A DNA stretch of 64,000 nt. Source: Comamonas aquatica NBRC 14918 (GTDB lineage Bacteria > Pseudomonadota > Gammaproteobacteria > Burkholderiales > Burkholderiaceae_C). Position 1 is the stretch's first letter. Each line of letters begins with the position of its first letter. The stretch is from positions 1-64,000 of the forward strand of contig NZ_BBJR01000035.1 in the NCBI RefSeq assembly GCF_000739875.1, in the 5' to 3' direction. Below the pieces are notes generated by a model. That model was not told where the DNA came from and did no database searches. It saw only the letters and a program-made list of their open reading frames with translations. The translations under genes and the position numbers were made by a program. Positions 1-64,000 of this stretch are shown one piece after another.

Positions 1-198
1 CTGCTGCTCCTTGGATCAGTGTGATTACAAGTTGTTTGAATTGACGTAAACGTAAACTTGGAACATTCTATGCCGCGATGCAGCAAGTCCCGTAAAAAGA
101 CGTTGCCAAGCAGGGCGGATAAAAAAGAACGATCGTTCCATTTTATGCACGCAGCTTGTGAAATCCCCAGCGTTTTTTGATCAACCTAGGGTCTTCAC
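1..198. promoter_or_regulatory. Left-edge intergenic region with two operator-like dyads
   Basis: There is no gene here. Two dyads stand out. TTGACGTAAACGTAAA at 41-56 has half-sites TTGACGT and ACGTAAA around AA, resembling operators of MerR-type regulators of branched-chain acyl-CoA degradation (LiuR type). GAACGATCGTTC at 127-138 is a perfect 12-bp palindrome typical of TetR-family operators. Both lie downstream of the MscS gene, so they probably control a gene to the left of the window. The assignment to regulator families is inference from motif shape. Confidence 0.45.
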
Positions 199-1503
199 CT
201 AGACCCGGTGGTCCACGGCCTCAGGGTCAACCTTGACGTCTTTGGCACCGGGCGCACCGCCCGACCACTCCAGCACCTGCCGTGGTACTGGCAGCTGGAT
301 GCCCGCCGCGCGCAAGCCCTGCAGCACCGCCAGGTTGACGTCGGAGCGGATGTTGCCCTGCCCGTTCTGCGGGTCGCTGATGTAGTAGTTCAGGCTGAAC
401 TGCAGGCCATGCTCCAGGAAATCCACCAGTTGCACCGAGGGCCCCGGCTGGGCCAACACGCGGGGCTGGCTGGTCGCCGCCGCCAGCAGGACCTGGCGCA
501 CCTGCTCCACATCGCTGTCCATGCCGACCACCATCGTGGTTGACAGGCTGAACCGGCGATCGGATTGCGTCAGGTTCTCCACCCGCTGGGTGATCAAGGT
601 TTCATTCGGCACGATGGATTCGCGGCCATTCAAGGCCTGGATGACCGTGAAACGGGTCTTGATGTCGGTGATGCGCCCCTCGAACCCATCGACGCGGACG
701 TTGTCGCCAATCCGCAGGGCCCGTTCGATGAGCACCAGAAAACCGCTGACGTAGTTGGAGGCGATCTTCTGCATGCCGAACCCCAGGCCAACGCCGATCG
801 CGCCCCCCATGACCGACAGCGTGGTCAGGTCCATACCAACCCAGGACAGCGCCAGCAGCAGGCCCACGGTGATCAGCACCCCGCGCGTCACATTCATGCT
901 GACCTTGCGCATGGACAGGTCGCCAACCCAGCGGTTGATCACATGCTGCTCGAACAGGCTGGACACCCACAGGACCACCACCAGCATCAGGCCGGTGGAC
1001 AGCGCGCCCTCAATCAGACTCAGCAGGCTGATCTGCGACTTGCCCAGCGTCAGCCGGACGGCATCCAGCTCGGCCAGCACCTGCGTCAGCAGGCCCAGGC
1101 TGTGCAGCACGGCCAGCCCCCAGACCATCCACGAGAACACCCGCTCGATCAGGCGCATGCCGGTGGATTGGGGGAACGACTTGCTCAACACCCGGGCCAC
1201 GAAGCGGATCACGGTCAGCGAGCACAGCAGCGAGATGGCGATCCGCAGCCAAAACACCGGCATGTACTGCACCGTGATGGCTTGCGCGATGTAGATCCAC
1301 AGCAACGCCATCAAGGGGAACATCGCCCCATGCAGCGGGTTGGAGCCAAACCAGACCGAGGCGGCGCGCCCCTTGTGCTTCAGGTGGCGGCCCCAGAAGC
1401 GCACGCAGACGTAGGCCAGCAGCAAACCGCCGAGCACGATAAAAAACTCCAGCCAGGCGCTGGAGTTGTTGAAGTCATCAATCAGCTTGTCAACGATGTC
1501 CAT
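199..1503 (-). CDS. MscS family mechanosensitive ion channel
   Basis: The product has 434 residues and several hydrophobic segments (about 17-37, 59-79, 82-103, 124-142, 164-183, 205-222). They are followed by the Gly/Ala-rich pore helix of MscS channels (about 229-250, with GGAIGVGLGFGMQKI) and the conserved LIERALRIGD segment that leads into the cytoplasmic beta domain. It should sit in the inner membrane and open under hypo-osmotic tension. It is longer than E. coli MscS (286 residues) because of extra N-terminal helices, as in larger MscS paralogues. It lies alone, and its ATG is 132 bases beyond the 3' end of the next upstream gene on the same strand, so it may have its own promoter. The substrate specificity of larger MscS proteins cannot be read from sequence. 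Confidence 0.93.
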   Translation of the reverse strand: MDIVDKLIDDFNNSSAWLEFFIVLGGLLLAYVCVRFWGRHLKHKGRAASVWFGSNPLHGAMFPLMALLWIYIAQAITVQYMPVFWLRIAISLLCSLTVIRFVARVLSKSFPQSTGMRLIERVFSWMVWGLAVLHSLGLLTQVLAELDAVRLTLGKSQISLLSLIEGALSTGLMLVVVLWVSSLFEQHVINRWVGDLSMRKVSMNVTRGVLITVGLLLALSWVGMDLTTLSVMGGAIGVGLGFGMQKIASNYVSGFLVLIERALRIGDNVRVDGFEGRITDIKTRFTVIQALNGRESIVPNETLITQRVENLTQSDRRFSLSTTMVVGMDSDVEQVRQVLLAAATSQPRVLAQPGPSVQLVDFLEHGLQFSLNYYISDPQNGQGNIRSDVNLAVLQGLRAAGIQLPVPRQVLEWSGGAPGAKDVKVDPEAVDHRV

Positions 1504-1591
1504 GGTGCAACCACCCTGCGGCTATGAATGGGCTGATTGTGGCGCAGTCTGCCGGGGTGGCCGGCCTGCGGCCCGCCCAGCATGCCCCGGT

Positions 1592-2371
1592 CTACTGGCG
1601 CCAGCGGGGCACGCGCTTTTGCGCGAAGGCCTGCGCGCCCTCCTGGGCATCGGCATCCATCATGTTGCAGGCCATGACCTCGCCAGCCAGCTGGTAGGCA
1701 GCCTGCAGACCCAGCTCACGCTGGCGATACAGCAGTTCCTTGCCCATGCGCACCGCCGTTGCCGGCTTTTGCACGATGGCCTGCACCAGCTTCTCCACCT
1801 CGGCATCCAACTCCTCGGGGGCCACCACGCGGTTCACCAGCCCCCGGGACTGGGCCGTCTCGGCGTCCATGAAGTCGCCCGTCAACAGCATTTCCATCGC
1901 CTGCTTGAAAGGGATGTTGCGCACCAGGGGCACGCTGGGCGTGGCACAGAACAGCCCGTACTGGATGCCACTGGTGGCAAAGCTGGCCTGCGTGCTGGCC
2001 ACCGCCAGATCACACTGCGCCACCAGTTGGCAGCCCGCCGCCGTGGCCATGCCCTGCACCCGCGCGATCACGGGCACAGGCAGGCGTGCAATGCTCAGCA
2101 TCATACGCGAGCATTGCGCGAACAAGTCCTGGTAATAGTCCAGCTGCGGGTGGGCCGCCATGTCCTTGAGGTTATGCCCGGCACAAAAGGCCTTGCCTTG
2201 GGCGGCCAGCACCACCACGCGCACGTCGGTGTCGGTGGCCAGCTCCGTCAGGGCCGACTGCAAGGCCTCCAGCATGGGGGCCCCCAGGGCGTTGAAGCGC
2301 ACCGGATCGTTCAAGGTCAGCGTGACCACGCCGCGCGCATCGCGCGTTTGCACCAGCAGCTCTGCATCCAT
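1592..2371 (-). CDS. Enoyl-CoA hydratase/isomerase family protein, ECHDC3-like
   Basis: The product is a 259-residue crotonase-fold protein. The oxyanion-hole region AFCAGHNLKDM (61-71) and the GMATAAGCQLVAQCDLAVAS block (107-126) are clear. The sequence most resembles the ECHDC3 branch (GLFCATPSVPL, MEMLLTGDFMDA), whose exact reaction is not settled. I chose the ATG at 2371 because GGAGG lies five bases upstream; a GTG at 2383 in frame has no better signal. The stop of the upstream histone-deacetylase-like gene is at 2384, so the two are almost certainly cotranscribed. The role may be acyl-CoA processing, but the two glutamates of classical hydratases are not obvious, so hydratase activity is uncertain. 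Confidence 0.9.
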   Translation of the reverse strand: MDAELLVQTRDARGVVTLTLNDPVRFNALGAPMLEALQSALTELATDTDVRVVVLAAQGKAFCAGHNLKDMAAHPQLDYYQDLFAQCSRMMLSIARLPVPVIARVQGMATAAGCQLVAQCDLAVASTQASFATSGIQYGLFCATPSVPLVRNIPFKQAMEMLLTGDFMDAETAQSRGLVNRVVAPEELDAEVEKLVQAIVQKPATAVRMGKELLYRQRELGLQAAYQLAGEVMACNMMDADAQEGAQAFAQKRVPRWRQ

Positions 2372-2383
2372 ACCCACCTCCAC

Positions 2384-3337
2384 TCAAACATCAGCCAGCA
2401 CACGCAGGTGCGCTTCCACACTGCGTGACAGCGGCCCCATCATGTAGCCCCCTTCCAGGCAGGAGACGATGCGCCCCTTGCTGAAGCGGCGGGCAATGTC
2501 CTTGATGCGCTCGGTCAACCAGATGTAGTCGTTTTCCGTGAGGCCCAGCTGTCCCATATCGTCGTCGCGGTGGGCATCGAAACCAGCGCTGACGAAGATC
2601 ATCTCGGGCTTGAAAGCCTCCAGCCGGGGGATCCACAGCATCTCGACCAGCTCGCGGATGTCCATGCCCTTGGTGTAGGCCGCCACCGGGATGTTGAGCA
2701 TGTTCGCGGCCGGCTCCTTGTCGCCGCTGAACGGGTAGAAGGGGTGCTGAAAGAAACTCACCATCAGCACGCGGTTGTCACCGGCCAGGATGTCTTCCGT
2801 GCCGTTGCCGTGGTGCACGTCAAAGTCCACGATCGCCACCCGCTTGAGGTTGCGCCGCTGCAGGGCGTGCAAGGCGGCAATCGCCACATTGTTGAAGAAG
2901 CAAAAGCCCATGGCCTTGTCGCGCGTGGCGTGGTGGCCGGGGGGACGGATGGCGCAAAAGGCGTTTTCCAGTTCGCCGTCCAGCACCGCATCGGTGGCCG
3001 CCACCGCCGCGCCGGCCGCGTGCAGCGCGGCAGTGAAGGTGTGGGCGTTGATGGACGTGTCGGTGTCCAGCTGGGTGTATTCGGGGCCGCCGGCGGCCTG
3101 CTCTTCGACCAGCCTGTCGGTCAGGCCACGCAGGGCCGCCACGTGCATGCGGTCATGGGCCAGTTCGACATCGCTGAGCGCGGCGGCGGGTGCCTCGATC
3201 CGTTCGAGACCGTCCAGCACCCCGGTCATCAGCAACCGGTCCTCGATCGCATCCAGGCGCTGCGGACACTCCGGATGCCCTGGCCCCATCTCATGCTGTC
3301 GGCATGAGTGATGAGAAAAATAGCCTGTCTTGCCCAC
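2384..3337 (-). CDS. Histone deacetylase family protein (acetylpolyamine amidohydrolase-like)
   Basis: This 317-residue zinc-dependent deacetylase-fold protein carries the family signatures: GHPECPQRLDAI near residue 20, RPPGHHA, the metal-binding DFDVHHGNGTEDIL, and FVSAGFDAHRDD. Bacterial members deacetylate small acylated amines or proteins; the substrate here is unknown. The start is a GTG, since no in-frame ATG gives the family N-terminus (KTGYFSHHSC). It is divergent from moxR, with only 44 bases between starts, so their promoters must overlap. It runs directly into the ECHDC3-like gene downstream. Confidence 0.92.
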   Translation of the reverse strand: MGKTGYFSHHSCRQHEMGPGHPECPQRLDAIEDRLLMTGVLDGLERIEAPAAALSDVELAHDRMHVAALRGLTDRLVEEQAAGGPEYTQLDTDTSINAHTFTAALHAAGAAVAATDAVLDGELENAFCAIRPPGHHATRDKAMGFCFFNNVAIAALHALQRRNLKRVAIVDFDVHHGNGTEDILAGDNRVLMVSFFQHPFYPFSGDKEPAANMLNIPVAAYTKGMDIRELVEMLWIPRLEAFKPEMIFVSAGFDAHRDDDMGQLGLTENDYIWLTERIKDIARRFSKGRIVSCLEGGYMMGPLSRSVEAHLRVLADV

Positions 3338-3381
3338 TTTTCTTGTCCCCTGTTGTCATTGTTTTCGGATACCTTCTGTGC

Positions 3382-4299
3382 ATGACATCACAAAAAATCC
3401 GGTCTCTTTTGGATCAGCTTAACACGGTGATCGTTGGCAAAAAACAGCAGGTCCAGGACTGCGTGGCCTGCCTGCTGGCCGGTGGGCATCTGCTGATCGA
3501 AGATGTGCCGGGCGTGGGCAAAACCACCCTGGCCCATGCCCTGGCCCATGCGTTCGGTCTGCAGTTTTCCCGCGTGCAGTTCACCGCCGACCTGATGCCC
3601 AGTGACCTGACCGGGGTGTCCGTCTACGACCGGGGCCGCGAAGGCTTTGTGTTCCACCCCGGCCCCGTGTTTGCGCAGGTGCTGCTGGCCGATGAAATCA
3701 ACCGGGCCAGCCCCAAGACCCAGAGTGCGCTGCTCGAAGCCATGGAGGAAAAACAGGTCTCCATCGAAGGCCGGACCCACCCGCTGCCCACGCCGTTTTT
3801 CGTGATTGCCACCCAGAACCCGCAGGAACAGCTGGGCACCAACCCCTTGCCCGAGAGCCAATTGGACCGTTTCTTGATGCGCGTCAGCCTGGGCTATCCC
3901 GACCGTGCGTCGGAGCTGCAACTGCTGGCCCACCACGGCCACCGCGCCCATGCCGACCAGTTGCCGCCCCAGCTGACGCCTGAGGAGCTGGCCGCGCTGC
4001 AGCAGGCGGTGCTGCAGGTCCATGCGGCCGAGCCCTTGCTGCACTACATCCAGGACCTGGTGGATGCCACGCGCAACGGGCAGTGGTTTGTGCAGGGCCT
4101 GTCCCCCCGCGCCGGCATTGCCCTGTTGCGCGCGGCCAAGGCCAATGCCCTGCTGCACGGCCGCGACTACGCATCGCCCGACGATGTGCAGGCCATGTTC
4201 GTGCCCACCATGGCACACCGCCTGCACGCCGTGGCGCGTGCCGGCCGGGGCACGGTCGCGCAGGTCCAGGCGCTGTTGCACACGGTCGCCCTGCCCTGA
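3382..4299 (+). CDS. MoxR family AAA+ ATPase
   Basis: The product has 305 residues. A Walker A motif (DVPGVGKTT, 41-49), Walker B (LLADEINR) and the conserved ATQNPQEQLGTNPLPESQLDRF stretch identify a MoxR ATPase. This class acts as a chaperone-like factor for partner membrane or secreted proteins with DUF58 and transglutaminase domains, which are the next two genes. The chosen ATG gives the usual family N-terminus; in-frame codons upstream reach into the divergent gene and lack conservation. The stop overlaps the next start in the sequence TGATG. Confidence 0.95.
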   Translation: MTSQKIRSLLDQLNTVIVGKKQQVQDCVACLLAGGHLLIEDVPGVGKTTLAHALAHAFGLQFSRVQFTADLMPSDLTGVSVYDRGREGFVFHPGPVFAQVLLADEINRASPKTQSALLEAMEEKQVSIEGRTHPLPTPFFVIATQNPQEQLGTNPLPESQLDRFLMRVSLGYPDRASELQLLAHHGHRAHADQLPPQLTPEELAALQQAVLQVHAAEPLLHYIQDLVDATRNGQWFVQGLSPRAGIALLRAAKANALLHGRDYASPDDVQAMFVPTMAHRLHAVARAGRGTVAQVQALLHTVALP

Positions 4300-5318
4300 T
4301 GTCCGAGCCGCAGCGCCCCACCCGCAGCCGCTGGCGACAGCGCTTGCACAACTGGGTCACGCGCGGCCAGGTGCCCGGTGCCGAGCACACCCTGGGGCAC
4401 CGCAACATCTATGTGCTGCCCTCGGCCGCTGGTTGCATGCTGGCGGCCACGCTGCTGGTGCTGCTGGTCGCGTCGATCAACTTCCAGCTCAACCTGGGCT
4501 ACCTGCTCACCTTCCTGATCGCCGGCAGTGCCCTGGCCAGCGTCTGGGTGGGCCACCGCAACCTGCAGGGCCTGCAACTGCACCTGGGGCCGCTGCAGCC
4601 CGTGTTCCAGGGCGAGCGCGCCACCGTGCCGCTGCACCTGCAGGCCCCAGCCGCCGGTCCGCACCGCCACGGCCTGTCCGTGGCGCTCAACCGCTCGCAA
4701 GGCCCGCTGGCCTGGGTGCATGCCGACGTGGCCGCCGGCCACACGCAGGTGGTCGAACTGGGCAGCGTGCCGCACCAGCGCGGCTGGCACCGCGTGCCCC
4801 GGGTGGTGCTGGAAAGCCGTTACCCGCTGGGCGTGTTCCGCCTGTGGAGCTATTGGCAGCCCGATGGCCGGGTGCTGGTCTACCCGTGCCCCGAAACACC
4901 GGCGCCCCCCATCCAGCACCTGGACCACGCCCACTCCGGCACCAGCTTGCCGCAGTTCGGCGGGATGGTCGAGCCCGACAACGTGCGCCACTACCAGCGC
5001 GGCGACAGCCTGCGCAGCATCGTGTGGAAGAAAGCCGCCTCGGCCCTGGCCCTGGGCCACGGTGACCTGGTGGTGCGCAGCGGCACGGCGCCTCAGGCCG
5101 ACCGCCTGTGGCTGGATGCCCGCGCCACGGGCCTGACCGATCCCGAGGCGCAGATCGCCCGCCTCACCGCCTGGGTGCTGCAGGCCCACGCCCAGCAGGC
5201 GCTGTGGGGGCTGCGACTGCCCAGCGGCCAGCAATTGCCCCAGGCCATGGGCGAGCCGCATTTGCACGCCTGCCTGGCGGCATTGGCCGTGGACGGCAAA
5301 TCCGCCGCGCCGCATTAG
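4299..5318 (+). CDS. DUF58 domain-containing membrane protein
   Basis: The product has 339 residues. Two transmembrane helices lie near the N-terminus (about 43-61 and 65-83). A soluble region follows with the DUF58 signature [19 protein letters not shown], a degenerate von Willebrand A-like fold. DUF58 proteins are nearly always encoded beside MoxR and are thought to be its partners, perhaps with a cell-envelope role. The start codon overlaps the moxR stop, which implies translational coupling. Confidence 0.93.
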
Positions 5319-5320
5319 AG

Positions 5321-5377
5321 TTTTGAATCAAATAACCTTCCAGCGCGCATACAACCTACGCAAGCAGCTATCAAAAA
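5321..5377 (-). repeat. Dispersed palindromic repeat, copy 1 (inverted orientation)
   Basis: Read on the minus strand this is TTTTGATAGCTGC...GCGCGCTGG...TTTGATTCAAAA, which aligns end to end with the full copy at 57976-58032. It fills the gap between the DUF58 gene and the transglutaminase gene. It is open in the plus-strand frame, so it can be mis-translated as an N-terminal extension of the next protein. Confidence 0.75.
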
Positions 5378-7401
5378 TGGATTCCACCACCACCCCTCCC
5401 CTGCCGCGCGAGACCCGCGACACCTTGCTGGTGCTGGGGGTGGTGGCCCTGGTGCTGCTGCCGCAGGTGGCCTACCTGCCGCCGTGGGCCAGCGCCCTGG
5501 CGGCACTGCTGCTGGGCTGGCGCATGTGGCTAGCCCGCAGCGGCCAGCGCCTGCCGGGCACCTGGCTGCTGGCGGCCCTGCTGGCCTTGGCCGTGGGTGC
5601 CACGGCGCTGCAGTTCCGCTCCATCGTCGGTCCCGAGGCCGGCGTGGTCCTGGTGATCCTGCTGCTGGTGCTCAAGACCCTGGAGATGCGCGCCCGCCGC
5701 GACGCCATGGTGATCTTTTTCCTGGGCTTCTTCACGCTGCTCACCCTGTTCCTGCAGTCCCAGTCGCTGAGCATGGCCCTCGCCATGCTGGTGGCCGTCT
5801 GGGGGCTGCTGGTCTGCCTGGTGAATGCGCACATGCCGTCCGGCTACCCCAGCCTGCGGCAGCTGGTGCGCACCGCGGGCCTGCTGATGCTGCTGGGCGC
5901 GCCCCTGATGCTGGTGCTGTTCCTGGCCTTCCCGCGCCTGCCGCCGCTGTGGGGCCTGCCCACGCAGGCCAGCAAAGGCACGACCGGCCTGTCCAACGAC
6001 ATGACCGTCGGCCAAGTGGCCGAGCTGGCGCAAAACCACAGCGTGGCCCTGCGCGTGCGCTTTGACAGCCCCGATGGCAAAGCCCCGCCGCAGCGCTTGC
6101 TGTACTTCCGGGGGCCGGTGCTGAGCCGCTTTGACGGGCGCAACTGGCAAGCGGACGCCGACGGCGCCCCGTATGCGCTGCCGGCCACGGCCCAGGTCGC
6201 CGCCTCTGGGCTGGGGACGGCCATCGACTATGAAATCACCCTGGAGGCCCACCAGCAACGCTGGCTGCTGACCCTGGATGCCACCCTGTCGCCCCCGGAT
6301 GCCCAGCGCCGGGTGCAGCGCACCGCCGACCTGCAGTGGCTGACGGCACGCCCCCTCACCGAGGTGCTGCGCTACCGCGCCCAGGCCCACCTGCACTACG
6401 CCTATGGCCAGCAACTGTCGGACTTCCAGCGCCGCCAGCACCTGCAGCTGCCGCCTGATCTGAACCCCCGCACCACGCAATGGGCGCAGACGCTGCGCCG
6501 CGACCACGGCACGGATGACACCGCCATCGTCCAGGCCGCCCTCAATCACCTGGGCAGCGGCCGCTACGTCTACACGCTGGCGCCCGATGTGGTGCCCGGC
6601 CCGCACACGGCCGACGCCTTCTGGTTCGAGACGCACAACGGCTTTTGCGAGCACATCGCCTCGGCCTTCACGGTGCTGATGCGCGCCGCCGGCATTCCGG
6701 CACGCATCGTCACCGGCTACCAGGGGGGCGAGCGCAACCCGGTGGACGGGTTGTGGACCGTGCGCCAAAGCGACGCCCACGCCTGGACCGAAGTCTGGCT
6801 GCCCCACGAGGGCTGGCTGCGCATCGACCCCACCTCGGCCGTGGCGCCCTCGCGCACCGAGCAGCTGCAACGGCTGTCACCGCCCACCTCAGCCTTCGGT
6901 GGCGCCATGGACCAGGTCATCAGCCCCGACGTCCTGCGCCGCCTGCGCGCCAACTGGGAAGCCCTCAACCACCGCTGGAACGACTGGGTGCTGAATTACA
7001 CCCCGCGCGACCAGTCGGCCCTGCTACAGCGCCTGGGCTGGACCGACTGGAGCATCCCGCAACTGGCAGCCGGGCTGAGCAGCCTGCTGGCCCTCGCCAC
7101 CCTCGGTGCGGCCTGGCAGCGCTGGCGCCGGCGCTGGGTGGCCGACCCCTGGCTGCGCCTGATGCAGCAGGCCCGGCAGCAGTTGCAGCGCCATGGCCTG
7201 GAGCATGCGGACACGCGGGGGCTGCAGGCCCTGGCGGCCGCTGCCCAAGCACAATGGGGGGATGAATCCCAGCCACTGCAGCAGTGGCTGCTGCAGATGG
7301 AACAATGGCGCTATGCACCGCATGGCCCCCAGACGCCCAGCCTGGCCCAGCTGCGGCGTGCATACCGCGCTTTGATTTGGCCCAGCCCCCGTACTCCATG
7401 A
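5377..7401 (+). CDS. TgpA-type transglutaminase (DUF3488 plus transglutaminase-like domain)
   Basis: The product is a 674-residue inner-membrane protein. The first 200 residues contain about six hydrophobic helices (DUF3488). A periplasmic transglutaminase-like domain follows with Cys in [10 protein letters not shown], His in DAHAWTEVW and Asp in LRIDPTSA, then a further helix near residue 570 and a cytosolic tail. Pseudomonas aeruginosa TgpA has this architecture and is essential there. I place the start at the ATG at 5377 because an upstream in-frame start at 5323 would encode a copy of the dispersed intergenic repeat. It forms one unit with moxR and the DUF58 gene, and its stop overlaps the mltB start (ATGA). 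Confidence 0.94.
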
Positions 7402-8558
7402 AACGTTTGCTTCCCTCCTTGTTCCTGCTCGGCCTAGTCACAGGCTGCGCCACCCACCTGCCTGCAGACGCACAGAACAGCGCACCCCGCGCGCCCAAAA
7501 ACAACCCTGCCAAGAGCACGGCCGCCAGCGCCCCGTATGCACAACGCGCCGATGCCCAGCGCTGGGCGCGCGAAATGGCCGCGCGCCAGCACCTGGACCT
7601 GGCATGGATCCAGGCCCAGCTGGCGCAGGCGCGCTTCCTGCCGCAGGTGCCGCGCCTGATGACGCCGGCCCCCAAGACCAGCACCACCGCGCGCGATTGG
7701 GGTGACTACCGCCGCCGCTTCATCGACCCGGTGCGCATCAACGCCGGGGTGCGCTTCTGGGACCAGAATGCCGACACCCTGGCGCGTGCCGAGACGATGT
7801 TTGGCGTGCCCGCCGAAATGGTGGTCGGCATCATCGGCGTCGAGACCATTTACGGCCGCAACATGGGCAACCTGCGCGTGCTGGACAGCCTGGCAACCCT
7901 GGCCTTCGATTTCCCGCAGGCGCATCCGCGGGCCGCAGAACGCCAGCGCTATTTCCAGGGTGAGCTGGAGCAGTTCCTGGTGATGATGCACAACGTTGGC
8001 ACCCCCACCACGGAGCCGCGCGGCAGCTACGCCGGGGCCATGGGGCTGGGCCAGTTCATGCCCACCAGCTGGGCCCAGTGGGCCGTCGACTTTGACCGCG
8101 ATGGACGCATCGATCTGTTCAACAGCGCAGCCGATGCCATCGGCTCGGTGGCCAACTACTTCAAGGCGCATGGCTGGGTCAGCGGGCAGCCGGTCTGGTA
8201 CACCGCCCTGTTCAACACCGACCGCCTGAACCTGCCAACCCTGCTGGCACCGGACATCCGCCCCAGCTTCACGGCGGCCCAGATGGTCGAGCTGGGCGTG
8301 GTGCCCCAGGGCGGGCTGGACCATGACGGCCCACTGGCGCTGATCGAGTTGAAAAACGGCGAAGCCGCGCCCAGCTACCTCGTCGGCACCCAGAACTTCT
8401 ACACCATCACGCGCTACAACTGGTCCAGCTACTACGCCACCGCCGTGTACGACCTGGGCCAGGAGGTCAAGGCCGCACGCCAGAACCGCGCGCCCGAGGT
8501 GGCCCAGCCGGCCACCATCCCCGACCTCGCCCCCGCGACCACCGCCACAGCGCCCTAG
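7398..8558 (+). CDS. mltB: Lytic murein transglycosylase B (lipoprotein)
   Basis: The product has 386 residues. A lipoprotein signal with lipobox LVTGC places the mature protein on the outer membrane. The SLT_2 domain shows the catalytic glutamate region [29 protein letters not shown] and [24 protein letters not shown], all typical of MltB. It cleaves the MurNAc-GlcNAc bond to 1,6-anhydro products. Its start overlaps the transglutaminase stop, so it is the last gene of the MoxR-DUF58-TgpA unit. That suggests, without proving, a link between the unit and peptidoglycan. Confidence 0.94.
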
Positions 8559-8689
8559 AGCGCAGCACAAAGTCCACCTGCGTGGCAAGCAAGGACATTC
8601 CCCGCCCGTGCTTGCCCCAGTTGGAAAGATGGCGTCGGCGGCGCAATCTGAACCCCTTTTTGTCACACGGTACACAAGGAGTTTTCGGA

Positions 8690-9901
8690 ATGCGCCACGC
8701 TCTCTCTCCCCTGGTTCTGGCTCTGTGCGGCATGGGCCTGTGGTCTGCCGCTGCCCAGGCCCAGACCTTCAAAGAGCCCGACACCGTCAAGATCGGCTTC
8801 ATCACCGACATGTCCAGCCTGTATGCCGACGTGGAAGGCAAGAACGGGGCGGTCGCCATCCAGATGGCGATTGACGACTTTGGCGGCAAGCTGCTGGGCA
8901 AGCCCATCGAACTGCTCACCGCCGACCACCAGAACAAGGCCGACATCGCCGCCAGCAAGGCCCGCGAATGGATCGACCAGCAGGACATCAGCCTGGTGTT
9001 TGGCGGCACGAACAGCGCCACCGCCCTGGCCATGGCCAAGGTCGCACAAGAGAAGAAACGCATCTTTGTGGACAACGGCGCCGGCAGCTCTGCACTGACC
9101 AATGAACAGTGCAGCCCCTACACCGTGCACTACGCCTTCGACACCGTGGCCCTGGCCAAGGGCACAGGCAAGGCTGTGGTGGAAGCCGGGGGCAAGAGCT
9201 GGTTCTTCCTGACGGCCGATTACGCCTTCGGCCATGCGCTGGAAGCCGACACCTCCAAGATCGTCGAGGCCAATGGCGGCAAGGTGGTGGGGGCGGTCCG
9301 GACACCGCTGAACGCCAGCGACTTCTCCAGCTTCATGCTGCAGGCCCAGAACAGCAAGGCCCAGATACTGGGCCTGGCGAATGCCGGTGGCGACACCATC
9401 AATTCCATCAAGGCGGCGCGCGAATTCGGCGTCACCAAGGGCATGAAGCTGGCCGGCCTGCTGATTTTCTTCAGCGACATCCACAGCCTGGGCGTGAAGA
9501 ACACCGAAGGCCTGCAGTTCACCACCAGCTGGTACTGGGACATGAACGACGAGTCGCGCAAGTTCGCCGACAAGTTCATGGCCAAGACCAAGCGCCGCCC
9601 CAGCGAAATCCAGGCCGCCGACTATTCGGCCACCATGACCTGGCTGCAAGCCGCCCAGCGCGCCGGCACGCTGGAAGCAGACAAGGTCATGGCCGAGTGG
9701 AAGAGCAAGCCCATCAAGGACTTCTTTGGCGAAGGCGTGATCCGCCCCGATGGCCGCTACGCCCACGACATGTACCTGATGGAAGTGAAGTCCCCGGCCG
9801 AATCCAAAGGCACCTGGGATTACTACAAGCTGATCAAGAAGCTGCCTGCCGACCAGGTCTGGACCACCAAGGCCGAAAGCAAGTGCCAGTACTGGAAGTG
9901 A
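8690..9901 (+). CDS. ABC transporter substrate-binding protein, branched-chain amino acid/amide type
   Basis: The product has 403 residues. A Sec signal peptide (residues 1-24, cleavage after AQAQ) precedes a type I periplasmic binding fold of the Leu/Ile/Val or amide group (VKIGFITDMSSLYADVEGKNG, GVIRPDGRYAHDMYLMEVK). The ATG at 8690 follows AAGGAG at an acceptable spacing. No permease or ATPase gene lies nearby, so it is an orphan that must work with a transporter encoded elsewhere. The ligand cannot be told from sequence. Confidence 0.92.
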   Translation: MRHALSPLVLALCGMGLWSAAAQAQTFKEPDTVKIGFITDMSSLYADVEGKNGAVAIQMAIDDFGGKLLGKPIELLTADHQNKADIAASKAREWIDQQDISLVFGGTNSATALAMAKVAQEKKRIFVDNGAGSSALTNEQCSPYTVHYAFDTVALAKGTGKAVVEAGGKSWFFLTADYAFGHALEADTSKIVEANGGKVVGAVRTPLNASDFSSFMLQAQNSKAQILGLANAGGDTINSIKAAREFGVTKGMKLAGLLIFFSDIHSLGVKNTEGLQFTTSWYWDMNDESRKFADKFMAKTKRRPSEIQAADYSATMTWLQAAQRAGTLEADKVMAEWKSKPIKDFFGEGVIRPDGRYAHDMYLMEVKSPAESKGTWDYYKLIKKLPADQVWTTKAESKCQYWK

Positions 9902-9910
9902 ACGGGTGGC

Positions 9911-9929
9911 CCGGGCCCTGACGGCCCGG
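9911..9929. terminator. GC-rich hairpin between convergent genes
   Basis: CCGGGCC and GGCCCGG are separated by five bases, between the 3' ends of the binding-protein gene and the sensor kinase gene. There is no T-run, so its function as an intrinsic terminator is uncertain. Confidence 0.35.
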
Positions 9930-9936
9930 CCTGCGT

Positions 9937-11334
9937 TCAGGGCTGGTGCAGTGGCAGGCGCACCCAGGTCTCCAGCCCAGGCTGCGCCAGCCGCCAGCCG
10001 ATGCGCCCCTGGTGCAAGCGCACGATGGCCTTGACGCTGGCCAGCCCCAGGCCATGCCCCGGCTGCTGCTGGTGCTGCGGGTCGCGCACAAAATGCTCGG
10101 ACAGGCGCTCGAGCATCGCGGGCGCCACGCCGACACCATGGTCGCGCAGCCGCAGCTGCACCTCGTGGCCCTGGCGCTGCAGGTGCACTTCCAGGCAGCG
10201 CTGCTCGGCGGACAGCCCGTATTTCAGGAAGTTGTCCAGCAGGTTGGACATCGCATTCGCCAGCAGGTGCGAGTCCCCCAACACCCAGCCACCGGGCTCC
10301 AGCGCCAGCTGCAGTTCCACCTGCCGGTCACTGAACAGCGGTTCGTAGTACTCCAGCACCTCCTGCAGGACCTGCTGCAGATCCAAGGGCTCGAAGTTGT
10401 GCTGCCCCACCCCGGCCTCCACCTCGGCCAGCAGCAGCATCTTGCTGAACAGGCGCTGCAGGTGATCCAGCTCCTCCTGCACCTGGTCCAGCAGCGCCGG
10501 GCGCAGGATTTCCGGCGCCAGCTTGGCCGCCTGCACCCGGTGCAACGCGCGGTTCAACGGCGTGCGCAGGTTGTGCGCCACCATGTGCGACACATGGCGG
10601 ATACCGCGCACCAATTGCTCCAGCTGTTCCAGCATCTGGTTGATGTCCTGCTCCAGCAGGCTGAACTCATCGCTCTTGCGGTTCATGGGAATGCGAAAGT
10701 GCAGGTTGCCCTGCCCAGCCTGGCGGATCGCCTGGCGGACTTCCGCGGCACGCCTGTCCATCAGGCGGCGGAACACCATTGCGCCCAGCAGCGAAAGGCC
10801 CACCGCCAGCCCCAGCGCCAGCGCCGTGGCCTTCATGTAGCGGTGCTGGATGTCGGTCAGGGCCTGCAGGTCACTGCCGACAATCAAGAAGCGTTGCTGC
10901 CCCAGGTCGTCGATCTTGACCCGGCCATTGAAGCTGCGCGCCTCCTGCTCCACGGGCAAATCCTGCAGCGCCGCCACACGCGGCGCATGCACCAGGTCGA
11001 TGGTGGCATTGCCCGCCCAGACTGCGCCATCCAAGTGCTGGTAAATGAAGATCTCATCCTGGCTGTCGATGCCGTCGCTGACCAGGCGCTGGATCTCCTC
11101 CACCAGCCCGGCCTCGCCCTGCTGGGCATAGGCGCTGAGCAGGCGCTTGCTGTTGCGCAGCGCATAGTCATCCAGCCGCTGGCTGACCGTGCCCACGATC
11201 TCCACGTAGTACACGGACAGCGTGCCCACCAGGATGCTGACCACCACGGCGCTGAAGCACAGCGCCAGCCGAAAGGAGCTGGATTTCCAGGCCCGGTGCA
11301 AGGGCCCCAGCACGGGGTGCGTCGCCGTGGTCAT
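9937..11334 (-). CDS. Sensor histidine kinase, TctE-like position
   Basis: The product has 465 residues. Transmembrane helices at about 22-46 and 170-190 bracket a periplasmic sensor region of about 125 residues. A HAMP-like linker, an H-box (MVAHNLRTPLNR), an N-box (NAMSNLLDN) and G-boxes (DHGVGV, GHGLGLA) follow. The H-box has Asn where Glu or Asp usually follows the phosphorylated His. The start abuts the stop of the response regulator gene with no gap. It probably senses a carboxylate and controls the nearby tctBA genes, by analogy with TctDE. Confidence 0.93.
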   Translation of the reverse strand: MTTATHPVLGPLHRAWKSSSFRLALCFSAVVVSILVGTLSVYYVEIVGTVSQRLDDYALRNSKRLLSAYAQQGEAGLVEEIQRLVSDGIDSQDEIFIYQHLDGAVWAGNATIDLVHAPRVAALQDLPVEQEARSFNGRVKIDDLGQQRFLIVGSDLQALTDIQHRYMKATALALGLAVGLSLLGAMVFRRLMDRRAAEVRQAIRQAGQGNLHFRIPMNRKSDEFSLLEQDINQMLEQLEQLVRGIRHVSHMVAHNLRTPLNRALHRVQAAKLAPEILRPALLDQVQEELDHLQRLFSKMLLLAEVEAGVGQHNFEPLDLQQVLQEVLEYYEPLFSDRQVELQLALEPGGWVLGDSHLLANAMSNLLDNFLKYGLSAEQRCLEVHLQRQGHEVQLRLRDHGVGVAPAMLERLSEHFVRDPQHQQQPGHGLGLASVKAIVRLHQGRIGWRLAQPGLETWVRLPLHQP

Positions 11335-12030
11335 TTACATCGCCACGGGCACGTCGATGCGGTAGCCCATCCCGCGGACCGTGCGGATCAGCGAAGGCCC
11401 GCCGCCCACGTCAATCTTCTGCCGCAAGTGGCTGATGTGCACGTCGATGATGTTGGTCTCGGGCTGGAAGTCGTAGGCCCAGACGTTCTCCAGCACCATG
11501 GTGCGCGTCACGGTCTGCCCGGCGTTCTTCAGCAGATAGCCCAGCAGCTTGAATTCGCGCGGGTTGAGCGCGATCCGCTCGCCCGCGCGGAACACCGCGT
11601 GCGCAATCAGGTCCACCTGCAGGTCCCCCAGCTGCAGCACATGGCTGGCTGGGGGCGTGGACGTTGCCGTGCGGCGCACCAGGGCCTCAATGCGGGCCTC
11701 CAGCTCCTCCATGATGAAAGGCTTGGGCAGGTAGTCGTCCGCCCCGGCCTTGAGGCAGCGCACGCGCTCGTCCGTCTGGCCCAGCGCGCTGACCACCATG
11801 GTCGGCGTGGTGTTGGCCACGGCCCGCAGGGCCTTGAGCACATCCAGCCCATCCACCCCCATGGGCAGCATGCGATCCAGCAAGATGCAATCCCAGGCGC
11901 GTGACAGCGCATGCTGCAGGCCGCTGTTGGCCTCGGTCACATGCACGACCTGGTAGGTGGCTGGACACAGGTTGCTGGAGATGTACTCCGCAATCGCTGC
12001 ATCGTCTTCAATCAACAAAATATGCTTCAT
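11335..12030 (-). CDS. OmpR-family response regulator, TctD-like position
   Basis: The product has 231 residues: an N-terminal receiver domain (acidic pair EDD near residue 8, phospho-acceptor in ILLDRMLP, conserved Lys in DYLPKPF) and a C-terminal winged-helix DNA-binding domain (LNPREFKLLGYLL, IIDVHISHLRQKID, IRTVRGMGYRI). It pairs with the adjacent kinase gene. It lies 117 bases downstream of tctA on the same strand, but two hairpins stand between, so it may form a separate transcript or be expressed at a reduced level. Confidence 0.95.
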   Translation of the reverse strand: MKHILLIEDDAAIAEYISSNLCPATYQVVHVTEANSGLQHALSRAWDCILLDRMLPMGVDGLDVLKALRAVANTTPTMVVSALGQTDERVRCLKAGADDYLPKPFIMEELEARIEALVRRTATSTPPASHVLQLGDLQVDLIAHAVFRAGERIALNPREFKLLGYLLKNAGQTVTRTMVLENVWAYDFQPETNIIDVHISHLRQKIDVGGGPSLIRTVRGMGYRIDVPVAM

Positions 12031-12063
12031 GCGTCAACACCACAACGGTGGGCACAGGACAAA

Positions 12064-12081
12064 GCCGCCCCAGGGGGCGGC
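12064..12081 (-). terminator. Second hairpin downstream of tctA
   Basis: GCCGCCC and GGGCGGC around a four-base loop, followed on the minus strand by TTTG. It is weaker than the hairpin at 12091-12126; the two lie in tandem between tctA and the response regulator gene. Confidence 0.5.
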
Positions 12082-12090
12082 AGGTTCACG

Positions 12091-12126
12091 AATGGCTCTG
12101 GGGCACCACCATGCCCCAGAGCCATT
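12091..12126 (-). terminator. Perfect 15-bp stem-loop downstream of tctA
   Basis: AATGGCTCTGGGGCA and its exact complement flank a six-base loop. It follows the tctA stop by 21 bases on the minus strand. There is no T-run directly after it, so it may protect the mRNA 3' end or reduce read-through rather than end transcription. Confidence 0.6.
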
Positions 12127-12147
12127 CTGTCGGGAAGCGCAGCGCGC

Positions 12148-13647
12148 TCAGATGTGAGATGTACGTAGGCTGCGGCGCAGGAACTTGAACAGGGTCCAGC
12201 CCAGCATGGCCAGGGTCACGTACAGCAGGGTGGCACTGATGGGCCGGTCAAAGAAGATGGCCGGATCGCCACGCGACAGCAGCAGCGCGCGGCGCAGGTT
12301 TTCCTCCACCATCGGCCCCAGGATGTAGCCCAACAGCAGCGGCGCGGCCTCGAAGCGCAGCAGCATGAACAGGTAGCCCAGCACCCCCAGCCCGGCCACC
12401 ATGTAGATGTCGAAGTGGTTGTTGTTGACGCTGTACACCCCCAGGGCCACGAACACCAGGATGGCGGGATAGAGCCAGGTGAACGGAATGCGCAGCAGCG
12501 ACACCCAGATGCTGATGGTGGGAATGTTCAGCAGCACCAGCATCAGATTGCCGATGGCAAAGCTGACCACCAGGCCCCAGAACATTTCGGGCTGCTCGTT
12601 GATCAGCATCGGCCCGGGCGTGATGCCGTGGATGATCAGCGCCCCCAGCATGATGGCCATCACCGCATCCCCGGGAATTCCCAGCGACAGCGACGGCACG
12701 AAGGCGGTCTGCGCCGCAGCGTTGTTGGCGGACTCGGGGGCAGAAATGCCTTGCACGGCGCCCTGGCCAAACTGGCTGGGATCCTTGGCCACACGCTTTT
12801 CAATCGCATACGACATGAACGCGGCAATCGACGGGCCCACGCCAGGCAACGCTCCCAAGGCCGAGCCCAGGGCCGAGCCACGCAGCATGGCGGGATAGCT
12901 GCGCCTCATCTCCTCGCGCGCGGGGATCATAGAGCGCAGTGTGACCTTCTCCACCTTCTGCGAGTCGTCCTGGCCGTGGATGTTGCGCACCACCTCGGCC
13001 ACACCGAACAGGCCCATGGCCAGGGCCACCAGGTTGATGCCGTCCATCAGCTCCGGAATATCGAAGGTGAAGCGGGCGGCACCGGAATTCACGTCAGTGC
13101 CCACCATGCCCAGCAGCACACCCATGACCACCATCGCCAGCCCCTTGACCGGGGAGCCGGTGCCCATGGACGAGGCCGCCACCAGGCCCAGCACCATCAT
13201 GGCAAACAGTTCAGCAGGGCCGAACTTCAGGCCCACCTCGGCAATCGCGGGCGAGAACAGCACCAGCAGCACCAGGCCGATCATGGCGCCGACCAGGGAC
13301 GCGATCGTGGTGATGAACAGGGCAATGCCCGCCTTGCCGTTCTTGGCCATCGGGTAGCCATCCAGGCAGGTGACCGCCGACGCGGGCCCCCCGGGCAAAT
13401 TCATCAGGATCGAGGCCGTCGATCCGCCGTACTGTGCGCCGTAGTACACGCCGGCCAGCATCACGATCGCCGCGGTGGGCGACATGTGGTAGGTCATGGG
13501 CAGCAGCAGCGAGATGGCCGCCAGGGCACCGATGCCGGGCAGGACGCCCACGGCCGTGCCGAGAAACACCCCCAGGAAGCAATACCACAGGATGGTGGGA
13601 TCGGAAGCCACCTGCAGCCCCATCAACAGATTATTGAATAATTCCAT
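12148..13647 (-). CDS. tctA: Tripartite tricarboxylate transporter, large membrane subunit TctA
   Basis: The product is a 499-residue, highly hydrophobic protein with the TctA family motifs GVLPGIGALAAISLLLP and YYGAQYGGSTASILMNLPG near the N-terminus and ALPGVGPSIAAFMSYAIEK in the repeated second half. It is the main translocating subunit of secondary carboxylate uptake systems that need a periplasmic Bug/TctC binding protein. tctB lies eight bases upstream. No tctC gene is adjacent, so the binding protein must be encoded elsewhere. Confidence 0.95.
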   Translation of the reverse strand: MELFNNLLMGLQVASDPTILWYCFLGVFLGTAVGVLPGIGALAAISLLLPMTYHMSPTAAIVMLAGVYYGAQYGGSTASILMNLPGGPASAVTCLDGYPMAKNGKAGIALFITTIASLVGAMIGLVLLVLFSPAIAEVGLKFGPAELFAMMVLGLVAASSMGTGSPVKGLAMVVMGVLLGMVGTDVNSGAARFTFDIPELMDGINLVALAMGLFGVAEVVRNIHGQDDSQKVEKVTLRSMIPAREEMRRSYPAMLRGSALGSALGALPGVGPSIAAFMSYAIEKRVAKDPSQFGQGAVQGISAPESANNAAAQTAFVPSLSLGIPGDAVMAIMLGALIIHGITPGPMLINEQPEMFWGLVVSFAIGNLMLVLLNIPTISIWVSLLRIPFTWLYPAILVFVALGVYSVNNNHFDIYMVAGLGVLGYLFMLLRFEAAPLLLGYILGPMVEENLRRALLLSRGDPAIFFDRPISATLLYVTLAMLGWTLFKFLRRSLRTSHI

Positions 13648-13655
13648 CGTGACAA

Positions 13656-14099
13656 TCAGAATTCAGGAAACATGGAAATCGTCATATTCAGACCGACGAT
13701 GAAAATCAGGACGGTAATCACGGCGATGATGCCGGAAATCACCAGGCGCATGCCCATGTGCATCGGTTTGGGCAGGCTGGCCACCAATACGGCAATCATG
13801 GTGCTGAAAAATACGCCCAGGGTATTCAGCAAAAAGGCAAATACCACCAGTGCCCCCAACGAGGCCGCCAGGCTGTCCCAGTGCACGACGATGCGGTCGC
13901 CTGGGCGGAACCAGGCGGGCAACACGATCAACACCCCCAGGGCAAACAGCACCCAGCCCAGGATCACCGGCATATACCCGGGCCCCATGCGCGCGGCGGA
14001 ACCCATGGCATAGCCGCTTCCAGCGATGGCAAAAAATAATCCGACCGCGGCCACAAACAGGCCGGCCAGAATATCCCGTAAATCTCTAGATAACATCAC
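13656..14099 (-). CDS. tctB: Tripartite tricarboxylate transporter, small membrane subunit TctB
   Basis: The product has 147 residues and four hydrophobic segments (about 8-27, 42-62, 79-106, 118-140), the usual layout of TctB. GGAGG precedes the ATG within a few bases. It is the first gene of the tctBA pair. Confidence 0.9.
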   Translation of the reverse strand: MMLSRDLRDILAGLFVAAVGLFFAIAGSGYAMGSAARMGPGYMPVILGWVLFALGVLIVLPAWFRPGDRIVVHWDSLAASLGALVVFAFLLNTLGVFFSTMIAVLVASLPKPMHMGMRLVISGIIAVITVLIFIVGLNMTISMFPEF

Positions 14100-14404
14100 A
14101 CCTCCATTGCATCGAGGAGGCGTATCTTCATGGCAGAAATGTCGATTTTTTTACGTAATACCACCTAGCGCAGATTATATTAACTACGCTTCATGCAAAA
14201 CATTAAGAAATAATCATGCAAATCCAATCCAGGTATTGATTTGCAGTGTTTGATTAATCAGATTTAATATTTCGCCATCATCCAGGCATCGGATGATGCA
14301 AAAAATAATCATCAAAGCCCCCAGGCCGTGTGCCTGAATACCACCCGCCACCTCACGGCCACGCCCCTGCGCCAGCGGGGGCATTCCGCGGCCCAGGGGC
14401 ACTT
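14100..14404. other. AT-rich leader region upstream of tctB
   Basis: No gene. The stretch 14140-14320 is far richer in A and T than its surroundings and should hold the tctBA promoter. It contains a dyad CATCATCC-N7-GGATGATG at 14276-14298, which could be a binding site or an RNA stem-loop. A further GC-rich stretch at 14350-14400 lies toward thiC. Confidence 0.5.
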
Positions 14405-14459
14405 TATTTTTAATAGCTGTCAGCGCTCACCAGACAAGCGCTGAAAGCCTATTTGGCAC

Positions 14460-14461
<2 letters not shown>
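14405..14461 (+). repeat. Dispersed palindromic repeat, copy 2
   Basis: TTTTTAATAGCTGTCAGCGCTC...AAGCGCTG...CTATTTGGCACT matches the repeat consensus. It lies immediately downstream of thiC, and its edge touches the thiC stop codon. As RNA from the minus strand, CAGCGC-N11-GCGCTG can fold, so the copy may shape the thiC 3' end. Confidence 0.75.
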
Positions 14462-16824
<2,363 letters not shown>

Positions 16825-16868
16825 TATAGGCGCATCTGCGCCGGCGCAGGACACCGGGCAAACGCCTA

Positions 16869-16935
16869 GGCTTTCAGCATCAAAAACGGCTCCAGCGCTT
16901 GCTAGGTATGCGCTGGTAGCTATCAATGCTGAAAA
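16869..16935 (-). repeat. Dispersed palindromic repeat, copy 3 (inverted orientation)
   Basis: ATCAAAAACGGCTCCAGCGC...GCGCTGGTAGCTATCA is the reverse of the consensus. Here the outer arms are extended by TTTCAGCAT and ATGCTGAAA, which gives a long hairpin. It starts one base past the acyl-CoA ligase stop codon. Confidence 0.75.
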
Positions 16936-18582
16936 TCAGACCACGATGGCACTGGCCGAGCCGACCTGCTTGCGCAGCTCGAACTTCTGGATCTTGCCCG
17001 TGCTGGTCTTAGGCAGTTCGCCAAACACCACGGCACGTGGCACTTTGTAGCCGGCCAGGTGCTGCTTGCAGTGGGCCACGATGTCGGCCTCGCTGACCTG
17101 GGCGCCCGGCTTGATTTCCAGGAAGGCGCACGGTGTCTCGCCCCACTTGGGGTCGGGCTTGGCCACCACCGCCGCCGCCAGCACGGCGGGGTGGCGGTAG
17201 AGCACGTCTTCGACCTCGATCGAGGAGATGTTCTCTCCGCCGGAGATGATGATGTCCTTGCTGCGGTCCTTGATCTGGATGTAGCCGTCGGGGTACTGCA
17301 CGGCCAGGTCGCCGCTGTGGAACCAGCCGCCGCGGAAGGCATCGTCGGTGGCGCTGGGGTTCTTGAGGTAGCCCTTCATGGCGATGTTGCCGCGGAACAT
17401 GATCTCGCCCATGGTCTCGCCATCCAGGGGCACGGGCTGCAGGGTCTCGGGGTCCATGACCCGCACTTCGCGCTGCAGGTGGTAGCGCACGCCCTGGCGG
17501 GCATTGAGGCGGGCACGCTCGCCAATATCGAGCTGGTCCCAGCGCGCGTGCTTGGCGCAGACGGTGGCGGGACCGTAGGTTTCGGTCAGGCCATAGACGT
17601 GGGTCAGGTCGAACCCCATGGCCTCCATGCCTTCGATCATCGAGGCCGGGGGCGCGGCACCGGCCACCATGGCCTTCACCCCGACAGGGATGCCCGCTTT
17701 CAGCTCGGCCGGCGCATTCACCAGCAGGGATTGCACGATGGGCGCGCCGCAGTAGTGGGTGACGCCGTGCTCGCGCATGGCGTCAAAGATGGCCTTGGCC
17801 TCGACCCGGCGCAGGCAGACATTGACCCCGGCGCGGGCCGCCACGGTCCAGGGGAAGCACCAGCCATTGCAGTGGAACATGGGCAAGGTCCACAGGTACA
17901 CGCTGTGCTTGGGCATGTCCCACTCCAGCACGTTGCTGATGGCGTTGATGGCCGCACCGCGGTGGTGGTAGACCACACCCTTGGGGTTGCCGGTGGTGCC
18001 GCTGGTGTAGTTGAGGGCAATCGCATCCCACTCGTCCTCGGGCAGCTCCCAGGCATAGGCGGCATCGCCCTGGGCCACGAAGTCCTCGTAGCGGACGCTG
18101 CCGACCTGCACGGCGGCCTCGCCGTACAGGGCATCGTCCACCTGGATCACCAGGATGGGCTGGGTGCGTTCGCGCAGCTGCAGGGCCTTGGTGATCACCG
18201 GCGCGAACTCGGGGTCCACGATCAAGGCCTTGGCTTCGCCGTGGTCCAGCATGAAGGCCAGGGCCTCGGCATCCAGGCGCGTGTTCAAGGTGTTCAGCAC
18301 CGCCCCGGCCATGGGCACGCCGAAGTGGGCTTCCACCATGGGCGGTGTATTCGGCAGGATCACGGCCACGGTGTCGTTCTTGCCGATCCCGGCCTGGCGC
18401 AGGCTGCTGGCCAGCTGGCGGCAGCGCGCATAGGTCTGTGCCCAGGTCTGGCGCAAGTCGCCGTGGATGATGGCCAGGCGCTCGGGATAGACGCTGGCGG
18501 TGCGCTCCAGAAAGCTCAGCGGGGTCAGCGCTGCAAAGTTGGCGGCATTGCGATCCAGGTGTTGGTCGAAGGTGCTGGTCAT
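16936..18582 (-). CDS. Acyl-CoA synthetase (AMP-forming), long/medium-chain or 3-methylmercaptopropionate type
   Basis: The product has 548 residues with the ANL-family motifs LNYTSGTTGNPKGVVYHHRG (P-loop, near residue 180), VYGLTETYGP, and a C-terminal GENISSIEVE...STGKIQK lysine motif. The N-terminus (TPLSFLERTASVYPERLAI) resembles the DmdB-like clade of fatty-acid and 3-methylmercaptopropionyl-CoA ligases. The start ATG has AGGGAG upstream. An earlier in-frame start would add 22 residues that do not look conserved. Which carboxylate it activates cannot be told. Confidence 0.93.
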   Translation of the reverse strand: MTSTFDQHLDRNAANFAALTPLSFLERTASVYPERLAIIHGDLRQTWAQTYARCRQLASSLRQAGIGKNDTVAVILPNTPPMVEAHFGVPMAGAVLNTLNTRLDAEALAFMLDHGEAKALIVDPEFAPVITKALQLRERTQPILVIQVDDALYGEAAVQVGSVRYEDFVAQGDAAYAWELPEDEWDAIALNYTSGTTGNPKGVVYHHRGAAINAISNVLEWDMPKHSVYLWTLPMFHCNGWCFPWTVAARAGVNVCLRRVEAKAIFDAMREHGVTHYCGAPIVQSLLVNAPAELKAGIPVGVKAMVAGAAPPASMIEGMEAMGFDLTHVYGLTETYGPATVCAKHARWDQLDIGERARLNARQGVRYHLQREVRVMDPETLQPVPLDGETMGEIMFRGNIAMKGYLKNPSATDDAFRGGWFHSGDLAVQYPDGYIQIKDRSKDIIISGGENISSIEVEDVLYRHPAVLAAAVVAKPDPKWGETPCAFLEIKPGAQVSEADIVAHCKQHLAGYKVPRAVVFGELPKTSTGKIQKFELRKQVGSASAIVV

Positions 18583-18907
18583 GGCTGTTGTCTCCCTGTG
18601 GGTTGTGATTTTTGACGTGGCCGTATGTTGGCATACCGCCGGCCGCACGCATGCTAAGCGTGGACCCCCAGGGTCCGCAAGTCACTTGACAAACCGGCAA
18701 CGGCCCTAGGTTTGATGCGGCGCAATGTCACAAATTTCAGTATCCAGTGAAATGGGATTGCCATCTGGACTGGGTCTAAGCCAAGTCGTCCATGGGAACA
18801 CCCTGTGTTCATCCTGAGGTCACACCGCCAGACGGAGCAGATGGCCACGGTCCGCTCGATCCGAGTTGTCCGTGCCTTTGAAAACGACAAGTGCTTTGGA
18901 GCCACAC
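18583..18907. promoter_or_regulatory. Divergent promoter region: acyl-CoA ligase / cytochrome c peroxidase
   Basis: 325 bases without a supported gene between divergent starts. A GGAG lies eight bases before the peroxidase ATG. A TTGACA-like hexamer occurs at 18686-18691, but I see no convincing -10 at the right distance. No clear operator was found. Confidence 0.4.
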
Positions 18908-19924
18908 ATGAAACTCAAACTGCGCCCCCTCGTTGCTGCTGCCATGACCGTTGCAGCCCTGGCATCCGCCGCCACCTGGGCGATGTCCCCCAACAACGAG
19001 CCAATCTCTCCCCTGGTCGCCCACAAGGTGACCAACCCCGCGATGGTGGAACTGGGCAAGAAGCTGTGGTTCGATCCACGCCTGTCCAAGTCCGGCTTCA
19101 TTTCGTGCAACTCCTGCCACAACCTGTCCATGGGCGGCAGCGACAACCTCAAGACCTCGATCGGCCACAACTGGGCCGAAGGCCCCATCAATTCGCCCAC
19201 GGTGCTGAACTCCAGCCTCAACGTGGCCCAGTTCTGGGATGGCCGTGCCGCCAACCTGAAGGAACAAGCCGGTGGTCCGATTGCCAACCCCATGGAGATG
19301 GCATTCACCCACGAGCTGGCGGTGGACATGCTGAACTCCATCCCCGGCTACCTGAGCGAGTTCAAGCAGGTGTTCAAGAAGGACAAGATCGACATCGACC
19401 AGGTGACCGATGCGATCGCCGCCTTCGAAGAAACCCTGGTGACCCCCAACTCGCGCTTTGACAAGTGGCTCAAGGGCGACCAGAAGGCGCTGAGCAAGGA
19501 CGAGCTGGAAGGCTACAAGCTGTTCCGCGACAGTGGCTGTGTGGCCTGCCACAACGGCACGGCCGTGGGCGGCAACTCCTTCCAGCGCATGGGCGTGGTC
19601 GAAGCCTACAAGACCAACAACCCCGCCGAAGGCCGCGTGGCGGTCACCGGCACAGATGCCGACCGCTTCAACTTCAAGGTCCCCACCCTGCGCAACGTCG
19701 AGCTGACCTACCCCTACTTCCACGACGGTGCGGCGGACACGCTGAGCGAAGCCGTGGACACCATGGGTCGCATTCAGTTGGGCAAGAAGTTCACGCCCCA
19801 GGAGAACGCCAAGATCGTGGCCTTCCTGAAGACCCTGACCGGTGATCAGCCCCAGCTGACCATGCCAATCCTGCCGCCCTCCAGCGACAAGACCCCGCGC
19901 CCACAGCCCTTCGCTAAAAAGTAA
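18908..19924 (+). CDS. Di-haem cytochrome c peroxidase
   Basis: The product has 338 residues. The signal peptide (1-25, ending ATWA) exports it to the periplasm. Two haem c motifs are visible, CNSCH (67-71) and CVACH (211-215), with the peroxidase family pattern QFWDGRAANLKEQAGGPI between them. The enzyme reduces hydrogen peroxide with electrons from cytochrome c. The Fur-family regulator that follows and the peroxide genes elsewhere in the window fit a peroxide/iron theme, though only the former is adjacent. Confidence 0.95.
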   Translation: MKLKLRPLVAAAMTVAALASAATWAMSPNNEPISPLVAHKVTNPAMVELGKKLWFDPRLSKSGFISCNSCHNLSMGGSDNLKTSIGHNWAEGPINSPTVLNSSLNVAQFWDGRAANLKEQAGGPIANPMEMAFTHELAVDMLNSIPGYLSEFKQVFKKDKIDIDQVTDAIAAFEETLVTPNSRFDKWLKGDQKALSKDELEGYKLFRDSGCVACHNGTAVGGNSFQRMGVVEAYKTNNPAEGRVAVTGTDADRFNFKVPTLRNVELTYPYFHDGAADTLSEAVDTMGRIQLGKKFTPQENAKIVAFLKTLTGDQPQLTMPILPPSSDKTPRPQPFAKK

Positions 19925-19970
19925 GCACGCCTGGTCCTCGGGACTTTGCGCTGACTTTTGAGCGTGCTTT

Positions 19971-20014
19971 CATCCGCCAAGGTGCTGCAGCGCCTTGTGC
20001 GGATGCCGCTTTTT
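19971..20014 (+). terminator. Terminator after the cytochrome c peroxidase gene
   Basis: CATCCGCCAAGGTGC and GCGCCTTGTGCGGATG form a stem of about 15 pairs with one bulge and a TGCA loop, followed by CCGCTTTTT. It lies 22 bases before the regulator ATG, so it could also limit read-through into that gene. Confidence 0.7.
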
Positions 20015-20036
20015 CAGGTTCTCACCACCCACCGAC

Positions 20037-20492
20037 ATGACAGCCCAGCCTCTTTCCACCTCCCTCGCCACCACCCCACACGCACTGGAAGCCCGGCTGC
20101 GCAGCGCGGACATCCAGCTAACACGCCAGCGCATGGCGATTGCCCAGGTGCTGCTGCATGCCCCAGTGCACCTGGCGGCCGACGACATCCTGGCCGCAGC
20201 ACGCAAGCTGCTGCCCAGCCTGTCCCGGGCCACGGTCTACAACACCTTGCCGCTGTTTGTCGAAAAAGGCCTGCTGCGTGCCTTGCGCCTGGATCCCGAG
20301 CGCACGGTCTACGACTCCCGCACCGACACGCACTCGCACATCTACCACGAAGACACGGGGACCCTGGAAGACCTGCCGGCCGAAATGCTGCAGTGGCCCA
20401 GCATTCCCGACATTCCCCCACACCTGGAGCTGGTCGGTCTGGATCTCATCGTGCGGGTCCGCCAGAAAACCGGGCATCCCCAGCCCCAGTGA
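20037..20492 (+). CDS. Fur family transcriptional regulator, cysteine-free (Irr/PerR-like)
   Basis: The product has 151 residues. The winged-helix part contains LTRQRMAIAQVLL and SRATVYNTLPLFVEKGLL. The dimer/metal region has THSHIYHEDTGTLEDLP. There is no cysteine at all, so the structural zinc site of Fur and PerR is missing, as in Irr-type members. The position next to a peroxidase suggests a role in peroxide or haem/iron response. An upstream TTG at 19995 is possible but lies within the terminator hairpin. Confidence 0.9.
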   Translation: MTAQPLSTSLATTPHALEARLRSADIQLTRQRMAIAQVLLHAPVHLAADDILAAARKLLPSLSRATVYNTLPLFVEKGLLRALRLDPERTVYDSRTDTHSHIYHEDTGTLEDLPAEMLQWPSIPDIPPHLELVGLDLIVRVRQKTGHPQPQ

Positions 20493-20514
20493 CGCCATTT
20501 TCCCGGGTCAATGA

Positions 20515-20740
20515 CTGACACCCCGGGTGGGGTATTTGCAAAAATACCAATGACGAATCTTGCCATTCAATAATTTCAGAAATCTATTAACCATTTAAAA
20601 ATCAACCACTTAAAACAAAAATACATCTCTCAAAGAATGCCTTTTATCACCAAAAGAAAACATGTTTTATATAAGACATCTTTTACGAAAAAATGGCCTT
20701 TCTGCTGACAGACTGCCATTTCATTCCTACAATCCATCCC
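20515..20740. promoter_or_regulatory. AT-rich intergenic region with a sigma-70 promoter for a small RNA
   Basis: No gene. The stretch 20540-20700 is very AT-rich. A strong promoter follows: -35 CTGACA at 20705-20710, a 17-base spacer, and -10 TACAAT at 20728-20733. Each hexamer differs from consensus by one base. The predicted start is near 20740. Confidence 0.6.
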
Positions 20741-20840
20741 ATCGCCACACACAGTGCGGCGAGACAAACAAATGAGGAATGCTCTGGGACTCACCAGAGC
20801 GGAGGAGGCCAGGCCTGCATCACTGATGCAGGCCTTTTTT
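20741..20840 (+). ncRNA. Candidate small regulatory RNA
   Basis: A transcript of about 100 nt is predicted. It starts about seven bases after a near-consensus promoter, contains a stem-loop GCTCTGG-GACTCA-CCAGAGC (20781-20800), then GGAGGAGG in single-stranded sequence, and ends in an intrinsic terminator (20812-20840). No open reading frame with conserved character lies in it. It is encoded between the Fur-family gene and the convergent ppc gene. Function unknown; the purine-rich stretch could pair with mRNA or bind CsrA-like proteins, which is speculation. Confidence 0.6.
20812..20840 (+). terminator. Intrinsic terminator of the candidate small RNA
   Basis: GGCCTGCATC and GATGCAGGCC flank a three-base loop and are followed by six T. 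Confidence 0.85.
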
Positions 20841-20853
20841 CTTGGGCCACGTA

Positions 20854-20887
20854 AAAAACTCCAACCAGCACACTGGTTGGAGTTTTT
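20854..20887 (-). terminator. Terminator of ppc (bidirectional)
   Basis: AAAAACTCCAACCAG, loop CACA, CTGGTTGGAGTTTTT: a perfect 15-bp stem with A/T arms, 22 bases past the ppc stop. It can act in both directions. Confidence 0.9.
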
Positions 20888-20909
20888 CAAGGGTGCTCGA
20901 CGTCGAGAA

Positions 20910-23768
20910 TCAGCCCGTGTTGCGCAAGCCGGCTGCGATCCCGTTGATGGAGATATGGATGCCGTTTTTCAGGCGCTCATCCACCTGGCCGGCACGCCAG
21001 CGCCGCACCAGTTCCACTTGCAGATGGTGCAGCGGGTCGATGTACGGGAAACGGTGGCGAATCGAACGCGCCAGCGCCGGGTTGCTGGCCAAGCGGTCCT
21101 TCTCTTCCGTGATGCGCGCCAAGGCATCGGTGGTGCGCAGCCACTCGGCCTCGATGCTGGAGAAGATGCGTTTGCGCAGGCGGGTGTCGGTCACCAGCTC
21201 GCTGTAGCGCGATGCCAGGGCCAGATCGCTCTTGGCGATCACCATGTCCATGTTCGACAGCAGCGTGCGGAAAAACGGCCACTGGCGGTACATTTTTTGC
21301 AGCAATGCCAGCTGACTGCGTGGATCCGCCCCCTCCAGTTGCACAAAGGCCTCCACCGCAGAACCAAAGCCATACCAGCCTGGCAAGGTCAAGCGGCACT
21401 GCCCCCAGCTGAACCCCCAGGGGATGGCACGCAGATCTTCAATCGCCTGCGTGGCTTTGCGCGACGCCGGGCGTGAGCCGATGTTGAGTTCGGCAATCTC
21501 ACGGATGGGGGTGGAGCCGAAGAAGTAGTCGGCAAACCCCGGGGTCTCGTACACCAGCTTGCGATAGGCCGCCATGCTGGCCTGGGACAGCTGCTCTGCC
21601 GCCTGCAGATAGGCCTTGGTGGCCGGCTTGGTGGGCTGCAACAACGTGGCTTCCAGCGTGGCGGCAACCAGGGTTTCCAGGTTGCGCCGGCCGATCTCCG
21701 GATTCGCGTACTTGGAGGCGATCACCTCGCCCTGCTCGGTCAGGCGAATCTGGCCGCGCACGGTGCCCGGGGGCTGCGCCAGGATGGCCTGGTAGCTGGG
21801 GCCACCGCCGCGACCGACCGTGCCGCCACGGCCATGGAACATGCGCAGCCGCAAGCCATGCTGCTGGCCCAGTTGATCGAACAGCTCCACCAGCGCCAGC
21901 TCGGCCTGGTACAGCTCCCAGTTGCTGGTGAAAATGCCGCCATCCTTGTTGCTGTCGCTGTAACCCAGCATGATGTCCTGCACGCCGCCCGAACGCTGCA
22001 GCAGCGCGGCCACACCGGGGATGGCGTAGTAGGCCTGCATGATGTCGGCGGCGGCACGCAGATCGCCGATGGTCTCAAACAAGGGCACGACGATCAGATC
22101 CAGCCGGGCATCCGACTGGTCCAGGCAGCCCTGCAGCAGGCCCACCTCTTTTTGCAGCAGCAGCACTTCCAGCAGGTCGCTGACCGTTTCGGTGTGGCTG
22201 ATGATGTAGTGGATGATGGCATCCCGCCCGTAACGGGCACGCATCTCCTTGGCAGCCTCGAAAATCGCCAGTTCGCTGCAGGCCAACTCCGAATACTGAC
22301 CAGCCACCACACGCAGTGGCCGCGGCTCCTGCAACAAACGCTGCAACAACGCGCACTTGTGGGCCTCATCCAGCTGCGCGTAGTTGGCATCGACCTGGGC
22401 CACCGCCAGCAGCTCCGCCACCACCGCCTCGTGCTTGTCCGAGCTTTGGCGCAAATCCACCGTCGACAGGCAGAAACCGAACACCTTCACCGCGCGGATC
22501 AAGGGGTTCAGGCGCTGCGCGGCCAGGCTCTCGCCGTGGTGCGCACGCAGGGAATCACCAATCACCAGCAGATCGCTGAGCAGTTCCTCGGCCTGCACAT
22601 ACGGGTTCTGCGGCGCCACGGCATGGCGGGCTGCTTGCCCCCCGGTCAGGTGCTCCAGCGTTGCGGCCAGGCGCGCATAAATGCCGGTCAAGGCACGGCG
22701 ATAAGGTTCGTCCTGACGGTGGGGATTGCTGTCCGGGGAGGCATTGGCCAGTGCCCGCATCGCCGCCGACACGTCCACCAGGCGTGCCGACATGGACAGC
22801 TCGGCCCCCAGGTAGTGCACCTCGGTCAGGTAGTGGCGCAACACCACTTCGCTTTGGCGGCACAGCGCCAGCTTCAGTGTGTCGGCCGTGACATTCGGGT
22901 TGCCATCGCGATCCCCGCCAATCCACTGCCCCATGCGCAGAAAGCTGTGGATGGAACGCCCTTCCAGGGCCTCCTCCAGGGCTGCGTAGATCCTGGGCAC
23001 TTCGCGCAGGAAGGTGGCCTCGTAATAGCTCAGTGCATTTTCGATTTCATCGGCCACCGTAAGCTTGGAATACCGCAGCAAGCGCGTCATCCACAGCTGC
23101 GCCACGCGGGCGCGCAGCATGGCTTCATTGGCCGCCAGCTCACGCGGGCTGAGCGCATCCTTGGCGCTGTTGAACAGCTGGGCACGGGCCTGGATGTCAT
23201 CACGCTCCACCAGCAGGCGGGCGATGTCGTGCTCGGCCTGCAAGATGCTCTGCCGCTGCACCTCTGTGGGGTGGGCCGTCAGCACCGGGGAAACATAGGC
23301 CTGGGCCAGGGTCTGCGCAATCTCATCGGGCGTGATGCCAGCCCAGCGCAGCCGAGACAGCGCCACCTCCACGCTCCCTTCTTGCGTATTGCCGGCACGC
23401 TCATGCACCGCCCGGCGGCGGATGTGGTGGCGGTCTTCGGCCAAATTCGCGAGATGGGAAAAGTAGGTGAAGGCACGGATCACGCTGACCGTCTGGTCCG
23501 TGCTCAGGCCCTTGAGCAGCTTCTTTAGGGCCTTGTCGGCCTCATGGTCGTGATCGCGGCGAAAGGCCACCGACAGCTGGCGCACCTGCTCGATCAGCTC
23601 GTAGACCGCCACCCCCTCCTGCTCGCGGATGATGTCCCCCAGAATGCGTCCCAGCAGCCGGATATCCTCAATCAGCGGCAGATCCTTGTCATTCTTGCGT
23701 GCACCCTTGGCTTGCAAAGAGACAGCGTTTTGATCTTGGTCGTTCTTTTGCGCAGCAAGCTTTTTCAT
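20910..23768 (-). CDS. ppc: Phosphoenolpyruvate carboxylase
   Basis: The product has 952 residues, a little longer than the E. coli enzyme (883) because of an N-terminal lysine-rich extension. It converts phosphoenolpyruvate and bicarbonate to oxaloacetate. Signature regions are [15 protein letters not shown] (catalytic His), [20 protein letters not shown] and [16 protein letters not shown], and the C-terminus ends RNTG as usual. The ATG at 23768 has GGGAG five bases upstream; a GTG four codons earlier is less likely. It is divergent from hemC, with 83 bases between starts. Confidence 0.97.
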
Positions 23769-23851
23769 GAATACTCCCACCGGTTTCTATGGCAACTTGC
23801 CATGCTAGCATCCTCCGTTGATCCGAAGGCACACGCCAAACCACTGAAGTC

Positions 23852-24787
23852 ATGACCCTCGCCACCCCCCTCCCCCCGCTTGTCATCGCCACCCGTGAAA
23901 GCCGCCTGGCACTGTGGCAGGCCGAGCATGTCAAGGCCTTGCTGCAAGCCCAGGGGCACCAGGTACAACTGTTGGGCATGACCACCAAGGGCGACCAGAT
24001 CCTGGACCGCACCCTGTCCAAGGTCGGCGGCAAGGGGCTGTTCGTCAAGGAGCTGGAAGTGGCCCTGGAAGAAGGCACCGCCCACATCGCCGTGCACTCG
24101 CTCAAGGACGTGCCCATGGACATGCCCGAGGGCTTTGCCCTGGCGTGCGTGATGGAGCGCGAAGACCCCCGTGACGCCTTCGTATCACCCCGTTACGCCG
24201 ACCTGGACGCCCTGCCCCAGGGCGCTGTCGTCGGCACGTCCAGCCTGCGCCGCCAAGTGCTGCTGCAGGCGCTGCGCCCCGACCTGAAGATCGAACCCTT
24301 GCGCGGCAACCTCGACACCCGCCTGCGCAAGCTGGACGAAGGCCAGTACGACGCCATCGTTCTCGCCGCGGCAGGCCTGAAGCGCCTCGGCATGACCGAT
24401 CGCATCCGCAGCATCTTCGAACCCACCGCCATGCTGCCCGCCGCGGGCCAGGGCGCCCTGGGCATCGAGATTCGCACCGACCGCCAGGACCTGGCGCAGG
24501 CGCTGGCACCGCTGGTCCACCTGCCAACCTGGCTGCGCGTGGCTGCCGAGCGTGCCGTCAGCCGCGGCATGGGGGGCAGCTGTTCGGTCCCCCTGGCCGC
24601 CCACGCCGTGCTGGACGCGGGCCTGATGCGTCTGGATGCTGCCTGGGGTGACCCCGAAGGCATCCTGCCCCTGGTGCAGGTGCAACAAACCGCACCGGTT
24701 TCCACGCTGGAACAGGCCGAGGCCCTGGGTACGGACGTGGCACGCCGCCTGCAGGCGGGCGGTGCCAAGGTCTGCACCAACGCCTAG
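23852..24787 (+). CDS. hemC: Hydroxymethylbilane synthase (porphobilinogen deaminase)
   Basis: The product has 311 residues. It joins four porphobilinogen molecules into hydroxymethylbilane. The dipyrromethane cofactor cysteine is in [12 protein letters not shown] (Cys244). [23 protein letters not shown] and GTSSLRRQ are family motifs. It is the first gene of hemC-hemD-hemX-hemY; hemD starts nine bases after its stop. Confidence 0.97.
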
Positions 24788-24796
24788 CACAGCCGG

Positions 24797-25594
24797 ATGC
24801 TGCCGCTGCTCGTTGTCACCCGCCCGCAACCGGATGCCACCCTGTGGGCACAGCAGCTGCAGGCGGCCGGCGTACCCAGCCATTGTCTGCCCCTGATGGA
24901 AATTGGCCCCAGCCGCAGTCCCGCGGCCCAGGCAGCGTTGGCCTGCGCACTGCAACAGCTGGACACCTACAGCGCCCTGATGTTCGTCAGCGGCAATGCC
25001 GTGCGCTATTTCGCCGACCAGCTGCAAACCACGCACCGTGTCTGGCCTGCCCAGGCGCGCATCTGGACCCCCGGCCCCGGCACCACCAAGGCCCTGCTGG
25101 CAGTCGGCGTGCCCCTGGCACAGATCGACCAGCCTGCGGCCGATGCCGCGCAGTTTGACTCCGAATCCCTGTGGGCCCAGATCCAGACCCAGGTCCGCAC
25201 CGGCCAGCGCGTGCTGATCGTGCGTGGTGGCGACGGGCAGGATGCCGCGGGCCGTGGCCGGGTCTGGCTGACCGAGCAGTTGCAGCGCCAGGGGGTGCAG
25301 GTGGACTTTGCCCCGGTGTATGAGCGCCACCCCCCCGCCGATGGCGCGGCCTTGCTGCAGGACATCGCCGCGTTGCGCGCGCAGAATGCCCTCTGGTTGT
25401 TCAGCAGCTCCGAATGTGTGCAACATTTGCGACGGAGCAACCCCGCATGGTCCTGGCAAGCGCACACCGCCCTGGCCACCCATCCGCGGATTGCCCAGCA
25501 AGCACGCGACGCGGGTTTCGGCACCGTGATCGACACACCGCCCACCGTGCAAGGCATTGTGGCCTCGATAAAATCATTGCATGACCTCCCCTGA
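24797..25594 (+). CDS. hemD: Uroporphyrinogen-III synthase
   Basis: The product has 265 residues. Although sequence is poorly conserved in this family, the N-terminal VTRPQPDA, SGNAVRYF, the GPGTTKALL segment and the C-terminal GFGTVIDTPPTVQGIVASI fit HemD, and its place between hemC and hemX confirms it. It cyclises hydroxymethylbilane with inversion of ring D. The last 14 bases overlap hemX. Confidence 0.93.
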   Translation: MLPLLVVTRPQPDATLWAQQLQAAGVPSHCLPLMEIGPSRSPAAQAALACALQQLDTYSALMFVSGNAVRYFADQLQTTHRVWPAQARIWTPGPGTTKALLAVGVPLAQIDQPAADAAQFDSESLWAQIQTQVRTGQRVLIVRGGDGQDAAGRGRVWLTEQLQRQGVQVDFAPVYERHPPADGAALLQDIAALRAQNALWLFSSSECVQHLRRSNPAWSWQAHTALATHPRIAQQARDAGFGTVIDTPPTVQGIVASIKSLHDLP

Positions 25595-26672
25595 CAGCGC
25601 CCCCATTGCCTCGCAGGCCGTACCGTTTGAAAAACCCGGCGTTCCCCACGCCGCCACGCCGGCCTGGGCGTGGCTGTCCCTGGTGGTCGGCGCCACCGGC
25701 CTGGGCTGCAGCCTGATGCTCTGGCAGAAAGTCGATGGCATGCAGGAACAGCTGGCCCGGCAGACGGCCGAGGCCACCACCCAGGCCGTCGAGGCCCGCG
25801 CCCTGGCGCGCGAGTCGCAGGACCTGGTGCGGGATGCCAGCGCCAAGCTGTCGGTGATGGAAGCCCGTGTGAACGAGGTCAGCCTGCAGCGCGGCCAGTT
25901 GGATACGCTGGTGCAAAACCTCACCCGCTCGCGCGACGAAACCCTGGTGGTGGATCTGGAGTCGGCCATCCGCATGGCCCAGCAACAGGCCCAGCTGACA
26001 GGCAGCACGGAGCCCCTGGTGGCCGCCCTGCACCACAGCATCAAGCGCCTGGAGCGCTCCACCCAGCCACGCCTGATCACCGTGCAGCAAGCCATGGAAC
26101 GGGATCTGGAGCGCCTGTCCCGAACCGCAGTCACCGACACCGCCAGCCTGCTGGCCCGCCTGGACGATGTGGTGCGCCTGGTCGATGACCTGCACGTGCA
26201 AAACAGCGCCCCCCTGCAGGACACCCAGCGGCAACCCGAACGCAAGGCGCCGCAGCCGCAGGCCGCGCAAGATGCCACCGTCACCCCCGCGCAGTGGGCA
26301 TGGTGGAGCAACTGGGGCCACAGAATCTGGCAGGGCACGCGCGATGAAGCCCGCGACCTGCTGCGCGTGAGCCGCATCGAACACGCCGATGCCATGCTGA
26401 TGGCGCCCGAGCAAGCCTTCTTCCTGCGCGAGAACCTCAAGCTCAAGCTGCTGAACGCCCGCCTGGCCGTGCTGGCGCGCCAGTTCGATGCGGCCCGCGC
26501 CGACATCGGTGCGGCCCAGGCCTCGCTGAACAAGTACTTCGAGGTCGGATCGCGCCGCACCCACCAGGCCCAATCGGTCCTGGCCCAGCTGCAGACGCAT
26601 TTGCAAGCCACCCAACAACCGTCGCTGGAAGACACGCTGACCACGCTGTCCACCGCAGCGACCGGGCTGTAA
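25581..26672 (+). CDS. hemX: HemX family membrane protein (uroporphyrinogen-III C-methyltransferase-like)
   Basis: The product has 363 residues with one transmembrane helix (about 30-50). A long coiled-coil-prone region follows (about 55-120) and then a helical periplasmic domain. It resembles E. coli HemX, named as a methyltransferase but without the methylase fold. It probably scaffolds haem biosynthesis. Its ATG overlaps the end of hemD, and hemY follows after 21 bases. Confidence 0.9.
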   Translation: MTSPDSAPIASQAVPFEKPGVPHAATPAWAWLSLVVGATGLGCSLMLWQKVDGMQEQLARQTAEATTQAVEARALARESQDLVRDASAKLSVMEARVNEVSLQRGQLDTLVQNLTRSRDETLVVDLESAIRMAQQQAQLTGSTEPLVAALHHSIKRLERSTQPRLITVQQAMERDLERLSRTAVTDTASLLARLDDVVRLVDDLHVQNSAPLQDTQRQPERKAPQPQAAQDATVTPAQWAWWSNWGHRIWQGTRDEARDLLRVSRIEHADAMLMAPEQAFFLRENLKLKLLNARLAVLARQFDAARADIGAAQASLNKYFEVGSRRTHQAQSVLAQLQTHLQATQQPSLEDTLTTLSTAATGL

Positions 26673-26693
26673 GCGCGCGAAAGGACCCCCACC

Positions 26694-27980
26694 ATGATGC
26701 GCGCAGCACTTTGGTTTGTCGGCCTGTTCGCCGTGGCCGTCGCACTGGCTTTGTTCGCTGGCAACAACCAGGGCATGGTCAGCCTGTTCTGGCACCCGTA
26801 CCGGGTGGACCTGTCGCTCAACATGGTGCTGCTGCTGCTGTTCACCGTGTTCGCCCTGGCCTATGCGGCCTTGCGGGCCTTCTCGGCCCTGGTCATGCTG
26901 CCCCACCAGGCCAAGCGCTGGCGCCAGCAACAAAAGGAACGCAACCTCTACCAGGCGCTGGTGGCCAGCTTCTCGCACCTGCAGGCGGGCCGCTATGTGC
27001 GAGCGCGCAAGTCGGCGCAGACCCTGCTCAAGCTCAGCGACGAGCTGCGCCACGAGGACGCGCACTTCGCCCAGGACAGCCACCTGCGGGCAATCGCCCA
27101 CATGCTGGCCGCCGACAGCGCCCATGCCCTGCGCGATGTGGCGGCGCGCGACAGCCATTACGATCAGGCGCTGGACGATGTGCCGCTCAACGGCAGCCTA
27201 CAGCAGCAGGAAATCCGCGAAGGCGCCCAGATGCGTGCCGCGCGCTGGGCCCTGGATGACCGCGATCCCCAGGAAGCCCTGCAGCGCCTTGAGCAGCTCC
27301 CCCCCGGCGCCAGCCGCCGCACCATGGCCTTGCGCATCCAGCTCAAGGCCAGCCGCCTGGCGCATGCCACGCACTCCGCCCTAGAAACCGCCCGCCTGCT
27401 GGCCAAGCACGGCGGCCTGTCCCCCGAAGCGGCCGCCAGCATCATCCGCGGCCTGGTGATCGAACAGATCCAGCACACCCATGATGCCGAGCAACTGCAA
27501 CAGACCTGGCGCAGCCTGCACCCGGCCGACCGCGACGCGCCCGACATCGCCCTGGCCGCCGCTCGCAAGCTGGTGGAACTGCAAGGCGATGCCCAGCAAG
27601 CGCGCAGCTGGCTGCTGCCGGTGCTGGAGCAGTTCATCCAGTCGCCCCAGTCCCTGACCAGCACGCAGGCCCTGCGCCTGTTCACCGTCCTGCCCCAGGC
27701 GCTGGACGGGCTGGACGCCACCTGGCTGGCCCGGCTGGAAACGGCCCACCGCGCAGCGCCCCAGGAGCCCCGGCTGCAATACCTGGCCGGTATGGCCTGC
27801 ATGGAGCAGCAGCTGTGGGGCAAGGGCGAGCAATTGCTGCAAGGCGCGGTCCAGCGCCTGGACGACGCCCCGCTGCGCGCACGGGCCTGGACGGCACTGG
27901 CCGTTCTGGCCGAACAGCGCGAGGACAGCCAGGCTGCGGCCCACGCCTGGCGCCAGGCAGCCTTGCAAAACCAGCGATAA
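26694..27980 (+). CDS. hemY: HemY family membrane protein with TPR-like repeats
   Basis: The product has 428 residues. Two transmembrane helices (about 5-22 and 40-62) form the HemY_N domain. A helical TPR-like region follows (for example ALQRLEQLPPGASRRTMALRIQLKASRL). Proteobacterial HemY is not the protoporphyrinogen oxidase of the same name in Gram-positives; its role is linked to the haem pathway by gene order. It is the last gene of the haem unit. Confidence 0.93.
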   Translation: MMRAALWFVGLFAVAVALALFAGNNQGMVSLFWHPYRVDLSLNMVLLLLFTVFALAYAALRAFSALVMLPHQAKRWRQQQKERNLYQALVASFSHLQAGRYVRARKSAQTLLKLSDELRHEDAHFAQDSHLRAIAHMLAADSAHALRDVAARDSHYDQALDDVPLNGSLQQQEIREGAQMRAARWALDDRDPQEALQRLEQLPPGASRRTMALRIQLKASRLAHATHSALETARLLAKHGGLSPEAAASIIRGLVIEQIQHTHDAEQLQQTWRSLHPADRDAPDIALAAARKLVELQGDAQQARSWLLPVLEQFIQSPQSLTSTQALRLFTVLPQALDGLDATWLARLETAHRAAPQEPRLQYLAGMACMEQQLWGKGEQLLQGAVQRLDDAPLRARAWTALAVLAEQREDSQAAAHAWRQAALQNQR

Positions 27981-27982
27981 CC

Positions 27983-28033
27983 ATAGCTGCCAGCGCTTGC
28001 TGCACCTGCGTCCAACGCCAATTTGGCTGCAAA
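27983..28033 (+). repeat. Dispersed palindromic repeat, copy 4
   Basis: TAGCTGCCAGCGCTTGC...CAATTTGGCTGCAAA aligns with the consensus; the second arm is degenerate. It lies directly after the hemY stop. Confidence 0.65.
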
Positions 28034-28111
28034 CCATGCCCCGCCTGCCCGCTGGCAGAGCATGGCCGGTAAAATCCCACCCAATCCGTCCTTTCAACTA
28101 ACAGCTTACAG

Positions 28112-28141
28112 ACGGCATCCACCCGCCGGATGCCGTTTTCA
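28112..28141 (+). terminator. Hairpin and T-run just before valS (terminator or attenuator)
   Basis: ACGGCATCC and GGATGCCGT flank a seven-base loop, followed by TTTTC. The end is only 15 bases before the valS ATG, and a -10-like TAAAAT lies at 28070-28075. It may end the hem transcript, or it may be in the valS leader and act in attenuation. Confidence 0.65.
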
Positions 28142-28155
28142 TTTGCGAATCCGCC

Positions 28156-31044
28156 ATGAGTGAATCCATTGCCCAGCCGGGCCTGAACAGCCTGTCCAAA
28201 TCCTTTGAACCTGCCGCGCTGGAAGCCCACTGGGGCCCCGAGTGGGAAAAGCGCGGCTATGGCAACGCAGGCTACCGCGGCACGGGTGCGCCCGGTGCCG
28301 AGGCCACCGCGGCAGGCCACAACTTCGCCATCCAGCTGCCCCCCCCCAATGTGACCGGCACGCTGCACATGGGCCACGCGTTCAACCAGACCATCATGGA
28401 CTCGCTGACGCGCTACCACCGCATGAAGGGCTACAACACGGCCTGGATACCCGGCACCGACCATGCCGGCATCGCCACCCAGATCGTGGTGGAGCGCCAG
28501 CTGCAGACCCAGGGCGTGAGCCGTTATGACCTGGGCCGCGACGCCTTCACTCAGAAGATCTGGGAGTGGAAGGAAAAGTCCGGCAACACCATCACTACGC
28601 AGATGCGCCGCATGGGCGACACCGTGGACTGGAGCCGCGAATACTTCACCATGGACGACAAGCTGTCCCAGGTGGTGACCGAGACCTTTGTGAAGCTGTA
28701 CCAGCAAGGCCTGATCTACCGCGGCAAGCGCCTGGTGAACTGGGACCCGGTGCTGCAATCGGCCGTGTCCGACCTGGAAGTGGAAAACCAGGAAAAGGAC
28801 GGATCGCTCTGGCACATCGCCTACCCGCTGAGCAGCGGTGAAGGCCAACTGGTGGTGGCAACCACCCGCCCCGAAACCATGCTGGGCGACATGGCCGTGA
28901 TGGTCCACCCCGAAGACGAACGCTACCAGCACCTGATCGGCCAGACCGTGACACTGCCACTGGTGGGTCGCCAGATCCCCATCATTGCCGACGACTACGT
29001 AGACCGCGAGTTCGGCACCGGCGTGGTCAAGGTGACACCTGCGCACGACCAGAACGACTACCAGGTGGGCCTGCGCCACAAGCTGCCCATGATCTGCGTG
29101 CTGACGCTGACCGCCACCATCAACGACGAGGCGCCCGAAAAATACCGCGGCATGGACCGCTTCGTGGCCCGCAAGGCCATCGTCGCCGACCTGGAAGCCC
29201 TGGGCCTGATGGTCGAGATCAAGAAGCACAAGCTGATGGTGCCCATCTGCGACCGGACCGGCCAGGTGATTGAGCCCATGCTGACCGACCAGTGGTTCAT
29301 CGCCATGAGCAAGGTCAGCGACCAGGACCCCACCGGCAAGTCCATTGCGCAAAAGGCCATCGATGCCGTGGCCTCTGGCGAAGTGCAGTTTGTGCCCGAG
29401 AACTGGGTCAACACCTACAACCAGTGGATGAACAACATCCAGGACTGGTGCATCTCGCGCCAGCTGTGGTGGGGCCACCAGATTCCGGCCTGGTACGACG
29501 AAGAAGGCAACCTCTACGTCGCCAAGAACGAAGCCGAAGCCCAGGCCCAGGCCCCCGGCAAGACCCTCACGCGCGACCCGGACGTGCTGGACACCTGGTA
29601 CTCGTCCGCCATGGTGCCGTTCTCCACCATGGGCTGGCCCAACCAGACCGACAAGGCCGATGACGACTACAACCTCTACCTGCCCTCGTCGGTGCTGGTG
29701 ACGGGCTACGACATCATCTTCTTCTGGGTGGCCCGCATGATCATGATGACCACGCACTTCACCGGTCGCGTGCCGTTCAAGCATGTCTACATCCACGGCC
29801 TGGTGCGCGATGCCCAGGGCAAGAAGATGTCCAAGTCCGAAGGCAATGTGCTGGACCCGGTCGACCTGATCGACGGCATTGCCCTGGAGCCCCTGCTGGA
29901 CAAGCGCACCACCGGCCTGCGCAAGCCCGAAACCGCGCCCCAGGTGCGCAAGAACACGCAAAAGGAATTCCCCGAAGGCATTCCCGCCTACGGTGCCGAC
30001 GCGCTGCGCTTCACCTTTGCCGCCCTGGCCTCGCTGGGTCGCTCCATCAACTTCGACAGCAAGCGCTGCGAGGGCTACCGCAACTTCTGCAACAAGCTGT
30101 GGAACGCCAGCCGCTTTGTGCTGATGAACTGCGAAGGCTACGACTGCGGCTTGCAGGACCACACCGCAGCCGACTGCGCCGGTGGCTACCTGCAGTTCAG
30201 CCAGCCAGACCGCTGGATCGTGTCGCAGCTGCAAAAGGTCGAGGCCGAAGTGGCCAAGGGCTTTGCCGAGTACCGCCTGGACAACGTGGCCAACGCCATC
30301 TACGACTTTGTCTGGAACGAGTTCTGCGACTGGTACCTGGAAATCGCCAAGGTGCAGATCCAGACCGGCAACGCGGCCCAGCAGCGCGCCACGCGCCGCA
30401 CGCTGATCCGCACGCTGGAGACCATCCTGCGCCTGGCCCACCCCATCATCCCCTTCGTCACCGAAGAGCTGTGGCAGAAGGTGGCGCCCGTGGCTGGCCG
30501 TGCCGGCGACTCCATCGCCGTGGTGGCCTACCCCGAGGCCCAGCCCGAAAAGATCGACGAAGCCGCCATCGCCTACGTGGGCCGCATCAAGCAGATGGTC
30601 GACGCCTGCCGCACCCTGCGCGGCGAGATGGGGGTCTCCCCCGCCCAGCGCCTGCCGCTGCTGGCCCAGGGCGACAGCGCCGAGGCCGCCGACTTCCTGC
30701 GCGCCAATGCCGACGTGCTGAAGAACCTGGCCAAGCTCAGCGAAGTCAAGGTCTTCGACCACGAAGCCACCTGGCAGGCCGAAGCCCAGTCCGCCCCCGT
30801 GTCCGTGGTGGGTGATGCCCGCCTGGCGCTGTTCGTGGAAATCGACGTGGCTGCCGAGAAGGCCCGCCTGTCGAAGGAAGCCCTGCGCCTGGAAGGTGAA
30901 ATCGCCAAGGCCAACGGCAAACTGAGCAACGAAGCCTTCTGCGCCAAGGCCCCCGCCGCCGTGCTGGAACAGGAAAAGAAGCGCGTGGCGGAATTTGGCG
31001 CCACCCTGGCCCGCATTCAGGAGCAACTGGCCCGCCTGGGCTGA
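28156..31044 (+). CDS. valS: Valine--tRNA ligase
   Basis: The product is a 962-residue class I aminoacyl-tRNA synthetase. It has the HIGH-type motif HMGH (71-74) in [23 protein letters not shown] (557-561), the editing CP1 domain between them, and a C-terminal coiled coil ([20 protein letters not shown]) typical of ValRS. It charges tRNA-Val in the cytoplasm. No strong Shine-Dalgarno lies before the ATG; a hairpin with T-run sits 15 bases upstream. Confidence 0.97.
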
Positions 31045-31067
31045 TATGCTTTCTCGCTGAGCAACCC

Positions 31068-31093
31068 AAGGCGCAGGTAACTGCGCCTTTTTG
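31068..31093 (+). terminator. Terminator after valS
   Basis: AAGGCGCAG-GTAA-CTGCGCCTT followed by TTT, 24 bases past the valS stop and upstream of galU. Confidence 0.85.
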
Positions 31094-31120
31094 CCATCCA
31101 GAACTCGAAAAGGAATTTGC

Positions 31121-32008
31121 ATGTCCCACCCCACCCGCGTCCGCAAAGCCGTGTTCCCCGTGGCCGGCCTGGGCACCCGCTTTCTGCCGGCCACCAAGGC
31201 TTCGCCCAAGGAGATGCTGCCCGTGGTGGACAAGCCGCTGATCCAGTACGCCGTGGAAGAAGCCTATGAGGCCGGCATCCGCGACATGATCTTTGTCACC
31301 GGGCGCAGCAAGCGCGCCATCGAAGACCACTTCGACACCGCCTACGAGCTGGAGAACGAGCTGGAGAACGCCGGCAAGCACGCCATGCTGGACCTGGTGC
31401 GCAGCATTGCCCCGGCCGACATGAACTGCCTGTTCGTGCGCCAGCCTCGCAGCCTGGGCCTGGGCCACGCCGTGCTGTGTGCCGAGCCGCTGGTGGGCCA
31501 GGAGGCCTTTGCCGTCATCCTGGCCGACGACCTGATGCGCGGCACCCAAGGCGGCCCAGGCGTGATGAAGCAGATGGTGGATGCGTTTGCCAAGCAGGGC
31601 CGCTCGCTGCTGGCTGTGCAAGAGGTGCCGCTGGAGCACACCAGGCGCTACGGCATCGTCAAGGGCGAGCCGGCCGGTGGCCCGCTGCTGCGCATCGACG
31701 AGATCGTGGAAAAGCCCGCCCCCGAGAAGGCCCCCTCACGCATGGGCGTGGCCGGCCGTTACGTGCTGACGCCGCGCATCTTTGACGAAATCCGCAACCA
31801 GCCCCAGGGCGTGGGTGGCGAGATCCAGCTGACCGATGCCATCGAGCGCCTGATGGCGCACGAGACCGTCTACGCCTTCCAGTACGCAGGCAAGCGCTAC
31901 GACTGCGGCAGCAAGGAAGGTTTCCTGGAAGCCACGGTGGAGCTGGCCCTGCAGCACCCCGACGTGGGCGCGCATTTCCGCGAGTACTTGAAAAATCTGA
32001 GCATCTGA
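31121..32008 (+). CDS. galU: UTP--glucose-1-phosphate uridylyltransferase
   Basis: The product has 295 residues. It makes UDP-glucose for envelope polysaccharides. The nucleotidyltransferase signature [20 protein letters not shown] is at about 14-33, and [20 protein letters not shown] and [12 protein letters not shown] are present. AAAAGGA precedes the ATG. Terminators on both sides make it a single-gene unit. Confidence 0.97.
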
Positions 32009-32033
32009 CGCGCGACCATCCTGCGCTTCCAAC

Positions 32034-32063
32034 ACAAAAGGCCTGCAAATGCAGGCCTTTTGT
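32034..32063. terminator. Bidirectional terminator between galU and the TusA-like gene
   Basis: ACAAAAGGCCTGCA, loop AA, TGCAGGCCTTTTGT: a perfect 14-bp stem that serves both convergent genes. Confidence 0.9.
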
Positions 32064-32094
32064 GCGCTAACAGCTATGCAATTTCAAGATCGCA
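32064..32094 (-). repeat. Dispersed palindromic repeat, partial copy
   Basis: GCGCTAACAGCTATGCAATTTCAA matches one arm of the inverted consensus and resembles the half copy at 61030-61054. It ends at the stop codon of the TusA-like gene. Confidence 0.5.
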
Positions 32095-32322
32095 TCAGCG
32101 GCGGCGCAGGATGTGGATGTACTCACCGCCCACCGTGTCCTGCTGCACCAGCTCGTTGCCGGTCTGCTTGGCAAAGGCCTGGAAGTCGCGCAGCGAACCG
32201 TTGTCGGTGGCCACCACCTTGAGCAACTGGCCGCTGACCATCTCCGCCAGCGCCTTCTTGGCCTTCAGGATGGGCAAGGGGCAGTTCAGGCCCCGGGTGT
32301 CGATTTCCTTGTGGATGTCCAT
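32095..32322 (-). CDS. TusA/SirA family sulfurtransferase-like protein
   Basis: The product has 75 residues. The family Cys-Pro motif is DTRGLNCPLPILKAKKAL with Cys14. Relatives carry sulfur as persulfide for tRNA thiolation, molybdenum cofactor or sulfur oxidation. It lies downstream of the Nudix and cysM genes on the same strand, so cysteine/sulfur metabolism is a fitting context. Confidence 0.92.
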   Translation of the reverse strand: MDIHKEIDTRGLNCPLPILKAKKALAEMVSGQLLKVVATDNGSLRDFQAFAKQTGNELVQQDTVGGEYIHILRRR

Positions 32323-32393
32323 GGCGTGTGTTCCTGTAACAAGCGGTCATTGTAGGCAGCCGCACCGCGCAGCGCCGCAACTGTGGTTTTGAC

Positions 32394-33005
32394 TCACCAT
32401 TGCGGGGGCAGCACGAAGCGCTCGTCGTGGCTCCAGTGCTGCAGGGGCCACTTGGCCGGATCCGGCTCCGGCGACTGGTTGGGCCTGAACGCGCCAAACT
32501 GCGGCTCCAGCCCCTTGCTGCGCACCCAGTGCGCCAAAGCGTAGCCTGTGCCCGATGGCCAGCAACGCGCCTCCTGCGGCGTTTTCCATTGGTACTCCAC
32601 CAGTTCCGGCGAAAGCTTGACCTCGCCATCCACGCGCACGTGGTAGGCAATCAGCACCTGGTTCATGCGCAGGAATTCCCACGAGCCCAGGATGCGCAGC
32701 GCCTTGACGCGCAGGCTGGTTTCTTCCTGCACCTCGCGGCAGATGCCGGCCTCGGGCGACTCACCCGCCTCCATGAAGCCGGTGATCAGGCCGAACATGC
32801 CCTCCTGCCACAGCGCATTGCGCGCCAGCAGCACCTGCCCGTCATCGTTTTCCACCACGGCCGCCAACACCGGCGTCGGGTTGCCCCAGTGCGTCCAGTC
32901 GCACGCCGGGCAGCGCAGCCGCTCCTTCAGTCCCCCATCCTCCTGCTGCGCCACCCGCTGCAGGGTGGTGGCACAACTGGGGCAAAAACGCATTTCATGG
33001 CTCAT
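32394..33005 (-). CDS. Nudix hydrolase with N-terminal zinc ribbon
   Basis: The product has 203 residues. Cys8, Cys11, Cys32 and Cys35 form a zinc ribbon. The Nudix box runs from about 76 to 98, with REVQEETSL as its core. The ribbon plus Nudix layout recalls NADH pyrophosphatase NudC, but the protein is shorter, so the substrate (NADH, other nucleoside diphosphate derivative) is open. Confidence 0.93.
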   Translation of the reverse strand: MSHEMRFCPSCATTLQRVAQQEDGGLKERLRCPACDWTHWGNPTPVLAAVVENDDGQVLLARNALWQEGMFGLITGFMEAGESPEAGICREVQEETSLRVKALRILGSWEFLRMNQVLIAYHVRVDGEVKLSPELVEYQWKTPQEARCWPSGTGYALAHWVRSKGLEPQFGAFRPNQSPEPDPAKWPLQHWSHDERFVLPPQW

Positions 33006-33032
33006 CAGGCCCTACCTTCCGTGCACACAGAG

Positions 33033-33058
33033 CAAAAAAGGCCGCTGGGATGCGGCCT
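33033..33058 (-). terminator. Terminator after cysM
   Basis: On the minus strand AGGCCGC-ATCCCA-GCGGCCT followed by TTTTT, 17 bases past the cysM stop. Confidence 0.85.
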
Positions 33059-33075
33059 GGGTCCCGGTCCATCGC

Positions 33076-33984
33076 TCAGGCGGGGAACACACCCGTCGAC
33101 AGATAGCGATCGCCGCGGTCGCAGACGATGAACACAATGGTGGCATTGCGCTCGCGCTTGGCAATCTCCTGCGCGACCCAGCAGGCCCCGGCGGCCGAGA
33201 TGCCGGCAAAGATGCCTTCCTCGCGCGCCATGCGGCGGCACATGTCCTCGGCGTCGTCCTGGCTCACGTAGACCAGCTCGTCCACCAGGGAGGCGTCGTA
33301 GATCTTGGGCAGGTATTCCTCGGGCCACTTGCGGATGCCGGGAATGCGCGAACCTTCCGAAGGCTGGGCACCAATGATCTTGACGTTGGGGTTCTTTTCC
33401 TTGAGGAACTTGGCCACGCCGGTGATGGTGCCGGTCGTGCCCATGGCGCTGACGAAGTGCGTCACCTCGCCAAAGGTCTGCGCCCAGATCTCGGGGCCCG
33501 TGGTCTCGTAGTGCGCGCGGGGGTTGTCTTCATTCGCAAACTGGTCCAGCACCACGCCCTTGCCTTGCGCCACCATCTGGTCGGCCAGGTCGCGCGCATA
33601 TTCCATGCCGCCGCTCTTGGGCGTCAGGATCAGCTCGGCCCCGTAGGCCTTCATGGTCTGGGCGCGTTCGATCGACAAGTCCTCGGGCATGATCAGCACC
33701 ATGCGGTAGCCCTTGATGGCCGCCGCCATGGCCAGGGCAATGCCGGTGTTGCCCGACGTGGCCTCGATCAGCGTGTCGCCGGGCCGGATCTCGCCGCGCT
33801 CCTGCGCGCGCTGGATCATGGACAGCGCGGGGCGGTCCTTCACCGAACCGGCCGGGTTGTTCCCTTCCAGCTTGCCCAACACCACATTTCCACGCTCTGC
33901 ATTTGCGGCTGCCTCGATGCGCTGCAAGGCCACCAGCGGGGTGGAACCAATGGCAGCTTCGATGGAGAGATATTTGTTTTGCAT
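33076..33984 (-). CDS. cysM: Cysteine synthase B (O-acetylserine sulfhydrylase)
   Basis: The product has 302 residues, a PLP enzyme of the CysK/CysM group. The Schiff-base lysine is Lys49 in NPAGSVKDRPA; the phosphate-binding loop is ATSGNTGIALA. EEYLPKIYDASLVD is typical of CysM. It makes cysteine from O-acetylserine and sulfide or thiosulfate. The ATG at 33984 gives the family N-terminus. The tRNA-Leu promoter overlaps its 5' end on the other strand. Confidence 0.95.
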   Translation of the reverse strand: MQNKYLSIEAAIGSTPLVALQRIEAAANAERGNVVLGKLEGNNPAGSVKDRPALSMIQRAQERGEIRPGDTLIEATSGNTGIALAMAAAIKGYRMVLIMPEDLSIERAQTMKAYGAELILTPKSGGMEYARDLADQMVAQGKGVVLDQFANEDNPRAHYETTGPEIWAQTFGEVTHFVSAMGTTGTITGVAKFLKEKNPNVKIIGAQPSEGSRIPGIRKWPEEYLPKIYDASLVDELVYVSQDDAEDMCRRMAREEGIFAGISAAGACWVAQEIAKRERNATIVFIVCDRGDRYLSTGVFPA

Positions 33985-34003
33985 TCCATAAATGTGCCAT
34001 AAT
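33974..34003 (+). promoter_or_regulatory. Promoter of the tRNA-Leu/tRNA-Met unit
   Basis: TTGTTT (33974-33979), 18 bases, CATAAT (33998-34003), then 19 bases to the tRNA-Leu 5' end. It overlaps the first codons of the divergent cysM gene. Confidence 0.5.
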
Positions 34004-34022
34004 TCGCGTCTGCGCTGATGAC

Positions 34023-34107
34023 GCCCGGGTGGTGAAATTGGTAGACGCAGGGGACTCAAAATCCCCCGCCGCAAGGCGTGCCGGTTCGATTCCGGCCCCG
34101 GGCACCA
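34023..34107 (+). tRNA. tRNA-Leu (anticodon CAA)
   Basis: 85 nt including encoded CCA. The acceptor arms GCCCGGG and CCCGGGC pair. The anticodon stem GGGGA/TCCCC encloses CTCAAAA, so the anticodon is CAA, reading UUG. The long variable arm and the TTCGATT T-loop fit a class II leucine tRNA. Confidence 0.96.
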
Positions 34108-34151
34108 CAACACAGTTTGTATGCCACGTCATCACGCACATCCAGAATTAC

Positions 34152-34228
<77 letters not shown>

Positions 34229-34234
34229 ACCCCA

Positions 34235-34269
34235 AAAAAAGGCTTGACGCACTGCGCCAAGCCTTTTTT
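34235..34269 (+). terminator. Terminator of the tRNA unit
   Basis: AAAAAAGGCTTG and CAAGCCTTTTTT flank an 11-base loop, seven bases past tRNA-Met. Confidence 0.88.
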
Positions 34270-34500
34270 GTTGCGGCCTCAAGTTGCGCATTTGGCATCT
34301 TCCGGTTTGGCACTGGCAGCCCATACCCTACCCACGCCAAACAGCAGGGCCACTTCACCAAATGTGCAGGCGCACAGCCCCACCAAAAACCATCTTCGCG
34401 CTGGGCTTACCCGTCGGGGACCTCCTGCCCCTGGCGACCAAACTGGCTGCGACCTTGGACGGACCTGGATGGCCGTGCCACATGCAGGCACTGGGGGTGG

Positions 34501-35727
34501 CTACTCGACGGCGTCCGTCTGCCACGCCGCAGAGGCATTCAACGCCGCAAGCAAAGCCTGGTCATGGGGGTTGAGTGCAACCTCCACCCGATTGCGCCCA
34601 GCTGCCTTGCCACGGTACAAGGCGGCATCGGCTTCGCGCATTGCGCCGTCCAGGGCCTGGGCCCCCACGAAGGCGGGCGACACCCCCACCGTGATCGTGC
34701 AGCGCAGCGGCTGCCCAGTGCCCTCGACCGGAATGGCCTGGCGCTCCATCGCCCCGCGCAAGCGCTCCGCCAGATGCACCACGCCCACCGCATCGGCATC
34801 CAGGCAGATAGCCGCAAACTCTTCACCCCCGATCCGGCCGGCCAGATCACCGCGACGCACGGTGGCCTGCAGCACCTGCGCCACATGGCACAAGACCGCA
34901 TCACCCGCCTGGTGGCCATAGGTGTCGTTGATGTGCTTGAAGTGATCGACGTCGATCAGCAACAGGTGCGCAGCCCCTGCATGGCGGGCATTGAAGTGCT
35001 GCTTCAGCGCATCGGTCAATCCCCGGCGATTGAGCAGCTGTGTCATCGGGTCCCGCGCCGCCTGGTGGCGCAGCTCATCGGTCAACCGCCGCAGCACCAG
35101 CCAGACGATGGACGGCGGCAGCACCGTGGCCAGAAAGGACATGTAGATGTAGAACACCAGCTGGAAATTGGCGTCCATCTGCAGCGCCACCAGTCCGCCC
35201 TGCAGCAGCTTGAGGAACTTGATGGCATTGAGCAGGCTAATACCGCTGATCAAGGCCGCAAAAAACACCATCTCCGCGTACAAATCCTTGGCAAAGGTGC
35301 GCACCCCATAGACCACGGTACTGGCCATGACCAAGAACAGCAGGGCTGACATGCCAGACAGCATGGCATAGCGCGCCACCGGCCCCAAGCTCCACTGCAC
35401 CAGCACCTGCAGGCTGGTGTAGGCCACGACCACGGCAAGCAACGGTCGCCACAAGGGTACGGCATGTCCAAAAAAACGCATGGCCCCCAGCCAGAACACC
35501 ACGGGCGACGCGAGCGTGAACGTATGGTTGACCACGCTCATCACGCTCCAGGCCGGGCCGCCTTCCAGCAGTTGCAGCACGTAGGCCAGTCCCAGCAGCA
35601 AGTTGCCCACGGCGAAAAAGTCCATGCCCATCGTCTTGCCGTGCAAGCGCTTGCTGATGAGCAGAAACATCACGGCAAAGCACAACAGGTGTGCGCACAG
35701 CATGCCAACGAGAATGGGTGCAACCAT
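34501..35727 (-). CDS. Membrane-bound diguanylate cyclase (GGDEF)
   Basis: The product has 408 residues. The first 230 residues hold about seven hydrophobic helices. The C-terminal GGDEF domain begins at RDPMTQLLNRRG, carries the active-site loop RIGGEEF and keeps an RxxD allosteric inhibition site (RRGD) five residues before it. It makes cyclic di-GMP. I chose the ATG at 35727; earlier in-frame starts add low-complexity sequence. No good ribosome-binding site is visible, so the start is moderately uncertain. Confidence 0.92.
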   Translation of the reverse strand: MVAPILVGMLCAHLLCFAVMFLLISKRLHGKTMGMDFFAVGNLLLGLAYVLQLLEGGPAWSVMSVVNHTFTLASPVVFWLGAMRFFGHAVPLWRPLLAVVVAYTSLQVLVQWSLGPVARYAMLSGMSALLFLVMASTVVYGVRTFAKDLYAEMVFFAALISGISLLNAIKFLKLLQGGLVALQMDANFQLVFYIYMSFLATVLPPSIVWLVLRRLTDELRHQAARDPMTQLLNRRGLTDALKQHFNARHAGAAHLLLIDVDHFKHINDTYGHQAGDAVLCHVAQVLQATVRRGDLAGRIGGEEFAAICLDADAVGVVHLAERLRGAMERQAIPVEGTGQPLRCTITVGVSPAFVGAQALDGAMREADAALYRGKAAGRNRVEVALNPHDQALLAALNASAAWQTDAVE

Positions 35728-36502
35728 GGGGATGGAAAGAATGTAAACAGAGCGGCTGCACGGCAGCACCACGGCTGTGCCGCGCCCCACCACAGGCCGC
35801 GCAGCCATGCCGCCCACGACGCACGCAGTCCGCGGGCTTTCGTAACAGAACGTGTGAGTGTAATGACCTACACCTGGATTGCCAGCCCGGCTGGCGCTGC
35901 CAAGGGAGATGGCAGTGCCCAGGGCCTGGAACTGGAGCCACGCCCGCGGGGCTGGCCCCCTGAGCACACCGACCTTGCGCTGATACCACCTTTGCACAAC
36001 CCAAGGCCGCGACCTCTACCGCCCGTGTCACGCGCCGAGGCTTGCAAGCCATACCCACACGCCGCACGGCGTCCCCCACGGACACGCCCTCGCGTGCCCA
36101 ACAGCGCCACCACGGCCAGCTTAATCACCTGACCCGCCAAGCTCTGGCAGACCAAGAATCGCCGCGCATCCCAGCCCAGACCAAGCACGACGGTGACGAC
36201 GCCCGTACTGCTGCGTATCCGCCGTGCGCAAGGGAACACGCCTTTCTCAAAACCAGGTTGCGCCACGACCGGCCATGGGTCCGGCTACCGCGGCGCCCCC
36301 GCCAATGGGCCACAGCGTCTGTATGGGTGGAGTGCAGCAACCCGGTCCATGGCAGCACCAAACCAACGACAACGGCGACCCACAAGAAGCAGCGAAGCCT
36401 GCGCGCCCTGGGCCGCGCGCCTGAATCCATCCCGCCAAAAACCCTGCCCGCAGTAGTTGCAAAAACGGGGCTGCACGGGTCCGCAAGACAGCGTGGGCTG
36501 GC
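35728..36502. other. Gene-free stretch between diguanylate cyclase and MarR genes
   Basis: About 775 bases with no supported gene on either strand. Several open frames exist, but none shows a ribosome-binding site with a conserved or domain-like product. One minus-strand frame at about 36125-36529 would encode a single hydrophobic stretch; I do not accept it. It may be remnant coding DNA. Confidence 0.4.
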
Positions 36503-36540
36503 TTGATTAATAATTGACGCTTCAATCATTGATCAATCAA
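36503..36540 (+). promoter_or_regulatory. Operator-like dyads upstream of the marR gene
   Basis: ATTGATCAAT (36528-36537) is a perfect 10-bp palindrome. An outer pair TTGATT (36503-36508) and AATCAA (36535-36540) surrounds it. The AT-rich, TTGA-containing dyad is what MarR regulators bind, so self-regulation of the efflux unit is likely. Confidence 0.5.
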
Positions 36541-36555
36541 GTATTGACACGACAA

Positions 36556-37098
36556 GTGCACAAACAACCCGACCTCATCGTCGATCCGGGCGACACGGCC
36601 ACCTTCTTCTACCAAAGTGGCACCTACACCCCGGACCAGAGCATCGGCTTTCTGATGCGCCGCGTGCTCAGTTCCATCCTGCAGGCGGCCGATGCCCAGC
36701 TGGCCGAGCAGGGCCTGACCTATGTGCAATGGCTGCCGCTGTACAAGCTGCTGCTGTGTGCCGACACCAACAGCAGCACGCTGGCCAAGGACCTGGGCAT
36801 GGACCCGGCCTCGGTGACGCGCGCGCTGGACCGCATCGAGGCCAAGGGCCTGCTGCGCCGCGAGCGCTCCACCACCGACCGGCGCGTGGTGCACCTGGTG
36901 CTGACCGATGCCGGCCGCCACGTGGCCACCCAGGTGCCCCAGGTGCTGACGCGGGTGCTCAACGGTCACCTGCAGGGCTTCAGCCATGCCGAGTGCACGC
37001 TGATGCTGAGCCTGCTGCAGCGCATGCTGGCCAACGGCGATGCCCTGCGCGACGCCTGGCACCCATCCAAGGAGGCCCGCCCCGACCCCAGCCCCTGA
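36556..37098 (+). CDS. MarR family transcriptional regulator
   Basis: The product has about 180 residues from the GTG chosen here. The winged-helix domain shows LTYVQWLPLYKLL, TLAKDLGMDPASVTRALDRIEAKGLLRRERSTTDRRVVHLVLTD (split across residues 60-110). No ribosome-binding site marks any start; a TTG at 36514 would put the operator dyad inside the gene, and an ATG at 36655 would delete conserved sequence. It is followed by the three pump genes on the same strand and probably represses them. Confidence 0.9.
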   Translation: MHKQPDLIVDPGDTATFFYQSGTYTPDQSIGFLMRRVLSSILQAADAQLAEQGLTYVQWLPLYKLLLCADTNSSTLAKDLGMDPASVTRALDRIEAKGLLRRERSTTDRRVVHLVLTDAGRHVATQVPQVLTRVLNGHLQGFSHAECTLMLSLLQRMLANGDALRDAWHPSKEARPDPSP

Positions 37099-37172
37099 TC
37101 CTGCGTGCGACACCGCGCCGCACGCCGCAGCGTGTTCTGCCCCCATTTCAATAAAAACCACAGGCACTTTTC

Positions 37173-38648
37173 ATGACGTTTTTCACCCTTCCCACACCCG
37201 TGGTGCGCCCTGCCCTGGGTGCGGCCACCGCCCTGGCGGCAGCCCTGGTCCTGGCGGGCTGCGCCTCCCAAGGCCCGGCCCACACCCCGTTGACCACCCT
37301 GGCTGCCACCGATCTGGGACTGGACGCGCCCGCCGCCGCTGCGGCCGACGCCACTGCGCTGACCACGCCCACCTGGTGGACCGCCCTGGGCGACGCCCAG
37401 CTGGACCAGCTGGTCGCCCAGGCCCTGGCGGGCCACCCCAGCCTGGCCGCCAGCCAGGCGCGCCTGGACAAGGCGCTGGCCCTGGCCGCGGCCAGCAGCA
37501 CCGCCACCGACGTACACGGCACGCTCAGTGCCGATGCCACGCGCCAGCGCTACACCGCCCACGGCATGGTGCCCGCGCCGATTGCCGGCCACACCTACAA
37601 CAGCGGCAACCTGCAGGCTGGCCTGTCCTGGTCGCCCGACCTCTTCGGCAAGCACGCCGCCGAGCTGCAGGCCGCCCTGGGCCAGGCCCGTGCGGCCCAG
37701 GCCGACCGTGCCGCCGCCGCCACGCAGCTGGCCACCCAGGTGGCGCGCAACTATGTGGCCCTGGCCCGCCTGCTGGCCCAGCGCGAGGTGGCCGCGCGCA
37801 CGCTGGCCCAACGCCAGTCGCTGCTGGAGCTGAGCGCCCAGCGCACCCAGGCCGGCCTGGACAGCCAGGTGGAGCTGACCCAGGCCCAGGCCGCCATGCC
37901 CGACGCGCGCACCCAGCTGGAAATGCTGGACGAGCAGATCACCCTGGCGCGCCGCACCATCGCCGTGCTGTGCGCCCAGGCGCCGGACGCCCAGCAGGCG
38001 CTGAGACCGCGCCTGTCGGCGCTGCACATGCAGGCCGTGCCCGACGTGCTGGGCGCCGACCTGCTGGGCCGCCGCCCCGACGTGGTCGCGGCCCGCTGGC
38101 GCGTGGAAGCGGCCACCCACGGCATCGACGTGGCCAAGGCCGACTTCTACCCGGACGTGAACCTCAGCGCCTTCATCGGTCTGAACGCCCTGGGGCTGGA
38201 CCAGCTGTTCCAGGCCAGCTCGCGCCAGATCGGCGTTACGCCCGCGCTGCGCCTGCCGATCTTTGACGGCCCGCGCCTGCGTGCCCAGCTGCGCGGCACC
38301 CAGGCCGACCTGGACGCCGCCATTGCCCAGTACAACGGCACGGTGCTGGATGCCGTCAAGCAGGCCGGCGATGCCATCACCTCTGTGCAGTCGCTGCAGC
38401 GCCAGCACGTGCTGCAGCAAGAGGCCCTGGCCAAGGCCGAACGCGCCTACGACTTTGCCGTGCAGCGCTACCAGGCCGGGCTGGGCAACCAGATCAGCGT
38501 GCTGAACACCGAGAGCCAGCTCATCGCCCAGCGCCGCCTGGCCGTGGACCTGCAGGCGCGCGCGCTGGACACGCGCATCGCCCTGGCCGCCGCCCTGGGC
38601 GGTGGCTGGAGCGACGACACACCCCAGCTGCAGCCCCGCCCCCACTGA
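37173..38648 (+). CDS. Outer membrane efflux lipoprotein, NodT/OprM family
   Basis: The product has 491 residues. The lipobox LVLAGC lies at the end of the signal peptide (Cys near residue 30). It has the duplicated helical-hairpin TolC fold with the motifs WWTALGDAQLDQLV near the start, LLGRRPDVVAARWRVEAA in the middle and LGNQISVLNTESQL near the end. It forms the outer membrane channel of the pump whose other parts follow. Confidence 0.95.
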   Translation: MTFFTLPTPVVRPALGAATALAAALVLAGCASQGPAHTPLTTLAATDLGLDAPAAAAADATALTTPTWWTALGDAQLDQLVAQALAGHPSLAASQARLDKALALAAASSTATDVHGTLSADATRQRYTAHGMVPAPIAGHTYNSGNLQAGLSWSPDLFGKHAAELQAALGQARAAQADRAAAATQLATQVARNYVALARLLAQREVAARTLAQRQSLLELSAQRTQAGLDSQVELTQAQAAMPDARTQLEMLDEQITLARRTIAVLCAQAPDAQQALRPRLSALHMQAVPDVLGADLLGRRPDVVAARWRVEAATHGIDVAKADFYPDVNLSAFIGLNALGLDQLFQASSRQIGVTPALRLPIFDGPRLRAQLRGTQADLDAAIAQYNGTVLDAVKQAGDAITSVQSLQRQHVLQQEALAKAERAYDFAVQRYQAGLGNQISVLNTESQLIAQRRLAVDLQARALDTRIALAAALGGGWSDDTPQLQPRPH

Positions 38649-38668
38649 GACCACCGCCCCAGCTTTCT

Positions 38669-38768
38669 TGAAATTCATAGCTGGTCGCGCTTGCCTTGCT
38701 TAGTTTTCTTGCACCAAACGTCTTGAAACCAAATCAACACCAGCGCTGACAGCTCTTTTTTTAAACGG
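38669..38768 (+). repeat. Dispersed palindromic repeat, copy 5 (composite, expanded centre)
   Basis: One arm (AATTCATAGCTGGTCGCGCTTG) and the other (CACCAGCGCTGACAGCTC followed by T-run) are separated by about 45 bases instead of about 15. It fills the gap between the outer membrane and membrane fusion genes. Confidence 0.6.
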
Positions 38769-38778
38769 CCGCAAAACC

Positions 38779-40062
38779 ATGTCTTCCACACCCGATAACA
38801 AAGCGCCCACCCCCATGACCGACAGCAGCAAGACCCCCAGCACCTCCTCCGCCAACCCCGCCGGCCGCCGCAAGGGCCTGACCCTGGTCGCCACCGCCGT
38901 GGCCGTGGCCGCTGTCGCCTGGGGCGGCTGGCACTGGGTGGTGGCCAGCCGCTACCAAACCACGGACAACGCCTACGTCGCCGGCAACGTGGTGCAGATC
39001 ACGCCCCAGGTGGGCGGCACCGTGCTGAGCATTGGCGCCGACGACACCGACTACGTCCGCGCCGGCCAGGTGCTGGTGCAACTGGACCCCGCCGACTACC
39101 TGGTGCAGCTGGCCCAGGCCGAATCGCAACTGGCCCAGACCGCGCGCCAGACCCGCACGCTGTACGCCAACAACGCCCCCCTGGCCGCCCAGGTGGCGCA
39201 GCGCGAGGCCGACCTGCAGCGCCTGAAGGCCGATGCCGCCAAGGCGCGCGACGACGTGGAACGCCGCCGCTCCCTGACCGCCACCGGCGCCGTGGGCAAG
39301 GAAGAGTTCGAGCACGCCCAAGCCGTGTTCACCGCTGCCAGCAATGCCGTCAGCGCCGCCGACGCCGCCGTGCGTGCCGCCAAGGCCCAGCTGGCCGCGG
39401 CCGAGGCCCAGACCCAGGGCAGCACGGCCGAGGACTTCCCCGCCGTCATGGCCGCCGCCGCCAAAGTGCGCGAGGCCTACCTGGCGCTGCAGCGCACGCG
39501 CCTGGTGGCGCCCGTGGACGGCTACGTGGCCAAGCGCGGCGTGCAGCTGGGCCAGCGCGTGGCCGCCGGCGCCCCGCTGATGACCGTGGTCGACCTGCAC
39601 CACCTGTGGGTGGACGCCAACTTCAAGGAAAGCCAGCTGGCCGACCTGCGCATGGGCCAGAAGGTGGCGCTGACCGCCGACGTCTATGGCGACAAGACCA
39701 CCTACGAAGGCCAGGTCGTGGGCCTGGGCGCCGGCACCGGCGCGGCCTTCTCGCTGCTGCCGGCGCAGAACGCCACCGGCAACTGGATCAAGGTGGTGCA
39801 GCGCGTGCCTGTGCGCATCAGCCTGGCGCCCGAAGCCCTGCAGCAGCACCCGCTGCGCGTGGGCCTGTCCATGGACGTGAAGGTCGACATCCGCGACCAG
39901 GATGGCCTGGCCCTGGCGAACGCACCACGCACCGCGCCCGTGGCCCAGACCACGGTCTACGACGGCACGCTGGCCCAGGCCGATGCCCGCATCGCGCGCC
40001 TGATCGCCGGTGAGCGCCTGCCCGCGCTGAAGACCGTGGCCGATGCCCAGGTCGCCCCCTAA
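38779..40062 (+). CDS. HlyD/EmrA family membrane fusion protein
   Basis: The product has 427 residues. One transmembrane helix (about 35-55) follows a polar N-terminus. Then come a barrel-sandwich part (YQTTDNAYVAGNVVQITPQV), a long alpha-hairpin rich in Ala/Gln (about 110-215) and the second lipoyl half (RLVAPVDGYVAKRGVQLGQRV). It links the inner membrane MFS pump to the outer membrane channel. A second possible start (MTDSSK) lies 12 codons later. Confidence 0.95.
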   Translation: MSSTPDNKAPTPMTDSSKTPSTSSANPAGRRKGLTLVATAVAVAAVAWGGWHWVVASRYQTTDNAYVAGNVVQITPQVGGTVLSIGADDTDYVRAGQVLVQLDPADYLVQLAQAESQLAQTARQTRTLYANNAPLAAQVAQREADLQRLKADAAKARDDVERRRSLTATGAVGKEEFEHAQAVFTAASNAVSAADAAVRAAKAQLAAAEAQTQGSTAEDFPAVMAAAAKVREAYLALQRTRLVAPVDGYVAKRGVQLGQRVAAGAPLMTVVDLHHLWVDANFKESQLADLRMGQKVALTADVYGDKTTYEGQVVGLGAGTGAAFSLLPAQNATGNWIKVVQRVPVRISLAPEALQQHPLRVGLSMDVKVDIRDQDGLALANAPRTAPVAQTTVYDGTLAQADARIARLIAGERLPALKTVADAQVAP

Positions 40063-40080
40063 AGCCGCCGGGAACCTGCC

Positions 40081-41673
40081 ATGACTTCCACCGCTTCCGC
40101 CCCCAACGGGGCGGCCCGCACCGGTCCACCACCGGTCGTGCCGCTCAAGGGCGCCCAACTGGCCCTGGGCACGCTGGCCCTGTCGCTGGCCACCTTCATG
40201 AACGTGCTGGACTCGTCCATCGCCAACGTGGCCATCCCGGCCATCTCGGGCGATGTCGGGGTCAGCCCCAGCCAGGGCACCTGGGTCATCACCAGCTTTG
40301 GTGTGGCCAACGCCATCTCCGTGCCGCTGACCGGCTGGCTGACGCAGCGCTTCGGCGCCGTGCGCCTGTTCACCATGAGCGTGCTGCTGTTCGTGCTGAC
40401 CTCCTGGCTGTGCGGCTTCGCCTCGTCGCTGGAGATGCTGGTGCTGTTCCGCGTGCTGCAAGGCGCCGTGGCCGGCCCCATGATCCCGCTGTCGCAGACC
40501 CTGCTGCTGTCCAGCTACCCGCCGTCCAAGGCCGGCACGGCCCTGGCCCTGTGGGGCGTGACCACGCTGGTGGCGCCCGTGGTCGGGCCGCTGCTGGGGG
40601 GCTGGATCACGGACAACATCTCCTGGCCCTGGATCTTCTACATCAACGTGCCCGTGGGCCTGCTGTCGGCGCTGATGACCTGGAGCATCTACCGCCACCG
40701 CGAGACGCCCACGCGCAAGCTGCCCATCGACACCGTGGGCCTGTCCCTGCTGGTGCTGTGGGTGGGCGCGCTGCAGCTGATGCTGGACAAGGGCAAGGAG
40801 CTGGACTGGTTCGCCTCCGGCGAGATCATCGCCTTCACCGTGATCGCCGTGGTGGCCTTTGCCGTCTTCGTGGTCTGGGAGCTGACCGACGCCCACCCGG
40901 TGGTGGACCTGCGCCTGTTCAAGCGCCGCAACTTCGCGGCCGGCTCGATGGCGCTGTCCATCGCCTACGGCGTGTTCTTCGGCAACGTGGTGCTGCTGCC
41001 GCTGTGGCTGCAGCAGTGGATGGGCTACACCTCCACCGCCGCCGGCCTGGCGCTGGCGCCCGTGGGGCTGCTGGCCATCGTGCTGACGCCACTGGTGGGG
41101 CGCAAGGTCGGTGTCTGGGACCCGCGCAAGATGGCGACCGGCGCCTTCATCGTGTTCGCCCTGGTGCTGTGGATGCGCTCGCAGTTCACGGTGGAGACGG
41201 ACTTCCGCCACATCCTGGTGCCCACGCTGATCCAGGGCGCGGCCATGGCCTTCTTCTTCATCCCGCTGACCACCATCACGCTCAGCGGGCTGACGCCGGA
41301 CCGCATTCCGGCCGCGGCCGGCCTGTCCAACTTCGTGCGCATCACGGCCGGGGCCATGGGCACGTCGATCGCCACCACGCTGTGGGAAAGCCGCGCCGCC
41401 ATGCACCACGCGCACCTGACGGAGCTGCTGGTGCAGGGCCAGGGCGCGTTCGCCACCACCGTGCAGCAGCTGCAGGCGGCGGGCATGAGCGCCGAGCAGG
41501 CCTATGCCCAGATCAACCGCCTGATCGACCAGCAGGCCTTCACGCGCGCGGCGGACGACATCTTCCTGGCCTCGTCCTTCCTGTTCCTGAGCCTGATCGT
41601 GCTGATCTGGTTCACGCAGCGACCCAAGGCCCACGGCGGGGGCGGTGCGGACGCCGCTGCGGGTGCACACTGA
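40081..41673 (+). CDS. EmrB/QacA (DHA2) family multidrug efflux MFS transporter
   Basis: The product has 530 residues and about 14 transmembrane helices. The DHA2 motif A/D region LDSSIANVAIPAI lies in helix 1 and GVTTLVAPVVGPLLGGWI (motif C) in helix 5. With the MFP and outer membrane lipoprotein it completes a proton-driven tripartite pump of the EmrAB-TolC type. Its ATG lies 18 bases after the MFP stop. The substrate cannot be predicted. Confidence 0.95.
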   Translation: MTSTASAPNGAARTGPPPVVPLKGAQLALGTLALSLATFMNVLDSSIANVAIPAISGDVGVSPSQGTWVITSFGVANAISVPLTGWLTQRFGAVRLFTMSVLLFVLTSWLCGFASSLEMLVLFRVLQGAVAGPMIPLSQTLLLSSYPPSKAGTALALWGVTTLVAPVVGPLLGGWITDNISWPWIFYINVPVGLLSALMTWSIYRHRETPTRKLPIDTVGLSLLVLWVGALQLMLDKGKELDWFASGEIIAFTVIAVVAFAVFVVWELTDAHPVVDLRLFKRRNFAAGSMALSIAYGVFFGNVVLLPLWLQQWMGYTSTAAGLALAPVGLLAIVLTPLVGRKVGVWDPRKMATGAFIVFALVLWMRSQFTVETDFRHILVPTLIQGAAMAFFFIPLTTITLSGLTPDRIPAAAGLSNFVRITAGAMGTSIATTLWESRAAMHHAHLTELLVQGQGAFATTVQQLQAAGMSAEQAYAQINRLIDQQAFTRAADDIFLASSFLFLSLIVLIWFTQRPKAHGGGGADAAAGAH

Positions 41674-41692
41674 GCCGCACCCACCACCGCAC

Positions 41693-41722
41693 AGGGCGAC
41701 CCGACCGGGTCGCCCTTTTTTT
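41693..41722 (+). terminator. Terminator of the efflux operon
   Basis: AGGGCGACCC-GACC-GGGTCGCCCT followed by a T-run, 20 bases after the EmrB-like stop. Confidence 0.9.
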
Positions 41723-41723
41723 G

Positions 41724-42163
41724 TTCTAGACCTGGCAAGGGCCACCGTCCCCAAGCCCCCGCACCTGGCGCCCCCACGCACCAACGCAGAGGCCCCAAAG
41801 CAACGCACCGCACCCCACGCACGTGCCGCACAGCGCCCCCGCAAGGATGCGTACACGCCCTCATCGCCGCCTGCATGGGGGGCACGGGCCTGGCGTGCCA
41901 CGGCCAGGCCACGGACTCCGCAGAGAGTACCCCCATCGGCAGCCAGCGCTCTCTGGCATTGCGGGCAGCGCTATGAAAAAAGTTGCATGAGGACACCCAA
42001 TATTGGGCGCGTTGAATCATGCTCTGGCTGGACCGCAGGCGTCTCCCTGCCTGGGCGTGGACTGGCGGCATGCAGGGCTGCAACGATCCCACGCGCCGCA
42101 CGGTACCCGGTGCAGATGGCATCGGGATGCGCGCCAACCACGCTGGGGCAGAAGGGATGCCGC
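41724..42163. other. Gene-free stretch between the efflux operon and a convergent gene
   Basis: No gene is supported. The only notable structure is the perfect 12-bp palindrome CCCAATATTGGG at 41996-42007. The following gene on the minus strand ends at 42164. Confidence 0.4.
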
Positions 42164-43555
42164 TCAGCCCGGCAGACGCCCCGCGGCGGGCGCGAAGACC
42201 TGTGCATACAGCGGCCGCAGCGCTTCGGGCGCCCGGGCGATCAGCCGGCGGCCCTGGTCCTGGCAGACGGCATCGCCCCACAGGGTGCGCCGGACTTCGG
42301 CAAAAGCCGCCTCGACCGTGCTCTGTGCGGTCATCTGGGCGCGCAGTGCGGCCACTGGCGAGGGGGCATCGCCGCCCTGCTGCTGGCGGACCGCCAGCAA
42401 GGCCTGCAGGCTGGCGGCGTTGTCCATCCGCGCCGGATACGTCTTGCGGTGGCGCAGGTGCTGAATGTTGCCGGCACAGGCCATCAGATATGCCAGGCTG
42501 GTGGCGTCCAGGCCGTGGGCGTCGACATAGGCCTCGACAAACCGGCCCTGCAGCGATTGGTGCTCACCATCCACGGTGTGCAGGTACTGCAAGACCAGCG
42601 GCGCAAACCGCGTGTCGGCCCAGGCCAGCGCGAACACCGCAAAGCTGCCTGGCAAGGCACAGTGCGCGTCCTCCAGGTTCTGGTACCAGTGGTGCTCGCG
42701 CATGGCGGTATGTGCATAGGCCGCGATCCGTTCATGCAGTCCCGGGTAGGTGGCGGCCGCCGCAAACAGCTGGTGCACGCCTTTCCTGGGCAGGCCCGGA
42801 ATGGGCAGATAGACCTTGGTGGGGCCGCGGTACTCGATGGCGTAGGAGCGCGGAAAGTCGGTGGTGGAAAGCAGCTGGACCAGGTAGTCCAGCACCTGCC
42901 CGTACGCGGCTTCGCTCGCTGCGCGCTGGGTGATGCGGACCACGGCCAGCGCATCGTTGGCCGTGGCGCTGGCCCCGTCCCCCTTCCACCGGGCCAGGGC
43001 CGGGGGCAGCTCGCCCGTGCCCTGTTTCAGCAGCTGCGCCGGCAGCTCGCTGCCCAGTTGCGTCACCCAGTCAAAAATCTCCTCGGCACTGACGCGCGCA
43101 TAGCTAGGCCCGTACTTGAGGTCCCCCAGCGCAATGTCGCAGGCAAAGCGGTAGACGCTGTCCGGCAGGTCGGCGGCGGGGGCGTCGCTCTTGCGTACCC
43201 AGTGCGCCGACCAGTTGTGGCCCTGGTTGACAAAGTACGGGTCGCGCAGCCACGCATGTACCCACCGGTGCAGGGTGTGGTCGATCTCGTTCCAGGCCAA
43301 CAGGGCCCGCATTTGCTCGACAAAGTCACGCAGGTCTGTGCGCGAAAAATGGGCCAGGGCCTCTTGGCTGAGCCGGTATTCCAGCACCGCGCTGCCCAGC
43401 AGCTTCTGCCCTTCCACCATGAAGCAGACGGGATAGTCCCGGTTCAACGGGGGTGGTGTGCCACCGGCGATCTGGGCGACCGCGCGGTCAAACAAGGCCT
43501 GCACCGCAGGGTTGCCCGCAATGTCGTGGTAGACCAGCCAGTTCTTGGTGCTCAT
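42164..43555 (-). CDS. Uncharacterised protein, 463 residues
   Basis: I do not recognise the family with certainty. The protein starts MSTKNWLVYHDIAGN and is rich in aromatic and helical sequence (FVEQMRALLAWNEIDHTLHRW, DPYFVNQGHNWSAHW, FAVFALAWADTRFAPLVLQYL). It has no signal peptide, transmembrane helix or known catalytic motif that I can see. GC content and codon use look like a genuine gene of this genome, and the frame is open from the chosen ATG to the end. It stands alone, with over 400 bases free on either side. It might belong to a DUF such as DUF6138; that is a guess. Confidence 0.82.
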   Translation of the reverse strand: MSTKNWLVYHDIAGNPAVQALFDRAVAQIAGGTPPPLNRDYPVCFMVEGQKLLGSAVLEYRLSQEALAHFSRTDLRDFVEQMRALLAWNEIDHTLHRWVHAWLRDPYFVNQGHNWSAHWVRKSDAPAADLPDSVYRFACDIALGDLKYGPSYARVSAEEIFDWVTQLGSELPAQLLKQGTGELPPALARWKGDGASATANDALAVVRITQRAASEAAYGQVLDYLVQLLSTTDFPRSYAIEYRGPTKVYLPIPGLPRKGVHQLFAAAATYPGLHERIAAYAHTAMREHHWYQNLEDAHCALPGSFAVFALAWADTRFAPLVLQYLHTVDGEHQSLQGRFVEAYVDAHGLDATSLAYLMACAGNIQHLRHRKTYPARMDNAASLQALLAVRQQQGGDAPSPVAALRAQMTAQSTVEAAFAEVRRTLWGDAVCQDQGRRLIARAPEALRPLYAQVFAPAAGRLPG

Positions 43556-44081
43556 GGGACGGTTGGGATGGAAGCAAATCGATACAAATATGATAGCTGC
43601 CAGCGCAGATTGATCGCGCGTTGCGTGCCCTCCGCAGGGTCCATCGCTGTTTGGGCACCGCCGCCGAACGGGCCCGCGCATGCGGCATGCGCCACCTGGG
43701 GATCCGCCGGCCGGCCCTGCCAGGCTGGCAGCAGGCACAGGTCCGCGCCCCAGCCCACCAACAGGGCCCCACCGTGGTACCGCCCCCGGACGCACCGACC
43801 GGGCCCCCGATTTACTAAGTAAAAACCCGAACCCTTGTCCACGAAAGCGTTGGACAAGCCTGTGGACAACTGGCTCCTGCGCGCCCCACATCCGCCGCAA
43901 GTGCTTGTTTTTACGGCCCTGGACTTAGGCTGCCCAGAAAGCAGGCAGGCGGGCCGCAGCCTGGGGCGGGGCCGCCCACGATCGGCGCAAGCGGCCTAGA
44001 CTGGCGGCTGGTTCCATCCCCGGGCACTCGGTGGTGCTGTCCCGCAGCACCGGCCGCACCGCCTTTCACTCCCCCGACACC
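43556..44081. other. Gene-free stretch with short dyads and DnaA-box-like words
   Basis: No gene. TTTACTAAGTAAA (43811-43823) is a dyad. CTTGTCC (43834-43840) and GGACAAG (43852-43858) are inverted around 11 bases. TGTGGACAA follows at 43861-43869. TTGTCCACG and TGTGGACAA each differ by one or two bases from the DnaA box TTATCCACA. Confidence 0.4.
43583..43615 (+). repeat. Dispersed palindromic repeat, half copy
   Basis: ATATGATAGCTGCCAGCGCAGATTGATCG matches only the left arm of the consensus. It lies just upstream of the 463-residue protein gene. Confidence 0.55.
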
Positions 44082-44453
44082 ATGCTGTACGCACTTGCTG
44101 CACTGTTTGCCTTTCAACTGGCCGGCGAAGCCCTGGTCCACGCCCTTGCCCTGCCCCTGCCCGGCGCCCTGGTCGGCACGCTGCTGCTGCTGACCGCCCT
44201 GCTGTGGCTGGGCCGGCTGCCCGTGGCGCTGGAGCAGACAGCCCTGACCCTGCTGCAGAACATGATGCTGCTGTTCATCCCCACCATCGCTGGCGTGGTG
44301 CTGCACTTTGACCGCATCGCGCGCGAATGGCAGCCCTTCGTCGTGGCCGGCGTGGCGGGGGCCGCCATCACCTACGTGGTCACGGCTCTGACCTTCCGCT
44401 GGATGCTGGCGCGCAGCCCGGCTGCGGCCACCACCCCCGGGGCGCCGACATGA
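44082..44453 (+). CDS. CidA/LrgA family holin-like protein
   Basis: The product has 123 residues with four hydrophobic helices (about 2-20, 24-45, 55-80, 86-110). LPLPGALVGTLLL and MMLLFIPTIAGVVLHFD are the family landmarks. CidA/LrgA proteins work with the CidB/LrgB partner in control of lysis or in export of small metabolites. A GTG 17 codons upstream is a possible start; neither has a clear ribosome-binding site. Its stop overlaps the next gene's start (ATGA). Confidence 0.9.
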   Translation: MLYALAALFAFQLAGEALVHALALPLPGALVGTLLLLTALLWLGRLPVALEQTALTLLQNMMLLFIPTIAGVVLHFDRIAREWQPFVVAGVAGAAITYVVTALTFRWMLARSPAAATTPGAPT

Positions 44454-45175
44454 ACGCCTGGAACGACATCGTGCAGGGCCTGCAGGGCAGCGCACTGCCC
44501 TGGCTGGTGCTGACCATGGGGGTGTACCTGGCGGCCCTGGCGCTGTACAAGCGCAGCGGCTGCCACCCCTTGCTGATCCCGGTGTTCACGGCCGTGGTGG
44601 TCATCGTCAGCCTGCTGCTGCTGACGGGCACGCCCTACGCCACCTACCGCGAAGGCGTGCAGTGGCTCAGCCTGCTGGTCGGGCCGGCCACCGTGGCCCT
44701 GGCCGTGCCGCTGTATGCACAGCGCCAGCGCATCCGCGCCCTGTGGCTGCCGATCACCGTGGCCCTGGTCGTGGGCTGCGTGGTGGCCCTGGTCTCGGCC
44801 ATGGGCATTGCCTGGGCCCTGGGCGGCTCGTGGGAGACCGTGGTCTCGCTGGCGCCCAAGTCGGCCACCATCCCGATCGCCCTGCCCATGGCCGAGCGCT
44901 TTGGCGGCCTGCCGTCGCTGGCGGCCGTGGCCGTGGCCGTCACCGGCATCAGCGGCACCATGCTGGCCCCCTGGCTGGGCCGGCTGCTGCGCACCCAGGA
45001 CCCGGCCGTCAACGGCTTTGCCCTGGGGCTGACGGCCCACGCCATCGGCACGGCCCGGGGCCTGCAGGTCAACCCCACGGCCGGCGCCTTTGCCGCGCTG
45101 GCCATGGGGCTCAACGGCGTGCTGACGGCCTTGCTGATGCCACTGTGCGTGGCCGTGTTCCAGCGCCTGCCCTGA
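44450..45175 (+). CDS. CidB/LrgB family membrane protein
   Basis: The product has 241 residues and about six to seven hydrophobic helices. The LrgB signature SLAPKSATIPIALPMAERFGG and GLTAHAIGTARGLQVNPTAGAFAALAMGLNG are present. It overlaps and is translationally coupled to the CidA-like gene; together they make a CidAB/LrgAB pair. Some family members export glycolate or pyruvate; the role here is unknown. Confidence 0.94.
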   Translation: MNAWNDIVQGLQGSALPWLVLTMGVYLAALALYKRSGCHPLLIPVFTAVVVIVSLLLLTGTPYATYREGVQWLSLLVGPATVALAVPLYAQRQRIRALWLPITVALVVGCVVALVSAMGIAWALGGSWETVVSLAPKSATIPIALPMAERFGGLPSLAAVAVAVTGISGTMLAPWLGRLLRTQDPAVNGFALGLTAHAIGTARGLQVNPTAGAFAALAMGLNGVLTALLMPLCVAVFQRLP

Positions 45176-45183
45176 GCCGCAGA

Positions 45184-45232
45184 AAAACATAGCTGCCCGC
45201 GCTTTCTGGACAAGCGCTGGTGCCATTTTTTG
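45184..45232 (+). repeat. Dispersed palindromic repeat, copy 6
   Basis: AACATAGCTGCCCGCGCTTTCTGGACAAGCGCTGGTGCCATTTTTT shows both arms. It lies nine bases after the CidB-like stop and could fold as a terminator with its T-run. Confidence 0.7.
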
Positions 45233-45310
45233 TCATCAGTGCGATGGCACTGGGCGCACAGCGAGGCCCTTGGCAGGACCTGCCCGCGCGCAGCCCCGGG
45301 CGCCACCGCC

Positions 45311-46249
45311 TCACGCAGAGCGTGCACTGCGCCGGTAGGCCCACAGCGCACCCAGGATCAGCGCCATGCCCAGCCATTGCGACCGCTGCGGGCGGGCGCC
45401 AAACCACAGCACATCCACCAGCAAGGCCACCACGGGGTAGATAAAGGACAGGCCCGCAATCGCCTGGGCCGGCAAGCGCTGGAACGCCGTGTACATCAGC
45501 GTGTACATCCAGGCCGTGTGCACCAGGCCCAGCACCGCCACCGCGCCCCATGCCTGGGGGCTGAAGACGGCCTGCCCACGCAGCGCCCACACCCCGGGCA
45601 GCAGGGCCAGGGCGCCGGCCAGCATCTGCAGCATGGCGATCTGCGCCGGGGCGATGCGCGACAGCTGCTGGGTGGTCAGCGTGGCCACGGCATACAGGCT
45701 GGCCGCCAGCAGCGCCAGCACCATGCCCGGCCACGCGCCCTGGGTGGCCCCTGTGGCGGCCTGCTCCAGCAGGCCGCTGCTCAGGCCCACGCCCACCAGG
45801 GCCAGCACCAGCCACGGCAGGCGCGCCAGCGGCAGGGGGGCACCCTGCAGCACGGCAGCCAGCAGCAACAGCACAAACGGCTGGACGTGATAGACCACGG
45901 TGGCAATCGCAATGCCGCTGTAGGCGTAGGCCCGGAACAGGCACAGCCAGTTGGCAATCAGCGCGGCCGCCCCCAGCAGCAGCCACAGGGCTTCGCGCCG
46001 GCTGGGCCGGGTCCAGGTGCCGGACCACAGCAGCCATGCGGCCAGGCCCAGCCCGCCCAGCAGGCAGCGCAGCCACACCACCCACAGCACGGGCAGACCG
46101 CTTTCCACCACCAGCAGGCCGATGGTGCCGGACAAGGCCATGGCCAGCACCATGCGCCAGGTGCCCCCGGGTGCGCCGCAGGTCGCCAAACAGGAAGGCA
46201 GCGCCGCCGGGGGGGCGGGCCGCAGGAAGGAAGTCGTCGGGTTGGTCAT
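45311..46249 (-). CDS. EamA/DMT family transporter
   Basis: The product has 312 residues and about ten transmembrane helices in two EamA repeats (RMVLAMALSGTIGLLVVESGLP start; second repeat from GMVLALLAASLYAV). It resembles RhaT/YdcZ-type metabolite exporters. It is divergent from a LysR-type regulator gene, which probably controls it. An upstream GTG at 46300 would overlap the candidate operator, so I use the ATG at 46249. Confidence 0.91.
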   Translation of the reverse strand: MTNPTTSFLRPAPPAALPSCLATCGAPGGTWRMVLAMALSGTIGLLVVESGLPVLWVVWLRCLLGGLGLAAWLLWSGTWTRPSRREALWLLLGAAALIANWLCLFRAYAYSGIAIATVVYHVQPFVLLLLAAVLQGAPLPLARLPWLVLALVGVGLSSGLLEQAATGATQGAWPGMVLALLAASLYAVATLTTQQLSRIAPAQIAMLQMLAGALALLPGVWALRGQAVFSPQAWGAVAVLGLVHTAWMYTLMYTAFQRLPAQAIAGLSFIYPVVALLVDVLWFGARPQRSQWLGMALILGALWAYRRSARSA

Positions 46250-46290
46250 GCCTGCATCGTCCACCAAGCGCATCCACGCATCAATACGCT

Positions 46291-46321
46291 TTGATTCCAC
46301 TTACTATTGCCCTTGAATCAA
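46291..46321. promoter_or_regulatory. Candidate LysR operator between divergent eamA-like and lysR genes
   Basis: TTGATTC and GAATCAA form a perfect 7-bp inverted repeat with a 17-base spacer, 14 bases before the lysR ATG. The arrangement is that of LysR-type divergent control. Confidence 0.5.
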
Positions 46322-46334
46322 CAATCACCGTCCC

Positions 46335-47288
46335 ATGCCCATGCGCACCGAACCCGGTCTGGTCCCCGAAATGCTGGTCTTTGCCAAGGTGGTAGAACTG
46401 CGCAGCTTTGCCGCGGCCGCGCGCCAGCTGGAGCTGACCACCTCGGCCGTCAGCCGCAGCGTGGGCCGGCTGGAGGCCCACTGGGGCGTGCAACTGCTGC
46501 ACCGCACCACCCGCTCGCTGTCGCTGACCGAGTTGGGGGCCGAGGTCTATGCCGCCTGCAGCCAGCTGGCGCACGCCGCCAGCGACATCCACGCCATTGC
46601 CGGCCACTACCGCGGCGTGCCGCGCGGCACGGTGCGGCTGACGGCACCCACGGTGTTTGGCGAGATCTGGCTCAGCGCCCAGCTGCCCGCACTGCGCCGC
46701 CAGTGGCCCGAGCTGGAAGTGGCCGTGAGCCTGAGCGACCAGATCCAGGACCTGGCCCAGCAGGGGCTGGACCTGGCCATCCGCCTGACGCGGCCCGAGC
46801 AACTGCCCCAGCACATGGTGGCACGCGCCCTGCGCCAGGTGCGGTACATCGCCGTGGCCTCGCCCGCCTACCTGCAGGGGCTGGCCATGCGGCCGCAACA
46901 CCCGCAGGACCTGGACCGCGCACATGGCGTGGCCTGCATCACGCTGGGCTATGGGGATTTTCAGCACCGCCTGCAATGGGTGCACCAGGCCGACCCGGGC
47001 CAACCCCCGGCCGTGGCCGAGGTGACCGTGCACGCACCGCTGTCCATCGACAGCAGCACCGGCATCATCCACCTGGCGCTGCAGCACCAGGGCATCGGTC
47101 TGGTGGCCGACTTTGCGGCCCAGGCCGCGCTGGACAGCGGCGCGCTGGTGCCGGTGCTGCCCGACTGGCGGCTGACCGGCAACTACGCGCCGCGCACCGC
47201 CTATGCGCTGTACATGCCCTCGCGCCATGTGCCGCTCAAGGTGCGGGCGCTGATCGACCACCTGGTCGAGGCCGGCCGGCACCGCTGA
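46335..47288 (+). CDS. LysR family transcriptional regulator
   Basis: The product has 317 residues. The N-terminal helix-turn-helix (FAKVVELRSFAAAARQLELTTSAVSRSVGRLE) is followed by the periplasmic-binding-like effector domain. It resembles the large AaeR/DsdC-like Burkholderiales group that regulates an adjacent divergent gene, here the EamA transporter. An ATG two codons later is an alternative start. Confidence 0.94.
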   Translation: MPMRTEPGLVPEMLVFAKVVELRSFAAAARQLELTTSAVSRSVGRLEAHWGVQLLHRTTRSLSLTELGAEVYAACSQLAHAASDIHAIAGHYRGVPRGTVRLTAPTVFGEIWLSAQLPALRRQWPELEVAVSLSDQIQDLAQQGLDLAIRLTRPEQLPQHMVARALRQVRYIAVASPAYLQGLAMRPQHPQDLDRAHGVACITLGYGDFQHRLQWVHQADPGQPPAVAEVTVHAPLSIDSSTGIIHLALQHQGIGLVADFAAQAALDSGALVPVLPDWRLTGNYAPRTAYALYMPSRHVPLKVRALIDHLVEAGRHR

Positions 47289-47542
47289 GCGCCGCGCGCC
47301 AGTTCTCCCCAATCGCCACCGATAAGCTTGTGGATAAGTGCGCCCCCTTACCTGGATAAGGCACTTAGCGGCTTGTTCTGATGGAGGTTTTTGCGGGGCG
47401 CCTAAATTTTCAGCAGACCTCAACCACGGATTGCACGCCGCCTCAACCTGGGCGGGCCCTCAACCCGGCTGCAGCCGGGCAGCGGCCCTGCGCTGCGGGC
47501 TGGGCCCGCCACCGAGGGCTTGCCCCCAACGCGTGGACGGCC
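47289..47542. other. Intergenic region with a consensus DnaA box
   Basis: TGTGGATAA at 47329-47337 is a perfect DnaA box (TTATCCACA) on the minus strand. GATAAGC at 47321 and GGATAAGG near 47353 are similar words. The rest shows no feature. Confidence 0.45.
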
Positions 47543-49003
47543 TCAGTCTTCCTTGCGGGCCAGGAAATGAAAGCGCATCAGCGTGCGCTCGCGCGCACTG
47601 GCGTGGTCCACCACGGGCCACGGATAGTTCTGCCCCAGGCGCAGGCCACAGGCCTGCAGCTCCAGCGGCTTCATGGCCGCCGGAAAGTGCAGGTGCCGGT
47701 CTGGCACCCGGTCCAGCTCCGGCAGGTAGCGGCGGATGAACTTGCCGTCCGGGTCGAACTTCTGTGATTGCGTCACCGGGTTGAAGATGCGAAACCAGGG
47801 CTGGGCATCACAGCCCGTGGACGCAGCCCACTGCCAGCCCCCGTTGTTGGCGGCCAGGTCGTAGTCGTTCAGGTGCTGGGCAAAAAAGCGCTCGCCCCGG
47901 CGCCAGTCGATGCCCAGGTCCTTGGTCAGAAAGCTGGCCACCACCATGCGCAGGCGGTTGTGCATGTAGCCGGTCTGCAGCAGCTGACGCAGGGCCGCAT
48001 CGACCAGGGGGTAACCGGTGCGGGCCTCACACCAGGCCTGCCACAGTTCCGGAGCCTCGTCCCACTGCACGCGCTCGTACTCGGGGCGGAAGGACTGCGT
48101 GACCACCTGGGGGTGGTGCCACAAGATCATGAAGTAGAAGTCGCGCCAGGCCAGCTCGGACAGCCAGGTCTGCGCGCCCTCGCTGCCCTGCGCCGCCTGC
48201 TGCACGGCCAGGGCGGCCAACTGGCGGATGGACACGGTGCCAAAGCGCAGGTGCACCGACAGGTAGGACACACCCTTGCGACCCGGGAAGTCCCGTGCTT
48301 CGTGGTAGGCCGCCATGCGCGGCACAAAGTCCTGCAGCAGTTGCTGCGCCCCCTGCGCGCCCGTGGGCAGGGGCAGCTGCGCCAGGTTGGTGGCCTCGAA
48401 CCCCAGATCGGCCAGCGTGGGCAGGCGCTCGCCATCCGGGGGCGCGGCCAGGTGGGCGGCGTAGCGCGCCACAGGGTACGGCGTCAGCTGGAAGGCATCG
48501 AGCTTTTGCAGCCAGGCGCGCTTGTACGGCGTGAACACGCTGTAGGGCTGGCCCTGCTGGGTCAGCACCTCGCGCTGCTCCAGCAGCACCTGGTCCTTGT
48601 AGTCGCTGAAGGTGATGCCGGCGGCGCGCAGCGCTTCGGCCACGCGCTGGTCACGGGCGATGGCCTCGGGCTCGTAATCACGGTTGGTCAACACCTCCTG
48701 CACGCCCAGGCTGCGCGCCAGCTGCACGATGCAGGCCGGCGCCGCGCCGTGGCGCACGATCAGCCCGCCGCCCGGGGCCCCGCTGCGCGCCGCCAGGGCG
48801 CGCAGTTCCTGGTCCAGGGACTGGACGCTGGCATGGATGAACGCCACGCGCCGGTCGCTGCGCGTGGGCAGGGCATCGAGGATGACCGTATCAAAAACAA
48901 AAGCACAGTACACACGCTGGTAGCGGCGCAGCGCGTGGTACAGCGCAGCATGGTCGTCGCAGCGCAGATCGCGGCGCATCCAGACAAGGGCGGCAGGGGG
49001 CAT
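47543..49003 (-). CDS. phrB: Deoxyribodipyrimidine photo-lyase
   Basis: The product has 486 residues. The N-terminal antenna domain starts ALVWMRRDLRCDDHAALYHA. The FAD domain holds the usual C-terminal block GYPLVDAALRQLLQTGYMHNR, VASFLTKDLGIDWRRGE, DYDLAANNGGWQWAASTGCDAQPWFRIFNP. It repairs cyclobutane pyrimidine dimers with blue light. I chose the ATG at 49003; upstream codons are not conserved. It is divergent from the PAS-GGDEF gene. Confidence 0.95.
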   Translation of the reverse strand: MPPAALVWMRRDLRCDDHAALYHALRRYQRVYCAFVFDTVILDALPTRSDRRVAFIHASVQSLDQELRALAARSGAPGGGLIVRHGAAPACIVQLARSLGVQEVLTNRDYEPEAIARDQRVAEALRAAGITFSDYKDQVLLEQREVLTQQGQPYSVFTPYKRAWLQKLDAFQLTPYPVARYAAHLAAPPDGERLPTLADLGFEATNLAQLPLPTGAQGAQQLLQDFVPRMAAYHEARDFPGRKGVSYLSVHLRFGTVSIRQLAALAVQQAAQGSEGAQTWLSELAWRDFYFMILWHHPQVVTQSFRPEYERVQWDEAPELWQAWCEARTGYPLVDAALRQLLQTGYMHNRLRMVVASFLTKDLGIDWRRGERFFAQHLNDYDLAANNGGWQWAASTGCDAQPWFRIFNPVTQSQKFDPDGKFIRRYLPELDRVPDRHLHFPAAMKPLELQACGLRLGQNYPWPVVDHASARERTLMRFHFLARKED

Positions 49004-49132
49004 GGTGATTCCGGGCAGGGAGGCAGCGCGCAATTTTGGCATTGCCAGCGCCTGGTCCAAAGAATGCGGCCGATGACCAGCCTTGGTATGCTGGCCCTTT
49101 GTGCCCACCCCCGCCCCTGAGCCACCCACGCT

Positions 49133-50410
49133 GTGACCTCTTTACTGACTGCTCCTCCACCCCTCCACGCCACGGACCTGCTGCAGGCTGCCGTGGAGCA
49201 GGCGTTCAACGCCGTGGTCATCACCACGGCCGATCTGCAGGGAGATGGCCCACACATCACCTATTGCAACCCGGCGTTCTGCCAGCTCACGGGCTACAGC
49301 GCCGCGGAGTTGCAGGGCCGCTCTCCGCGCCTGCTGCAAGGCCCGCTGACCGATCAGCGGGTGCTGCAGCGATTGCGTGACAGCCTGCACCAGGGCACGT
49401 TTTTCCTGGGCTCCACCTTCAACTACCGCAAAGATGGCAGCACCTATCTGGTGGAGTGGAACATCTCACCCGTGCGCGATGCACAAGGGCAGATCCAGGC
49501 CTTTGTGTCGGTGCAGCAAGACATCACGGCACGGGTGGAGGCCCAGCAACGCCAGGCCCTGCTGGCGCGGGCCCTGCATGCAACCCGGGACGCCGTGCTG
49601 ATCGCGGACCATCAGGCGCACATCCTGTTTGTCAACCAGGCTTTTGAGCACCTGACCGGCTATGCCAGCGCGGAAGTGCTGGGCTGCACCCCGCAATTTC
49701 TGCAGTCGGGCCAGCATCCCCCCGCGTTCTACACCCAGCTGCGCGAAGCCTTGGCGCGCGGCGACAGCTACCAGGCCACCTTCACCAACCGCCACAAGCG
49801 CGGCCACCTGTACCACGCGGCGCAGACCATCACGCCGCTCAAAGACGACACGGGCACGGTCCAGCACTACGTCTGCGTGAGCAAGGATGTGACGGAACTG
49901 GTGACCCGAACGCAGGAGCTGCGCCAGCAGGCCCACCACGACGCGTTGACCGGCCTGCTCAATCGCTACGCGGGTGAAAAGCAGTTGCAACGCTGCCAGC
50001 AAGCGGCGCAGACCGACGGCGTGGGCTATGCCCTCATCCTGGCAGACATCGATGAGTTCAAGCAGATCAATGACCGCTGGGGCCATGAAGCCGGCGACCA
50101 GGTGCTGCTGCGCTGCGCACAGCTGCTCAGCACGGCCGTGCGCTGCGGTGATGCCGTGGTGCGCTGGGGCGGGGAAGAATTCTTGATCGTGCTGCCGGGC
50201 TGCCCACTGGATGCGGCGCACAGTCTGGCCGAACACATGCGCACCACCCTGGCCGCCCAAGAGGACGCCACCGTGGGTCAGGTCACCATGTCCCTGGGGG
50301 TCGCCGCCTGGCAAGCGCCAGAGGACAGCGCAGAGCTGCTGCGGCGCACGGACCAGGCGCTGTACCACGCCAAGGGCCAGGGCCGCAACCAGGTGGCAGT
50401 GGCACGCTGA
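49133..50410 (+). CDS. Diguanylate cyclase with two PAS domains
   Basis: The product has 425 residues and no transmembrane segment. PAS 1 is at about 15-125 (ITYCNPAFCQLTGYSAAELQG) and PAS 2 at about 135-250 (ILFVNQAFEHLTGYASAEVLG). The GGDEF domain is at about 260-425 with RWGGEEF and an RxxD inhibition site (RCGD). It should make cyclic di-GMP in response to a signal bound by the PAS domains. The start is a GTG. Confidence 0.93.
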   Translation: MTSLLTAPPPLHATDLLQAAVEQAFNAVVITTADLQGDGPHITYCNPAFCQLTGYSAAELQGRSPRLLQGPLTDQRVLQRLRDSLHQGTFFLGSTFNYRKDGSTYLVEWNISPVRDAQGQIQAFVSVQQDITARVEAQQRQALLARALHATRDAVLIADHQAHILFVNQAFEHLTGYASAEVLGCTPQFLQSGQHPPAFYTQLREALARGDSYQATFTNRHKRGHLYHAAQTITPLKDDTGTVQHYVCVSKDVTELVTRTQELRQQAHHDALTGLLNRYAGEKQLQRCQQAAQTDGVGYALILADIDEFKQINDRWGHEAGDQVLLRCAQLLSTAVRCGDAVVRWGGEEFLIVLPGCPLDAAHSLAEHMRTTLAAQEDATVGQVTMSLGVAAWQAPEDSAELLRRTDQALYHAKGQGRNQVAVAR

Positions 50411-50458
50411 ATGCCTGATTGACCACCCACCGCCACACCGTCACGCACCCGATGCCCT

Positions 50459-51388
50459 TCAGGTCTGCTGCGCCGCCATCTCGCACAGCCAGGCCGAGAA
50501 CAGGCCCAGCGCGGGCGCGGGCGTGCCGTTGGGCGTGACCAAGTAATAGCTGCGTTCGCCGCGCAGCGGCTGGGCGCAGGCCACCACCAGCTCGCCGCGC
50601 GCCAGCTCGGCCTCGACCAGCATGGGGGGAATCAGCGCCACGCCCAGGCCATGGCTGGCGGCCACGGCCAGCATGGAAAACAGCTCATAGCGCGGGCCGT
50701 CCAGGGCCCGCGGTGCGTCCACGCCGACGGACTGGAACCACTGCTGCCAGCCATAGGGGCGCGTGCTTTGCTGCAGCAGCGGCAGGCGTGCCAGCACATC
50801 GGGCGCCACGGGTTGCCAGGCCCGCCCCAGGTCGCGCGCGGCGGCCTTTCCCAGCACCGTGGGGCTGCACACGGGCACCACGTCCTCGTCCATCAGCTTG
50901 AGCACCTGCACGCCGGGCCAGTTGCCAACCTGCTCGGGCGTGCCCGCGTACAGGGCCGCATCGTGCACGGTGTCGGCAAACAGGAAGGGCCGGGTCTGCA
51001 CCTCGATGTGCACCGTGATGTCGGGGTGCTGGCGCGCCAGCAGCGGCAGGCGCGGCATCAGCCAGCGCGTGGCGAAGGTGGGCACGGCCGCCAGGTTGAC
51101 CGTGCCGCCCTGGCCCTGGTGGCTCATCAGGTCCAGCGTGTCGCGCTCCAGCCCCTGCAGCCAGCCGCGCACCTTCTTGGCGTACAGCGCACCCGCCGGG
51201 GTCAGGCTGACACCGTGGCGCGTGCGGCGGAACAGCGCCACGCCGACGAATTCCTCCAGCGCAATCACCTGGCGCGAGACCGCGCTCTGGGTCAGCGCCA
51301 GCTCCTGCGCGGCGCGGGTATAGCTTTCGTGGCGGGCGGAGGCTTCAAAGCAGGCCAGGGCCTGGGTGGACGGGATGGGACGGCGCAT
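50459..51388 (-). CDS. LysR family regulator of the glutarate locus (GcdR-like)
   Basis: The product has 309 residues. The HTH (ACFEASARHESYTRAAQELALTQSAVSRQVIALEE, residues about 14-48) is of the GcvA/AmpR type. It is divergent from gcdH. The order LysR, gcdH, CaiB-type transferase matches the glutarate locus (gcdR, gcdH, gcdG) of Pseudomonas putida, so it probably activates these genes on sensing glutarate. Confidence 0.93.
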   Translation of the reverse strand: MRRPIPSTQALACFEASARHESYTRAAQELALTQSAVSRQVIALEEFVGVALFRRTRHGVSLTPAGALYAKKVRGWLQGLERDTLDLMSHQGQGGTVNLAAVPTFATRWLMPRLPLLARQHPDITVHIEVQTRPFLFADTVHDAALYAGTPEQVGNWPGVQVLKLMDEDVVPVCSPTVLGKAAARDLGRAWQPVAPDVLARLPLLQQSTRPYGWQQWFQSVGVDAPRALDGPRYELFSMLAVAASHGLGVALIPPMLVEAELARGELVVACAQPLRGERSYYLVTPNGTPAPALGLFSAWLCEMAAQQT

Positions 51389-51477
51389 GGTCGGTCAAAA
51401 CAAGCCAGAGACCGCGCCATGCTGCCGCAAACGCCCCGGATTGCCAAGATAGAAATGCGAAACACTCATACCTGAAT

Positions 51478-51494
51478 GCAAACAAATCGTTTGC
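51478..51494. promoter_or_regulatory. Candidate operator between the LysR gene and gcdH
   Basis: GCAAAC and GTTTGC are exact inverted repeats with a five-base spacer in the 208-base divergent promoter region. It is a plausible LysR site by position. Confidence 0.45.
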
Positions 51495-51596
51495 CGCACC
51501 CAGGTGACGCTTTTACGATGCCGTTCATCGCAGGTCATACATGCACAAACACCATGTGGACCTGGCTTCCCAACAAGGCATTCAAGGAGACACCCC

Positions 51597-52790
51597 ATGT
51601 CCGGCAACTTCCAGTGGAACGACCCCTTCCAGCTCGACCAGCAACTGACCGACGACGAGCGCATGATCCGCGACGCGGCATACGAGTACTGCCAGGGCAA
51701 GCTGATGCCGCGCGTGCAGGACATGTTCCGCCACGAGAAGACCGACGTGTCCATCTTCCGCGAGATGGGCGAGCTGGGCCTGCTGGGCCCCACCATCCCC
51801 ACCGAATACGGCGGCGCCGGCCTGAACTATGTGAGCTACGGCCTGGTGGCGCGCGAGATCGAGCGCGTGGACTCGGGCTACCGTTCCATGGCGTCGGTGC
51901 AGTCGTCGCTGGTGATGGTGCCGATCAACGAATTCGGCACCGAAGCCCAGAAGCAGAAGTACCTGCCCAAGCTGGCGTCCGGTGAATTCATCGGCTGCTT
52001 CGGCCTGACCGAACCCGATCACGGCTCCGACCCCGGCTCCATGGCCACCCGTGCCTACAAGGTCGACGGCGGCTACAAGCTCAAGGGCTCCAAGATGTGG
52101 ATCACCAACAGCCCCGTGGCCGACGTGTTCGTGGTCTGGGCCAAGGAAGTGTCCGAAGCCGGCAACGTGGGCCAGATCCGTGGCTTCATCCTGGACAAGG
52201 GCATGAAGGGCCTGTCCGCCCCCGCCATCCACGGCAAGGTGGGCCTGCGCGCCTCCATCACCGGTGAGATCGTGATGGACGACGTGTTCGTGCCCGAAGA
52301 AAACGCCTTCCCCGAAGTGCGCGGCCTCAAGGGCCCCTTCACCTGCCTGAACAGCGCACGCTTTGGCATCGCCTGGGGCGCCATGGGTGCCGCCGAGTTC
52401 TGCTGGCACACCGCGCGCCAGTACACGCTGGACCGCAAGCAGTTTGGCCGCCCCCTGGCCGCCAACCAGCTGATCCAGAAGAAGCTGGCCGACATGCAGA
52501 CCGAAATCACGCTGGGCCTGCAAGCCGCCCTGCGCGTGGGCCGCATGAAGGACGAGCACCAGAACGTGGTCGAGATCACCTCGCTGATCAAGCGCAACAA
52601 CTGCGGCAAGGCCCTGGACGTGGCCCGCCTGGCGCGCGACATGATGGGCGGCAACGGCATCTCTGACGAGTTCGGCGTGGCCCGCCATCTGGTGAACCTG
52701 GAAGTGGTCAACACCTACGAAGGCACGCACGATGTGCACGCGCTGATCCTGGGCCGCGCCCAGACCGGCATCGCCGCTTTCGCCAACTGA
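51597..52790 (+). CDS. gcdH: Glutaryl-CoA dehydrogenase
   Basis: The product has 397 residues, an FAD acyl-CoA dehydrogenase. It resembles GcdH along its length: [37 protein letters not shown], and the catalytic Glu in [16 protein letters not shown]. It oxidises and decarboxylates glutaryl-CoA to crotonyl-CoA. AAGGAG precedes the ATG. The CoA-transferase gene that follows makes the likely substrate. Confidence 0.96.
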
Positions 52791-52879
52791 AGCTGGCCCT
52801 GCACACCGCGCACACCACCGACATGGCCGTGCGCGGCGGCAGCCTCGGTTTTTGTCTCTCAGGGCGACACAATCGCTCT

Positions 52880-52975
52880 TTTTTCAGGAGCTTCTGGCGC
52901 TTGGTATTGCTTCACTTCCCATGCAAAAGCATGTGAAGTGCTTCAATGACAGGCGCTGACAGTTCCTTTTTTTTA
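52880..52975 (+). repeat. Dispersed palindromic repeat, copy 7 (composite, expanded centre)
   Basis: Arms TTCAGGAGCTTCTGGCGCTTGG and GACAGGCGCTGACAGTTCC are split by a nested hairpin (CTTCACTTCCCATGC / GCATGTGAAG). A T-run follows. It lies between gcdH and the CoA-transferase gene and may act as a terminator. Confidence 0.6.
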
Positions 52976-53007
52976 TTCCAACCGCTTTGGATTGCAGGAG
53001 CCCCCTC

Positions 53008-54264
53008 ATGCCAACCACTGCCACGCCCGGCGCGCTGTCGGGCATCAAAGTGCTGGACCTGTCCCGCGTGCTGGCCGGCCCCTGGGCCACGCAGATGCTG
53101 GCCGACCTGGGCGCAGACGTGATCAAGGTCGAGCGCCCCGTCGCGGGCGACGACACGCGCCACTGGGGCCCGCCGTTCCTGAAGGACGACGCGGGCCAGG
53201 CCACGCGCGAGGCCAGCTACTTCACCGCCTGCAACCGCAACAAGCGCAGCATCACCGTCGACATGGCCCACCCCGAAGGCCAGGCCCTGCTGCGCCAGAT
53301 GGCGGCCGAGGCCGACGTGGTGGTCGAGAACTTCAAGGTCGGTGGCCTGCAGCAGTACGGGCTGGACTACGACAGCCTCAAGGCCCTGAATCCCCGGCTG
53401 ATCTACTGCTCCATCACCGGCTTCGGCCAGGACGGCCCCTATGCCGAGCGTGCCGGTTACGACCTGATGGTGCAGGCCATGTGCGGCCTGATGAGCATCA
53501 CCGGCCATGCCGACGAGGCACCCGGCGGCGGCCCGCTGAAGGTGGGCGTGGCCGTGATCGACGTGTTCACTGGCCTGTACGCCAGCAACGCCATCCTGGC
53601 CGCGCTGAATGCCCGCGACAACGCGCGCCACGGCACGGGCCAGGGCCAGTACATCGACATGGCGCTGCTGGACGTGGGCATGGCCGTGCTGGCCAACCAG
53701 GCCGCCGGCTTCCTGGCCACCGGCCAGGCCCCGGGCCGCGCCGGCAACATCCACCCCAGCCTGGCGCCCTACCAGGACTTCCCCAGCCGCGACGGCAACG
53801 TGCTGCTGGCGATCGGCAACGATGGCCAGTTCGCCCGCTTTTGCGAGGCCTGCGGCCACCCCGACTGGGCCCAGGACGCGCGCTTTGCCACCAACACCGC
53901 GCGCGTGCAGCACCGCGCGGAGCTGCTGGAGCGCCTGCTGCCGGTGATGCGCACGCGCACCACGGCCGAATGGATTGCGCTGCTGGAAGACAAGGCCGTG
54001 CCCTGCGGCCCGATCAACACCGTGGCCCAGGCCTTTGACGACCCCCAGGTGCGCCACCGCGGCATCGCCCGCACGCTGCCACGCCAGGCCGGCGACGGCA
54101 TCGCCCAGGTGGCCACCGTGGCCAACCCCATGCGCCTGTCGGCCACCCCCGTCAGCTACCGCCGTGCGCCGCCCAGCCTGGGCCAGCACACGCAGGAGGT
54201 GCTGCACGAGTTGGGGCTGAGCGAGGAACGCATCCGCGCCCTGCACGCCGCCCGCGCCATCTGA
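53008..54264 (+). CDS. Family III CoA-transferase, probably glutarate CoA-transferase (GcdG-like)
   Basis: The product has 418 residues of the CaiB/BaiF family. LDLSRVLAGPWATQMLADLGADVIKVE is at the N-terminus, and GYDLMVQAMCGLMSITG holds the region of the catalytic aspartate. It transfers CoA between acids by a glutamyl/aspartyl thioester. Next to gcdH it most likely activates glutarate using succinyl-CoA or a similar donor. GCAGGAG lies before the ATG. Confidence 0.93.
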   Translation: MPTTATPGALSGIKVLDLSRVLAGPWATQMLADLGADVIKVERPVAGDDTRHWGPPFLKDDAGQATREASYFTACNRNKRSITVDMAHPEGQALLRQMAAEADVVVENFKVGGLQQYGLDYDSLKALNPRLIYCSITGFGQDGPYAERAGYDLMVQAMCGLMSITGHADEAPGGGPLKVGVAVIDVFTGLYASNAILAALNARDNARHGTGQGQYIDMALLDVGMAVLANQAAGFLATGQAPGRAGNIHPSLAPYQDFPSRDGNVLLAIGNDGQFARFCEACGHPDWAQDARFATNTARVQHRAELLERLLPVMRTRTTAEWIALLEDKAVPCGPINTVAQAFDDPQVRHRGIARTLPRQAGDGIAQVATVANPMRLSATPVSYRRAPPSLGQHTQEVLHELGLSEERIRALHAARAI

Positions 54265-54487
54265 TCCGGCCGGTGGCGCGGCACGCGCTGCGCCACTGCC
54301 GGTCTGCCCATTCACCCCCCTTGGGAATGACTTGCCAACGTCAGGGCTTCGCATACTCGTTTGCAGACACTGATAGACCTAGCATTTACCCTCAAACCAG
54401 GGTTTTCAACTAGGCGCAAGTCCTAGCCACCACGCACCGTCCTGCCTAGGATTCGCTGTTCTTCCAACAACGACAAGGAGACTGCAC

Positions 54488-55453
54488 ATGATGCGTCGTA
54501 CCCTCCTGGCACTTGCGGCCCTGGCCACCATCGGTGCCGCACACGCCCAATCCAGTTACCCCAACAAGCCCATCAAGCTGCTGGTGCCCTTTGCCGCCGG
54601 CGGCACCACCGACCTGATCGCCCGCGTGGTCGCCGACCCCCTGGGCCGCGAACTGGGCCAGCCCGTGATCGTCGAAAACAAGGGCGGTGGCGGCGGCGCC
54701 ATCGGTGCGGCCGAAACCGCACGCGCCACCCCCGATGGCTACCACCTGGGCCTGGCCACCGTGTCCACCACGGCCACCAACCCCGCGATCAACCCCAAGA
54801 TCCCCTACAACGTGTTCACCGATTTCACGCCCATCGTGAACATCGCCGCCACGCCCAACATCATTGCGGCCAACCCCAAGTTCGTCGGCCAGGACTACAA
54901 GTCCTTCCTCGAAGAGGTCAAGAAGAACCCCGGCAAGCACTCCTTCGGCTCGCCCGGCACCGGCTCCATCGGCCACCTGATGATGGAAATGTTCATGCTG
55001 GCCACCGGCACGCAGATGCAGCACGTACCCTACCGCGGCTCCGGCCCGGCTCTGAACGATGCCGTTGCCGGCCAGATCCCGCTGATTTTTGACAACTTCC
55101 CCTCGGCCCTGCCCTTCGTCAAGGAAAAGCGCCTGACCGCCCTGGTGGTTGCTGCGCCCAAGCGCCTGGCCGTGCTGCCCGACGTGCCCACCCTGGCCGA
55201 AGTCGGTGCCCCCGGCGTGAACCGCATGGCCTACTACGGCGTGGTCGGCCCCAAGGGCACGCCCAAGGAGATCGTGGACAAGGTGAACAAGGCCGTGCAC
55301 AAAGTGCTGCAGGACCCCGCCATCCGCAAGCGCATCGAGGACACTGGCTCGCTGATCGTGGCCGACACGCCCGAGAAGTTCGCCCAGGAAATCAAGGCCG
55401 AATACACCGCCTACAAGGACGTGGTGGACAAGCAGAAGCTGACGCTGGACTGA
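54488..55453 (+). CDS. Bug/TctC family periplasmic substrate-binding protein
   Basis: The product has 321 residues. The signal peptide ends at AHAQ (residue 21). The mature part begins YPNKPIKLLVPFAAGGTTDLIARV, the hallmark of the Bug family, with GGGGAIGAAETARATPDGYHLGL. Bug proteins bind carboxylates and may feed TctAB. It lies 223 bases after the CoA-transferase gene; glutarate or another dicarboxylate is a reasonable but unproved ligand. Confidence 0.95.
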   Translation: MMRRTLLALAALATIGAAHAQSSYPNKPIKLLVPFAAGGTTDLIARVVADPLGRELGQPVIVENKGGGGGAIGAAETARATPDGYHLGLATVSTTATNPAINPKIPYNVFTDFTPIVNIAATPNIIAANPKFVGQDYKSFLEEVKKNPGKHSFGSPGTGSIGHLMMEMFMLATGTQMQHVPYRGSGPALNDAVAGQIPLIFDNFPSALPFVKEKRLTALVVAAPKRLAVLPDVPTLAEVGAPGVNRMAYYGVVGPKGTPKEIVDKVNKAVHKVLQDPAIRKRIEDTGSLIVADTPEKFAQEIKAEYTAYKDVVDKQKLTLD

Positions 55454-55499
55454 TCCATGCCAACGGCCGCAGACATCCGCTGCGGCAGTGTTAACAACA

Positions 55500-55524
55500 A
55501 CGGCTGCCCTCGGCAGCCGTTTTT
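55500..55524 (+). terminator. Terminator after the Bug protein gene
   Basis: ACGGCTGCC-CTC-GGCAGCCGT followed by TTTTA. Confidence 0.88.
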
Positions 55525-55663
55525 ACTTGTGAGGTGAGTCACGGATAGATGAATAGGTGCTATTGCCATTCTTGGCAGCTATCGACCCATTGCTGTCGTT
55601 CCTGCCTCAGCCACTAATGTCTGCCTGTCAGCGTGAATGGTCGTTACCCGATGTCTGATGCGT

Positions 55664-56689
55664 TCAAACATGAACTGCACTCGTGATTGAGGGAGTCCCT
55701 GCCTGAAACTCTGAGGTGTCCACAGCACTCTGTCGGCCCTCGCAGAAAAGTTGGCGGTATGCCGATGGCGATGTATGAAGTTGGCTCGCGAAGTGCTGCC
55801 GCAACGACAAGGCCGAGCCCAGACCCACTTCGGTCGCAATCGACTCAATCGACAGCTCTGTGGTTTCCAGCAACTGCTGTGCGCGTGCGATGCGGGCCGC
55901 CGCGAGCCACTTCACGAAGGTTGTGCCAGTTGCTTCCCTGAAGCGGCGTGTGAAGGTCCGTCGGCTCATGTGCGCCACTTCGGCCAATACATCTAGCGAA
56001 AGCGGCTGCGACAGGTTCTCTCGGGCCCATTCCAGAACGCCTGGCAAACGGCTCTCGCTGGGCAGAACGGGTACCGGCTGCTCTATGTACTGGGCCTGAC
56101 CGCCTTGGCGGTGCGGAGGTGTCACCAATAGTCTGGCGACCCGATTGGCTACATCCGCACCGTGGCGCTGGCGTATGAGGTTCAGACAGCAGTCAATCGC
56201 AGCAACTGTGCCCGCAGACGTGACGACATTTCCATCGTCCACATAGAGCACGTCTGGCAAGAAATTGACTTTGGGAAAACGCTGGACAAAGAGGTCGCGA
56301 CAGGCCCAGTGCGTGGTAGCACGGCGCTCGTCCAGCAAACCTGCATCACCCAAGACAAAAGCGCCAAGACACAGACCGACCACTTGGGCACCACGGGCAT
56401 GGGCTTGTTTGAGAGCTTCCGTCAACACGGCCGGCGCTGCCGCTTCTGGATGATTCCAGGCCGGAACGATCACAAGGTCAGCGCTGGTCATGGCCTCAAG
56501 CCCGCCAGGCACCTCAATCTCCACGCCTTGATCACAGCGCACTTTGCCCGGCGTCGGCGCGCAGTACCGCACTTCGTGCGGTGGCAGCCCTGTGGGCGCT
56601 GGTGTCACTCCAAACACGATGCCTGGTACAGAAAGGTGAAACAGGCTGACGCCTTCGAAAGCAAGAACGGCGACGCGGACAGGTTGCAT
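55664..56689 (-). CDS. GlxA family AraC-type regulator with DJ-1/PfpI domain
   Basis: The product has 341 residues. The N-terminal DJ-1/PfpI-like domain (about 1-180) contains the nucleophile elbow VVGLCLGAFVLGDAGLLDE. The C-terminal AraC DNA-binding domain holds two helix-turn-helix motifs (LSLDVLAEVAHMSRRTFTRRF and LSIESIATEVGLGSALSLRQHF). It is divergent from the metallo-beta-lactamase-fold gene and probably controls it. Its DNA is less GC-rich than the neighbours. Confidence 0.93.
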   Translation of the reverse strand: MQPVRVAVLAFEGVSLFHLSVPGIVFGVTPAPTGLPPHEVRYCAPTPGKVRCDQGVEIEVPGGLEAMTSADLVIVPAWNHPEAAAPAVLTEALKQAHARGAQVVGLCLGAFVLGDAGLLDERRATTHWACRDLFVQRFPKVNFLPDVLYVDDGNVVTSAGTVAAIDCCLNLIRQRHGADVANRVARLLVTPPHRQGGQAQYIEQPVPVLPSESRLPGVLEWARENLSQPLSLDVLAEVAHMSRRTFTRRFREATGTTFVKWLAAARIARAQQLLETTELSIESIATEVGLGSALSLRQHFASQLHTSPSAYRQLFCEGRQSAVDTSEFQAGTPSITSAVHV

Positions 56690-56847
56690 GGACGCTTCAA
56701 CGGCAGAGGCTGAGAAATTGGCCCGATTTTATCTAACATTTTCATTTGGGCCAATGGTTCAAAAAGCCAGCCCTTCGGACAATTGGCATCAACGCGCTGA
56801 AGACCCTTCATGCCGCGACATTCGCCACTTGAACCAAGGACAACACC

Positions 56848-57747
56848 ATGAATATTTCGAACGTATTGCGAAACGCCGCCGCCCTCGGCGGCATTGCGAC
56901 CCTCATCGTATGCGGCACAGCCAATGCGGCAACACCCGCCAAGGCCAAACTGTCCGCCGCGACACATGCCGTCAAGGTTCAGCAAATCCGCAACGCGACC
57001 ATCAAAGTGAACTACGCGGGCACCACCTTCCTCATCGACCCAATGCTGGCCAAGAAAGGGACATACCCTGGTTTTGAGGGGACGTACAACAGCCAGTTGC
57101 GAAACCCGTTGGTCGAGCTGCCGATGCCACTGGCCGAGGCGATGAAGGCTGACGCCATCATCGTTACCCACACCCATTTGGATCATTGGGATGACGCGGC
57201 CAAGCAAAACCTACCTAAGAACCTCCCGCTCTTCGCACAAAACGAAGCCGATGCCCAAAGCATCCGCAAAGACGGATTCACGAATGTGCGCGTGCTCACC
57301 AAGGGCACCGAGTTCAAGGGCACACGCCTCAGCCCCACAGGCGGTCAGCATGGGGATGACAAAACCATGGCGGTCGCTGGTGAACTGCTGGGGCAGGTGA
57401 TGGGTGTTGTCTTCCAACGGCCAGGCCACAAGACAGTCTACGTCGCTGGCGACACGGTCTGGAACAAACAAGTGGAAAGCGCCATTCAGGACTACCAGCC
57501 TGAGGTCATCATCCTCAACACAGGCTACGCCCGCATCCAGGGACTGGATGGCTCCATCATCATGGGCAAGGAAGACCTCTTGCGCGCATCCCAACTAGCG
57601 CCTGATGCCAAGGTCATTGGCAGCCACATGGAGGCCGTGAACCACGGAATGCAGACGCGCAAGGAGTTGCGTGACTTCATCGCGGAAAAGGGCATGGACC
57701 CCAAGCAGGTTCTCGTGCCTGCAGACGGTGAGTCGTACAGCTTCTAA
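56848..57747 (+). CDS. Secreted MBL-fold metal-dependent hydrolase
   Basis: The product has 299 residues. A signal peptide (1-27, ending TANA) is followed by an MBL fold of the UlaG/UPF0173 type: VNYAGTTFLIDPML, the metal motif THTHLDHWDD (HxHxDH) and YVAGDTVWNKQVE. It should be periplasmic. The gene has lower GC than the rest of the window and pairs with the divergent GlxA-like regulator, which suggests a small transferred unit. The substrate is unknown. Confidence 0.92.
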   Translation: MNISNVLRNAAALGGIATLIVCGTANAATPAKAKLSAATHAVKVQQIRNATIKVNYAGTTFLIDPMLAKKGTYPGFEGTYNSQLRNPLVELPMPLAEAMKADAIIVTHTHLDHWDDAAKQNLPKNLPLFAQNEADAQSIRKDGFTNVRVLTKGTEFKGTRLSPTGGQHGDDKTMAVAGELLGQVMGVVFQRPGHKTVYVAGDTVWNKQVESAIQDYQPEVIILNTGYARIQGLDGSIIMGKEDLLRASQLAPDAKVIGSHMEAVNHGMQTRKELRDFIAEKGMDPKQVLVPADGESYSF

Positions 57748-57944
57748 GTTGCAGTTGGGCTAGATGCCGTCGCGTCTCTTTCTACAGGCTTGATTAGATG
57801 GTGGATGGCCTAGGGCACCTGCGTCAGGCCGTAGCCGAACGCAGGCCTCCCACTGTGTGCCTATATCGATAAGCAGACATTCAATAAAAGGGAGGCGAAC
57901 GGCGGCTTCTGGCCGAAAGCCGCCTCGTCACACACACAATAAAA

Positions 57945-57972
57945 AAAGGACTGCTCTTCTGAGCAGTCCTTT
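57945..57972. terminator. Bidirectional terminator between MBL gene and ahpF
   Basis: AAAGGACTGCTC-TTCT-GAGCAGTCCTTT: a perfect 12-bp stem with A and T runs at the ends. Confidence 0.88.
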
Positions 57973-57975
57973 CTC

Positions 57976-58032
57976 TTTTGATAGCTGCTAACGCTTACCT
58001 CATAAGCGCTGGCAGCCAATTTGGCTTAAAAA
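57976..58032 (+). repeat. Dispersed palindromic repeat, copy 8 (best full copy)
   Basis: TTTTGATAGCTGCTAACGCTT...AAGCGCTGGCAGCCAATTTGGCTTAAAAA shows both arms and the T/A edges with little decay. It ends four bases before the ahpF stop codon on the minus strand. Confidence 0.8.
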
Positions 58033-58036
58033 CCCA

Positions 58037-59593
58037 TCAGTGGCGGATCAGGTGGTCAAAGGCCGACAGCGCGGCCGTGGCACCGGCACCTGCGGCAATG
58101 ATGATCTGCTTGTACGGCACATTCGTGCAGTCGCCGGCCGCGAACACGCCAGGCACATTGGTGTGGCCCTTGGCATCGATCTCGATCTCGCCAAAGCGCG
58201 TCAGGTTGACCGTGCCCTTGAGCCAGTCGGTGTTGGGCAGCAGGCCGATCTGTACGAAGATGCCTTCCAGCGCCAGCTGGTGCACCTGGTCGGTGGTGCG
58301 GTCCTTGTAGGTGATGCCGGTGACCTTCTTGCCATCGCCGTTCACCTCGGTGGTCTGGGCGTTCAGGATCACCTTCACGTTGGGCAGCGACGCCAGCTTC
58401 TTTTGCAGCACGGCATCGGCCTTCAGCTCGCCGGCAAATTCCAGCACTGTCACGCTCTTGACCAGGCCGGCCAGGTCGATGGCCGCTTCCACACCGGAGT
58501 TGCCACCGCCGATCACCGCCACGTCCTTGCCCTTGAACAGGGGGCCGTCGCAGTGCGGGCAGAAGGTCACGCCCTTGGTGCGGTACTGCTCCTCGCCGGG
58601 CACGTTCATGTTGCGCCAGCGCGCGCCGGTCGACAGGATCACGGTTTTGGACTTGAGCACCGCACCCGAGGCGGTGTGCACTTCGATCAGGCCACCTTCG
58701 GTGGCGGCGGGCACCAGCTTGGCGCCGGTCTGCTGGTTCATCACGTCGACTTCATAGTCACGGATGTGGGCCGCCATGGCCGCGGCCAGCTTGGGGCCGT
58801 CGGTCTTGCTGACCGAGATGAAGTTCTCGATGTCCACGGTGTCCAGCACCTGGCCGCCCAGGCGCTCGGCAGCAATCCCGGTGCGGATGCCCTTGCGGGC
58901 GGCGTAGATGGCCGCTGCGGCGCCGGCGGGGCCGCCACCGACCACCAGCACGTCGAACGCCTCCTTGGCCGAGATCTTGGCGGCTTCGCGGGCGGCGGCA
59001 CCGGTGTCCACCTTGGCGACGATTTCCGCCAGCTCCATGCGGCCCTGGCCAAAGCGCTCGCCGTTCACGAACACAGTGGGCACGCCCATAACTTCGCGGT
59101 CCTGGATTTCGGCCTGGAACAGGCCACCGTCGATGGCCGTGTGGCTGATGCGAGGGTTCAGGGCCGACATCAGGTTCAGCGCCTGCACCACATCGGGGCA
59201 GTTGTGGCAGGACAGCGAGTAATAGGTCTCGAAGTGCAATGGCGTGTCGATGGCCTTGACCTGCTCCAGCAGGTCGGCCGATTCCTTGGAGGGGTGGCCA
59301 CCGACGTGCAGCAGCGCCAGCACCAGGGAAGTGAATTCATGGCCCAGGGGCACACCGGCAAAGCGGACGCCGCTGTCCACGCCAGGGTTGGTGATCAGGA
59401 ACGAGGGCTTGCGCACGTCCAGGTCGTTGGCCTCGACCACGGTGATCTTGTCGCTGAGCGCCGCGATGTCGGCCAGCAGGGACTTGACTTCGCCAGCCGC
59501 CTTGCTGTCGTCCAAAGTGGCCACCAGTTCGAGCGGCTTTTGCAGGCGTTCCAGGTAGGCCTTGAGTTGGGTCTTGAGGTTGGCGTCGAGCAT
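58037..59593 (-). CDS. ahpF: Alkyl hydroperoxide reductase subunit F
   Basis: The product has 518 residues. N-terminal double thioredoxin-like domain with CHNC (129-132). FAD motif GGGPAG (219-224), NADH-binding GGGNSG (362-367) and the redox CPHC (345-348) of the thioredoxin-reductase part. It passes electrons from NADH to AhpC. A TTG three codons upstream is possible; the ATG has AGGA before it. It lies downstream of ahpC behind a terminator-like hairpin. Confidence 0.96.
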
Positions 59594-59645
59594 AATAGTC
59601 AAATCCTAATAAAATTCTTTTTTGATAGTCGCTGATTGCTTGGTT

Positions 59646-59676
59646 GAAAAAAAGCCCGGGCCTCGCCCAGGCTTTT
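59646..59676 (-). terminator. Terminator or attenuator between ahpC and ahpF
   Basis: On the minus strand AAGCCTGGGC-GAG-GCCCGGGCTT followed by TTTTT, 15 bases past the ahpC stop. It would reduce ahpF expression relative to ahpC. Confidence 0.82.
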
Positions 59677-59690
59677 CACGGGCAATCGGA

Positions 59691-60254
59691 TTAGATCTTG
59701 CCGACCAGGTCCAGCGAAGGAGCCAGGGTGGCTTCGCCTTCGTTCCACTTGGCAGGGCAGACTTCACCGGGGTGGTTGCGCACGTACTGGGCAGCCTTCA
59801 CCTTGCGCAGCAGGTCTTCAGCGTTGCGGCCGATGCCTTCCGCGGTGATTTCCACAGCCTGGATCACACCATCGGGGTCCACGATGAAGGTGCCGCGGTC
59901 GGCCAAGCCCACGCCGGGACGCATCACTTCGAAGTTGTTGGTCACCACGCCGCTGGGGTCACCGATCATGGTGTACTTGATCTTGCCGATGGTTTCGGAA
60001 GCGTCGTGCCAGGCCTTGTGCACGAAGTGGGTGTCGGTGGACACGGAGTAGATTTCCACGCCCAGCTTCTGGAATTGGTCGTAGTGGTCAGCCACGTCGC
60101 CCAGTTCGGTGGGGCACACGAAGGTGAAGTCAGCGGGGTAGAAGAAGAACACGGCCCACTTGCCCAGCACGTCCTTTTCGGACACTTCGATGAACTTGCC
60201 GTCCTTGAATGCGGAGGCTTGGAAAGGCTTGATAACGGTATTGATAACGGACAT
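59691..60254 (-). CDS. ahpC: Alkyl hydroperoxide reductase subunit C (peroxiredoxin)
   Basis: The product has 187 residues, a typical 2-Cys peroxiredoxin. Peroxidatic Cys47 is in FTFVCPTE and resolving Cys166 in GEVCPAKW. It reduces hydrogen peroxide and alkyl peroxides with AhpF. An OxyR-like site lies 67-103 bases upstream of the ATG. Confidence 0.97.
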
Positions 60255-60320
60255 GTAGTTTCCTTATGTGATGCGACTGAACACAGGCTGTAGTCTAAGC
60301 CCTGGGTAAAATAATTTCAA

Positions 60321-60357
60321 TCAATTGACTTAATTGTTTTGATTGTCTAAAACTATT
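60321..60357 (-). promoter_or_regulatory. Candidate OxyR binding site upstream of ahpC
   Basis: On the minus strand: ATAG-N7-CAAT-N7-ATTA-N7-TGAT, exactly the 37-base four-quarter spacing of OxyR sites (ATAG-N7-CTAT-N7-ATAG-N7-CTAT). Quarters match 4/4, 3/4, 2/4 and 2/4. It lies between ahpC and bfr and could serve either. Confidence 0.6.
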
Positions 60358-60482
60358 TATCAACGCAAACGCAACTCAGCATCAACCGCAGCCAATCCGC
60401 GCCAGTGGGGACTTGCCGTGCCAAGGCCCGCGAATCCTTGACAATGGTCATCCATGCGTCACCCTCACACAAGGAGCCCCAT

Positions 60483-60965
60483 ATGAAAGGCGAACCGCAA
60501 GTCATTGCCGCTCTGCAAGCACAACTCAAGAACGAACTCACTGCCATCAACCAGTACTACATGCACTACCGCATGTACAAGCACTGGGGCTTTGAAGCCC
60601 TGGCCAAGGTGGAGTACAAGGAATCCATCGGTGAGATGAAGCACGCCGACGTGCTGATGGACCGCATCTTCATGCTGGACGGCCTGCCCAACCTGCAGGA
60701 CCTGGGCAAGCTGCAGATCGGCGAGGATGTACCCGAAGCGCTGCAGTGCGACCTGAACCTGGAACTGGCGGCCCAGGCCACCATCAAGGATGGCATCAAG
60801 ACCGCCGAAGCCGCGCACGACTTTGTCTCGCGCGACCTGCTGCTCAAGATCCTCGACGACACCGAGGAACACATCGACTTCCTGGAAACCCAGCTGGACC
60901 TGATCGACAAGATCGGCCTGCAGAACTACCTGCAGACCCAGATGGGCGAGGCCGAAGGCCATTGA
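60483..60965 (+). CDS. bfr: Bacterioferritin
   Basis: The product has 160 residues. Ferroxidase ligands fit the E. coli pattern (E18, E51, H54, E94, E127, H130). Haem ligand Met52 is kept in GEMKHAD. It stores iron in a 24-mer. CAAGGAG precedes the ATG. It is divergent from ahpC, which fits joint response to iron and peroxide. Confidence 0.97.
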   Translation: MKGEPQVIAALQAQLKNELTAINQYYMHYRMYKHWGFEALAKVEYKESIGEMKHADVLMDRIFMLDGLPNLQDLGKLQIGEDVPEALQCDLNLELAAQATIKDGIKTAEAAHDFVSRDLLLKILDDTEEHIDFLETQLDLIDKIGLQNYLQTQMGEAEGH

Positions 60966-61029
60966 GCCCACCGTCGCCGCCCTGGTGGGTGGGGTACGCG
61001 CCTAAATAGGCGCTAGCCCTTATCCCACC

Positions 61030-61054
61030 TGCGCCAGCTGCTATGCAATTGAAA
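61030..61054 (-). repeat. Dispersed palindromic repeat, half copy
   Basis: GCGCCAGCTGCTATGCAATTGAAAA resembles the half copy at 32064-32094 and lies just before a terminator. Confidence 0.5.
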
Positions 61055-61080
61055 ACGGAGCCTAAGGGCTCCGTTTTTTT
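61053..61080. terminator. Bidirectional terminator between bfr and the alpha-E gene
   Basis: AAAACGGAGCC and GGCTCCGTTTT flank a short loop, with a T-run. It serves convergent bfr and the alpha-E gene. Confidence 0.88.
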
Positions 61081-61095
61081 ACGCGCTGCCAATAT

Positions 61096-62058
61096 TCACA
61101 GCTCCGGCACCAGGAAATCCCGGGTGATGAACTCGCCCAGCATGTTCACGCGGTCCAGGAACTGGGTCAGGTAGGCGTGCAGGCCGGTGTCCAGGATTTC
61201 ATCGATGCGACCGTACTGCAGGTCGGCCAGCAGGCGCCCCGCCTTGCGCTGGCTTTCCTGCGAGCCCTCGTGGGCCACGGCCTTGAGGTTGTCCACCACC
61301 TCGCGCATGCAGGCGTGCAGCGAACGCGGCATGTCGGCACGCAGCACCAGCAGGTCGGCCACGCGCTCGGGCGTGATCACGTCGCGGTAGACCTTGCGGT
61401 ACACCTCGAACGCCGAGACGCTGCGCAGCAGCGCGCTCCAGTGGTAGAAGTCGAACTGCTGCGCGGTTTTGCGCTCGGATTCCATGCCGTGGTAGTCGCG
61501 CTGGATGGCATGGAAGCGCACGTCCAGCAAGCGCGCGGTGTTGTCCGCCCGCTCCAGGAAGGTGCCCAGGCGCAGGAAGTTGAATGCCTCGTCCTGCAGC
61601 ATGGTGCCCAGCACCACACCGCGCGACAGGTGGGAGCGGTATTTCACCCACTCCGCCAGTTGGCCGGGGTCCTTGCCCAGGGAGCCTTCCTGCAAGTGCT
61701 TGCGCATCGCCAGCCAGGTCTGGTTCTGGGTCTCCCAGACCTCGGTGGACAAGGCCCCGCGCACGGCCCGCGCGTTCTCACGCGCGGCATGCAGGCAGGA
61801 CACGATGGACGCCGGATTGCTTTCGTCGGCCACCATGAAGAACAGCACGTTGTCGCGCGTGATGTCGCGGTAGCGTGCCTGGTAGGCCGGGATGAGTTCG
61901 CTGATGGACAACACCCCCTGCCAGGTGCGCGCGGCATCGTCCGGGCGCATGGGCAGCATCGAGGTGTCATAGCTCACGCTCAGCATGCGGGCGGTGTTTT
62001 CTGCCCGCTCGGTGTAGCGTGACATCCAGAACAGGTGGTCGGCGGTGCGGCTCAGCAT
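61096..62058 (-). CDS. Alpha-E domain protein (DUF403)
   Basis: The product has 320 residues and starts MLSRTADHLFWMSRYTERAEN, the signature of the alpha-E family. It is almost always paired with a circularly permuted ATP-grasp gene, as here, and often with a transglutaminase gene. The pair is thought to make or modify a peptide-like product, but its chemistry is not known. Its first 17-18 codons are repeated twice more upstream in a tandem array. Confidence 0.95.
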   Translation of the reverse strand: MLSRTADHLFWMSRYTERAENTARMLSVSYDTSMLPMRPDDAARTWQGVLSISELIPAYQARYRDITRDNVLFFMVADESNPASIVSCLHAARENARAVRGALSTEVWETQNQTWLAMRKHLQEGSLGKDPGQLAEWVKYRSHLSRGVVLGTMLQDEAFNFLRLGTFLERADNTARLLDVRFHAIQRDYHGMESERKTAQQFDFYHWSALLRSVSAFEVYRKVYRDVITPERVADLLVLRADMPRSLHACMREVVDNLKAVAHEGSQESQRKAGRLLADLQYGRIDEILDTGLHAYLTQFLDRVNMLGEFITRDFLVPEL

Positions 62059-62192
62059 GATTCCTCCCCGGGCAGAAAACCCCGCGCCTGCTGCGCAGGC
62101 GAGCGCTGTTGTGTTGCAAGCGCACAGCGCTTGTCTACCCGCTCGGTGTCACGCGACATCCAGAACAGGTGGTCGGCGGTGCGGCTCAGCAT
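62052..62192 (-). CDS. Short peptide frame in repeat unit 2 (46 residues)
   Basis: Begins MLSRTADHLFWMSRDTERVD, keeps the alpha-E start, then diverges and ends GEESC. Its TGA overlaps the true alpha-E ATG in ATGCTGA. A good ribosome-binding site precedes it. It may be a translated leader or an artefact of the duplication. Confidence 0.4.
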   Translation of the reverse strand: MLSRTADHLFWMSRDTERVDKRCALATQQRSPAQQARGFLPGEESC

Positions 62193-62326
62193 GATTCCTC
62201 CCCGGGCAGAAAACCCCGCGCCTGCTGCGCAGGCGGGCGCTGTGGTGTGGCAAGCGCACAGCGCTTGTCGGCCCGCTCGGTGTCGCACGACATCCCGAGC
62301 CGGTGATCGGCGGTGCGGCTCAGCAT
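62186..62326 (-). CDS. Short peptide frame in repeat unit 3 (46 residues)
   Basis: Begins MLSRTADHRLGMSCDTERAD and ends GEESC. Its stop overlaps the next start by seven bases (ATGCTGA). The same arrangement as the other short frame. Confidence 0.4.
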   Translation of the reverse strand: MLSRTADHRLGMSCDTERADKRCALATPQRPPAQQARGFLPGEESC

Positions 62327-62430
62327 GCGTTCTCCCCACGGATTGGGATGGCCAGCGCCAGGCGCCGGGCGGTCCGGCCGGTGCCAGGCAGCACGTGGAC
62401 CTGCAAGAAGTGGGCATTCATCGGTGTCAT
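62320..62430 (-). CDS. Short frame after the ATP-grasp gene (36 residues)
   Basis: Starts MTPMNAHFLQVHVLPG at an ATG that overlaps the ATP-grasp stop (GTATGA) and ends ENAC with a TGA overlapping the first repeated alpha-E start. It would make an unbroken chain of coupled frames from the ATP-grasp gene to the alpha-E gene. Confidence 0.35.
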   Translation of the reverse strand: MTPMNAHFLQVHVLPGTGRTARRLALAIPIRGENAC

Positions 62431-63971
62431 ACGCCCCCCACCAGCGAGGCTTGTGGGCTCCAGGCGCCGGCGGACTGCGGCAGCCCTGCGGCCAGGCTGG
62501 CTGCCAGCGCTTCGCTGCCGTCGCCCAGGACCCAGGTGTCCTTGGTGCCACCGCCCTGGGAAGAGTTCACGACCAGCGATCCCTCCTTGAGCGCCACACG
62601 CGTCAGGCCGCCGGCGACCATGCGCACGCCCTCCTGGCTGCTGAGCACGAAGGGGCGCAGGTCGATGTGGCGCGGGGCAATGCCCGTCTCCACCATGGTC
62701 GGGCAGCTGGACAGGCTCAGCGTGGGCTGGGCAATGTAGCCCGCCGGATTGGCCAGCAGCGCCTGGCGGAAGCTCGCGATCTCCGCCTGGGTGGCGGCCG
62801 GCCCGATCAGCATGCCGTAGCCACCCGCACCGTGGACTTCCTTGACCACCAGCTCGTGCAGGTGGTCCAGCACGTAGCGCAGGTCGTCGGGCTTGCGGCA
62901 CAGCCAGGTGGGCACGTTGCTGAGGATGGGCTCCTCCCCCAGGTAGAAGCGGATCATGTCCGGCACATACGGGTAGACCGACTTGTCGTCGGCAATCCCG
63001 GTGCCCACCGCATTGCAGATGGTGACGTTGCCGGCGCGGTAGGCATCCATCAGGCCCGCACAGCCCAGCGACGAATCGGGGCGGAACACCTGGGGGTCCA
63101 GGAAGTCGTCGTCCACGCGGCGATAGATCACGTCCACGCGCTGCAAACCGCGCGTGGTGCGCATGTACACCACCCGGTCGCGCACCACCAGGTCCTGGCC
63201 CTCGACCAGCTCCACCCCCATCTGCTGCGCCAGGAAGGCATGCTCGAAGTAGGCGCTGTTGTACATGCCCGGCGTCAGCACCACCACCGTGGCCGAGGCG
63301 GCACCGGCCGACCCCGGCGCGCTGGCGCGCAGCGTGTCCAGCAGCAGGTCGGGGTAGTGGGCCACCGGCTCCACGGCATGGGTGCTGAACAGCTCGGGGA
63401 ACAGCCGCATCATCATCTTGCGGTTTTCCAGCATGTACGACACGCCGGACGGCACGCGCAGGTTGTCCTCCAGCACGTAGTACTCGCCCTCGCCCTGGGC
63501 GTTGCGGGCCCGCACGATGTCGATGCCGGCAATGTGGGCGTAGACCCCGCCGGGTACCAGCACGCCCTGCATCTGCGGGCGGAACTGGGCATTGCCATCG
63601 ATCAGGTCGCGCGGCACGATGCCGGCGTGCAGGATGGCCTGGCCATGGTAGATGTCCTCAATGAAGCGGTTCAGCGCCGTGACCCGCTGCACCAGCCCCT
63701 GCTGCATGCGCGCCCACTCGCCGGCGGGGATGATGCGCGGGATCAGGTCGAAGGGAATCAGGCGCTCCGTGCCCGCCCCGCTCTCATCCTTGTCGCCATA
63801 GACGGCAAAGGTGATGCCGACGCGGCGAAAGATCATCTCCGCCTCGGCCTGCCGCGCACGCATGGTGGTCTGCGCCTGCCGTGCCAGCCACTGGGCATAG
63901 GCCTTGTAATGGGTCCGCACGTCGCTGCCATCGAACGGCAGCATTGCGTACATCTCGTCAAACTTCTGCAT
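62427..63971 (-). CDS. Circularly permuted ATP-grasp protein (DUF404/DUF407)
   Basis: The product has 514 residues. It begins MQKFDEMYAMLPFDGSDVRTHYKAY and has the family blocks NRFIEDIYHGQAILHAGIVPRDLI, VLEDNLRVPSGVSYMLENRKMM, TPGMYNSAYFEHAFLAQQMGVELVEGQDLVV and VKEVHGAGGYGMLIGP. Family members are ATP-grasp ligases of unknown substrate, paired with alpha-E proteins. GGAGG precedes the ATG. The gene is complete; its own upstream region reaches the window edge. Confidence 0.95.
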   Translation of the reverse strand: MQKFDEMYAMLPFDGSDVRTHYKAYAQWLARQAQTTMRARQAEAEMIFRRVGITFAVYGDKDESGAGTERLIPFDLIPRIIPAGEWARMQQGLVQRVTALNRFIEDIYHGQAILHAGIVPRDLIDGNAQFRPQMQGVLVPGGVYAHIAGIDIVRARNAQGEGEYYVLEDNLRVPSGVSYMLENRKMMMRLFPELFSTHAVEPVAHYPDLLLDTLRASAPGSAGAASATVVVLTPGMYNSAYFEHAFLAQQMGVELVEGQDLVVRDRVVYMRTTRGLQRVDVIYRRVDDDFLDPQVFRPDSSLGCAGLMDAYRAGNVTICNAVGTGIADDKSVYPYVPDMIRFYLGEEPILSNVPTWLCRKPDDLRYVLDHLHELVVKEVHGAGGYGMLIGPAATQAEIASFRQALLANPAGYIAQPTLSLSSCPTMVETGIAPRHIDLRPFVLSSQEGVRMVAGGLTRVALKEGSLVVNSSQGGGTKDTWVLGDGSEALAASLAAGLPQSAGAWSPQASLVGGV

Positions 63972-64000
63972 CTTTGCACGCCTCCTGCGAATGGATTGCT

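Follow-up and report, generated by a model that had tools for sequence, protein, structure and literature searches.

Why does the beginning of the alpha-E gene of Comamonas aquatica NBRC 14918 occur three times in a row? The window (the whole 64,000-nucleotide stretch of DNA that was analysed) has at its end a minus-strand operon, in which a circularly permuted ATP-grasp gene is followed by alpha-E. Both gene identities, proposed in a preliminary description of this DNA, were upheld by Pfam (PF14403 and PF04168, respectively). The same description reported an array with a 134-bp period carrying the alpha-E start, and this was borne out by Tandem Repeats Finder (62000–62327, 2.4 copies, 92% matches, 0 indels, score 565); the four other tandem arrays in the window score only 50–54. 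Three minus-strand starts, at 62326, 62192 and 62058, share alpha-E's first codons, and the last of these is alpha-E itself. Each of the two extra frames comprises 46 codons and ends with the TGA inside the following ATGCTGA. Upstream, the ATP-grasp TGA (62429–62427) overlaps the ATG at 62430 of a 36-codon frame, which has its stop in the ATGCTGA of copy 1. The chain of stop/start overlaps, from ATP-grasp through the 36-codon frame and the leaders to alpha-E, is therefore present in the sequence as first described.

The answer proposed here is that the array represents a structured leader cistron which is translated and stands here twice in tandem, a recurrent arrangement by which the real gene's translation is tied to translation upstream of it. 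We assign this reading a probability of roughly 0.55. Comparison between genomes gives the coupling good support, and a regulatory role for it is inferred.

Anatomy of the locus and its repeated unit

The features of the locus are listed below. R is a segment inside the alpha-E gene and R' is its inverted copy in the leader.

62427..63971, minus strand: circularly permuted ATP-grasp gene, the upstream cistron (open reading frame; PF14403, E 1.3e-168, and PF04174)
62320..62430, minus strand: 36-codon frame, its ATG overlapping the ATP-grasp stop (ATGA) and its stop in the ATGCTGA of copy 1 (sequence)
62186..62326, minus strand: leader cistron 1, a copy of the alpha-E start plus a tail, 46 codons, stop in the next ATGCTGA (match to RNA model R2 at 62190–62278, E 7.5e-15)
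62052..62192, minus strand: leader cistron 2, a copy of the alpha-E start plus a tail, 46 codons (R2 match at 62056–62144, E 4.8e-17)
62117..62133, minus strand: hairpin 1 of leader 2, CAAGCGC-TGT-GCGCTTG, splitting the copied R (fold and covariation)
62086..62100, minus strand: hairpin 2 of leader 2, GCCTGC-GCA-GCAGGC, the turn between the copied R and R' (fold and covariation)
62070..62085, minus strand: R' of leader 2, inverted copy of alpha-E codons ~19–24, with 15 of 16 nt complementary to the gene
62063..62069, minus strand: Shine-Dalgarno GGGGAGG of the real alpha-E start (sequence)
61096..62058, minus strand: alpha-E gene (open reading frame; PF04168, E 1.9e-97)
61991..62006, minus strand: R inside the alpha-E gene, GGGCAGAAAACACCGC, partner of R' (sequence comparison)

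The first 21 residues of leader 2 match the Pfam Alpha-E family (PF04168, E 6.2e-7). The 36-codon frame at 62320–62430 on the minus strand has no alpha-E likeness by eye, and no such frame was seen among the relatives' spacers that were inspected. It bridges the ATP-grasp stop and leader 1.

Aligned units share one order: a copied start that extends to roughly codon 21 is followed by hairpin 1, by what is left of the gene codons that come next, by hairpin 2 and R', and finally by the Shine-Dalgarno sequence and the real ATG. Hairpin 1, often 26 nt long, splits the copied R in the units aligned, hairpin 2 is mostly built around GCGCAGC, and R' is an inverted copy of gene codons ~19–24. The leader therefore follows the gene start forward, turns back and restarts.

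Covariation in the hairpins is strong. In an alignment of 18 alpha-E units that was not fitted to a model, 24 consensus pairs are 95.6% formed and 39 cells are changed on both sides, versus 14.0 in shuffles. When 54 matches were aligned to the model, the 24 pairs were 93.3% formed and the double-changed cells numbered 118 versus 32.5 in shuffles, this alignment being model-fitted. Folds of single sequences are less uniform: z ranges from -4.35 to -0.60 relative to shuffles for six units (-1.38 for that of the window), so that not all beat their shuffles.

Variants of the hairpins are also seen. In the alpha-E leaders L156 and L239, hairpin 1 is itself repeated, in units around AAAAGCGAAGCTTTC, and the small hairpin can therefore multiply within a leader. 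The alpha-E leader L146, with a period of 206, holds ~66 extra nt, with additional hairpin-like sequence, inside the copy, and its frame stop is still at +7. A second type of hairpin 1 (G-CCAGC/GGTCAAGC .. GGCGNAGCC), recognised by eye at L185, L191, L243, L244, L157–L160 and L235, is common to carboxylase and alpha-E leaders.

Occurrence at alpha-E and biotin carboxylase genes

A simple repeat private to the genome of the window is ruled out by array-bearing loci in other genomes, and a dispersed repeat was rejected as well, the rest of its own genome holding weak matches only. The design precedes 44 of 137 distinct alpha-E loci (window included) and 35 biotin carboxylase genes of the family, with unit periods from 114 to 206 bp; the other 93 alpha-E loci are without it. 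The array is more than chance, given that 44 distinct alpha-E loci show this layout. The 137 rows are distinct sequences, from which duplicates, rows below 60% identity and truncated rows were left out, and 7 of the 44 carriers have a weaker R' score (7–8 of 12). Loci retrieved with an RNA model are carriers by construction; the share among loci retrieved by alpha-E similarity alone, with the window included, is 18 of 111, those searches having given best matches only. For the refuting condition named earlier, a lack of the array in close relatives, the outcome is mixed: the array is present in this share and absent in some near relatives. Carriers other than the window range in alpha-E identity from 87% down to 72%, and L010, at 88%, is a near relative without the element.

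In a protein search of 61 genomes, several showed short extra matches to the N-terminus of alpha-E, which lay upstream of the gene by at least one period of 134 or 140 bp, and additional loci were drawn from 53 genomes of the genus and 80 named records. The spacer that separates the stop of ATP-grasp from the start of alpha-E equals, in carriers, a remainder plus n x 134, 140 or 149. The remainder is -7 to +2, except for 43 (L026), 49 (L028) and 100 (the window), and spacers of loci without a copy span -7 to 177. Tandem copies number one to four per locus. Counting alpha-E copies by a start pattern gave 55, of which one (L011, second copy) is a chance match within ATP-grasp; the second copy of L241 was missed. 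Named carriers include (not the complete list) Comamonas testosteroni JL40 (L058, four copies), Comamonas avium, Acidovorax temperans DSM 7270, Acidovorax sp. GW101-3H11 and Diaphorobacter nitroreducens DSM 15985.

The second gene type came from an RNA model, R1, that was built from alpha-E units alone. With a cut-off of E 0.01, R1 found matches in 30 of the 399 family genomes, and of the 30 loci retrieved 27 are alpha-E; L149, L152 and L155 lie at the starts of biotin carboxylase genes. These three have the same layout, but with arms built of carboxylase sequence. Pfam upheld biotin carboxylase for three proteins tested; finer names for such carboxylases would include methylcrotonyl- or propionyl-CoA carboxylase and the pxp-linked type. 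The wider model R2 was applied with a cut-off of E 0.1 to 53 genus genomes, of which 20 matched (G063 by a chance match only), and with a cut-off of E 0.003 to 399 family genomes, of which 50 matched, with 1–3 matches each. The family matches tallied amount to 54 loci in 399 genomes: 31 alpha-E, 23 carboxylase and 0 elsewhere. Three R2 matches that lack the layout (L189, L190 and L192; E 0.042, 0.087 and 0.0078) were dropped as chance. Outside the family, 399 order genomes (some family members included) gave one marginal match without the layout (G678), and 274 class genomes gave no match beyond two genus members. Searches of more than 40 genomes ran with stricter filters, under which weak matches are lost.

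Several junctions are worth describing separately. Genome G336 has two alpha-E loci, L161 and L139, both with leaders (two copies and one copy). At L109 and L110, the spacer between ATP-grasp and alpha-E is filled by two near-identical tandem hairpin repeats of another kind (GGGACAGACCGCAGCGCGCAGCG..CTGTCC). The 144-nt spacer of L039 and L119 is unit-sized and holds an open frame, seemingly ending in the alpha-E ATGCTAA, that is unlike the gene start; it is perhaps a diverged leader and was left out of the leader count.

Leader frame, synonymous codons and the inverted copy

At all 44 alpha-E loci the last leader copy has its stop between -18 and +11 nt relative to the real ATG. Other true copies, identified by pattern, end from -20 to +12 of the start that follows. 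At the carboxylases 35 loci were seen and 34 parsed by pattern (L217 and L219 having been found by eye), with stops checked in the last copy: the leader stops at -19 to +8 in all 34 parsed, and the thirty-fifth (L240) is broken by a frameshift. Open leader frames were therefore found at 78 of 79 loci overall. As a control, the other two frames end in the zone from -20 to +12 at 2/44 and 4/44 alpha-E loci and at 0/34 and 8/34 carboxylase loci. Periods of 0, 1 and 2 mod 3 all occur at both gene types, and the stop is solved mostly in one way per frame class: by the TGA in ATGCTGA (+7), by a TGA in R' or just 5' of the ATG, or by the TAG in ATGCTGTCTAG (+11).

In two of these solutions the stop lies in the gene's own codons. 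Frame-1 leaders precede five alpha-E genes, and in each of these codons 3–4 read TCT-AGR, which places TAG at +9 to +11; a stop at this position occurs in 2 of 93 element-free alpha-E genes (any stop) and in none of the five own copies of the frame-1 carriers. The 2 of 93 element-free genes with such a second-frame stop are maybe former or unrecognised carriers. Similarly, codon 2 is TTT in 12 of 12 carboxylase genes with the overlap stop ATGTTTRA and in 6 of 12 of their copies, the other six having TTC (Fisher p 0.014, a rough guide because the carboxylase loci are related and not independent). Two of the three carboxylase genes that are of the ATGTTTRA type but have an earlier leader stop use TTC. 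The gene's synonymous codons evidently serve the leader by supplying its stop. With the stops at 44 of 44 loci, this gives comparative support to the proposal of the preliminary description that the array tunes or couples alpha-E translation. Comparison likewise shows, at the level of sequence, three things that are kept: an open leader frame, its ending at the real start, and the hairpins.

The array might instead be a neutral tandem duplication with occasional gene conversion, an option that had been listed alongside coupling. The presence of the array is labile, and several copies have only 0–1 differences from their own gene in 54 nt, as such a history would produce. It would leave unexplained the open frames at 78 of 79 loci, the stops at the real ATG in three frame classes, the codons that supply them, the covarying hairpins and the recurrence at unrelated genes. 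Neutral duplication is accordingly disfavoured, and we regard it as highly improbable.

A different proposal is that the leader encodes a functional microprotein, whose N-terminus mimics alpha-E or biotin carboxylase. The copied starts do keep their amino acids: pN/pS for the copied start against its own gene is 0.11 (alpha-E) and 0.09 (carboxylase), and 0.19 for alpha-E copy against copy. But alpha-E gene against gene also gives 0.11, and this equality fits a copy that until recently served as the real start, or one that undergoes conversion by the real start. Beyond the copied start the tail is without constraint, with a pairwise pN/pS of 1.18 among 17 period-140 leaders (other frames, 0.72 and 0.97), and several copies (L011, L127 and copy 1 of L009) are altered at residues that are otherwise fixed. 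With an unconstrained tail functional small peptides are unlikely, and the 46-residue peptides suggested earlier find no support as a whole. The microprotein reading is, in our judgement, quite unlikely.

The leader cistron of the preferred coupling reading also contains R', which follows the gene. At 42 of 44 alpha-E loci R' has the base complementary to the gene's Glu wobble position, and R' is able to pair with the gene in 97.9% of cells (18 loci). On the alpha-E tree, the Glu wobble base has at least 9 changes, R' has 9 and both change jointly 9 times, counts that may be inflated because R' and R, within ~100 nt, may recombine together. In supported independent alpha-E comparisons R' agrees with the gene in 6 of 6 (p 0.031). 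At the carboxylases R' agrees with the gene in 29 of 32, with 2 more by G-U; their tree offers only four supported independent pairs, and R' follows in two and is unchanged in two. At sites where gene and copy differ, R' fits the gene at 20, the copy at 5 and neither at 8, and at L127 it fits the copy. Predicted duplex energies point the same way, with means of -22.8 (gene) versus -9.3 (copy) kcal/mol for 44 alpha-E loci and -30.2 versus -12.8 kcal/mol for 31 carboxylase loci. Comparison of the sequences thus shows R' keeping its complementarity to the real gene above that to the copy.

Could this complementarity be maintained by template switching between close inverted repeats, and not by selection? 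Correction between close inverted repeats is familiar from work on quasi-palindromes, and the repeats here lie some 40–75 nt apart. Against it, the base opposite the A of the ACC codon remains G at 34 of 44 alpha-E loci (9 have T and 1 has C), whereas the Glu wobble site tracks the gene. Template switching is therefore considered an unlikely source of the match.

In predicted folds of full leaders, mean R' pairing is 0.63 with the gene versus 0.14 with upstream sequence for alpha-E, and 0.79 versus 0.04 for the carboxylases. The window's own full fold gives 0.12 with the gene and 0.22 upstream, rising to 0.84 with the gene after the upstream part of the leader is removed. The mean unpaired probability of the Shine-Dalgarno sequence at alpha-E is 0.28 without R', 0.32 with the full leader and 0.34 with the upstream part removed; for the carboxylases the values are 0.37, 0.45 and 0.47. 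A simple lock is unsupported: Shine-Dalgarno exposure is predicted not to decrease on pairing of R' with the gene.

Proposed mechanism, origin and relation to known systems

In the coupling model, ribosomes leaving the upstream gene would enter the leader at the copied start. Ribosomes translating the leader would then pass through R', finish on the real ATG and probably reinitiate there, and while on R' they may hold it off R in the gene. If R' is kept from R by ribosomes, the output of the real gene would follow upstream translation, and the leader peptide itself would be a by-product. A programmed ribosome hop from copy to gene is unneeded, because the real gene has its own ATG and Shine-Dalgarno sequence. 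Points against the model are the low pairing of R' with the gene in the window's own full fold (0.12), the weak carboxylase tree test, the frameshifted leader of L240, the R' of L127 and the 93 of 137 alpha-E loci that do without the element.

How the unit came to these genes is a separate question. It could be a mobile block: a small selfish element, consisting of hairpins, R', a Shine-Dalgarno sequence and the start of a donor gene. Its target would be a conserved motif close to where a gene begins, and after integration the native start would be left as the copy, with the donor start serving as the real one. Open frames would then be seen because only insertions sparing translation survive. 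Presence is patchy, with at least 26 changes on the alpha-E tree (137 rows) versus 37.4 in shuffles, and 13 in the 111-row subset; units occur in tandem, and two types of hairpin 1 are found at both gene families by eye. In one Comamonas carboxylase gene, the copy has the start (MKKVL) and the upstream sequence of element-free relatives, and the real gene has MITKVL and other upstream sequence. Carriers compared with their nearest element-free gene are 14.3% diverged at the real start and 10.2% in the gene body (20 pairs), versus 9.6% and 9.8% in 67 element-free control pairs. On the other side, there are one or two loci per genome examined and only two gene types, and the unit is too short to encode a transposase. 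Phages gave no match in a search with the window's unit only; 11 plasmid records match that unit, and among the 8 matches listed all are on the alpha-E gene part only. In a nearest-relative test of alpha-E starts the copy is nearer in 20 rows and the real start in 14, with 9 ties (43 rows; L011 was left out, its "copy" being the chance match). Moreover, a fixed inserted sequence cannot explain everything, because R' is host-gene sequence at each gene type. The mobile block is thus a doubtful, though conceivable, account.

Tentatively, a broader picture may be drawn, of a new kind of element without a protein of its own, assembled out of its host gene's start. It would settle at a hairpin-prone motif by the start codons of unrelated genes, leave the native start as leader, supply a second start and carry R' as an inverted guide that fits the gene concerned. 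It might further recruit synonymous codons for the leader stop, spread between lineages as a block and multiply in tandem. This picture is possible, though less likely than not.

Translated leaders with alternative pairings occur in attenuating leader peptides and riboswitch leaders. Here, by contrast, the tail of the peptide is not conserved and no Rfam family matches: Rfam 15 gave 0 matches at or above the gathering cut-off in 8 loci, and the stretch from the window gave seven sub-threshold matches only (best E 0.16). A likeness to attC or to group II introns was weighed by eye only and dropped. Among the papers listed by literature searches, judged by titles and abstract beginnings, none was recognised as treating such an element.

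The closest principle is translational coupling, in which translation of an upstream frame may unfold RNA around the downstream start, or one and the same ribosome may begin again there (review, PMC12548453). The likeness is that one frame stops at or near the next start, here at all 44 alpha-E loci and at 34 of the 35 carboxylase loci. What differs is that the upstream frame here is the copied start of the downstream gene plus an inverted copy of its codons, and that the module recurs at unrelated genes and can be tandem. In coupling models with a hidden ribosome site that site is masked; here R' is predicted to pair with gene codons, yet predicted Shine-Dalgarno exposure is not lowered. In a synthetic design, a short "nonsense" frame placed before the target and containing a strong internal ribosome site beside its stop gave up to 20-fold more translation in E. 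coli, as the abstract of PMC13255528 states. The shared feature is a short frame of arbitrary peptide directly before the target gene; the booster is synthetic, and a copied start, hairpins and R' go unmentioned in that abstract (PMC13255528).

The unit also resembles small mobile repeats in being short, structured and patchy. MITEs, ERIC, RPE and YPAL are small non-coding mobile repeats, and YPAL sites lie at dyad symmetry with target duplications of 3–26 bp (PMC2229807). Repeats of the MITE, ERIC or YPAL kind would have many copies per genome at varied sites, whereas here there are one or two loci per genome examined and two gene types; they would have fixed terminal inverted repeats, whereas here the arms vary with the host gene (GGGCAGAAAAC.. 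at alpha-E, CGCGGCGAAATCGCC.. at the carboxylases). As for a short target-site duplication, there is a direct repeat of ~33–62 nt from the ATG, and the upstream flanks differ by eye. The element is filed as a new kind with a known principle of action, translational coupling; it fails two defining features of small mobile repeats.

If this reading is true, a natural series of loci with zero to four copies becomes available for studying translational coupling, and it becomes testable how far a gene's synonymous codon choice serves a neighbouring frame. The finding also raises the question of how one architecture arose at unrelated genes. The beginning of a gene would then be reusable as a portable control module, which is copied, folded back and put in front of the gene for ribosomes to traverse.
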